This document shows, one piece after another, positions 1 to 36,570 of a stretch of DNA of 36,570 nucleotides (position 1 is the first letter of the stretch; the number at the start of each line of letters is the position of its first letter). A program made the position numbers and the translations under genes. The notes under the pieces are model-generated. The model was not told the DNA's origin. It did no database searches and saw only the letters and a list, made by a program, of their open reading frames with translations. The stretch lies in the IMG/VR virus record IMGVR_UViG_3300024346_000228, positions 1-36,570 of that record; one strand, 5' to 3'. The stretch is from a virus.

Positions 1-14
1 AATAATTTGCTCAT
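1..14 (-). CDS. possible start of next gene, cut by window edge
   Basis: An ATG at 14-12 reads M-S-K-L into the window edge. It is preceded on the minus strand by an A-rich stretch of the kind found before other starts here. Only four codons are visible, so no product can be named. The gap 15-100 holds only very short reading frames: one of 22 codons (120-52) and one of about 12. Confidence 0.25.
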
Positions 15-100
15 ATTTTCTTTTTGTTATGTTTGAAGTGTAGATATAACTATCTTATCCATTTATAAATTCTTCTATTTCTTTAGAAAATTTTATAGAA

Positions 101-1459
101 TTATCCCATATTTTCAACATACTTTTTATGTAATAATTTTTTCTCCAATCCCTCACCATTCTTACTATCTTTTGTGGATGTCATGCCATCAACCGAAGTT
201 GCTGCGAACACATCCATAATGCCTGTAAACGTATCAATCTTTGCAGGGAATGTCATACCATCTGGTCCAAAACGATTCTTTACAATGTGAATACGACCTG
301 TATTTGATAACTTATCTTTGGTCTTTCTGCTCACACTCATAATGAAATCTGCAGTTTGTACTTTCTTATATGAATCACCAACTGAATCAGCCTGAATAAC
401 CTCGTGGTCAATTGCTGCTCTATTAGTTTGTGTTGCTGTCCAAATTGGTATTTGGGTTTCACCACTCAATCCTCTAAGTTCTTCATAGATGCCACCCAAC
501 TCAGCGTATAATCCATCTCTATTACCATTACCACTTTTTAATAAATCAGCATAATCAATAATGATAAGTTTTGGATTGAATCCAATTTGTCTTACCTTTT
601 CAACGTGAGCTGCTATTGTTTTAGCTGATGCGAATTGTGGTGGATAATACTTAATACGAACTCTGCCTGGAACTTGTTTGATTTTACGAATGATTTCATC
701 CTTTCGCATCTTTTGGTCAGCCGTACCAACATTCGTAAGAATTGTAGTATATCTCTGTCCTACATAACTTTCAGATAATTCCAAAGTATAATGTAAAACA
801 TCTAAACCATTTTGTAATGCTGAACAAGCTATCTTAGATAAAAACCAACTCTTACCAATACCAGATGGTGCCATTACAACTCCTAATTCGCCGGGGCCTA
901 AACCACCATCCATTAGTTCATCAATAACATCCCATCCCGTAGAACAAGAATCTCTTTTAACATCTTCTAAAATAGATTCAAAATTTTCGATATAATCTAA
1001 ACCCAAATCCGATTCAACACCCACTTTGGATGCTGCCATCATTGTATCTATAATTTTATCGTAATTTCCTGCTTTTAATAAATCTACTGATTTTAAAAGT
1101 GCATCTTTAACCTTTTGGTTTTTACAAAATGTTAGGTATTCTTTTTTAACATATGCTAAATCATCAGCTCCAACTTGTGTATAAACATTTTTTAATTGTT
1201 CAATTACAGTTTGCTTTAGAGCTTTATCTTCAACGCTTCCAACTTTGATTTTGAACACTTCCATTGTAGGAACTGCACGAAATTCATTGAAGTAATCTTG
1301 TACTTCTTGTATAATCCATTGGTTTGCTTGAGATTCAAAAAATGCTGGTTTGGTGATTTCAGTTACCTGTTCAAGAAACTTTACATCCGTTATAAGGGAA
1401 GCAACTACTTTAGATTGATACGATTGGCCATATTTGACTAGTGTATCTACTACTTCCAT
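101..1459 (-). CDS. DnaB/gp41-like replicative DNA helicase
   Basis: This is a 452-residue hexameric replicative helicase of the DnaB/T4 gp41 RecA-fold family, which unwinds duplex DNA ahead of the replisome with ATP. Visible motifs are Walker A APSGIGKS at residues 197-204, Walker B LIIIDYADLL at about 298-307, a sensor-like TATQTNR around 341-347, and a C-terminal VKNRFG near 393-398 that resembles the arginine-finger region. Residues 1-165 would form the small helical N-terminal domain. Length is close to T4 gp41. Its ATG overlaps the stop codon of the 80-residue gene upstream by one base (TAATG), which suggests translational coupling. It closes the replication block of gp32-, UvsX- and RNase H-like genes. 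The family call is secure; assignment as the T4 gp41 orthologue is inference from context. Confidence 0.93.
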   Translation of the reverse strand: MEVVDTLVKYGQSYQSKVVASLITDVKFLEQVTEITKPAFFESQANQWIIQEVQDYFNEFRAVPTMEVFKIKVGSVEDKALKQTVIEQLKNVYTQVGADDLAYVKKEYLTFCKNQKVKDALLKSVDLLKAGNYDKIIDTMMAASKVGVESDLGLDYIENFESILEDVKRDSCSTGWDVIDELMDGGLGPGELGVVMAPSGIGKSWFLSKIACSALQNGLDVLHYTLELSESYVGQRYTTILTNVGTADQKMRKDEIIRKIKQVPGRVRIKYYPPQFASAKTIAAHVEKVRQIGFNPKLIIIDYADLLKSGNGNRDGLYAELGGIYEELRGLSGETQIPIWTATQTNRAAIDHEVIQADSVGDSYKKVQTADFIMSVSRKTKDKLSNTGRIHIVKNRFGPDGMTFPAKIDTFTGIMDVFAATSVDGMTSTKDSKNGEGLEKKLLHKKYVENMG

Positions 1460-1701
1460 TATTTTTTATTTTTCTTTCTTGCTAATTTCTTTTCTTCGAT
1501 TGATAATTCCTCTACTTGCTCAGTAATTTGGTCACTAACTTGCACACTCTTTGGTTTTCGAGTTGCTAATTTCCATTCTGATTTTGGAACAAATTTCCAA
1601 TAACCACCCTTTACTCTATCATCCGCATCGTCATCTGATACTCTACGGATTTCATCAATTTCGTAACCTTTGGCTACTCTAATACATTTAATACACTTCA
1701 T
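1459..1701 (-). CDS. small unknown protein, CxxC N-terminus, basic C-terminus
   Basis: This 80-residue protein is not one I recognise. It starts MKCIKCIRVA, with a CxxC pair at residues 3 and 6. The middle has an acidic DDDADD patch and a W/K-rich segment, and the end is highly basic (KKLARKKNKK). A single CxxC pair could bind metal only if a partner or dimer supplied the other ligands. It sits between the GroES-like gene and the helicase and overlaps the helicase start by one base, so it is probably co-translated with the helicase. A replication-accessory role is plausible from position alone; nothing in the sequence proves it. Confidence 0.7.
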   Translation of the reverse strand: MKCIKCIRVAKGYEIDEIRRVSDDDADDRVKGGYWKFVPKSEWKLATRKPKSVQVSDQITEQVEELSIEEKKLARKKNKK

Positions 1702-1729
1702 ACGTTTTGTCCATGTTTTAATTTAAAAA

Positions 1730-2035
1730 TTATTTTAATACCATTAAGATTTCTGATTCTCTTAATAAAAGGTATTTTTTACCACCCAATTTAACTTCTT
1801 GTCCTTGATGATATGGTGGAAGAATTACTTCATCACCAACTTCTACATTCATTGGAATTAATGTTCCACTTTGTGTATAAATGCCAGGTCCTACCGATTC
1901 AACGGTGGCTCTTTTAACATCTTCTAATTTTACACTATCGGGTATAATGATACCTCCGATTTTTTGTTCTTGTACTTCGATTTCACTCAATAGGACTCTA
2001 TCTCCTAATGGTTTTGCTAATTTGTCTTGCGTCAT
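1730..2035 (-). CDS. groES: GroES/Cpn10-like co-chaperonin
   Basis: This 101-residue protein has the GroES pattern: PLGDRVLL near residues 9-16, the mobile loop with GGIIIP at 27-32 whose hydrophobic tripeptide docks on GroEL, VGPG around 53-56, VEVGDEVILP near 65-74, and a C-terminal YLLLRESEILMVL. GroES caps the GroEL chamber. T4-like phages often carry a replacement (gp31 in T4) so that the major capsid protein folds in host GroEL. This one is closer to bacterial GroES than gp31 is, as judged by recognisable motifs. It lies ten bases after the RNase H-like gene, inside the replication block. The start is preceded by acaaagttATG, similar to other starts here. I expect it to work with host GroEL, since no GroEL gene is visible. 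Confidence 0.92.
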   Translation of the reverse strand: MTQDKLAKPLGDRVLLSEIEVQEQKIGGIIIPDSVKLEDVKRATVESVGPGIYTQSGTLIPMNVEVGDEVILPPYHQGQEVKLGGKKYLLLRESEILMVLK

Positions 2036-2044
2036 AACTTTGTT

Positions 2045-3109
2045 TTATTTTTGAAATTTACCTATATGTGAAAATGTTGATTGTAACCAATCTAATACAT
2101 TTGGAAATGAATCCAATATATGTGTTTTTAATCCTACCTTTAAAAATCCTTGCTTATCAAATTTAGGTGCTGGCTCTTCAAATCTATCAATAATCTTCAT
2201 TCTAAGATTACCACTAAACTCTGGCTCCGATAATTGCATCAATTTACGATTTCTTTCTAAGATTGCCAAATTATTTTCAAATAATTCGTGAGCTTTTGTT
2301 TTCTTAGGTTGAGTTTTAATAAACTCTAACATAGATTCGGTAGTATGTACTTCTTCATCCGTTAATAAAGGGAAAGATTTAATGATTGTTTTTAATCCTA
2401 AACCTGGTATACCTTCTACGTTATCGGATTTATCACCATCAATCATTCTGAAATTAATAAAGTTATGTGGATGGATACCAAACTCTTCCTTAACCTCATC
2501 GATATTGTAAACTTTCTTTTTAGATGGTGAATATACACTCACATCTTTATTTACTAATTGTAAGAAGTCTTTATCAGTACTCATTATAATAACCTTCTCA
2601 TTTTCCTTCTTTAATTGAGTAGCAATATATGCCATAACATCATCTGCTTCAATTCCATCATAAATCATAATAGAAACGGGTAGAGCTGATAATAACTCAC
2701 CTAATCCAGTCATTTGACGTTTCATAGATGCGCTTTCTTCTTCAGGGTTCATCTCAACGGAAGCGGCACGGTTCAATCTCATTTTGATTTTGTTCTTGCC
2801 TCTTTCGGATTTGTAGCCCGAATATATATCTTGTCTGCTTTTGTTTCCACCTTTACCATCGAATACCACGATAACTCTGGTTGGATTTAGGGTTCGGATA
2901 GCGAAGCCGATACTTTTTAAAGTACCGACTATGCCTCCAATATGGTCACCATTCTCATTGAGATTAGGTGCGGTTGACCAGGAACGAATGAAGGTATTAA
3001 GACCATCAATAACTAAAGTTTTTGAATTACGATGTAAATCGCCAAATCCTTTATGCTCCTCATCTATTTGTTTTAGTATATCTAAATACTTCTTATTAAT
3101 CTGACTCAT
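2045..3109 (-). CDS. rnh: T4 RNase H-like 5'-3' exonuclease (FEN/PIN family)
   Basis: This 354-residue protein belongs to the flap endonuclease/5' nuclease superfamily. These enzymes remove RNA primers and 5' flaps from lagging-strand fragments using two metal ions. Visible acidic ligands include D35 in VIDGLN, D84 in VVFDG, the EADD cluster at 154-157, D179 and D181 in STDKDF, and the DGDKSDN cluster at about 224-230. The helix-three-turn-helix that grips DNA is VEGIPGLGLK (231-240). A basic region around 99-115 would be the helical arch. The length is slightly above T4 RNase H. Its start overlaps the 3' end of the uvsX-like gene by 14 bases. With gp32-, UvsX- and helicase-like neighbours, primer removal is the natural role. 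Confidence 0.9.
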   Translation of the reverse strand: MSQINKKYLDILKQIDEEHKGFGDLHRNSKTLVIDGLNTFIRSWSTAPNLNENGDHIGGIVGTLKSIGFAIRTLNPTRVIVVFDGKGGNKSRQDIYSGYKSERGKNKIKMRLNRAASVEMNPEEESASMKRQMTGLGELLSALPVSIMIYDGIEADDVMAYIATQLKKENEKVIIMSTDKDFLQLVNKDVSVYSPSKKKVYNIDEVKEEFGIHPHNFINFRMIDGDKSDNVEGIPGLGLKTIIKSFPLLTDEEVHTTESMLEFIKTQPKKTKAHELFENNLAILERNRKLMQLSEPEFSGNLRMKIIDRFEEPAPKFDKQGFLKVGLKTHILDSFPNVLDWLQSTFSHIGKFQK

Positions 3110-4199
3110 TTGCCTCGTCCGTTGTTAGTTCAACTTCATCCGTTGCCGAATTTTTGTATAATAATATTGTTGCCTCACAAATCCTACGATAGATTTGGTC
3201 TTTTAGTTCTTCATTTTCTAATAACTTCGCAAAGTCTTTAGATTGGAATTTCATTATTTCACCTGTATCTATATCAGTATATTCGTACCAAGCTCCTGCT
3301 TGCTTTAGAAGTTTAGCATCTTTCATAACTGCTAACCAACCTCCGTAGTTATCAATACCTCTGTCAAAGAAAATATCAAAATCTGCGTGTCGTAATGGTG
3401 GGCCCATACGATTTTTAATAACCTGTGTTCTAACTTTAATACCAACGATTCTATCACCGGCTTTAAGTTGTCCCATATTCTTTAATCTCAATCTAACTGA
3501 AGCATGGAATGCTAATGCTTTACCACCCGATGTTGTCCAAGGGTCACCAAACATTGCGTTCATCTTCTGTCTTAACTGATTTGTGAATATTAGGGCAATT
3601 GATTGTCTACCAATCATATTGGTAATCTTTCTCATTGCTTTTGAAATGATAATAGCTTTATCGGTTGCGTAACCATCTTTACCATAATCGGCTTCTAACT
3701 CTTTATGTGTTGATGCTGCTGCTACTGAATCCACTACAATTGTAACCAAACGATTTTTATCGCCTGTTCTCACTTTCTCAATAATTGTTTCACATGCTTC
3801 AAAGATACCTTCAACAGTATCAACTGAAACATATAGGAGTTTTGAGATATCTACTCCAATTGCTTCCAAAAACTCTCTACTAACTGCGGTCTCGGTATCA
3901 ATCATTACTGCAACACCACCTTTACGTTGTGTTTCAGCAAGGAGATGGGCGGAGAGCAGAGATTTTCCGCTCTGCTCTAAACCCGTAATCTCAGTAATAC
4001 GTCCAACTGGCAATCCACCATAAGGGCGGTTTGATATTGCTACATCCAACATTGCGTTTCCAGTAGAAACCCAATCTTTAACATTTGTAGGGGCATCGCC
4101 TCCTTCATCTGTTAGGAAGTATGCAATCTTACCATCCTTATTTTGTTTGTTGAGAGTGTCAGCGAGAATGCTCGCTAAATCTTCTTCTCTTTTTGCCAT
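3096..4199 (-). CDS. uvsX: UvsX/RecA-like recombinase
   Basis: This 367-residue ATP-dependent strand-exchange protein forms filaments on single-stranded DNA and drives recombination-dependent replication. Walker A is GLEQSGKS at 73-80, Walker B is VTIVVDSVAA at 152-161, and the loop-2/sensor segment is FTNQLR (205-210), followed by GGKALAFHAS near 225-234. The catalytic MIDTETA motif is at 99-105. The C-terminus is acidic (DEVELTTDEANESD), as expected for a regulatory tail. It lies 14 bases after the gp32-like gene and overlaps the RNase H-like gene, so these are probably made together. A 9-bp inverted repeat (3953-3961 with 3970-3978) sits over the Walker A codons. RecA family membership is certain; the uvsX name rests on T4-like context. 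Confidence 0.92.
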   Translation of the reverse strand: MAKREEDLASILADTLNKQNKDGKIAYFLTDEGGDAPTNVKDWVSTGNAMLDVAISNRPYGGLPVGRITEITGLEQSGKSLLSAHLLAETQRKGGVAVMIDTETAVSREFLEAIGVDISKLLYVSVDTVEGIFEACETIIEKVRTGDKNRLVTIVVDSVAAASTHKELEADYGKDGYATDKAIIISKAMRKITNMIGRQSIALIFTNQLRQKMNAMFGDPWTTSGGKALAFHASVRLRLKNMGQLKAGDRIVGIKVRTQVIKNRMGPPLRHADFDIFFDRGIDNYGGWLAVMKDAKLLKQAGAWYEYTDIDTGEIMKFQSKDFAKLLENEELKDQIYRRICEATILLYKNSATDEVELTTDEANESD

Positions 4200-4213
4200 T
4201 GTAACTTTTTAAA

Positions 4214-5092
4214 TTAGTTGTTAAATAAATCATCGAATGCCGATGCTACATCATCTTTTGGTTTTGATGCTTGCTTAGGAGCTTCTTCCTTTTCCCAAGG
4301 TAAGTCACCACTAATATCAGATGTTCCACCCAAATCAATTGAAACTTCAGATTGTTTTGGAGTTGCTACTCTCGGAGTAGATGAAACTGGTTGCTTTGGT
4401 GCTTCCAATTCATCAATGATATCATCATCTCCGGTTGAACTAGCTGATGGGTTTAACCAATTTTCTAAAATTGTTTTCAATTCTGCGTAAGATAATTCCG
4501 AATATAATTCAGTAATTTCTTTTTGATTTTCCAATAAGTTTTGGATAGTCGCAGAATCTTCGTGCAATTTAGTTGTTGCCGGTTTAACTCTAATTGTAGT
4601 TGTTGGGTAAGATGTGCCTGATTCCTCAGCTGATTGTACTTCTAATACAATATCCCTACCACTTAATGGGTCGGTGATATCTCCGTAATCCGGGTCAGCA
4701 ATATATCCTAAGATATCCTGATAAACCGTCTTACCAAATCCCCAAAATTTAACACCTTCGTTTTCTTTACCACGAACAATAACTGGTGCAAAGGTTCTTA
4801 ACTTTGGCTCCATTTTCTTACCTGCTTTCCAATCATCAGTATCGCCTGTACGTTTAAGTTTTTCTGCAAACTCAACGATTGGGTCAGGTCTTCCAAATGA
4901 AATTGGTGACAAGTACGTTTTGTTGTTAATATTGTAGTGAAAATACAATTCGATAAAAGGAATATCCTTATTGAATTTGTAAGGTACTAAACGGATTTGA
5001 GATTTTCCGTTTGCCGGTTTCCAGATTGAATCCGACTTCTTTGTGTTGTTTTGAAGAGAGCTAAATCTCTTCAGTGCTAATGAAATGTCCAT
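4214..5092 (-). CDS. 32: gp32-like single-stranded DNA-binding protein
   Basis: This 292-residue protein matches the T4 gp32 group. It has a short basic N-terminal arm (LALKRF, residues 5-10), a core with SIWKPANGKSQIRLVPY, a segment SPISFGRPDPIVEFAEKLK, and the KFWGFGKTVYQDILGYIADPDYGDITDP region typical of gp32. The C-terminal tail is rich in Asp, Glu, Pro and Ser and ends with SAFDDLFNN, matching the acidic tail that recruits other replication proteins. I do not see the Cys/His zinc ligands of T4 gp32 in the core, so this may be a zinc-free version. It follows a good promoter match and a structured leader of about 95 bases, and it heads the uvsX-rnh-groES-helicase run. Confidence 0.88.
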   Translation of the reverse strand: MDISLALKRFSSLQNNTKKSDSIWKPANGKSQIRLVPYKFNKDIPFIELYFHYNINNKTYLSPISFGRPDPIVEFAEKLKRTGDTDDWKAGKKMEPKLRTFAPVIVRGKENEGVKFWGFGKTVYQDILGYIADPDYGDITDPLSGRDIVLEVQSAEESGTSYPTTTIRVKPATTKLHEDSATIQNLLENQKEITELYSELSYAELKTILENWLNPSASSTGDDDIIDELEAPKQPVSSTPRVATPKQSEVSIDLGGTSDISGDLPWEKEEAPKQASKPKDDVASAFDDLFNN

Positions 5093-5186
5093 TGCTTTTT
5101 TTGTTTTAAAGTTTAAGAATTTGTTTTTAAAGTTGAGGTTTATATCGATATATTCCTATATCTAAATATAAACTTTTTGGCTTTTG
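5093..5186 (-). promoter_or_regulatory. predicted structured 5' leader of gp32 mRNA
   Basis: From the promoter at 5193-5224, transcription should start near 5186 and leave a leader of about 94 bases. In RNA sense it holds a nested hairpin. The outer stem GTTTATAT/ATATAAAC pairs 5166-5173 with 5138-5145. The inner stem GATATA/TATATC pairs 5157-5162 with 5147-5152, and the loop is GGAA (a GNRA tetraloop) at 5153-5156. After it comes about 45 bases of A/U-rich DNA with no evident pairing, running to the ATG. T4 gp32 represses its own translation through a 5' folded element followed by an unstructured leader. This arrangement resembles that, but the function is inferred. Confidence 0.55.
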
Positions 5187-5192
5187 TTATAA

Positions 5193-5224
5193 CAAATATA
5201 CAACTATTTTTTGTTATTGCCAAA
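5193..5224 (-). promoter_or_regulatory. Bacteroidota-type promoter upstream of gp32
   Basis: On the minus strand TTTG (5224-5221) is followed after exactly 20 bases by TATATTTG (5200-5193). This fits the Bacteroidota housekeeping consensus of TTTG and TAnnTTTG. It lies in the 143-base gap between the Nmad1-type gene and the gp32 gene. Confidence 0.65.
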
Positions 5225-5235
5225 TATTTTAAGGT

Positions 5236-5586
5236 TTATTTTGCCCATTTTCCTCTATTAACTAATAGGGAAATTACTGAATATACAGCTAAATCCTCAT
5301 ATGTATCCTCAATTGACTCCCCAACCTCATCCGGCTGTCCTAATACTACTAATTGTTTTAATCTGTTGATTTTATCGTTCTTTCTGAACCATAATCCACT
5401 TAGGGATAATTTAACATCTTCCTTAGTAGCCAAAGGTGTTCCTACTGAAATATTACCTGGTCCGTAGTTTCTTTGTTTCTTACAAAATGTAGTATACATC
5501 TCGTCTAAAATATCTTTAAACTCTTCACAGGTTTGTGGGTAGGTTTCTTCACAATATTGAATTGCGGTCATTTCTTCTTTATTCAT
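5236..5586 (-). CDS. Nmad1/DUF1599-like protein
   Basis: This 116-residue all-helical protein resembles the nucleotide modification associated domain 1 (DUF1599) group. Key features are FCKKQRNYGPGNIS around 34-47, GLWFRKNDKINRLKQLV at 64-80, and ESIEDTYEDLAVYSVISLL at 90-108, where acidic residues E90, E93, D94, E97 and D98 could bind metal. The family is found in phages and linked by gene context to modified or salvaged nucleotides; its reaction is not firmly established. It is the last gene before the gp32 promoter and starts after the TAAGTTATG context used by neighbours. A MazG-like nucleotide pyrophosphohydrolase role is an alternative worth testing. I see no base-modifying enzyme beside it in this window. 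Confidence 0.65.
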   Translation of the reverse strand: MNKEEMTAIQYCEETYPQTCEEFKDILDEMYTTFCKKQRNYGPGNISVGTPLATKEDVKLSLSGLWFRKNDKINRLKQLVVLGQPDEVGESIEDTYEDLAVYSVISLLVNRGKWAK

Positions 5587-5595
5587 AACTTATTT

Positions 5596-5898
5596 TTAAT
5601 TTTTCCAAAATTGATACCATTTTTTCTTTTTGATTTCTGGTTTTGCAAATGGATGTGTATTATCCCAAATGTTTACTGCGCCTCCATATCTAACTGACAT
5701 CATCTGCATAAACAATTGATGATACTCAGCCGGTATATTTCCAAAATCAGCTGTTATTTTAACATCTAAAATTACTCGCGTTGATTCATTCGATATTAAT
5801 TTTAGATAATCATGCATTTCGACAACAGTACTACTTCTTACTAATAAATGCTGTCCATCTCCAATATGGAATTCTCCTTCTACTTTTTTAGGTGCCAT
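5596..5898 (-). CDS. unknown 100-residue protein
   Basis: I do not recognise this protein. It has 100 residues, with alternating hydrophobic segments that suggest a small alpha/beta fold (for example VILDVKITADF near 42-52), a Y/H/Q/M-rich middle (YHQLFMQMMSVRYGG) and a strongly basic, aromatic C-terminus (KKKKWYQFWKN). It begins after aaataagttATG, three bases past the stop of the newly noted 41-residue gene, and is followed ten bases later by the Nmad1-type gene. Gene spacing and codon choice look like its neighbours. No enzymatic motif is visible. Confidence 0.65.
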   Translation of the reverse strand: MAPKKVEGEFHIGDGQHLLVRSSTVVEMHDYLKLISNESTRVILDVKITADFGNIPAEYHQLFMQMMSVRYGGAVNIWDNTHPFAKPEIKKKKWYQFWKN

Positions 5899-5901
5899 AA
5901 C

Positions 5902-6027
5902 TTATTTTTTAATTTTCCACTTCTTTTCTAAATATTCATAATAACGTTGGGTCTTATTACCATTGTATAGAAACCATACAATATAGATATCAAACCACCA
6001 ATCCAACTTTTTTAGTAACTTTTTCAT
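5902..6027 (-). CDS. small 41-residue basic/aromatic protein
   Basis: This short reading frame fills what would otherwise be a gap at 5899-5989. ATG is at 6027-6025 and TAA at 5904-5902. The product begins MKKLLKKLDWWFDIYIVWF and ends EYLEKKWKIKK. Its centre (about residues 10-21) is very hydrophobic and aromatic with lysines on both sides, consistent with a small membrane-associated or amphipathic peptide. It overlaps the 3' end of the 113-residue gene by 38 bases and ends three bases before the next ATG, in a TAA-GTT-ATG arrangement. The tight fit between neighbours and the protein-like composition support a real gene. The function is unknown. Confidence 0.5.
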   Translation of the reverse strand: MKKLLKKLDWWFDIYIVWFLYNGNKTQRYYEYLEKKWKIKK

Positions 6028-6331
6028 TTTTCTTATTTATTTTATCTTTCAGTTTAACTGCTAAAGCGCATAATTCATACTCCTCATGTTCTACGAGTAT
6101 TTGTAAATTTTCATCTAATAAATCTAAAAATTCTCTACTATCGACTGATAGCGTGATAACAAGAAACTCTTTTATTATAACCTGTGCAAATTCTACTTTC
6201 TTTTTTCTTGCAGAAATTCCATATTCAATACCTAAGATAATAGCCTTAGCTACATCAAGTGTGTGATGTTGAAAAACATCATCAGGTTTATCGGTATGAA
6301 ATTGAATTGGTTGGAATTTCTTTTTTGTCAT
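5990..6331 (-). CDS. unknown 113-residue helical protein
   Basis: This protein has 113 residues and I do not recognise a family. It is predicted helical, starts with a basic arm (MTKKKFQ) and ends in a lysine-rich tail (KINKKNEKVTKKVGLVV). The segment EEYELCALAVKLKDKINK (about 82-99) has the spacing of a UVR-type helical hairpin (alternating small residues then R/K-D-x-I), so a coiled protein-protein contact is possible. A strong promoter match sits directly upstream with only five bases between its -7 box and the ATG, which predicts a leaderless mRNA. It overlaps the small gene at 5902-6027. Confidence 0.65.
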   Translation of the reverse strand: MTKKKFQPIQFHTDKPDDVFQHHTLDVAKAIILGIEYGISARKKKVEFAQVIIKEFLVITLSVDSREFLDLLDENLQILVEHEEYELCALAVKLKDKINKKNEKVTKKVGLVV

Positions 6332-6336
6332 ATATT

Positions 6337-6368
6337 CAAATATACGAAAAATATATTAGAATTCCAAA
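6337..6368 (-). promoter_or_regulatory. Bacteroidota-type promoter, apparently leaderless
   Basis: TTTG (6368-6365), 20 bases, then TATATTTG (6344-6337) reads toward the ATG at 6331. The -33 element lies inside the last codons of the 135-residue gene. Only five bases separate the -7 element from the start codon, so transcription would begin at or next to the ATG. Confidence 0.6.
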
Positions 6369-6763
6369 TTGCCTGTATTAAAACTTTTAAAAACTTTTGT
6401 AGCTATTTTTTTGTACCCTGTATTTGAGGTTGTTAGGATACAATTTCTAAATTCTTCCCAATCGATTTGAAATGAATTATCTAACATACCACCTGTCTTT
6501 GATTTAACTACTTCATTTAGGGCGTTAATAGTGTATATTGTATTTGATTGTTTCTTTCTATGTACTAAAATAGTTTTCCATTCAGATGAAATTGGAGCAG
6601 AACCCTTACCTACATTGAATGTTATGAATGCTTCTTCTGGTCTTAGTTTGCTTTCTAAAACAAAAACATTTGGGTTTGTTAAAATATAACTTCCTAATAT
6701 AAAACTAACCGAATTATCTAAATCCTGCTTTGTTGTGAATAAGCAAAGTAGTTGTGTGTTCAT
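6356..6763 (-). CDS. unknown 135-residue protein
   Basis: This 135-residue protein is unrecognised. It starts MNTQLLCLFTTKQDLDNSVSF, where a beta strand followed by a DLD-type helix start suggests a small alpha/beta fold. The middle holds EEAFITFNVGKGS and WKTILVHRKKQSNTIYTINALNEVV, and the C-terminus is LTTSNTGYKKIATKVFKSF. There is no signal peptide, membrane segment or catalytic motif. Its ATG shares one base with the stop of the HNH-containing gene (TAATG), so the two are probably translationally coupled. That coupling is the only clue to its role. Confidence 0.65.
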   Translation of the reverse strand: MNTQLLCLFTTKQDLDNSVSFILGSYILTNPNVFVLESKLRPEEAFITFNVGKGSAPISSEWKTILVHRKKQSNTIYTINALNEVVKSKTGGMLDNSFQIDWEEFRNCILTTSNTGYKKIATKVFKSFNTGNLEF

Positions 6764-8409
6764 TATTTTTTACCTTTTTGTTTAGCCTTTATAAGGTCTA
6801 TTTGTTGCTGCCTAACTCCAGCTTCCTTTTCTACCATCTTACGTCCTCTATCTAAGATACTATTTGTAGCATCTAAAGTTTTTTTAGTTTGAAGTTTAAC
6901 CCCAGCTTTAACCATCGTACTTGCTACTACTTTAACTTCTTCTGGAACAGGTCTCCTAACACCTCTAGCTCTTACACCTTTGCCAGCTTGATATCTATCG
7001 ATGTGAAATTTATTATCAGGTGGTGGTGGGTTTACGCCCATTTTTTTTAATTTCTTTTCGTATGTTGGGTCTAATTTCATTATACTATTGAATTCCATAA
7101 CATTTGGATGCCAGAAATTCCAAGCTTTCATTAAAGCCATTCTCTCATCTGGATTCATTTTTTTCAAACTATCTTCATTAATACCAGAGAAATCGCCTGC
7201 TCCTACTGATTTGATAAAATATTCTTGTAATTTTTCTCGTCTGATTGAAACTATTTCATTTTTTAATCTAACTAATTCTTTATCATCAGGTGATGCTGAT
7301 AACTTTTTTACCACTCTATCTAATAATGCCGAACCTTCTAATGAATTTTTCAATTGATTCAAAGGAGTTTCAATTAAATCCCAGTTATCAGGACTATCTA
7401 AACGGTCTTGCTCAGCTAATAAAGTTGTTTTAATTCCTTTTTTCTTTTTTTCAGCAACAATTTTTCCTGCATTTGAATAAGGAATATGATGGTCTAATTG
7501 CATTTGATTGAAAGGAACTACTTCACCTGTAACTACACTACGTCCACCATTACTTAGATATAATTGAACAATATCTCTAAATCTTTGAACACCCGCTTCG
7601 CCGGTTGTTAATTCAGAAGCAACTCCACCTGCTTTAGTTATAGATTGCTTAACTTTGGTAAAATCTTTACCTAATTCGTTTTTCATTACCTCAATCGTTC
7701 TATCGATGTGTTCTTCCGATACTTCGTATTTAGGTAATTCTAATCTATATGATGGGTCTTTTAATTGTTTTTCAGTTACTTCTTTTAATGCAAGTAATTG
7801 TTTTTCAGTTGGGTCAAACACACCAGCTCCCTTTAATTGCTTTTCAGCCGAAGGTATTAAACCAAATTTAACAATTTCTAATAATTTCTTATCATCTAAT
7901 TGCTTTCTAGCTATATCTTCTTTTGAAGGAACGAATGATTTGCCTGATTTTGTTTGTTTTGGCGTACCTTTATCAAATACATTAGCACCTTTACCTTTAC
8001 CAAATACACTTTTACCTTTTATTGGTTGTTCTGCATCATCATCGGTAGTATCTACCATATCAACATCCTTCTCACTATACCCACTCTTTTTCATCATTCC
8101 CTTTGCAATATTATATGCTTGCGTTTTTCTATCATATCCTAATGCGGATGCAACTCTTACATCATTTCCGGTTTCAGGGTTTTTAAAAGATTTAGCTAAT
8201 ACCTTATCTAATGGTTCTTTTTTAGGTGCTTCATTTATATAAGAAAAGTATACTCTAGCTTTCTGAGCCATTTCATTGGCATCAGAAACACCATTCTCTC
8301 TTAAAATTTCTGCTAATGTTGTAACTTGTTGTTCCTTATTTAAATCAATAATACCATGTTCTACACGATATTCTAATTCTTTAAGGATTTCTTGGAAATT
8401 TATTGACAT
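6763..8409 (-). CDS. HNH-domain protein, possibly virion-associated
   Basis: This protein of about 548 residues is counted from the ATG at 8409 (MSINFQEIL). The longer frame from 8436 adds nine residues (MCLIQIKIK) close to a promoter-like element and is less likely. The N-terminal 60 residues are helical (EILKELEYRVEHGI). A Lys/Gly/Asp-rich linker follows. Near residues 290-370 there is an HNH-type metal finger: VVTGEVVPFNQMQLDHHIPYSN, then DNWDLIETPLNQLKNS, giving His, Asn and Asn/His-like positions in the expected order. The C-terminus is strongly basic. No free-standing homing-endonuclease layout is apparent. The late-type element TATATTTATA lies 35 bases before the start, as for tail genes, so it may be made late and packaged. 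A nuclease is likely; its target is unknown. Confidence 0.6.
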   Translation of the reverse strand: MSINFQEILKELEYRVEHGIIDLNKEQQVTTLAEILRENGVSDANEMAQKARVYFSYINEAPKKEPLDKVLAKSFKNPETGNDVRVASALGYDRKTQAYNIAKGMMKKSGYSEKDVDMVDTTDDDAEQPIKGKSVFGKGKGANVFDKGTPKQTKSGKSFVPSKEDIARKQLDDKKLLEIVKFGLIPSAEKQLKGAGVFDPTEKQLLALKEVTEKQLKDPSYRLELPKYEVSEEHIDRTIEVMKNELGKDFTKVKQSITKAGGVASELTTGEAGVQRFRDIVQLYLSNGGRSVVTGEVVPFNQMQLDHHIPYSNAGKIVAEKKKKGIKTTLLAEQDRLDSPDNWDLIETPLNQLKNSLEGSALLDRVVKKLSASPDDKELVRLKNEIVSIRREKLQEYFIKSVGAGDFSGINEDSLKKMNPDERMALMKAWNFWHPNVMEFNSIMKLDPTYEKKLKKMGVNPPPPDNKFHIDRYQAGKGVRARGVRRPVPEEVKVVASTMVKAGVKLQTKKTLDATNSILDRGRKMVEKEAGVRQQQIDLIKAKQKGKK

Positions 8410-8444
8410 CTTTATTTTAATTTGTATTAAACACAATTATATGA

Positions 8445-8453
8445 TATAAATAT
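8445..8453 (-). promoter_or_regulatory. late-type element TATATTTATA
   Basis: The minus strand reads TTATATTTATATC, 35 bases before the ATG at 8409. It matches the element seen before many tail genes. Confidence 0.35.
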
Positions 8454-8459
8454 AAATTT

Positions 8460-9725
8460 TTAATCTATTACACTTAAATCATCATAATTCTTTCCTTCTT
8501 CGGCTCGGACTGGGAATCCACCTTCTTCCATAATTGTCGTAACCGATTTTAAAATCTCATCCCTTTCTTCGGGATGTGTATCTATAAGAAAAGCATCATA
8601 GGTATAAAGTACCATTTTCGATTTTTTACACTCCAACCAATCTAACACCTTACCAATCTTCATATAATTGATTTCAGTTTCCAATGCCTGTAACAAATAG
8701 TTGAATACCTTTTGTTCAGTCGCTCCCTCAATTTTTGAGAAATGGATTTCCCTCTTATAGAGAGGAGTCGTTAAACGGCCGGAGATTACGAACTTTTGGT
8801 ATAATCCCTTTATATATTTATCAACTTCTATAAAAAACGGAATAGTTCGTGCCGAATCATCTAATCCCCCATATAGATAAGTAAATGTTACCTTCTTTGC
8901 GGTTTCATAATCACACCCATATAAATCGGCTAAGTGTTGGTGAGCGGTAACCCCTTTAGGAAACTCATACCCAATCAACTTTGCAATCAAACGAATGTGA
9001 TACGACTCATAATCGAATTGAAGGAGAGTACCATCTTCAAACCTGCTTACAAATGCAGAACGAGTTCCATCGGATTTGTTAAGAGCAGAGTAGTTTACGT
9101 TGAGATGTCTATTGGATGGACGACCGGTTGTTGTATATGGATTGTATTGTGTGTATACTTTTCCGGCATCTATGAAGGCGGGATTGAAGCTGAAACTATC
9201 TATAAATTTTTCTTCTTCGACTTTTACCCCAGCCCCCTCCAGCCTCCCAAGTATTTTAATAGAATCTGAATATGTACGATACCAACTTCGTCTATTTTGG
9301 ATATCAGGGATTGCTTTTAAGAGTTCGTACCACTTCATTAGTGGGATACAATCATTCATCTCGGTATAATCGTTTCTATACCCCTTATAAAGCGATTCAG
9401 CGAACTCATTGAATATGAATGGTTTACCATACTCTTCAAAGTATACCCATTCGTAATCCAGTCCTTTTGATTGAATATAGCGATTACCCAAAACAAGGGT
9501 ATTTTCATTACAAAGTTTTTCTATTGGAAATTGTGGAAGTCCATTGGCATCGATATGATTAAAATTAATAATACCATCTTCCGAATCGGTTCTATAATAT
9601 AGGAATGAAATATGTGTACCAAACTCATGTGCCCTATGTGAGCTCCACACAGGCACTAGTAATTTAATGTTTGGATTAGATTTGACAAAAAAATGTAGGG
9701 TATCCCTATCTTCTATTAAGTTCAT
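8460..9725 (-). CDS. compact, divergent family A DNA polymerase
   Basis: This 421-residue protein carries the polymerase core of the Pol I family. TTTGRPSN at 198-205 matches the TGRLSS motif. Motif A is FDYESYHIR at 237-245 with metal ligand D238. Motif B retains K277, F281, Y285 and G286 (AKKVTFTYLYGG). Motif C is LYTYDAFLID with D377. Spacings are short: 39 residues from D238 to K277, and 100 from K277 to D377. Compared with Pol I, the E of DYSQIELR is H, the fingers R is Y, and the HDE of motif C is YDA. Residues 1-150 may be a degenerate exonuclease-like domain; I see no complete DEDD set. T4-like phages usually use a family B polymerase, so this may be a substitute or an accessory enzyme. 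Confidence 0.78.
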   Translation of the reverse strand: MNLIEDRDTLHFFVKSNPNIKLLVPVWSSHRAHEFGTHISFLYYRTDSEDGIINFNHIDANGLPQFPIEKLCNENTLVLGNRYIQSKGLDYEWVYFEEYGKPFIFNEFAESLYKGYRNDYTEMNDCIPLMKWYELLKAIPDIQNRRSWYRTYSDSIKILGRLEGAGVKVEEEKFIDSFSFNPAFIDAGKVYTQYNPYTTTGRPSNRHLNVNYSALNKSDGTRSAFVSRFEDGTLLQFDYESYHIRLIAKLIGYEFPKGVTAHQHLADLYGCDYETAKKVTFTYLYGGLDDSARTIPFFIEVDKYIKGLYQKFVISGRLTTPLYKREIHFSKIEGATEQKVFNYLLQALETEINYMKIGKVLDWLECKKSKMVLYTYDAFLIDTHPEERDEILKSVTTIMEEGGFPVRAEEGKNYDDLSVID

Positions 9726-9730
9726 ACCCT

Positions 9731-9761
9731 ACAATATACGAAAAATATTTGTTATTTCAAA
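9731..9761 (-). promoter_or_regulatory. degenerate promoter before polymerase gene
   Basis: TTTG (9761-9758), 19 bases, then TATATTGT (9738-9731) precedes the ATG at 9725 by five bases. The tract tatttttcgTATATT is shared with the promoter at 6337-6368. The -7 box departs from TAnnTTTG, so this is weaker. Confidence 0.4.
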
Positions 9762-9763
9762 AT

Positions 9764-10540
9764 TTATTTTCCCCAATGTTTTTCACGTAGTTCGTAAATA
9801 TCAATTGGTTCTCTTTTCATTTGATTTCCTGGATTGAAATAAGCACCCTCTTTTAAATAACCACATAAGAAGTTTCTTCTCATTCTTGTTGTATCTCTAT
9901 TTGGTTCACTACCATGTACTACATGTGAGTGTAATAGTGCTACTTGTCCTTTTCTTAAATATCCTTCAATCTTTTTAAAATCATGTCCTTCAGGCATTAC
10001 ACAACTCTTACCTCTCTCACTTCTCCAATTGCCTGTATTTGTTTTCTTTCTTTCCTCATTATCTTCAATTGGCAATGTAGGTAATCTATGCGAGCCTTCA
10101 TAATTCCAAACTGCTCCATTTTCAGGGTCGTGGTTATCTAATGCTAATGCTGTGTTTACAATTTCGTTATGCCCACATCCGGTGTAGAATGCATTTTGGT
10201 GCATATCTCTACCTAATTCACCTTTTGGTTTATAATAACCCCAAGTTTGCATTCCAACTACATTGCCTTCCATTAAGAATTCACATGCTTCCACAATTTT
10301 TGGATGTGAAAACATTTTTTCAACTTTTTCAGAAGTTTTGTGTGGGTGCATGATTGGTTCAAACTCTTGCCATTTTTCAGGTTCGTTTGCATTTCTTTCC
10401 AATCTTAATCTATCTAATTCTGCGTTTAATTCATTAACCTCATCTTCGGTTAATAATTCTAAAACTGTCCAACCTCTGTATCTCCAATCAAAGGTCATTT
10501 GTTGTCTTTCCTCAAAGGATAAGTGTTTGTATTCTTTCAT
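9764..10540 (-). CDS. phytanoyl-CoA dioxygenase-like (PhyH) protein
   Basis: This 258-residue protein is counted from ATG 10540 (MKEYKHLSF). The longer frame from 10591 would begin inside the predicted promoter, so the shorter start is preferred. It shows the PhyH double-stranded beta-helix layout: MHQNAFYTG (113-121), ENGAVWNYEGSH (140-151), and LLHSHVVHGSEPN with H209, then RMRRNF with R221/R222 for 2-oxoglutarate. Members hydroxylate substrates with Fe(II) and 2-oxoglutarate. The iron triad is normally H-x-D...H; here it reads H114-x-N116...H209, so iron binding or chemistry may be altered. The gene has its own promoter match and lies between the tail and replication regions. Substrate is unknown; nucleobase, protein or host metabolite are all open. 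Confidence 0.8.
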   Translation of the reverse strand: MKEYKHLSFEERQQMTFDWRYRGWTVLELLTEDEVNELNAELDRLRLERNANEPEKWQEFEPIMHPHKTSEKVEKMFSHPKIVEACEFLMEGNVVGMQTWGYYKPKGELGRDMHQNAFYTGCGHNEIVNTALALDNHDPENGAVWNYEGSHRLPTLPIEDNEERKKTNTGNWRSERGKSCVMPEGHDFKKIEGYLRKGQVALLHSHVVHGSEPNRDTTRMRRNFLCGYLKEGAYFNPGNQMKREPIDIYELREKHWGK

Positions 10541-10560
10541 AACTAATTTGTTTATATAAT

Positions 10561-10592
10561 TAAATATACAAAAAATTATTTTAATTACCAAA
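10561..10592 (-). promoter_or_regulatory. Bacteroidota-type promoter before PhyH gene
   Basis: TTTG (10592-10589), exactly 20 bases, then TATATTTA (10568-10561). The ATG at 10540 lies 20 bases downstream. The last -7 base is A instead of G. This supports 10540, not 10591, as the start. Confidence 0.55.
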
Positions 10593-10609
10593 TTTTTAAA
10601 TGATTTTTA

Positions 10610-10984
10610 TCATTTATAAAATTGTAAAACATTTGGTAAATATAATCCAATGTTTTTTATTTTATGAGTTGCTAGTCCAATTGCTGCTTTATTAGAATTC
10701 ATAACACCTCTATCATCTATATCTCCATTTTCTTTATAAGTTGGATTTAATGGACCTGTTATTCTCCATTTGATATCGGCTGTTGTCCAAAATGGATTAT
10801 CTATATATTCAGCATATTCATCTTTAGCTATTTCATATGTAAATCCATGCTCATCATTAGCTTTCCTAACAAAATATCTTCTGATAAATCCAATTGAATA
10901 ATCATCATCGATTGGAATAGGTACAATCGTATTTGGTGTATTTACTACAAATAAATCTATATTGTTTGCTACGTTATTATACAT
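10610..10984 (-). CDS. small unknown protein, end of baseplate block
   Basis: This 124-residue protein is read from the ATG at 10984 (MYNNVANNIDLF), one base after the hub-gene stop in a TAAAATG arrangement. An upstream in-frame ATG at 11065 lies inside the hub gene and is unlikely. Segments such as IPIDDDYSIGFIRRYFVRKANDE, a YAEYIDNPFWTTADIKWRITGP stretch and a C-terminal NIGLYLPNVLQFYK suggest a compact mixed fold. I do not recognise a family. Its coupling to the hub-like gene and its place at the end of the tail operon suggest a small baseplate component, but this rests on position only. Confidence 0.65.
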   Translation of the reverse strand: MYNNVANNIDLFVVNTPNTIVPIPIDDDYSIGFIRRYFVRKANDEHGFTYEIAKDEYAEYIDNPFWTTADIKWRITGPLNPTYKENGDIDDRGVMNSNKAAIGLATHKIKNIGLYLPNVLQFYK

Positions 10985-10985
10985 T

Positions 10986-13460
10986 TTATTTTTTAGGGGG
11001 TTCTTTATTAGTTTCAACAATTCTAAAACCGGCTTCAATAGTTGTATCCCATCCCTCAGGTGCAATATTGTGTTTTATATTAGTAATTTGAAATACTCCA
11101 GTTTGATTATATATTTCAGGTATACCATCTATTTTAAAATATTGACCTGGACTAAATCCACTAAACCCATCAATTGTTATGGTAACTTCGATTGGTGATA
11201 ATGTAGATTTTTTAGGTTTTGGAACTCCACCTGGGGCTCCTAATATTCCATTAACGGCGTTATATATTAAATCACTATCCTTATATATTAATACAGTAGA
11301 ATCTTTGGGGCCGTTGGTTTTTTTTGAATCTAAATAAAAATTTATAGATTTTGTAGATGCTATTTGTAAAAAATCGGTGGCTTCGGTAGTTGATGTTTTT
11401 GGTGTTGTGTCTATTTGGGGTTTCCCTGCTACGGCAGCTTCTTGTGCTTTTTTAAAATTAGCTGTAATTCTTTTGAATTCAACATTATTAATAGAATACC
11501 AACCATCGGCATTACCCATAGTTGCATTATCAATTGATTTATATGCGGATGCTGGTAATACTAATTTACTATCATCAGCTGTTTTCTGCTCTTTCCTAGC
11601 ATCTTCCAATAATTTACCTGAATTAAATATCTGTCTACCGGCAACTAAATTACTCATTTCAAAATTAAAACTAAATTGTTTTACATTTGAGTTAATGGTA
11701 GTTGGTTTGAATCTATAAATATCTTTTTCGTTTTGCTTTTTTACTTGATTATCGGATGATGTCATTTTTGCATCAATTATAGTTCCACCAGAATTATCAT
11801 TAATATTTCCATAAATCAATGTAAATAATCCATATCCATTTTCGTTTATAGTATTTAACATTTTTTCTAAAAAATCAATTCTAGTATATGTGGAATTCCA
11901 AGCTTTTACAACATCTTCATATTTTATAAAAACATTCAATGCATCTCCCAATTTTGCATCGCCTTGGCCTTCTGGTATTATTAATTGATTCATTGGGTCA
12001 TTTGGAACAATTAATTTTTCATTAGTATGAAAATTATACCCATTAATTATACCATTTGAAGCCGAACCAGGTCGTTTTTCATTAGGAATTATTTTAATTA
12101 TATTTTCACCTTCTTTTGGTTGTTGTCCTTCTTTTGGTTTGGGTGGTGCATATATATAGGGTAATGTATCAGTTGGAAAAATTACTTTATCACTTGATGA
12201 TATTATATATTTATTTGAAGTAACTGGTAGTATTTTTAATTCCTTTCCATCTTTATTTTTATATGTTGGTAAGTTGAATTTAAAAAATTCTCCGTCTATA
12301 TTTTTGTCAGGTATTACATAATTCATTAAAATTTGTAATATAAATCTAAGTGATACATATGCTGTATCAGATATTATTGTATCAGATTGCTGTTTATTTA
12401 TTTTTAAAAAATTAAACCAATCGTTTTCCCATTCTCCACCATCAATTGGATGTGTTCCTTTTGCAACTTTATCTATAAATGTTTTTTCATCCAAATTAAA
12501 ATCAGCTATTATTAATTGTTTAATTTGCTCTGGACCTGGGTATTCGGGATTTGTTGATTTTGCTTTATCTTGTGAATCCGTTTTAGATTTGCTATGTGGT
12601 ATTGCTAAACTTACTTGATTTCCTTGTGATATCTCCAATGAAACACTATATGTATTATCATCATTTATTGAAAATGAATAATCCAAAACTTTTCCTGCAA
12701 CTAAATCATATGTTCCCAATGAACGTTGTACTCTACCCAAATATTCTGCAATTGCCGTTGTATCTGAACGATAATATTTTGAAAATGATTCACAAAAATT
12801 ATCATAATCATTAGTTTTTGGAACTAATGCATCAACATATTTATCAAATGGTTTAATTGTTTCTATTACACCATTTTTTAATGCATTATATTCTCTTTTT
12901 TTATTTTGTGGACTATTTATTTCCGTACTTGCAAATAAATTTCTTTTCGTTAAAGAAGTATCCCCCCATTCTACTAATATATTCATACCGGGTTTCATAA
13001 AAAACAATTCAAACATTTCTAATTGTTTTAAAGTAAAACACCTAACATTTATTTTAGCAGTTTTTAATGTATTATTTGCGCCATCCGTATCAACATCAAC
13101 CGATTCTATAATTGGTGTAGATACTTTTCTACCAGATTCTCCCGTAACAGTTATAACTTTACCTGTAAAATCAATTCCAACTGGTGTTTTACCTACCGCA
13201 TATGTTAAATTTAAATCGTGCGAATTGTTTGCAATTATACATCCTTTAAACGAATCTCCTTTGGTTTTACCATCAATTATATCTAATATTTCCTGCCTTC
13301 GTTTATCAATATCCGGGTCAGCTGAACCCTGTACAACCAATGCAGCTGATGTTAATACAACCCAAGGGCTTTTAAAAGATGTCATTAGTGGACTACTCTC
13401 TCTTTGCATCATTATATCGGTAATCCAAGGACTAAGAGGAGCTAAAAATGGAAACGGCAT
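10986..13460 (-). CDS. baseplate hub-like protein
   Basis: This 824-residue protein looks like a hub or central baseplate subunit. Its N-terminal third has FKGCIIANNSHDLNLTYAVG and, later, MKPGMNILVEWGDTS, a loop often found in large tail-hub proteins. The C-terminus (about 770-824) has ITIDGFSGFSPGQYFKIDG, then VFQITNIKHNI and GWDTTIEAGFRI, the pattern of the beta-rich hub domain of gp27/gpD-type proteins that sits under the tube. It is downstream of tape-measure and tube-type genes, with the LysM-like protein starting four bases before it, so gene order agrees. I see no lysozyme-type domain. The start (MPFPFLAPLSP) follows aataagttATG. Hub identity is likely; orthology to gp27 is not certain. 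Confidence 0.65.
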   Translation of the reverse strand: MPFPFLAPLSPWITDIMMQRESSPLMTSFKSPWVVLTSAALVVQGSADPDIDKRRQEILDIIDGKTKGDSFKGCIIANNSHDLNLTYAVGKTPVGIDFTGKVITVTGESGRKVSTPIIESVDVDTDGANNTLKTAKINVRCFTLKQLEMFELFFMKPGMNILVEWGDTSLTKRNLFASTEINSPQNKKREYNALKNGVIETIKPFDKYVDALVPKTNDYDNFCESFSKYYRSDTTAIAEYLGRVQRSLGTYDLVAGKVLDYSFSINDDNTYSVSLEISQGNQVSLAIPHSKSKTDSQDKAKSTNPEYPGPEQIKQLIIADFNLDEKTFIDKVAKGTHPIDGGEWENDWFNFLKINKQQSDTIISDTAYVSLRFILQILMNYVIPDKNIDGEFFKFNLPTYKNKDGKELKILPVTSNKYIISSSDKVIFPTDTLPYIYAPPKPKEGQQPKEGENIIKIIPNEKRPGSASNGIINGYNFHTNEKLIVPNDPMNQLIIPEGQGDAKLGDALNVFIKYEDVVKAWNSTYTRIDFLEKMLNTINENGYGLFTLIYGNINDNSGGTIIDAKMTSSDNQVKKQNEKDIYRFKPTTINSNVKQFSFNFEMSNLVAGRQIFNSGKLLEDARKEQKTADDSKLVLPASAYKSIDNATMGNADGWYSINNVEFKRITANFKKAQEAAVAGKPQIDTTPKTSTTEATDFLQIASTKSINFYLDSKKTNGPKDSTVLIYKDSDLIYNAVNGILGAPGGVPKPKKSTLSPIEVTITIDGFSGFSPGQYFKIDGIPEIYNQTGVFQITNIKHNIAPEGWDTTIEAGFRIVETNKEPPKK

Positions 13461-13463
13461 AAC

Positions 13464-13766
13464 TTATTTATTTATTTTATATAGATTATTCAAAATATCA
13501 GATGTATCGGCAGGTATTCGTAATTGTGTACCAGCTTCTACAAAGAAATTGGCATCATTTAAATTATTAGCAGTTGCTATAACCCACCACATAGAAGGGT
13601 CTTTATAGTATGTATTTGCTAATAAATCCAATCTATCACCGGCCGAAGATATGATATAAAAATCACTATCTTTTGGTTCTATTTTTGGATATATAGTAGA
13701 TTCCATATATATAACATTTGTATCAGAATCTTTTTTTGGATTTGTATATGTGTATCTATTTGCCAT
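13464..13766 (-). CDS. LysM/gp53-like baseplate protein
   Basis: This 100-residue protein has SAGDRLDLLANTYYKDPSMWWVIATANNL at about 41-69, followed by VEAGTQLRIP near 76-85. That is the layout of a LysM-type module: G-D-x-L, then Y-x-D/N-P-x-x-W-x-x-I-x-x-x-N, then G-x-x-L-x-I-P. Small proteins of this type occur in contractile tails (gp53 of T4, LysM proteins of injection systems), where they link hub or tube to the wedges instead of binding peptidoglycan. It lies between the tube-cap-like gene and the hub gene, with 3-18 base gaps, which fits. Module recognition is good; which T4 protein it corresponds to is less sure. Confidence 0.72.
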   Translation of the reverse strand: MANRYTYTNPKKDSDTNVIYMESTIYPKIEPKDSDFYIISSAGDRLDLLANTYYKDPSMWWVIATANNLNDANFFVEAGTQLRIPADTSDILNNLYKINK

Positions 13767-13784
13767 AATTTATTTATTTAACTT

Positions 13785-15086
13785 TTATACAACTGAACCT
13801 GATGTAAATTGATACTCGTATTTATTTTCTACTATTTTCGGATTATTTATAATTTTGAATCCCAAAGAAACATTTATTACAGTTGGATATGGTTTAACAT
13901 CACTACCATCCATAAAATTATCAGAAGTAGTTGCCCATACACCTGCATCATCTATTTCAATTGATAAAGATTCTACCAATCCAAATAAATCATCATACAA
14001 TCCATTTACAGTTAAATATATAAAATTACCATTAAATCCAAGTGGACTATATGATAGAGTACCATCACTATTTGTTGGGTAAGTAATTACACTAATATCT
14101 TCTTCTGGATAAACTAATGTTCTTAATTTATCTAAACTTTTTTGCATTGATAATTTAGTATCATTATCCGTATAATACATTTTTAAACTAAATGATATAC
14201 TTCTTTCAACTCCCATATAACGATATTGTTGAAATGGCGAACCTATAAATTTAAAATTATTCCATTCAGGTGTAGATTCATCGGTAATACCACTAATTGT
14301 TCCAGTCAATAATATATTATCATTTGGTTTATTATATCTTTTAATTAAAACATATGGGGTTTGTATTTGTTCATTCGATTTTATCAAAGCATCAAGTGTG
14401 CCTTTTGATAATTCTTTATCTGATTTTAATACAGTTAGTATATTATAATTAATTAAATCTAATTGAGATTTTCCATCTAATATTGCTGAATTTTTTCTTT
14501 TTTCTAACTTACCTTCTTTACCCTTATAATATTTAGAAAACTTTTTATCTTCAATTAAAACACTTGGTTTACCGGTTGCATCTTTTGCCCCAAACTTAGG
14601 TCCAAATTGTTCATCGGTTTCTGGCTTTTTTAAAGAATCTGCTAATTTTTTTAAATCCTTTAATCCCTGCTTGCTACCAAATTTATTTAAAGCACCGATT
14701 GCTAAATTAGCAGCTGTTCCAGCTACTGATGAACCACCTTGTTTTATTTGTGCAAATATAGATGCCGGTGCTGGTGATTTTTTTACAAAATAATTTGTTT
14801 CTTTTTCAATTGCATCTTGTAAACCTCTTCTAGTTTTACCTAATGAAATTGGTTTTGAAAAAAATGTATTATTTTTAAATATAGTATCAGATGGTCTGTT
14901 TGCACTACCACCTAATGCGCCGCCTATTTGATTACCAATTAAATCTCCTAATGCATCTGGTGATGATGTAAGCAAAGCTGCTGCTCTTGGAGCATTAATC
15001 AATCCTCTACTTTCTATAAAAAGTTTACCTTTCAGCCCGTATAGGTCTTTATTTTGCTGTTTAAATAGGTCTTTGATTGTCGCCAT
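13785..15086 (-). CDS. tube-terminal/baseplate protein (gp48/gp54-like)
   Basis: This 433-residue protein has an N-terminal region (1-200) that is Ala/Gly/Lys-rich and probably partly disordered. Its C-terminal half (about 230-433) is beta-rich, with RYMGVERSISFSLKMYYTDN, FIYLTVNGLYDDLFGLVESLSIEIDD and KPYPTVINVSLGFKIIN. The last pattern, a paired-strand module ending in a V-S-L-G-F-K-I strand, recalls tube-like domains of baseplate caps such as T4 gp48/gp54, which start tube assembly. Its position between tape measure and LysM/gp53-like gene agrees. An element GATATTTATA lies 18 bases before the start. The exact correspondence is uncertain. Confidence 0.5.
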   Translation of the reverse strand: MATIKDLFKQQNKDLYGLKGKLFIESRGLINAPRAAALLTSSPDALGDLIGNQIGGALGGSANRPSDTIFKNNTFFSKPISLGKTRRGLQDAIEKETNYFVKKSPAPASIFAQIKQGGSSVAGTAANLAIGALNKFGSKQGLKDLKKLADSLKKPETDEQFGPKFGAKDATGKPSVLIEDKKFSKYYKGKEGKLEKRKNSAILDGKSQLDLINYNILTVLKSDKELSKGTLDALIKSNEQIQTPYVLIKRYNKPNDNILLTGTISGITDESTPEWNNFKFIGSPFQQYRYMGVERSISFSLKMYYTDNDTKLSMQKSLDKLRTLVYPEEDISVITYPTNSDGTLSYSPLGFNGNFIYLTVNGLYDDLFGLVESLSIEIDDAGVWATTSDNFMDGSDVKPYPTVINVSLGFKIINNPKIVENKYEYQFTSGSVV

Positions 15087-15104
15087 TTATAGTTTTATAT
15101 TTAC

Positions 15105-15114
15105 TATAAATATC
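15105..15114 (-). promoter_or_regulatory. late-type element GATATTTATA
   Basis: The minus strand reads GGATATTTATAG, 18 bases before the ATG at 15086, in the 51-base gap after the tape-measure gene. Confidence 0.4.
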
Positions 15115-15137
15115 CATTAAATAAAAATGTGAAAGTA

Positions 15138-18100
15138 TTAATTACCTGGAGGTAGCATGGCTTTTCTATCTGCCTCTCTCTTTGTAATCATTCTAGTAAC
15201 TGCACTACCATCTATATTAAGTGAGAATGATGCATCCTTACTATCTGCTAATACTCCTAATAGAGCTTGTAAGTTTTTAGATATTTGAATATTTGCTTTT
15301 GAATCGGTTGCTAATTTATCGATATTTTTAGCCGTATCTTGTGCTATATTAAATGAATTATTTGCTGATTGTGCTAATACAATTTTACCACCCGCTGATG
15401 CAAATGCTGTCATTCTAATCCAAGGTAAATCATTAACTGCTTTTACATTAACTTCTGCCAATCTATCCAATGCAGATGCTAAATTTATAAATGCTAATGT
15501 TGTTGTTTCCATTAAAGGTCCGACACCAGCTAATCCCATTAATTGAGAATTTAAATATCCAATAGAACTTGCAAATGCATTAACTGCTGCCGTTCTATCT
15601 GCTGTTAAATAATCAGTTGTAGCTGTTGCAACACTTGCCATACCTGTACCAACTGCTTCTGCACTTTCCGAACTAAATCCAGATAAATTTGCATTAAAAC
15701 TTCCAATTGCCGTTGATATAGCAGTTACTCCGCCTGCATCTAATGCGGCAAATCTTTGGAATTTAGTAATTAAATCTTCTTTACCACCACCAAAGAAAGA
15801 TGATATTCCTTCTCCTAAACTAGACCAAAATCCTGTCCCTCCTTCTCCTTTATATGATGCCATTGCATTACCAAATGCGGTAAATGCTTCTGCGTTATTT
15901 TTTGTTTTTTGTACATCAATACCGGGTATTGCTGCAAATTCTTTAAATTTATCTAATGGACTTGGTACATTTAAGAATGATGCTACTCCCTGTGCCAATG
16001 CATCACCCGTTGAAGCTCCACTACCTTTATATGTTGCCATTGCATTACCAAATACGGTAAATGCTTCTGCGTTTGCTTTTAATATTGCTGTATCAGGAAC
16101 AAGTAATTCTTTACCAAATTCCTTCATTTGTTCTATTGGTGGTTTTACTCCAAAGAATTTGCCCAATCCTTCTGCTAATACACCACCTATTGAACCACCA
16201 CTACCTTTATATGAATCCATTGCGGTAGCAAATGCTGTAAATGTTTCTGCATTTTGTTTTATTACATCTGCATTTGCAATAGGTGTTGCTCCAAATTTTG
16301 CCATCTTATCTAATGGTAATTCAGTATCACCACCAAAGAATTTTGTAATACCATTTGCAATACCACCAACCATATTACCAAGTCCACTTGCGGCATTTCC
16401 TAATCCAGATGCTGCCATTGCTTTTGAATATGCTACGATTGCATCTGCATTATTTTTTACTTTGGCCGCATCTATATTTGCATCTGCAAATTTTTCTACT
16501 TTTTTAATCGTATCTTCTATACCACCTCCAAATAAACTACCAACTAAATTACCTATACCACCGATTACTGCACCTACCCCCATTGCTGCCATACCAACTC
16601 CCAATGCACCAATACCTAATCCAACTCTAGCTAAATTAGCACCATCTATATCATTAAATGCTACAAATCCTTCAGCTAAAGTAGGTAATGCTTTACCCAA
16701 TATCCAAGATGCGGCTGCAATACCAGCTCCTACCAATGCAATTGATGCCGCTAATCCTGCTGCTCCTGCTACAACCATTGGATTTGCAAAGAACATTAAT
16801 CCCATTGCAATTCCTTGAAATAAAGATTGTATTACTTTTCCTAATCCCGCGCCAACACTTTTTAAGAAATTACCTATTCCCTTACCAAACTCTGCTATCG
16901 ATTTACCTAATGGTTTTGCTTTTTCTAATACCGGAGCTGCTGCTTCAATTTGTGCAGCTACACTTGCAATAGGCCCTTCTGCAGCTCCACCGCCTCCACC
17001 AGCACCTCCACCTCCACCTTCTTCACCGCCTCCACCACCAGTTACCATCGATGCAACATCACCACCTTTTTTTCCGAACATCTTACTAATTCCGGTTGTT
17101 AATAAACCACCACCTATTGCAGCTGCCCCGTCAAGTAATTTCTCTTTGATACCATCTACGAAATTTAATTTCATACTATCAGAAAGTGATTTTTTATATT
17201 CATCAGTTGCTTTCCATGCATCTGTCATCGAACCTTCTAATTCACGAGCCGCAACTGCTGCTTCAGCTTGTTGTTTTTTATAGTTTTCGTATTCAGGCGA
17301 TGCTAAATATTCATCAGCTATTGCTTGAGATAACTTTGCATCTAATACTGCACTATTTGCTGATATCGATGCTTCTTTTGCATTTAAACTAGCTTCCGCT
17401 TGTTGGGTTCTTGATAAGAAATCTTTATTACCAGCTTTTGCATCTCCTCCTGATAATGATACATCTTTACCAGTATTATTTGCTGCTTTGGATAATGAAC
17501 TTAAATCCATACCACCCAACGAATCTTGTAATGCCTGTTGTTGGAACATATCCATTTCAGCAGGGTCTAATCCTTGTGCTTTTAATGATTCCAATGCACC
17601 GGATGTATCACCTGCTGCAAACTTAGCTCTTACTTCTGATAAATCTACTTGCTCACCTAATAATGAACTTAATTGCATTTCGGCTTTGATACTATCTTTA
17701 TAGTTCATTACCATATTTTTACCTGCTTTAGCTACATCACCGAAGTTCAATCCCATCGATTGTGTGTATGCAACTGCTTTAGCTAGTGCAGGTCCGCTCT
17801 TAATTTGATATCCTAATGCTTCCTTAGAAGATTCTGCAACCTCCTTCATTAAGTTCCCTAATCCAATGCCAGCCTGGTCTGCCATATTACGCATTCCCTC
17901 TTGCATATTCATAGCAACATTTGCACTCATACCATCCATACGCATAAATGCTTCGTTGATGGTTGATATATCATCTACCGATTGTCCGGTTCTTTCAGCC
18001 ATAACTGCCATATCAGCAGCTGCTTTTGCGGTTGGCATTTTACCGGTTGCTGCACTTGCAGCTTCCATTGCTGATGCTATTTTATCTGCACCAATTCCTG

Positions 18101-19208
18101 CTAATTGTAATTGAGCTGCACCATATCCAACTGAACCTAATTTATTACCAAACAATGCCGTTTTTGCTGCTCTTTCAAATTGTGCAGCTCCACTTTGCAT
18201 AGATGCACTGAATTGAATTGCTGCCTTTTGTCCAGCATATGCCGCTTCGTGCATTAAATTATTTATTTGATTAGTTGATTCAATTTCAGCTTCTAATCTT
18301 TCTTGTCCTATTTGCGCAGGTATAAATTCTGCATCTTTTCTTAATTTAGCAACATCCCCTATCGTATCGATTTCGTTTTGACGTCTTTCTTTATCAGCTT
18401 GTAGTGCTGCTTTCATTGGAGCTCCAAAATATTCCATTGCTGCTACTCCTAATGCTGCTCCTAATGCAAATACAGCTGCTTTAAATGCCACTGTATCTCT
18501 TATATTTGTTTTAATTAATTTATTTACTTCACCTAATGCTGGTATTCCTGCAAATGATTCAAATGCGCTATCTAATTGTTCAGCACGTATTTTAGATTGT
18601 TTCATTGACTCTGCAAAGGATTCACTTTCCTTGTTCATTAATTCCAATTGCTTTCTTAAGTCCTCAGAAGAAATGTTAGCCATATCAATACCTCCGGCAA
18701 TATCTTTATATTTTTCAGCTTCATCTTCAATTAATTTATTACGTTCTTCAGCTGTTATGTTACCTAATGCATACTGTTTGTTAGCTTGTGCAATAGAAGT
18801 ATGCATATTTTTATATGCACCCACTGCTGCTTCAACTTGTTTTTCAGTTTTTTCATTTGTAGCACCCCCATTTGCTAATTCAGCTACAATACTAGCTGCA
18901 ACTAATTTGACTTTTGTAAAACTTTTAGAAGTTTGTTCTGCTAATTTAGTATTTTTACCAATCTGATTTCCGATACTAACCATAGTATCATCCATTTCCT
19001 CAAAATCGGATAAATTGCCCTTTAATGTTTTAGCAAATTGTTCTTGAGCTTTTACTTTTTTTCCAAGTACTCTAGCTAGCTTTTCATTTATTTCTAATTG
19101 TTTTCGTTGCTCCTCAGTTATAGCACTTCCTAGAGCACGTAATTCAATGAGCTCTTTTTTGACTCTTTTATATTCTTGTAAATCTGATTTGGGATTATTA
19201 TTAGGCAT
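15138..19208 (-). CDS. tail tape measure protein
   Basis: At 1356 residues this is the largest complete protein in the window. It has the tape-measure build: long Ala/Lys/Glu/Gln-rich helices in the first 250 residues, a hydrophobic Ala-rich helix near 235-260, and a Gly/Glu-rich linker around 722-742. Very hydrophobic stretches follow near 795-850 and 860-890 (membrane-insertion type), as does a repeat block near 980-1125. Tape measures set tail length and pass through the tube into the host membrane. The block has at least three copies of a 60-residue unit with the pattern N-A-E-x-F-T-x-F-x-x-A-M-x-x-Y-K-G-x-G, and a fainter fourth. It lies between the tail-assembly-chaperone region and the tube-terminal gene, as in other tailed phages. 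No peptidase motif is seen. Confidence 0.88.
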   Translation of the reverse strand: MPNNNPKSDLQEYKRVKKELIELRALGSAITEEQRKQLEINEKLARVLGKKVKAQEQFAKTLKGNLSDFEEMDDTMVSIGNQIGKNTKLAEQTSKSFTKVKLVAASIVAELANGGATNEKTEKQVEAAVGAYKNMHTSIAQANKQYALGNITAEERNKLIEDEAEKYKDIAGGIDMANISSEDLRKQLELMNKESESFAESMKQSKIRAEQLDSAFESFAGIPALGEVNKLIKTNIRDTVAFKAAVFALGAALGVAAMEYFGAPMKAALQADKERRQNEIDTIGDVAKLRKDAEFIPAQIGQERLEAEIESTNQINNLMHEAAYAGQKAAIQFSASMQSGAAQFERAAKTALFGNKLGSVGYGAAQLQLAGIGADKIASAMEAASAATGKMPTAKAAADMAVMAERTGQSVDDISTINEAFMRMDGMSANVAMNMQEGMRNMADQAGIGLGNLMKEVAESSKEALGYQIKSGPALAKAVAYTQSMGLNFGDVAKAGKNMVMNYKDSIKAEMQLSSLLGEQVDLSEVRAKFAAGDTSGALESLKAQGLDPAEMDMFQQQALQDSLGGMDLSSLSKAANNTGKDVSLSGGDAKAGNKDFLSRTQQAEASLNAKEASISANSAVLDAKLSQAIADEYLASPEYENYKKQQAEAAVAARELEGSMTDAWKATDEYKKSLSDSMKLNFVDGIKEKLLDGAAAIGGGLLTTGISKMFGKKGGDVASMVTGGGGGEEGGGGGAGGGGGAAEGPIASVAAQIEAAAPVLEKAKPLGKSIAEFGKGIGNFLKSVGAGLGKVIQSLFQGIAMGLMFFANPMVVAGAAGLAASIALVGAGIAAASWILGKALPTLAEGFVAFNDIDGANLARVGLGIGALGVGMAAMGVGAVIGGIGNLVGSLFGGGIEDTIKKVEKFADANIDAAKVKNNADAIVAYSKAMAASGLGNAASGLGNMVGGIANGITKFFGGDTELPLDKMAKFGATPIANADVIKQNAETFTAFATAMDSYKGSGGSIGGVLAEGLGKFFGVKPPIEQMKEFGKELLVPDTAILKANAEAFTVFGNAMATYKGSGASTGDALAQGVASFLNVPSPLDKFKEFAAIPGIDVQKTKNNAEAFTAFGNAMASYKGEGGTGFWSSLGEGISSFFGGGKEDLITKFQRFAALDAGGVTAISTAIGSFNANLSGFSSESAEAVGTGMASVATATTDYLTADRTAAVNAFASSIGYLNSQLMGLAGVGPLMETTTLAFINLASALDRLAEVNVKAVNDLPWIRMTAFASAGGKIVLAQSANNSFNIAQDTAKNIDKLATDSKANIQISKNLQALLGVLADSKDASFSLNIDGSAVTRMITKREADRKAMLPPGN
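15840..16270 (-). repeat. tape-measure 60-residue repeats
   Basis: Three similar units begin near 16200, 16021 and 15845, spaced about 178 bases apart. Each encodes A-M-x-x-Y-K-G-x-G preceded by N-A-E-x-F-T. A degenerate fourth lies near 16400-16470. Confidence 0.7.
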
Positions 19209-19230
19209 TATCTATATGGATGTTATATTA

Positions 19231-19479
19231 TCACTTATATGATTTAACCAACTTATCCAATTCGGTAGTATCCATGCCATGTTTAACATATATCTTCCGA
19301 GTATTAGCCATTAGTTTTTGGAAATCATTTTCCCAATTATCAAATGCTCTACCTAATTGTGGTTCTTTATCTTTGATAGTATTCAAAAACTTATTTTTTG
19401 TAGAAGTACTACTTCCACCTGCAAAAAAGCTGAATATCTTATCAAGTAATTGAACTTCTATTAATGTTTTCTTAGACAT
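19231..19479 (-). CDS. unknown 82-residue protein before tape measure
   Basis: This 82-residue helical protein is unrecognised. It begins MSKKTLIEVQLLDKIFSFFAGG, with an amphipathic helix, then a Ser/Thr linker and a charged helix with WENDFQKLMANTRKIYVKHG, ending LDKLVKSYK. It lies 22 bases before the tape-measure start and shares its transcription. Small proteins in this slot are often tape-measure chaperones, which is a reasonable guess only. The element TATATTTATA lies 21 bases before its ATG. Confidence 0.6.
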   Translation of the reverse strand: MSKKTLIEVQLLDKIFSFFAGGSSTSTKNKFLNTIKDKEPQLGRAFDNWENDFQKLMANTRKIYVKHGMDTTELDKLVKSYK

Positions 19480-19500
19480 ATTCTATTCTTTATGTTTATG

Positions 19501-19509
19501 TATAAATAT
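19501..19509 (-). promoter_or_regulatory. late-type element TATATTTATA
   Basis: The minus strand reads TTTATATTTATACA, 21 bases before the ATG at 19479. The gap 19480-19523 holds nothing else I can identify. Confidence 0.35.
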
Positions 19510-19523
19510 AAACAAATAATTAA

Positions 19524-19697
19524 TTACCTTCTTCTTACTTTAGAAGAATTTGTTTTTGCTTTGCTGTTTGCTCTCTCCATATCTTCTCTTTCCGTTTCTT
19601 TAGCTTTAAGAAGTTCTCTATAATAGAATTCTCTAAGTTTAATCGGCATGTAGTATAAATCATTCCAATTGAACCCACCATTTGCATAGTAAGCCAT
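19524..19697 (-). CDS. small protein, or frameshift extension of the chaperone
   Basis: From the ATG at 19697 this gives 57 residues: MAYYANGGFNWNDLYYMPIK followed by LREFYYRELLKAKETERED and a basic end KVRRR. The same frame is open and protein-like further upstream (TLPTDYSSYLHKKIFQ), through the end of the 274-residue gene, but has no ATG, GTG or TTG there until 19790. The helix LHKKIFQMAYY runs across the ATG, so the real protein may include those residues. That requires a ribosomal shift at the seven-T run at 19746-19752. The pair lies between tube and tape-measure genes, the usual place for tail assembly chaperones made by frameshifting. Independent initiation remains the simpler alternative. 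Confidence 0.55.
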   Translation of the reverse strand: MAYYANGGFNWNDLYYMPIKLREFYYRELLKAKETEREDMERANSKAKTNSSKVRRR

Positions 19698-19731
19698 TTG
19701 AAAAATCTTTTTATGAAGATAGGAACTATAA

Positions 19732-20556
19732 TCAGTCGGCAGGGTAAAAAAACCCAATCCCAAAAGGAATACGAAGTGCCTCCGTCTCACCAGTTACAGG
19801 GGATGTATAATCAAATTTTAAATCCAAATCTGGACTTATATCCGATATGTACTTCCTCAATGCTTTAGAATCACCTGCTAATAAACGATTGGTTACAAAG
19901 TTACTGATTGTACCAGCATCTCTTACACCATCTACTTCGATGATTATTCTTCTGTATCTAGTTGTGATTTCATTTGAAGTTTTTAGAGCCTTTTGGCTTG
20001 CTTCAATATCTTTATTAATAATCATCTCATCTCCATGAGTTATTAATTTAAATTTGATATTGGTCTTTGATATAGGTAAAAAGAAATCATATTCATTATC
20101 TCTATTTAAAATACTTTCATCAACTTCTTTAATTTTAATATTAGATAAGTCAATAGTAATATCAACTTCTTCTCTATCAAATGGGTCAGTTATCTTTGCT
20201 GCGTATTCCGGTCCAAATGCTAAAATTCTAGATGTAACCAAAATAGCGTTTTTATCACCAATAACTAAATCATTGATATTAACGCCTGGTTCAACTACAA
20301 TAGATTCTAATAATTTATCCAATTGAATACCTTTACGAATCAATGCCGCTGAAGTAAGAATATCTTCTTCTCTTGCAGTCATTAATTTAACAGTAACCTC
20401 ACCTTTTGATAGGGCATTACTTTCAGGATATACTAATCCTTTTGATGGTAAACTGATAATTTCCGTTGGGAAAGGATAAGATTTGGGTGCTGAATACTGC
20501 GGTGCAGTTTGTGGTGCTAACCCTCTTGTAACTTGTTTTTCGATTTGCTCTTCCAT
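19732..20556 (-). CDS. tail assembly chaperone / gp26-like protein
   Basis: This 274-residue protein resembles the T4 baseplate protein gp26 group (T4_baseplate family). It has IISLPSKGLVYPES near 34-47, VTVKLMTAREEDIL at 54-67, then IRKGIQLDKLLESIVVEPGVNINDLVIGDKNAILVTSRILAFG at about 73-115. The C-terminal part has KALRKYISDISPDLDLKFDY and ends IPFGIGFFYPAD. In tailed phages, proteins with this core often act as tail assembly chaperones that hold the tape measure. It sits between tube and tape measure, downstream of a terminator. Its last 59 bases overlap another open frame that continues the coding sense. Family call is fairly good; exact role is inferred. Confidence 0.7.
   Translation of the reverse strand: MEEQIEKQVTRGLAPQTAPQYSAPKSYPFPTEIISLPSKGLVYPESNALSKGEVTVKLMTAREEDILTSAALIRKGIQLDKLLESIVVEPGVNINDLVIGDKNAILVTSRILAFGPEYAAKITDPFDREEVDITIDLSNIKIKEVDESILNRDNEYDFFLPISKTNIKFKLITHGDEMIINKDIEASQKALKTSNEITTRYRRIIIEVDGVRDAGTISNFVTNRLLAGDSKALRKYISDISPDLDLKFDYTSPVTGETEALRIPFGIGFFYPAD
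19745..19755 (-). other. candidate slippery site (GGG then seven T)
   Basis: The frame-zero codons are GGG TTT TTT TAC. Reaching the downstream frame needs a +1 or -2 slip, giving TTT ACC CTG. A -1 slip leads to a different, less protein-like frame. A seven-T run permits re-pairing. I see no strong downstream hairpin. Confidence 0.35.
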
Positions 20557-20597
20557 AATATAACTTAATATTGTTTACTAATATATATTAACTTTTT

Positions 20598-20637
20598 AAA
20601 AAAATAAAAAGGGGATAACATTTCTGCATCCCCTTTT
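20598..20637 (-). terminator. Rho-independent terminator after tail tube gene
   Basis: A 10-bp inverted repeat pairs 20628-20637 with 20607-20616 (core GGGGAT/ATCCCC) around an 11-base loop. On the minus strand it is followed by TTTTTATTTTTTT. It lies 21 bases after the tail tube stop codon and separates sheath-tube from the chaperone/tape-measure unit. The rest of the gap 20557-20658 shows no clear promoter. Confidence 0.85.
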
Positions 20638-20658
20638 CTATATATTTCCAGTCAAATA

Positions 20659-21147
20659 TTAGTACTCTAAAATAGCGTAGTCGTAAGCCAAAGTCAATTC
20701 AATTGATAATGGGTCGTTTGAAGCCCAATCCAACTCACCGAAGTTTGCTGAACTGATAAATGCTCCTTTTAAAGTCCATTGTTCAACTTTATCACCAACT
20801 GGTCCTAATAGATAGAACGTAATATCTTTCTTATAGAAAGCTGCGTATCCATCTCTACCTGTTAATGACTCATGTGAACTTCTAACCCACTCCATTACCA
20901 TTTGTGCACCTGATGGTACAATTGGGTCATAAAGAGTGATAGTGATATCATCCCAAGTCGATTTTCCTTTAATCTTTCTTTTTACGTTTATATGGTCTAA
21001 TTCAACAACTTCCGATGTGAATGTTGGTCTCGCTGCGGTCTTAATAAGATAAGATTCGATTCCGTTGATTTCCATAATGAATCGATTCCCTAATTTTGGT
21101 TCGAAATTCTTATAGAACATTTTGTCAAACTCTAATATTTCTGGCAT
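20659..21147 (-). CDS. 19: tail tube protein (gp19-like)
   Basis: This 162-residue protein has the length and pattern of T4 gp19, the subunit that stacks in rings to form the inner tube. Recognisable parts are the N-terminal NRFIMEINGIESYLIKTAARP (about 21-41), VELDHINVKRKIKGKSTWDDITITLYDP near 48-75, a central YKKDITFYLLGPVGDKVEQWTL, and the C-terminal GAFISSANFGELDWASND with a final SIELTLAYDYA strand. It directly follows the sheath gene, as in T4, and ends just before a terminator, which fits high-level expression as a discrete unit. GATATTTATA lies 26 bases before its ATG. Confidence 0.9.
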   Translation of the reverse strand: MPEILEFDKMFYKNFEPKLGNRFIMEINGIESYLIKTAARPTFTSEVVELDHINVKRKIKGKSTWDDITITLYDPIVPSGAQMVMEWVRSSHESLTGRDGYAAFYKKDITFYLLGPVGDKVEQWTLKGAFISSANFGELDWASNDPLSIELTLAYDYAILEY

Positions 21148-21173
21148 TTTACTTTTTATTTAATTGTTTCTAT

Positions 21174-21183
21174 TATAAATATC
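21174..21183 (-). promoter_or_regulatory. late-type element GATATTTATA
   Basis: The minus strand reads TTAGATATTTATAATAG, 26 bases before the tail tube ATG, in the 47-base gap after the sheath stop. Confidence 0.4.
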
Positions 21184-21194
21184 TAATTTCTAAA

Positions 21195-23444
21195 TTATCC
21201 GTTAAAACTTGCACCAGTTGGTAAAATGTTGAAATCAATTTGAATGAATTCAGCTGTCTTAGTTGGTTGTAAGAAGATAGCCCCTTTCATAATGTTTCTA
21301 TCTATTACATCTGGTGTGTTATTAGTTTCATCCATTACCACTTTGAAAGCGTAAAGACCTTGTCTTTGTTGGATTGATTCTAAATACGGATTAGCGATGT
21401 TTAAAAATCTATTTCTAGTCTCTGCTGTGTTTTGTTCGAATACTAAGTAACGAGAAGTAGATGCGATATACTTTCTAACAGTCAATAATAATCTTCTTAC
21501 GTTGATTCTATCTAATGCTGATGGTTTATCTTGTAAAGTTTTTTGTCCAAATACAACGATACCTTGTCCAGGGAATTGTACGATTGGATTTACTTTTGCT
21601 TCATATAATTTATCTTTATCAGATTGAGTTAATCTATCTAATACACTAACTGCTCCTACTAATCCACCTCTATTCAAACCTGCTGGTGCGAACCACTCTG
21701 CTGCTACTCTATCGTTTGCTGCGAATACGCCAGGTAATAATACTGATGGTGGAATTGAAATTAATTTGTTTGTATTTACATCAATTGTCTTAACCCAAGG
21801 ATAATAAGTACCTACATAGTTAGAATCAATATCTGCTGAACCAAATTGTCCAATTGTTTCATCTAAAGTATGATTTGAACTACCCATATCACCTATAAAG
21901 AATGCATCTGCTCTATTTTCAACCATATCTACTATTTGTGTAAATAATGCATTATGGTCAATTTTATTAACACCTGGAACAACTACCATATTGATATCAT
22001 ATTCATCAGCGTTAGATAAAGCGTTAATATGCTTCATATATGCTACTGAACCACTTGTTGTTAGTGATGCTAAATTGAAACCTTGTGAGTTTCCGTTAGT
22101 GATAGAATCACCTTTAGCTATCGTAGTTGCCGGATTCATACCATCAAATCCTTCTTGGAATGCTACAACGAATTGTGCTAAAGAAGAACCTACTGATAAT
22201 GTACCACCATTTGCTGCATCCAATCCAAATACTGAATTAGAACCTACACCTGCTCCTGTCGGAATTGGCTTTAAGTAGATTGCGTTATCAGTATTGTTAT
22301 CCAAATCTATACCACCATATTGTGCTACTGATGAGGTTAAGAATGTTACAGATGGAATTGCAGAACCAATTAATGCTGATGCAGAAACTGGTAATTGATA
22401 TGCTGCGTGTCCAAATGGAACTGCTTGTACAGGAATTGAATCAGGTGATACATATGCCGTATCATTACTATTCCATACTCTAATATATTTTGAATTATTT
22501 ACCCAATCACCAAAATCAGTTACTTTACCATTACTATCAATTTCTCTATTTCTATCACCAATTACTCTACTAATATAGTTAGGAGAATTAGGGTCTAAGT
22601 TTACATTTGAATACGTTTCTAATACTGTTTTCTTTTTGTTAGTATCAGCGTAATCTCTTACAACTACAGTGAATGTACCATAATCAGTACCGGCAACTGA
22701 ACCAGCTGCTTTAATATTTGTGATACCAATTTTTATTTTAGTATTTGCTGAATTACCTGCTCCGATTGTGATGAACTTTAATAAATCGTATCTTTGTCCT
22801 GAAATAGTTTGAGATTTAATTGTTGGAGTTACTGCTTCCTGTGCATCAAATGTAAATAATTGGTTACCCAATACCGTTACACTTGCAGAAGTTGCAGATA
22901 CAAAATTCATAGATGTATTTTTGAAAAAACCATATGAATATGCTTCTTTAGTTCCAAATGGCGATGTTCCAAACACTGCTTCAATATCATTTATATCAGT
23001 TACATCCAAAGATGCTGAACCTAAAGTTGATAAGTTAAAATCGCCACCACCATCTAAATCTGTTAGTGTTTCTCCTGCAAATCCACCATTTGCACCTACT
23101 GCGGTATTGAAAAGAATACCCAATGATGCTGATACTGAACCAGAAGTTGCTGTTAATAATAAAGGTGCGGTTTCAGTATATCCACCAACACCTGCTACTC
23201 TACAAATAGTTGCTACGCCAGCTTCTCTTAAATAAGATTGTACTGCTAACGGAGTATAATATGTGTCATCAACTGTTCCAAATAATTGTTGGAATTCAGT
23301 TTGTGAATTTACGATTGTTGGTACTAATGGTCCTTCTTTAAAAGGTCCGATGAATGCTGCACCAATGTCAGCAACACCTTGTTGTAAGAATGAAAGGTCG
23401 TTTTCTTTTGTAAATACGCCTGGTGATACTATTTTGTCTGCCAT
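21195..23444 (-). CDS. 18: contractile tail sheath protein (gp18-like)
   Basis: This 749-residue sheath subunit surrounds the tail tube and contracts on infection. The N-terminus (SPGVFTKENDLSFLQQG) and FIGPFKEGPLVP (about 32-43) are typical. The C-terminal domain has WFAPAGLNRGGLVGAVSVLDRLTQSDKDKLYEAKVNPI, then FGQKTLQDKPSALDRINVRRLLLTVRKYI, and KGAIFLQPTKTAEFIQIDFNI at the end; all are classic sheath motifs. Length is close to T4 gp18 (659), with extra residues in a Ser/Thr/Gly-rich insert of the outer domain (about 75-420). It is followed by the tube gene. A TTTG-N19-TATATTTA element is upstream. Confidence 0.95.
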   Translation of the reverse strand: MADKIVSPGVFTKENDLSFLQQGVADIGAAFIGPFKEGPLVPTIVNSQTEFQQLFGTVDDTYYTPLAVQSYLREAGVATICRVAGVGGYTETAPLLLTATSGSVSASLGILFNTAVGANGGFAGETLTDLDGGGDFNLSTLGSASLDVTDINDIEAVFGTSPFGTKEAYSYGFFKNTSMNFVSATSASVTVLGNQLFTFDAQEAVTPTIKSQTISGQRYDLLKFITIGAGNSANTKIKIGITNIKAAGSVAGTDYGTFTVVVRDYADTNKKKTVLETYSNVNLDPNSPNYISRVIGDRNREIDSNGKVTDFGDWVNNSKYIRVWNSNDTAYVSPDSIPVQAVPFGHAAYQLPVSASALIGSAIPSVTFLTSSVAQYGGIDLDNNTDNAIYLKPIPTGAGVGSNSVFGLDAANGGTLSVGSSLAQFVVAFQEGFDGMNPATTIAKGDSITNGNSQGFNLASLTTSGSVAYMKHINALSNADEYDINMVVVPGVNKIDHNALFTQIVDMVENRADAFFIGDMGSSNHTLDETIGQFGSADIDSNYVGTYYPWVKTIDVNTNKLISIPPSVLLPGVFAANDRVAAEWFAPAGLNRGGLVGAVSVLDRLTQSDKDKLYEAKVNPIVQFPGQGIVVFGQKTLQDKPSALDRINVRRLLLTVRKYIASTSRYLVFEQNTAETRNRFLNIANPYLESIQQRQGLYAFKVVMDETNNTPDVIDRNIMKGAIFLQPTKTAEFIQIDFNILPTGASFNG

Positions 23445-23476
23445 TTTGTGTAATTATTTTAATTTATTAATTCTAA

Positions 23477-23509
23477 TATAAATATAAAGTTTTATTTCAA
23501 AACAACAAA
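23477..23509 (-). promoter_or_regulatory. promoter before tail sheath gene
   Basis: TTTG (23509-23506), 19 bases, then TATATTTA (23486-23479), which extends to TATATTTATA at 23477. It is the only late-type element here that also has a clear -33 TTTG. The ATG at 23444 is 32 bases downstream. Confidence 0.5.
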
Positions 23510-23513
23510 AATG

Positions 23514-25241
23514 TTATTTGTATGTTGGTGAGAAATAATTGTATGTTTGTGTTACTAATGTACCACTTTGTAATGTGTTGTAAAATAATACTGGTCCAAT
23601 TTGTCCATTCCAAAACGTTGTTCTTGCACTATTACTTCCTATTGTTAAGAAATTAGTAGATGATGGTGCCGTAAATGCTGCTGCGGTAAATGTTCCTACC
23701 GATGTTCCATCCACATATATTGTTACAGTTCCAGATGGTTGGAAAGTTGCTGAAATCATATACCAAACGTTTGCTGATAATGAAGTCGTTAATTGTGCAC
23801 TATTTCCCAATGTACTACCATAGAATTTTACTCTATTTAAAGTAGAACTATCTGATGATTCAATTGCTAAACCATAAAAACCTGCGTAATCAAAAATATG
23901 TCTTGATGCTACACCTAATGTTGTTGTAGGTCTTACCCACATATGAATAGTACCTGTATTAGTATTGAATTGAGAAATACCACCATTGATATTTGTAGTA
24001 GTATCTTTGTACCAAAATTGGTTTGTACCATTTCCTGCCCAATATTTTTCCTTTCTACTTGCTCCTGCATTATACGATGGGTTACCGCCTGTAATACTTG
24101 CTGCGTTTTGAACCCCTGCCGGCCTAACACCCGTATTCCATCCTGATAGGTCTAACCAATCAGCCGTTGCTGTACCTGCCGTTGATGATGCCTTTGATGG
24201 GTCAACATACATTCTTAATCCAGCCGATGGGATATATGGTTGAGTTGTTGTACCTTTGTTATGTGATACTACACCATTTGCTAAGTACACATCGGCGTTT
24301 TCTACGTTAATTGTTACAATTTCTACATCTTCGTTAATAATTGTAATATTATCAACTTCAACTTCACTTATACCAATTGTTTCATCATATGTTACTACTA
24401 AATCACCTATTAATATATCTTCTACGTTTTTAAAATGATATTTTTCAATTTCAGAATCCCAAACCCAAAGAGGATGCGTTCCAGTTGCTTTTATTAAGCC
24501 ATCATTTAATTGATAATATCCACTTGCAAAGTTAAATACAATATCGGCAACAGTTACATCTTGATATGCACCGGATGTAGAATCTTGCATATAGAATCTC
24601 CAATCAACTTGGTCGCTTTCTGAATCCTGACTTTCATCCGGTAACCCAGTCGGCACCCATGCTTTAATTGTATCTCCTACTGATAAATCTTCTACATTTA
24701 TAGTAGAACCATCTCCCTTTTTAATATGTGTACCAAATAGTAAACAAAAATCCGGTTGGTTGATTGTATTATAAACATCAACTGCGTATAAAGTTTTTGT
24801 AGCTGTAGTATTATAGTTTGTTGCATTTAGATTATATCCATCTGCATATGTCATTGATAATACTGAACTGGCTTCTGAATAAGAAGATTGTGCAATTGAT
24901 GCCGGTGTGATTGGAAATGATGGCGATGCTCCTAATGTTGGAGAACCTACTGAAAAGTTTGCATTACCAAATGATACCGTATAGTTTGCAGCAACACTAC
25001 CAACTTTTGTACCATGTAAAGTTCCCTGATTACTAAATGAAAAAGTTGCCGTTTCTTCGGTACTTTCTACTATATAAGTGTATGTTGGTAAATTGGCTGT
25101 TATAGAATCTACTGCGAATGCAGTAAATGAACTATTAGCAGTTGCACCACTTAGTCCACCAATTGAAACTGCTTGAGCAACTCTTGCCGAACCACTCACT
25201 GCTCTGTATAAATTCCCTAACGATAAATTTGTTCTTGCCAT
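23514..25241 (-). CDS. Hint (intein-like) domain protein with LamG-like C-terminus
   Basis: This 575-residue protein has three parts. Residues 1-165 are Ser/Thr/Ala-rich and beta-like. Residues 166-328 are a Hint domain: C166 in CLLFGTHIKKG, INVEDLSVGDTIKAW, T253-x-x-H256 in KATGTHPLWVW, and the C-terminal VYLANGVVSHN with H327-N328. Residues 336-575 form a concanavalin/LamG-like domain with SAGLRMYVDPSK, GTIHMWVRP, WYMISATF and TVTIYVDG. At 163 residues the insert has no homing endonuclease. The +1 residue is K329, not C/S/T, so normal splicing is unlikely; cleavage at one or both ends, as in bacterial intein-like domains, is more likely. It lies between the adhesin/glycosyltransferase genes and the tail sheath, so it may be a virion adhesin processed after synthesis. 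Confidence 0.78.
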   Translation of the reverse strand: MARTNLSLGNLYRAVSGSARVAQAVSIGGLSGATANSSFTAFAVDSITANLPTYTYIVESTEETATFSFSNQGTLHGTKVGSVAANYTVSFGNANFSVGSPTLGASPSFPITPASIAQSSYSEASSVLSMTYADGYNLNATNYNTTATKTLYAVDVYNTINQPDFCLLFGTHIKKGDGSTINVEDLSVGDTIKAWVPTGLPDESQDSESDQVDWRFYMQDSTSGAYQDVTVADIVFNFASGYYQLNDGLIKATGTHPLWVWDSEIEKYHFKNVEDILIGDLVVTYDETIGISEVEVDNITIINEDVEIVTINVENADVYLANGVVSHNKGTTTQPYIPSAGLRMYVDPSKASSTAGTATADWLDLSGWNTGVRPAGVQNAASITGGNPSYNAGASRKEKYWAGNGTNQFWYKDTTTNINGGISQFNTNTGTIHMWVRPTTTLGVASRHIFDYAGFYGLAIESSDSSTLNRVKFYGSTLGNSAQLTTSLSANVWYMISATFQPSGTVTIYVDGTSVGTFTAAAFTAPSSTNFLTIGSNSARTTFWNGQIGPVLFYNTLQSGTLVTQTYNYFSPTYK

Positions 25242-25252
25242 TGTATAAAGTG

Positions 25253-26251
25253 TTATTCTCCGTTATAAATATCTAAAAGTTTTTCTTTCCATTCATCTTT
25301 ATTAGAAAAGTATTTAATCATCCAATTTTTAAGTTTTTCAAATTCCGTTTTACGGGTTTCGTAATCATCCTCACATATTTTTTTGTAGGTCTCTCTAAAC
25401 GATAACGCATCACTCGCTTTGTATTTATAATCAAGTGGTACGTGCCATTTTTCATGTAGTATTGGAAGTTTTCCCCAATCCACTGCTTCAAAAATTCCAT
25501 ATCCGAATGGCTCATATTCAAAGCAAGAATGAGATATTCCCCAATCAAGTTCGTAGAACCTTTCTTTATATTTGTAATCAAACTTGTAAACTTTTGATTT
25601 CTCAAATTTGTATCCATATTTCTTTTTATAATATTTGTTGAATGTTTCTGAATTGGTAGAAATAAATCCACCTAATCCATCCATATATTCAACATTCTTT
25701 CTACCTTCAACTCTTGCTGCATATCCTAATTCTGTTGAGTTTGAAAGTTCTTTGTGTTTAGTAAATGTATAATTATTTGGAATATGATGTAAATTTTCCG
25801 TTTTATATGGAAAATGATATAATCCTACCCAAACTTTATTTTTAATTTTGTTTATTAATTCGTTTTCGTATTCCCAATTTCCGTACCAATGCAAGTATTC
25901 ATCTTTATCTTGCTGTGCCATTAAAGATACTTTGGTTAAATTATGGAAAACAATTGAATCAATTTTTTCTAAATTTTGATGAACTGCTTTTGTTGGTGTA
26001 TAATGACCATGTAATATGTGTACCCTTCTTGCACCTTCAAAGATTTTAATAATTTCATCTTCGTTGGTTTCCCAAATATGGTCAATATCAATCGGAAATT
26101 CTTCGTAATTTATGGGCTTTTTTCTATGGAAGAGAAGAAGTGGCTTAACTTCTAAGTTAGGTGCCACTTCTTTTATCCATTCGGTTACCCATATATCTGC
26201 TCCGCTGTTAAACCAAGGCCCACCAGCGGTGGTGTAGTAAACATCGTACAT
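25253..26251 (-). CDS. GT-B glycosyltransferase (GT4-like)
   Basis: This 332-residue protein looks like a GT-B fold glycosyltransferase. The donor-binding half has LGYAARVEGRKNVEYM (175-190), matching the G-R-x-x-x-x-K-N signature. Residues 246-264 read YEPFGYGIFEAVDWGKLPI, matching the family's E-x-F-G-x-x-x-x-E-A-x-x-x-G-x-P-(I/V) motif, which holds the nucleotide-sugar. The N-terminal YYTTAGGPWFNSGADIW may contact acceptor or donor. It begins three bases after the S74 fibre stop and ends 11 bases before the Hint protein start, inside the adhesin cassette. It could glycosylate Ser/Thr-rich fibre proteins or a host surface sugar; the sequence does not decide. Its start region carries a 10-bp inverted repeat at 26135-26172. 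Confidence 0.8.
   Translation of the reverse strand: MYDVYYTTAGGPWFNSGADIWVTEWIKEVAPNLEVKPLLLFHRKKPINYEEFPIDIDHIWETNEDEIIKIFEGARRVHILHGHYTPTKAVHQNLEKIDSIVFHNLTKVSLMAQQDKDEYLHWYGNWEYENELINKIKNKVWVGLYHFPYKTENLHHIPNNYTFTKHKELSNSTELGYAARVEGRKNVEYMDGLGGFISTNSETFNKYYKKKYGYKFEKSKVYKFDYKYKERFYELDWGISHSCFEYEPFGYGIFEAVDWGKLPILHEKWHVPLDYKYKASDALSFRETYKKICEDDYETRKTEFEKLKNWMIKYFSNKDEWKEKLLDIYNGE
25264..25273 (-). promoter_or_regulatory. late-type element GATATTTATA
   Basis: The minus strand reads TTTAGATATTTATAAC, 22 bases before the Hint-protein ATG. It lies inside the last codons of the glycosyltransferase gene (D-I-Y-N). Confidence 0.35.
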
Positions 26252-26254
26252 TAA

Positions 26255-28270
26255 TTATAAACCTATTTTTGCCTTCAATTCTTCAATTTGAATTTGTTGT
26301 TCTTTGATTGCTTCTACCATTAGACCCATCATTTTTGAGTAATCCAATGCTAAGAAACCATCTTGTCTTTCAATTACTACTTGTGGTAAAACTTCTTGTA
26401 CTTCCTGTGCTATCAAACCTGTTTTAGGGGTTGATTTTGTTACTTCATGTACATCATCATTCCATTCCCAAGTTACACCATTTAATTTAGATACTTTTTC
26501 TAAAGCGTTTGGTATAAGTTGAATATTATTTTTATGTCTTTTATCTGAAGTGTAGAATGCGGTAATATCACCCGTTGCAGTTATTGCTCCATTGATTGTT
26601 AAACCTGCGAAAGTCGGAGATGATGAAGTTGCTACTGCTTGTCCAATTGCAATTGTTGCATTTGAACCTTCTCCAGGAGTATGTGTAATAGTTACGCCGG
26701 TTCCTTGAGTTAAATCACTCATATAGTTACCCGTTGTATCAGTTCCTAATGCTACTGAATTTGCAGCTATTGTAGTTGCGAATGAAACGTTTGCTAAATT
26801 AGTAATAGTTCCCGTACCAGTCACATCACCTGTTAAAGTGATTGAGATATCTTTACCTTCTAAATTATCTAGTCTAGTTAATGCTGATGAACTAAATGTT
26901 TCCAAATTAGCCGTTTCAATTAATAAACTTGCAGTTATAGAGTTTAAATTAGTAATTGAAGTAGCTTGTGTACCATTCGTAGATAGTGCAGTAGATGCTG
27001 ATGCTTCTAATGCGGTTAATCTTGTTAAAGCCGAGCCACTAAATGTTTCTAAATTAGCCGTTTCAATCAATAAACTTGCAGTTGCAGAATTTAAATTGGT
27101 AATTGAAGTAGCTTGTGTACCATTTGTAGATAATGCGGTAGATGCTGATGCTTCTAATGCCGTTAATCTTGTATTTTGTGTTCCGTTAGTTGTATCGTTT
27201 GAACCAGTATATGTATTTAGATTACTTACTGAAACATTTACACTTCCGGATGTTGTTTCTAAATTGTTTAATCTTCCAACACTTGCAGTATAGAAAGATG
27301 CAAAAGCGGTATCGTTTGTTAAATCTACTGAATTAATTAAAGATACTATTTCTACAAATGTATCTTTATCTGCATCAGCTGCCGATAAAATTGCATCAAC
27401 TCTACCTTTTTCAGTTGTAATTCTACTATCTACTGATGTTGAATATGTTGAAAATCCGGTTGTTGATACTATATCAATTTGTGATGAACCCGAAACTATA
27501 CTTCTACCTTTTGTTTCGTATGATGAAGTTGCTGTATTTAAGTTTGCTACTGCGATTGTGTTTGCAGATGCTGAACTAATCAATGAACCACTAATTGTTG
27601 CTAATGCAGTATTTTGTGTTAATTGAGAACCACTAAATGTATTTAATGAATCTAATATTCCAATTACTTGTGATGAACCACTTACTACTCCGTTTGTTGC
27701 TGCTATTGCGCCGGTAATAGAAGTTGCGATTATTCTACCATTAACTGCTAATGAGCCAGTTACCGATGTTACTGCTAATGATGATGTACCAAATGAACTA
27801 TTACCATTTGCTACTATACCAGAATCCAATACCATTCCATTAGCTGCGTTAGATAGTGAACCTACTACCGTTCCCGCTGCTCCAACAAATTTGATTGAAC
27901 CTGTTGATATATAAAGGTCTCTCCAAAAATAATTTTCAGAACCTAAATCAAATGCGTTTGTTACTGATGGGATAAGTGATGAACTCAAAGATGCTACTAC
28001 ATTTACAGTATCGGATGATGCATCTCCTATTGTTAATTTTCCACCTAATGTTAGATTACCTGCAACATTTGCATTTCCGGTAATATCTAATCCAGAACCT
28101 GAAATTGCTCCAAAGTTTCCAGTACTTCCTGTTCCACCTGCTGATAATACGATATCGCCTGTTGCTCCACCCACTACCAATGTTCCCAATGTGGTATTCA
28201 CATATGGTTCTCCGAATGCTAATGAACCGGATTGTTGTGCGGTACTACCGCGTCTAAATTTAAGTCCCAT
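26255..28270 (-). CDS. tail fibre with S74 intramolecular chaperone
   Basis: This 671-residue fibre starts MGLKFRRGSTAQQSGSLAFG and EPYVNTTLGTLVVGG, an N-terminal module also seen in four-gene variants here and similar to the Mtd N-terminal domain. The middle is Ser/Thr/Ala-rich heptad-like stalk with two near-identical 49-residue repeats (STNGTQATSITNLNS). The last 100 residues are a peptidase S74 domain: S575-D-K-R-H-K580, then GLIAQEVQEVLPQ and an EAIKEQQIQIEELK coiled coil. S74 domains fold the trimeric fibre and then cut themselves off just before the Ser. It is followed three bases later by the glycosyltransferase. Confidence 0.88.
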   Translation of the reverse strand: MGLKFRRGSTAQQSGSLAFGEPYVNTTLGTLVVGGATGDIVLSAGGTGSTGNFGAISGSGLDITGNANVAGNLTLGGKLTIGDASSDTVNVVASLSSSLIPSVTNAFDLGSENYFWRDLYISTGSIKFVGAAGTVVGSLSNAANGMVLDSGIVANGNSSFGTSSLAVTSVTGSLAVNGRIIATSITGAIAATNGVVSGSSQVIGILDSLNTFSGSQLTQNTALATISGSLISSASANTIAVANLNTATSSYETKGRSIVSGSSQIDIVSTTGFSTYSTSVDSRITTEKGRVDAILSAADADKDTFVEIVSLINSVDLTNDTAFASFYTASVGRLNNLETTSGSVNVSVSNLNTYTGSNDTTNGTQNTRLTALEASASTALSTNGTQATSITNLNSATASLLIETANLETFSGSALTRLTALEASASTALSTNGTQATSITNLNSITASLLIETANLETFSSSALTRLDNLEGKDISITLTGDVTGTGTITNLANVSFATTIAANSVALGTDTTGNYMSDLTQGTGVTITHTPGEGSNATIAIGQAVATSSSPTFAGLTINGAITATGDITAFYTSDKRHKNNIQLIPNALEKVSKLNGVTWEWNDDVHEVTKSTPKTGLIAQEVQEVLPQVVIERQDGFLALDYSKMMGLMVEAIKEQQIQIEELKAKIGL
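26556..26614 (-). repeat. 59-base identity to 28626-28684
   Basis: These 59 bases are identical to 28626-28684. They encode F-A-G-L-T-I-N-G-A-I-T-A-T-G-D-I-T-A-F just before the S74 domain. Flanking sequence is much less alike, so this is a discrete homology joint. Confidence 0.9.
26860..27170 (-). repeat. 147-base tandem repeat in fibre
   Basis: Two copies of a 147-base unit are in phase (for example 26952 and 27099 start the same string). Each encodes 49 residues with a few substitutions. Confidence 0.8.
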
Positions 28271-28321
28271 TTTAGTTTACTCTTTTTTTTAGTTTAAAGT
28301 ACAAGAAATTCCCTATACCCT

Positions 28322-28331
28322 TATAAATATC
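28322..28331 (-). promoter_or_regulatory. late-type element GATATTTATA
   Basis: The minus strand reads AATAGATATTTATAAGG, 51 bases before the ATG at 28270, at the end of the upstream fibre gene. The rest of the 60-base gap shows no clear hairpin. Confidence 0.35.
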
Positions 28332-31249
28332 TATTTGTTTTCCAATCTATCAACTTTTGCAGATAATTCTTTTATTGCTTCAATTAAAAGTGGAATTATT
28401 TTTTCATAATTAACCCCTAAGTATCCATTATCTCTTTCTATTACTGCTTGTGGAAGTATTTTTTGTATTTCTTGTGCAATTACCCCAATATCATTTCCTT
28501 TCTTTGTATGAATTTCTTCAAAGCCTTCTTTCCAATCATATTCATTACCACTAATAGTTTCTACTTTTGATAATGCGTTTTGGATTGGTTGAATATTTTC
28601 TTTTAATCTTTCATCCGAAGTATAAAATGCGGTAATATCACCCGTTGCAGTTATTGCTCCATTGATTGTTAAACCTGCGAAAGTTGGTGTTGCTGCTGAA
28701 TCAATATTTTGTGGTGTTGAAAGCGTTACACTTGCATTATTTAATCCAGAACCTGCAACTACAATTTGATTTGCCGTACCTGTTATGGTTGCAACATAGT
28801 TTCCTATTTGTACCGATGAACTAAATAATCCACTACCTCCTAATATTTGAGATGAGCCACTTACAATACCAGTTACTTTTGAATTAAGATGTTGTGCTGA
28901 TAATGATGCGGATATATCTGATGCAATTTGAGATGAACCCGAAACTACTCCACTACCTCCTAATACTTGTGTGGAGCCTGATACTAATGTACGTGTAGAG
29001 CTTGCTATTGGTTCGAATAAGGAGCTTATTTGTGATGAACCACTAACTACCCCAGCTGGTAATAATAACTTCACCTGTAATGAGCCTGATACCAATGTAT
29101 GGGTTGCGGATGCTATTTCTTCTTTACCGGCAAAAACATTCATTATACCATCATTATAATCAGTAAATCCATCTAACTCACCAATTAGAATTTGAGCTGC
29201 TCCACTTACAACACCTACTGGCATTTGAGTCGAACTACTCCAAACTCCACTACCACCCAATACTTGCAATGAACCACTAATTACACCAATTGGGAGTAAT
29301 GGAACTATTTGCGAACTACCACTTACAATACCTCTACCCTTTGTTTCGTATGATGATGTTGCTGCTTCTAAATTATTTAATCTAACATTTGCTGAAGAAG
29401 TAAATGAATTTAATGAACCCGTTGTTTGTGCAATTGCTAAGAATTGTGCATTAAAATCCACTCCACCAAATGCAACGGTATTAATATAGGCAACTGATGC
29501 ACTTAATGTTAAGTAAGATGCGGTCATACTTGCTGTAAACGTATTAATATTAGAAACAGATGTATTTAAAGAAGATGTAGTTTGATAAATTGATATTAAT
29601 GAAGATGTTACACTTGCACTAAATAAATTTAAACTTCCGGTTGATGTTTCTAATAATGTTAATCTACTTAAAGTTGAACTACTGAATGTATTTAGACTTC
29701 CCGTTGATGCTTCTAATAATCCCAATCTAGTATTAGTAGATTCTGTAAATGAATTTAAACTTTGAGTAGTTTGATTAACACTTCCTGTATAATTTTCTAA
29801 TCTTGTAAATCTACCATCTACCGAAGTTGTATATGTTTGTAAATTATCAAATCTCGTATTAACATTTCCACTAAATGATTGTAATGTAACTACTGATGCA
29901 GTTAATGAAGCAATTGATGCAGTCATTAATGATGCGGAAGTATATAAACTTTCAGTTGCGGTATTTAACGATGCCGTTGTTTGATAAATAGATACTAATG
30001 AACTTGTTACACTTGCACTAAATAAATTTAGAGATGCAGTTGTTTGATAAATTGATACTAATGAACTTGTTACACTTGCTGTGAATACGTTTAAATCTCC
30101 CAATTGTGCCGATGATGATATAACACTATCTCCACCTGCTCTTAGTAACTTACTTTCGTTTGATAATGTTCCACCTTTCCAATAATCATTTGTAGAATCC
30201 CATAATAATGAACCTGATAACGTTGAGCCTCCGGTTGGGTCTTTGACTAATAAACCGCCATTTGCAATACCTGTACCATTTAATTCAATGATATTATCAC
30301 CCAATTGAATAGTTGTAGAGTTTACAGCGGTTGTAGTTCCATTTACTGTTAAATCTCCTGATATGGTTACATTTTGCCCACTTACACCTATTGCAGTTTT
30401 AAGAGATGCTGTATATGAGTTTAATTCTGCTATCGATAATACATTTGCCGAAGCAGTTGAAATTAATGAGCCTGTTATAGTTGCTAAATTACTATTTTCA
30501 GTTAGTTGTGAACTACTAAATGAGTTTAAATTTGTAATTGAAATTGTATTTGCCGATGCAGTTGAAATCAATGAACCAGATATAGTTGCTAAAGAATTAA
30601 ATCTAGTATCATATGAGCCTGATTTGGATTCTATTTCTCCTAATCTTTGTTCATGATTAGATGCAGTTAAAATTAACGAACCTGTTATAGTTGCTAAATT
30701 ACTATTTTGAGTTAATTGAGAACTACTAAATGAATTTAAATTTGTAACTGAAATTGTATTCGCAGATGCAGTTAAAATTAACGAACCCGAAATAGTTGCT
30801 AATGCAGTATTTTGAGTTAATTGAGAACCACTAAATGAATTTAAAGAATCTAATATTGATGTAATTTGAGATGAACCAGAAACTACACCATTTGTTGCTG
30901 CGATTGCCCCTGATATATTTGTAGCATATACATTTCTCCATTTTGCAGAAGTTGTACCTAAATCAATAGTGTTAGTTGGATTTGGTACTAAATTTGTAGT
31001 AAATACTCCCAATGCAGAAATATTATCCGCTGTTGCATTTCCTAAATATATACTACCGCTTAATGTGATATCACCTGTTAAATGAAGTGAACCTGTATTA
31101 ATGTCATTTAATTTAAGTAGAGTAATTTCTTTTGAACCATTTACCCCAACTATTAAATTTTCAGAAGTTTGGTCAACATATAACTCGCCTGCTGTCAGCG
31201 TTGGTTTATCGCCCGTTGTACCTCTTCTTAATTGAAATATAGCTGCCAT
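28331..31249 (-). CDS. long tail fibre with S74 chaperone
   Basis: This 972-residue fibre has the N-terminal module MAAIFQLRRGTTGDKPTLTA followed by GELYVDQTSENLIVG. It has Ser/Thr/Asn-rich stalk repeats, for example a 21-residue unit T-A-S-L-N-x-F-S-A-S-V-T-S-S-L-V-S-I-Y-Q-T repeated in tandem. A globular module with LGDNIIELNGTGIANGGLLV and LLWDSTNDYWKGG lies near 300-390. The C-terminus (875-972) is a peptidase S74 domain: S878-D-E-R-L-K883, then GVIAQEIQKILPQ. The module near 300-390 also occurs twice in the partial fibre upstream. TATATTTATA lies 19 bases before its start. Its role is host binding; S74 cleavage would release the final chaperone segment. Confidence 0.88.
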   Translation of the reverse strand: MAAIFQLRRGTTGDKPTLTAGELYVDQTSENLIVGVNGSKEITLLKLNDINTGSLHLTGDITLSGSIYLGNATADNISALGVFTTNLVPNPTNTIDLGTTSAKWRNVYATNISGAIAATNGVVSGSSQITSILDSLNSFSGSQLTQNTALATISGSLILTASANTISVTNLNSFSSSQLTQNSNLATITGSLILTASNHEQRLGEIESKSGSYDTRFNSLATISGSLISTASANTISITNLNSFSSSQLTENSNLATITGSLISTASANVLSIAELNSYTASLKTAIGVSGQNVTISGDLTVNGTTTAVNSTTIQLGDNIIELNGTGIANGGLLVKDPTGGSTLSGSLLWDSTNDYWKGGTLSNESKLLRAGGDSVISSSAQLGDLNVFTASVTSSLVSIYQTTASLNLFSASVTSSLVSIYQTTASLNTATESLYTSASLMTASIASLTASVVTLQSFSGNVNTRFDNLQTYTTSVDGRFTRLENYTGSVNQTTQSLNSFTESTNTRLGLLEASTGSLNTFSSSTLSRLTLLETSTGSLNLFSASVTSSLISIYQTTSSLNTSVSNINTFTASMTASYLTLSASVAYINTVAFGGVDFNAQFLAIAQTTGSLNSFTSSANVRLNNLEAATSSYETKGRGIVSGSSQIVPLLPIGVISGSLQVLGGSGVWSSSTQMPVGVVSGAAQILIGELDGFTDYNDGIMNVFAGKEEIASATHTLVSGSLQVKLLLPAGVVSGSSQISSLFEPIASSTRTLVSGSTQVLGGSGVVSGSSQIASDISASLSAQHLNSKVTGIVSGSSQILGGSGLFSSSVQIGNYVATITGTANQIVVAGSGLNNASVTLSTPQNIDSAATPTFAGLTINGAITATGDITAFYTSDERLKENIQPIQNALSKVETISGNEYDWKEGFEEIHTKKGNDIGVIAQEIQKILPQAVIERDNGYLGVNYEKIIPLLIEAIKELSAKVDRLENK
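28626..28684 (-). repeat. 59-base identity to 26556-26614
   Basis: This is the second copy of the homology joint before the S74 domain, in the 972-residue fibre. Paired with the first copy, it could allow exchange or deletion between the two fibre genes. Confidence 0.9.
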
Positions 31250-31268
31250 TTAAATCTATTATGTTTCT

Positions 31269-31277
31269 TATAAATAT
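31269..31277 (-). promoter_or_regulatory. late-type element TATATTTATA
   Basis: The minus strand reads ACTATATTTATAAG, 19 bases before the ATG at 31249. The 49-base gap 31250-31298 holds nothing else. Confidence 0.4.
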
Positions 31278-31298
31278 AGTAATATCTTTTTTCTTTAA

Positions 31299-31907
31299 TT
31301 ATAGTCCAAAATCCAAATCTACGATATCCAATGCCGCACACGCTACATATAATTCTGCAAATGAACGAGCCGGAATGTTATTTCCATCTACATCATTTAA
31401 TTGTGCAGTTGATAAATCTACTACCATTCCTGTCAATCCACTACCATCTCCTACAAAGGATGTTGCGGTTACACTTCCTGTTACTTCTACCGAACCTGTG
31501 AATGAATGTATATCATCGGATGTATTACCGAATTTAGAACTGCCACTTTCAAAAAGGACAGATGAGGATATAATTGAAATATTGAATTGTCTTGCATTAA
31601 CTGCTCCTAATATAGTTAGGTCGTTTGTTACTAATGCCGAACCACTAATTATTGCTTCACCATGATTAATGGTAAGTGTATCGTTTACTTTTAGAGAACC
31701 AAACGAACCAGTTCCCTCTAATCTAATAGAACCCGTTACTACGGAATTTGTTGTTAGTACACTTTCAACCGTTTCAATTGAACCTGATTTTTTAAAATAA
31801 ATCTTACCATCGTAAGTATTTACCGCTAATTCTCCTAAATTAAGTGAACCTGTACCAGGTACCTTACCCGATAACGCAGAACGTTTCAGCTGAACAATTG
31901 ATGCCAT
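31299..31907 (-). CDS. short tail adhesin/fibre-base protein
   Basis: This 202-residue protein has the same N-terminal module as the fibres: ASIVQLKRSALSGKVPGTGS, then LNLGELAVNTYDGKIYFKKSG. Beyond it are beta-rich stretches such as SLKVNDTLTINHGEAIISG and LFESGSSKFGNTSDDIHSF, which recur in phage structural proteins, then SFVGDGSGLTG and a short C-terminal tail (LYVACAALDIVDLDFGL). It has no S74 domain and no long stalk. It may be a short fibre, or a base or adaptor for longer fibres. The gene has its own upstream terminator and palindrome, so it may be a separate unit. Confidence 0.75.
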   Translation of the reverse strand: MASIVQLKRSALSGKVPGTGSLNLGELAVNTYDGKIYFKKSGSIETVESVLTTNSVVTGSIRLEGTGSFGSLKVNDTLTINHGEAIISGSALVTNDLTILGAVNARQFNISIISSSVLFESGSSKFGNTSDDIHSFTGSVEVTGSVTATSFVGDGSGLTGMVVDLSTAQLNDVDGNNIPARSFAELYVACAALDIVDLDFGL

Positions 31908-31940
31908 ATGGCTAAGTCTTTAAAGTTATCTAACAAAAAT

Positions 31941-31954
31941 GTAGTATATACTAC
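31941..31954. promoter_or_regulatory. perfect 14-bp palindrome
   Basis: GTAGTATATACTAC is its own reverse complement. It lies 33 bases before the ATG at 31907 and 15 bases from the terminator. It could be an operator or a mere AT-rich coincidence. Confidence 0.35.
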
Positions 31955-31958
31955 GAAC

Positions 31959-31967
31959 ATAAATATA
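31959..31967 (-). promoter_or_regulatory. variant late-type element
   Basis: The minus strand reads GTATATTTATG, 51 bases before the ATG at 31907, with G as the last base. It lies between terminator and palindrome. Confidence 0.3.
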
Positions 31968-31969
31968 CT

Positions 31970-32002
31970 ATAAAATAAAAAACCCCTACTAAGAGGGGTT
32001 TT
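31970..32002 (-). terminator. Rho-independent terminator, probably bidirectional
   Basis: A 9-bp stem (AAAACCCCT/AGGGGTTTT) pairs 31979-31987 with 31994-32002 around a 6-base loop. On the minus strand it is followed by TTTTTTATTTTA. It lies 20 bases after the 185-residue gene. T-rich DNA on the other side would allow plus-strand termination too. The gap 31908-32022 also holds the palindrome and a variant late-type element. Confidence 0.85.
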
Positions 32003-32022
32003 ATTAAATTTTTTGTTTGTTA

Positions 32023-32580
32023 TTAAAGTTCTCCACCATCTGGACCAAATGATGCTGATATTTCTAAGTTGAATAATCTACTATGAACTGAACCACTAAA
32101 TGCTAATACATCACCGATTCCGTAAAGAGAACCACTAAATCCTGCTCCTGCCGTAATAGTTGCGATTGTTACATCGTTATATCTAAAATCAACCGAACTT
32201 GTTGTAGTTGCTACTTTATAAAGAGAACCACTACCTTGTATATATCCGATTGTTCCTGCGAACGGGTCAGAGTTGAAATCAAAGTCATCGGGTCTCATTG
32301 ATGCAGTTACGCCGGTTAATCCGGCACCACTACCTATGAAAGTAGATGCAGATACTACCGATGCACTAACTGCTCCAGTCAAACTAATCGAACCCGTTAC
32401 GGTTGCTCCGGCAACTACGATTTCTACTACCTCATCAGTTGAACCCGATTTGTGTAAAAATGCTTTACCATCATAGGTATTTAATGCTATTTCACCTACT
32501 TTTAACGATGCGGTGGTAGGTACTGAACCTGCTACGCCTGAACGTTTTAGTAATATCGATGAAGTTGGGTTGTTTGCCAT
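32023..32580 (-). CDS. short tail adhesin/fibre-base protein
   Basis: This 185-residue protein shares the fibre N-terminal module: SSILLKRSGVAGSVPTTASL, then KVGEIALNTYDGKAFLHKSG. The middle has SASTFIGSGAGLTG and GTIGYIQGSGSLYKVATTTS, followed by a beta-rich GFSGSLYGIGDVLAF and a last segment HSRLFNLEISASFGPDGGEL. It has no coiled-coil repeat block and no S74 domain. Terminated by the hairpin at 31970-32002, it seems to close the transcription unit of the giant fibre upstream. Short fibre, spike or fibre adaptor are all possible. Confidence 0.75.
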   Translation of the reverse strand: MANNPTSSILLKRSGVAGSVPTTASLKVGEIALNTYDGKAFLHKSGSTDEVVEIVVAGATVTGSISLTGAVSASVVSASTFIGSGAGLTGVTASMRPDDFDFNSDPFAGTIGYIQGSGSLYKVATTTSSVDFRYNDVTIATITAGAGFSGSLYGIGDVLAFSGSVHSRLFNLEISASFGPDGGEL

Positions 32581-32614
32581 AATATATTTTTATTTATTTC
32601 TTTATTTTGTTTTA

Positions 32615-35600
32615 TTAATAAGTTCCACCATCGATTATACTAATTCTAGTTTCAATTGATGAACTGAATGTTGAGTATCCAGTTGTTTGTGTGATATCAA
32701 CTTGTATTGAACCACTTACTAACCCTGCCGGCTTACCAACTAAATTTTCAAATGTTGCTGCTGCCGTTGATGCACTTATTGCCGTTGCAACTGAACCACT
32801 ATATGTAGTAAATCCGGTCGTATCACTAATTGTAATTTGCGAAGAACCACTTACTATTCCTGCTGGTATAGAAGAAATACTTGCGTATGTAATTTGCGAA
32901 GAACCACTTACTATTCCTGCTGGTATAGAAGAAATACTTGCGTATGTAATTTGCGAAGAACCACTTACTATTCCTTCAACATTTAATTTAGTTTTAATTG
33001 TTGTATCAATAGAAGAAGTAAATGAATTTAAACTTGCAGTTGTTGTATTTAAATTAGAAACCGATATATTAACACTTGCAGAAGTTGATTCTAAATTTGT
33101 TAATCTACCATCTTGTGTATCATTCGTTGTTTTGGCAGTTGATGCTGATGCAATTAAACTTCCACTAACTACACCAATTTCAGTTAATCTTGTATCAACT
33201 GAAGCAGTGTAAACACCTAATGTATTATTTTGTGTTAATTGAGATGAACTGAATGAATTTATATTTGTTATTGAAACTCCTTGTGAGTCATTTGTTGTCT
33301 TAGCTGCCGATGCTGAAGCAATTAACGAACCACTTACAACTCCAATTTCAGTAAATCTAGTTTCAGCTGAAGAACTGAATGATTCGATGTTCGATAATCT
33401 AACTAATGCAGAAGAACTAAAAGAGTTTAAGTTTGTTATTGAAATTCCAGCTCCACTTCCTACCGATGCACTTAAAGCTGAAATTGAAGATGAAATAGAA
33501 CCACTAAAATCACCATATCCAGTTGTATTGGAAATAGTAATTTGTGCAGATGATGTAACAACATTATCACCTTCTGCTCTTAATAATTTAGATTCAGCTC
33601 CTGCTGCTCCTGCCTTCCAATAATCGTTTGTAGAATCCCAAAGTAAAGAACCACTTACCGTATTAGGTGCAGTTGGGTCTTTAACTAATAAACCACCATT
33701 TGCAGCGCCAGTACCATTCAATTCGATAATATTATCACCTAATTGAACTACGTTTGATTCTACTGCCGTTGTTGTACCTTTAACAGTTAAGTTACCTAAT
33801 ACTACTACATTAGAACCAGTTAATTCAAATGCTGTTTTTAATGAAGATGAATATGTGTTTAATGCTGCTACTGAAGTGTTTAAACTTGCAGAAGTTGTAT
33901 TTAAATTTGTAATACTTACACCTTGTGAATCGTTTGTAGTTTTAGCAGTTGATGCTGATGCAATTAATGAACCACTAACTACGCCGATTTCAGTTAATTG
34001 TGTTAATACTGAAGAACTAAATGAGTTTATGTTTGTTATTGAAACACCCTGCGAATCGTTTGTAGTTTTTGCTGTCGATGCTGATGCTATTAAACTTCCA
34101 CTTACAACTCCAATTTCAGTAAATCTTATATCAGCTGAAGAAGTGTGTAATTCAATATTTGTTAATCTAACTAATGCAGAAGAACTAAATGAGTTTAAGT
34201 TTGTTATCGAAACTCCTTGTGAATCGTTTGTTGTTTTAGCTGCTGATGCTGATGCTATCAAACTTCCACTAACTACACCAATTTCAGTAAATCTAGTTTC
34301 TGCTGATTGTGTAAATAAGTTTTGATTTGCGTTTGCAACTGCTGCTGCCGATGCTGAACTAATCAATGAACCACTAACAACTCCTATTTCAGTAAATCTA
34401 GTTTCTGCTGATTGTGTAAATAAGTTTTGATTTGCGTTTGCAACTGCTGCTGCCGATGCTGAAAGAATTAAACTACCACTAACAACTCCAATTTCAGTAA
34501 ATCTTTCATTCGCAGATGCAGTATGTGCATTTAATGCGGTTGTAGATGTGTTTGAAGAAGTGTAAGCGTTTAATGCATCAATTGATGTTTGTTGTGATGC
34601 GGATGATGTATTTAATGCTGCTACTGAAGTGTTTAAACTTGCAGTTGTACTATTAATATTAGTTACTGAAATGTTTAAACTTGCAGTAGTTGAGTTTAAA
34701 TTAGTTACTGAAATATTAACACTTGCTGAAGTTGATTCTAAGTTTGTTAATCTTCCTAAGTTTGAACCACTTACAACATTTAATGCGTCAATACTAATTT
34801 GCTGTGATGCAGATGATGTGTTTAATGCTGCTACCGAAGTATTAACACTTGCACTAAATGTATTTAAGTTTGTTATTGAAACACCTTGTGAGTCATTTGT
34901 TGTCTTAGCTGCCGATGCTGAAGTGATTAAACTTCCACTTACTACACCGATTTCAGTTAATTGTGTTAATACCGAAGAACTAAATGAATTTATATTCGTA
35001 ATTGAAACACCCTGTGAATCATTTGTTGTTTTTGCAGCGGATGCTGATGCTATTAAACTTCCACTTACTACACCGATTTCAGTAAATCTATCATTTGCAG
35101 ATGCTGTAAATGCGTTTAGAGCGGTTGTAGAAGTATTAGAAGAAGTATAACTATTTAATGCATCTATACTTGTTTGTTGAGATGCAGATGAAGTATTCAA
35201 TGCTGCTACTGAAGTGTTTAAACTTGCAGTAGTTGATTCTAAGTTTGTTAATCTACCTAAAGTAGAACCACTAAATGTATTTAAAGATGCGGATGAAACA
35301 TTCAATGCATCTATACTAATTTGTTGTGATGCAGTTGAACTATTTAATGCCGTTACTGAAGTATTTACACTTGCACTAAATGAATTTAAGTTTGTAATAC
35401 TTACACCCTGTGAGTCATTTGTAGTTTTTGCTGCTGATGCTGAAGCGATTAAACTTCCACTAACAACTCCGATTTCAGTAAATTGAGTTAATGCTGAAGA
35501 ACTGAATGAGTTTAAGTTGGTTATAGAAACTCCTTGTGAATCGTTTGTAGTTTTAGCCGTTGATGCTGATGCTATCAAACTTCCACTTACAACGCCGATT

Positions 35601-36570
35601 TCAGTTAATTGCGATAATACCGATGAACTGAATGAGTTTATATTTGTAATACTTACACCCTGCGAATCGTTTGTAGTTTTTGCTGCCGATGCTGATGCTA
35701 TCAAACTTCCACTAACAACACCAATTTCAGTTAATCTTGTATCAACACTTCCTGATTTAGATTCTAAATTATTTAATCTAATGTCTTGTGTATCATTTGT
35801 AGATTTTGCAGTTGATGCTGAAGCGATTAATGAACCACTTACAACTCCAATTTCAGTTAATCTTGTATCAACACTTGCAGTATAGTTTCCTAATGTACCA
35901 TTTTGAGTTAATTGAGATGAACTGAATGAGTTTAAGTTTGTTATTGAAACTCCAACCCCTGAACCTACGTTTGCAACAACTGCTGCAATTGATGCTGAAA
36001 CTGAACCACTAAAATCACCATATCCAGTTGTTGATGAAATAGTAATTTGAGATGAACCACTTACTACACTATCTCCACCTGCTACTAATACTTTTGATTC
36101 ACTTGCAAATTTACCAGCTTTCCAGTAATCGGCAGTTACATCCCAAAGTAAAGAACCCGAAGTAGTTGATACTCCCGTTGCATCTCTTACAATAATACCA
36201 CCATCAGAAGTTCCAGCTGCATTTAATTGTAAAACGTTATCTGCTAAATTGATTGTTGTTGAATCAACCGTTGTTTGAGTACCCTGTACATATAAGTCAC
36301 CTTTAATAGTAGTATTACCATTAAAAGTTACATTAACACCACTTGCAGTAAATGCTTGTTTTAATGAAGATGAATATGAGTTTAATTCCGTTACTGAAGT
36401 ATTTAAACTCGCAGTAGTTAAATTTATATTTGTTATTGAAACTCCTTGTGAGTCGTTTGTTGTTTTTGCAGCGGATGCTGATGCTATCAAACTACCACTA
36501 ACTACACCAATTTCAGTAAATCTATCATTTGCAGAACCTGTGAATGTATTTAAAGCGTTAGTCGATACAT
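32615..36570 (-). CDS. giant repetitive tail fibre, N-terminus outside window
   Basis: The frame is open through the window edge: codons from 36568 read V-S-T-N-A-L-N-T-F-T-G-S and continue without a stop. At least 1317 residues are visible, ending SIIDGGTY. It is made mostly of a repeated segment E-I-G-V-V-S-G-S-L-I-(A/S)-S-A-S, 14 copies, many followed by A-K-T-T-N-D-S-Q-G-V-S-I-T-N. Ser, Thr, Ala and Asn dominate and the pattern suggests trimeric coiled coil. Two globular modules interrupt it, with LADNVLQLNAAGTSDGGIIV and LGDNIIELNGTGAANGGLLV. Three copies of V-S-G-S-S-Q-I-T-Y/I-type 19-residue units lie near the C-terminus. No S74 domain ends it. It is probably a long tail fibre for host binding. 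Confidence 0.82.
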   Translation of the reverse strand, partial: VSTNALNTFTGSANDRFTEIGVVSGSLIASASAAKTTNDSQGVSITNINLTTASLNTSVTELNSYSSSLKQAFTASGVNVTFNGNTTIKGDLYVQGTQTTVDSTTINLADNVLQLNAAGTSDGGIIVRDATGVSTTSGSLLWDVTADYWKAGKFASESKVLVAGGDSVVSGSSQITISSTTGYGDFSGSVSASIAAVVANVGSGVGVSITNLNSFSSSQLTQNGTLGNYTASVDTRLTEIGVVSGSLIASASTAKSTNDTQDIRLNNLESKSGSVDTRLTEIGVVSGSLIASASAAKTTNDSQGVSITNINSFSSSVLSQLTEIGVVSGSLIASASTAKTTNDSQGVSITNLNSFSSSALTQFTEIGVVSGSLIASASAAKTTNDSQGVSITNLNSFSASVNTSVTALNSSTASQQISIDALNVSSASLNTFSGSTLGRLTNLESTTASLNTSVAALNTSSASQQTSIDALNSYTSSNTSTTALNAFTASANDRFTEIGVVSGSLIASASAAKTTNDSQGVSITNINSFSSSVLTQLTEIGVVSGSLITSASAAKTTNDSQGVSITNLNTFSASVNTSVAALNTSSASQQISIDALNVVSGSNLGRLTNLESTSASVNISVTNLNSTTASLNISVTNINSTTASLNTSVAALNTSSASQQTSIDALNAYTSSNTSTTALNAHTASANERFTEIGVVSGSLILSASAAAVANANQNLFTQSAETRFTEIGVVSGSLISSASAAAVANANQNLFTQSAETRFTEIGVVSGSLIASASAAKTTNDSQGVSITNLNSFSSSALVRLTNIELHTSSADIRFTEIGVVSGSLIASASTAKTTNDSQGVSITNINSFSSSVLTQLTEIGVVSGSLIASASTAKTTNDSQGVSITNLNTTSASLNTSVAALNTYSSSLKTAFELTGSNVVVLGNLTVKGTTTAVESNVVQLGDNIIELNGTGAANGGLLVKDPTAPNTVSGSLLWDSTNDYWKAGAAGAESKLLRAEGDNVVTSSAQITISNTTGYGDFSGSISSSISALSASVGSGAGISITNLNSFSSSALVRLSNIESFSSSAETRFTEIGVVSGSLIASASAAKTTNDSQGVSITNINSFSSSQLTQNNTLGVYTASVDTRLTEIGVVSGSLIASASTAKTTNDTQDGRLTNLESTSASVNISVSNLNTTTASLNSFTSSIDTTIKTKLNVEGIVSGSSQITYASISSIPAGIVSGSSQITYASISSIPAGIVSGSSQITISDTTGFTTYSGSVATAISASTAAATFENLVGKPAGLVSGSIQVDITQTTGYSTFSSSIETRISIIDGGTY
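32831..32976 (-). repeat. 57-base tandem repeat, 2.5 copies
   Basis: Exact units begin at 32831, 32888 and 32945, and the third diverges after 32975. Each encodes 19 residues with the core V-S-G-S-S-Q-I-T-Y-A-S-I-S-S-I-P-A. Perfect identity suggests recent duplication. Confidence 0.95.
33160..36515 (-). repeat. array of 14 fibre repeats (EIGVVSGSLI core)
   Basis: Copies of the core lie near 33162, 33331, 33981, 34108, 34276, 34377, 34478, 34943, 35062, 35465, 35590, 35712, 35840 and 36501. Spacing is often 100-130 bases but is irregular. Amino acids are more conserved than bases, so most copies are old or gene-converted; some neighbours are nearly identical. Confidence 0.9.
34281..34490 (-). 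repeat. 105-base tandem repeat in fibre
   Basis: Two adjacent units start at 34281 and 34386 and the next block starts at 34491. Each encodes 35 residues including A-V-A-N-A-N-Q-N-L-F-T-Q-S-A-E-T-R. They differ at few bases. Confidence 0.9.

Follow-up and report, generated by a model that had tools for sequence, protein, structure and literature searches.

Class 1 (mobile) inteins carry Cys, Ser or Thr at the +1 position and are distributed sporadically, with intein-free alleles. The Hog domain of Hedgehog proteins occupies a C-terminal position and comes with a sterol-recognition region, and B-type bacterial intein-like (BIL) domains lack an intein-like block G. To our knowledge, the natural roles of BIL domains are poorly defined. 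A-type BIL domains possess Cys1 and a C-terminal His-Asn pair and have no nucleophile at +1; a thioester forms at their N-terminus and C-terminal cleavage proceeds through Asn cyclization (PMC4031507, PMC7664689). Their products are mainly cleaved, and ligation can occur through attack of the released amine on the thioester (PMC4031507, PMC7664689). GenBank already records Hint domains in tail proteins of phages, under the annotation 'intein domain'. A description of a phage-tail BIL domain was not found in the literature searched, the journal coverage of which is incomplete, so that one may exist. What is new here is a BIL domain that is obligate in a phage group, together with an invariant lysine at +1, two kinds of C-terminal part and a partner gene.

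A Hint domain in the tail gene cluster of a large phage

The Hint gene belongs to a large uncultured phage, represented here by a window of 36,570 nt, i.e., the whole stretch of DNA that was analyzed. It is located on the minus strand (23514..25241), encodes 575 amino acids and has exactly the boundaries given in a first-pass annotation of the window. The gene adjoins that of the tail sheath (21195..23444, minus strand; PF04984, E 2.3e-17; phrog_23, E 1e-68). Two tail-fibre genes (26255-28270 and 28331-31249, together spanning 26255..31249, minus strand; phrog_5668) end in Peptidase_S74 chaperone domains (PF13884, E 3.6e-17 and 4e-17). The order of transcription runs from these fibre genes through a 332-aa gene and the Hint gene to the tail sheath and tail tube. 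Judged by this gene position, the 575-aa product would be a virion protein.

Elsewhere in the window, an ORF at 32615-36490 encodes 1291 fibre-like residues from a TTG start, with near-repeats of the kind VDTRLTEIGVVSGSLIASAS, and probably belongs to a longer repetitive fibre that continues past the end of the window. The ORF at 9764-10591 resembles, by eye, phytanoyl-CoA-dioxygenase-like 2OG oxygenases. Neither tRNA nor Rfam RNA was found in the 36,570 nt.

The protein consists of an N-part (residues 1-165; 24747..25241, minus strand), a Hint domain (residues 166-328; 24258..24746, minus strand) and a C-part (residues 329-575; 23517..24257, minus strand), and the fragment lengths of 165, 163 and 247 residues proposed earlier were reproduced by computation. 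The N-part is predicted to be rich in beta structure, and a conserved KTxYxVDxY motif immediately precedes the Hint domain. Its description as Ser/Thr-rich holds (27%) but applies equally to the C-part (26%). A LamG-like character had been suggested for the C-part, and Laminin_G_3 of Pfam indeed matches residues 423-556 (23574-23975, minus strand) with an E of 1.3e-16, while ConA-like lectin folds were retrieved by Foldseek. This fold class suggests that the LamG part could bind host glycans. Homologues of the 575-aa protein, 71-100% identical, were found at 80 IMG/VR loci.

All active-site residues were placed in the sequence as the first-pass annotation had claimed. C166, the N-terminal nucleophile of the Hint domain (24744..24746, minus strand), is the sole cysteine of the protein and is invariant in 81/81 close homologues and in 50/50 more distant representatives. 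The block B motif T253-G-T-H256 (24474..24485, minus strand) retains T253 and H256 in all 50. Block G is formed by H327-N328, followed by K329-G330 at +1 and +2 (24252..24263, minus strand). At the block F position, our own alignment shows Thr or Ser in the phage Hint domains; many inteins have Asp there, a difference that counts against a functional A-type BIL domain.

Taken alone, the domain is matched weakly by Pfam (Hint_2, E 0.056). A profile built from the 50 representatives matches the BIL domain 2lwy (E 2.1e-6, profile positions 92-175) and BIL2 6y75/6tmm (E ~3.7e-6). As the AF2 model of the full-length protein was poor (pLDDT 58), residues 154-342 were modelled alone with the 50 sequences, resulting in a pLDDT of 82 and a pTM of 0.80. 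Foldseek returned BIL2 6y75 as best fold for this model (E 1.4e-9, TM 0.77 on target); 2lwy of Clostridium thermocellum (Cth-BIL, TM 0.81 on target) and Hedgehog 1at0 (TM 0.73) were also among the best folds. A Hint fold around C166 and N328, the presence of which the first-pass annotation had asked to be checked by structure prediction, is thus present in the model.

The domain shows every sequence and fold feature of A-type BIL domains that we tested: the Hint horseshoe fold, Cys1, TxxH, His-Asn, absence of Cys, Ser or Thr at +1, and similarity to 2lwy. Cleavage at one or both ends would therefore be expected. The earlier description is supported in that a lectin-like protein of the tail cluster holds a Hint/BIL domain whose active site looks intact and which has no Cys/Ser/Thr at +1, and the proposed comparison with A- and B-type domains favors the A-type layout. 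Its further proposals, an adhesin role and cross-linking at host contact, would be hypothetical. A B-type BIL domain was excluded by the His-Asn of block G, present and invariant in 50/50 sequences. A Hog domain was rejected as well, since the Hint domain is not C-terminal and the 247-aa LamG-like C-part comes after it. Fold and conservation together rule out a chance motif.

Conservation, the +1 lysine and the partner gene

In all 81 close homologues, residues C166, T253, T255, H256, P257, S326, H327, N328, K329 and G330 are retained. The 50 IMG/VR representatives were selected at below 80% identity (mean 48%, minimum 30%), and they agree throughout at only 17 of 189 query positions, including C166, T253, H256, H327, N328 and K329. 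The +1 lysine is thus found in 50/50 and the +2 glycine in 49/50 of these sequences, some of which stem from a scan seeded on HNK. For this reason the cleaner figure for Lys+1 comes from the scans that were not seeded on the motif, with the HNK-seeded scan left out: HNKG is present in 92 of 93 distinct sequences, the remaining one having no readable HN.

A single ORF spans N-part and Hint domain in 349 of the 352 records, a count that takes in overlapping records of the same contigs. One frame-broken contig (two records) and one contig end account for the three exceptions. In L182 (6010-7649; same contig as L340), a frame break just past the start of the Hint domain splits the Hint gene, which may reflect an assembly error or a true mutation. 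A Hint-free allele was found neither among the 352 records of the N-part nor among 76 loci of the partner gene described below.

The first-pass annotation had treated K329 as a residue other than Cys, Ser or Thr. The lysine is there, but that reading is incomplete, since the residue is invariant. In the non-seeded scans the +3 position varies, unlike +1. Several clades carry a LamG-like C-part of 220-257 aa, and another clade has a C-part of ~100 aa, for which weak fn3 matches were obtained in two of five sequences tested (E 0.0003 and 0.002). The His-Asn-Lys junction is identical with either kind. As the LamG-like and Fn3-like kinds belong to different Hint clades, a deep replacement is indicated, and frequent shuffling need not be assumed. 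Of the other phage tail Hint proteins examined, those of the Erwinia group have Thr at +1, and phage NCTB has two proteins with Ala and one with Lys there. Lys+1 also occurs in a Hint protein of the uncultured phage LR756508, which ends two residues past the Asn (HNKH). The lysine might help to resolve the thioester; a role in C-terminal cleavage or in folding is just as possible.

Directly upstream of the Hint gene lies a conserved, unannotated gene of 332 aa (25253..26251, minus strand), which the first-pass annotation did not mention. It occupies this position in every close homologue whose contig reaches far enough, and the two genes adjoin at 75 of 76 partner-gene loci examined, the last being cut by a contig end. 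Its sole relative among 50,697 phage records (35%, E 5e-56) is located in LR756508, which has a genome of 484 kb, directly downstream of the Hint protein ending in HNKH. Tail sheath and RecA comparisons place LR756508 and Microcystis phage Mel-JY01 among the nearest named relatives of the window's phage; Flavobacterium phage immuto is among the nearest by sheath only. Searches of Mel-JY01 and immuto turned up neither Hint domain nor partner, an empty answer that constitutes weak evidence. With both genes present in LR756508 and neither found in the other two, partner and Hint tend to co-occur, whatever the flanking domains. The partner protein gave no significant match in Pfam, PHROGs or PDB profiles, and hhalign reached E 0.15-0.25. 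A segment of it, EPFGYGIFEAVDWGKLPI (EPFGYGIFEA), is similar to the EX7E motif known from GT-B glycosyltransferases, and from this one motif a glycosyltransferase may be guessed.

Predicted processing and competing readings

We regard it as fairly likely that the insert is a functional, non-mobile A-type BIL domain that has become fixed in a protein of the phage structural region. The protein would probably be cut after translation and perhaps re-joined. Autocleavage at one or both junctions appears likely, and ligation as the main outcome seems doubtful. We infer the chemistry, the balance between cleavage and ligation and the role in the virion as follows. The peptide bond between F165 and C166 would be converted to a thioester on C166 with assistance of T253 and H256. 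Cyclization of N328, assisted by H327, would then free the C-part with Lys329-Gly330 as its new N-terminus. Finally, the thioester of the N-part would be hydrolyzed or attacked by an amine, for which the invariant Lys+1 would be the nearest donor, so that N-part and C-part could become joined and the Hint domain left out. The products foreseen have computed masses of 17.1 kDa (N-part), 18.1 kDa (Hint) and 26.4 kDa (C-part), from a precursor of 61.6 kDa, and a joined N+C species of 43.5 kDa would be possible.

In a narrower form of this explanation, processing stops at cleavage: the thioester is hydrolyzed and two structural proteins arise in equal amounts from one ORF. That A-type BIL domains yield mainly cleaved products (PMC4031507, PMC7664689) speaks for it, and we consider it a serious contender that falls a little short of probable; it leaves the invariant Lys+1 unexplained, and C-terminal cleavage in LR756508 would free just two residues. 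If instead the side-chain amine of Lys+1 attacked the C166 thioester, N-part and C-part would be linked by an isopeptide and Asn cyclization would free the Hint domain. The constancy of Lys+1 with LamG-like and Fn3-type C-parts and in LR756508, next to a variable +3 and a nearly fixed Gly+2, is in line with such a reaction. Most of the other phage tail Hint proteins examined do without Lys+1, however, and the residue may serve C-terminal cleavage or folding instead, which makes this reading unlikely. An external acceptor, such as a sugar or a virion component that the partner delivers, might also attack the N-part thioester in a Hedgehog-like transfer. The linkage of partner and Hint domain does hold in LR756508 despite an unrelated N-part and a missing C-part, and the two related isolates appear to lack both. 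Nevertheless, the partner is a glycosyltransferase by one motif only, there is no known acceptor, and the His-Asn of block G is unlike Hedgehog, so that we rate a transfer of this type as very unlikely.

Two further readings dispense with a working, fixed domain. An inactive relic, kept merely as a structural spacer, would hardly have preserved the Cys, Thr, both His and the Asn invariantly in a domain that varies down to 30% identity; conservation of this strength speaks against loss of activity, an option we hold to be about as unlikely as side-chain ligation. For an ordinary mobile intein one can cite the Hint fold and the annotation 'intein domain' of related proteins in Erwinia phage Y3 and in NCTB. 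Against it stand the length of 163 residues, with no room for an endonuclease, the lack of a +1 Cys, Ser or Thr, and an insertion outside any conserved enzyme motif. Furthermore, empty alleles were not encountered in the records searched, and an N-part that, truncated or frame-broken records aside, never occurs without Hint points away from a mobile intein, which we find scarcely credible here.

For the favored A-type BIL domain, a large phage group that keeps it in a single gene slot offers a concrete, testable setting in which to ask what purpose BIL domains serve. A candidate is the maturation of a phage protein after translation, possibly with a non-standard ligation. The most far-reaching version, to which we give little credence, is that a Hint domain with an obligatory Lys+1 would join the N-part through the side chain to the lectin-like C-part or to another molecule, while the partner would control the reaction or supply the acceptor. 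If true, joining via the lysine side chain would amount to an isopeptide-forming version of protein splicing.

Relation to known Hint and self-processing systems

Searches for further relatives gave little. Of two scans of bacterial genome contigs, one retrieved no relative of the tail Hint domain and the other gave a single short partial match for another Hint, and a viral scan with the LR756508 Hint protein as query produced no match. Four related phages encode a second, unrelated Hint protein (509-773 aa) at a distance from the tail locus (L390 1777-3303, L391 1706-3265, L392 1426-3648 and L393 1536-3854, the last on the minus strand). Its N-part begins with MKGT...LEINT and is followed by a Hint domain and a Cys-rich tail or by two or three tandem Hint domains, with a variable +1 residue (T, S, C, K, A or L). 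Neighboring genes resemble, by eye, sulfotransferases and 2OG-Fe(II) oxygenases.

The Hint protein of LR756508 (L083 5113-6411) shares the adjacent partner gene and Lys+1 with the protein described here, but differs in its unrelated N-part, the lack of a C-part and a block B in which Thr/His is replaced by Ser/Gln, a change by which the N-terminal chemistry may have been lost. The tail Hint proteins of jumbo phages (Erwinia Y3 and SNUABM_32; NCTB), of which those of Y3 and NCTB are annotated in GenBank as 'contains intein domain', have the Cys and His-Asn and likewise reside in tail or fibre gene neighborhoods. Their Hint domains, however, end ~10 residues or less from the C-terminus, follow collagen-like or other N-parts and mostly have Thr or Ala at +1, and the partner gene was not found with them. 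The NCTB tail region encodes three such proteins (L219 3960-5477 and 5480-5938; L381), one of them a stand-alone Hint domain of 153 aa that ends in VHNKVD.

BIL2 of Tetrahymena BUBL1 (6y75, 6tmm) is the top fold match and a profile match, but belongs to a eukaryotic gene with other flanking domains. The Clostridium thermocellum BIL domain 2lwy is alike in fold, is the best profile match and shares Cys1, TxxH, His-Asn and the absence of a +1 Cys, Ser or Thr. In comparison to 2lwy, the phage domain, known here from its sequence, is located in a tail gene cluster, has an invariant Lys+1 and a near-invariant Gly+2, and is accompanied by a LamG-like or Fn3-like C-part and a fixed partner gene. Peptidase_S74 is a known self-processing module of phage fibres. 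The chaperone domains of this family in the neighboring fibre genes resemble the Hint domain in that respect, yet are unrelated to it in fold and chemistry, and the tail cluster may thus use two unrelated self-cleaving systems.
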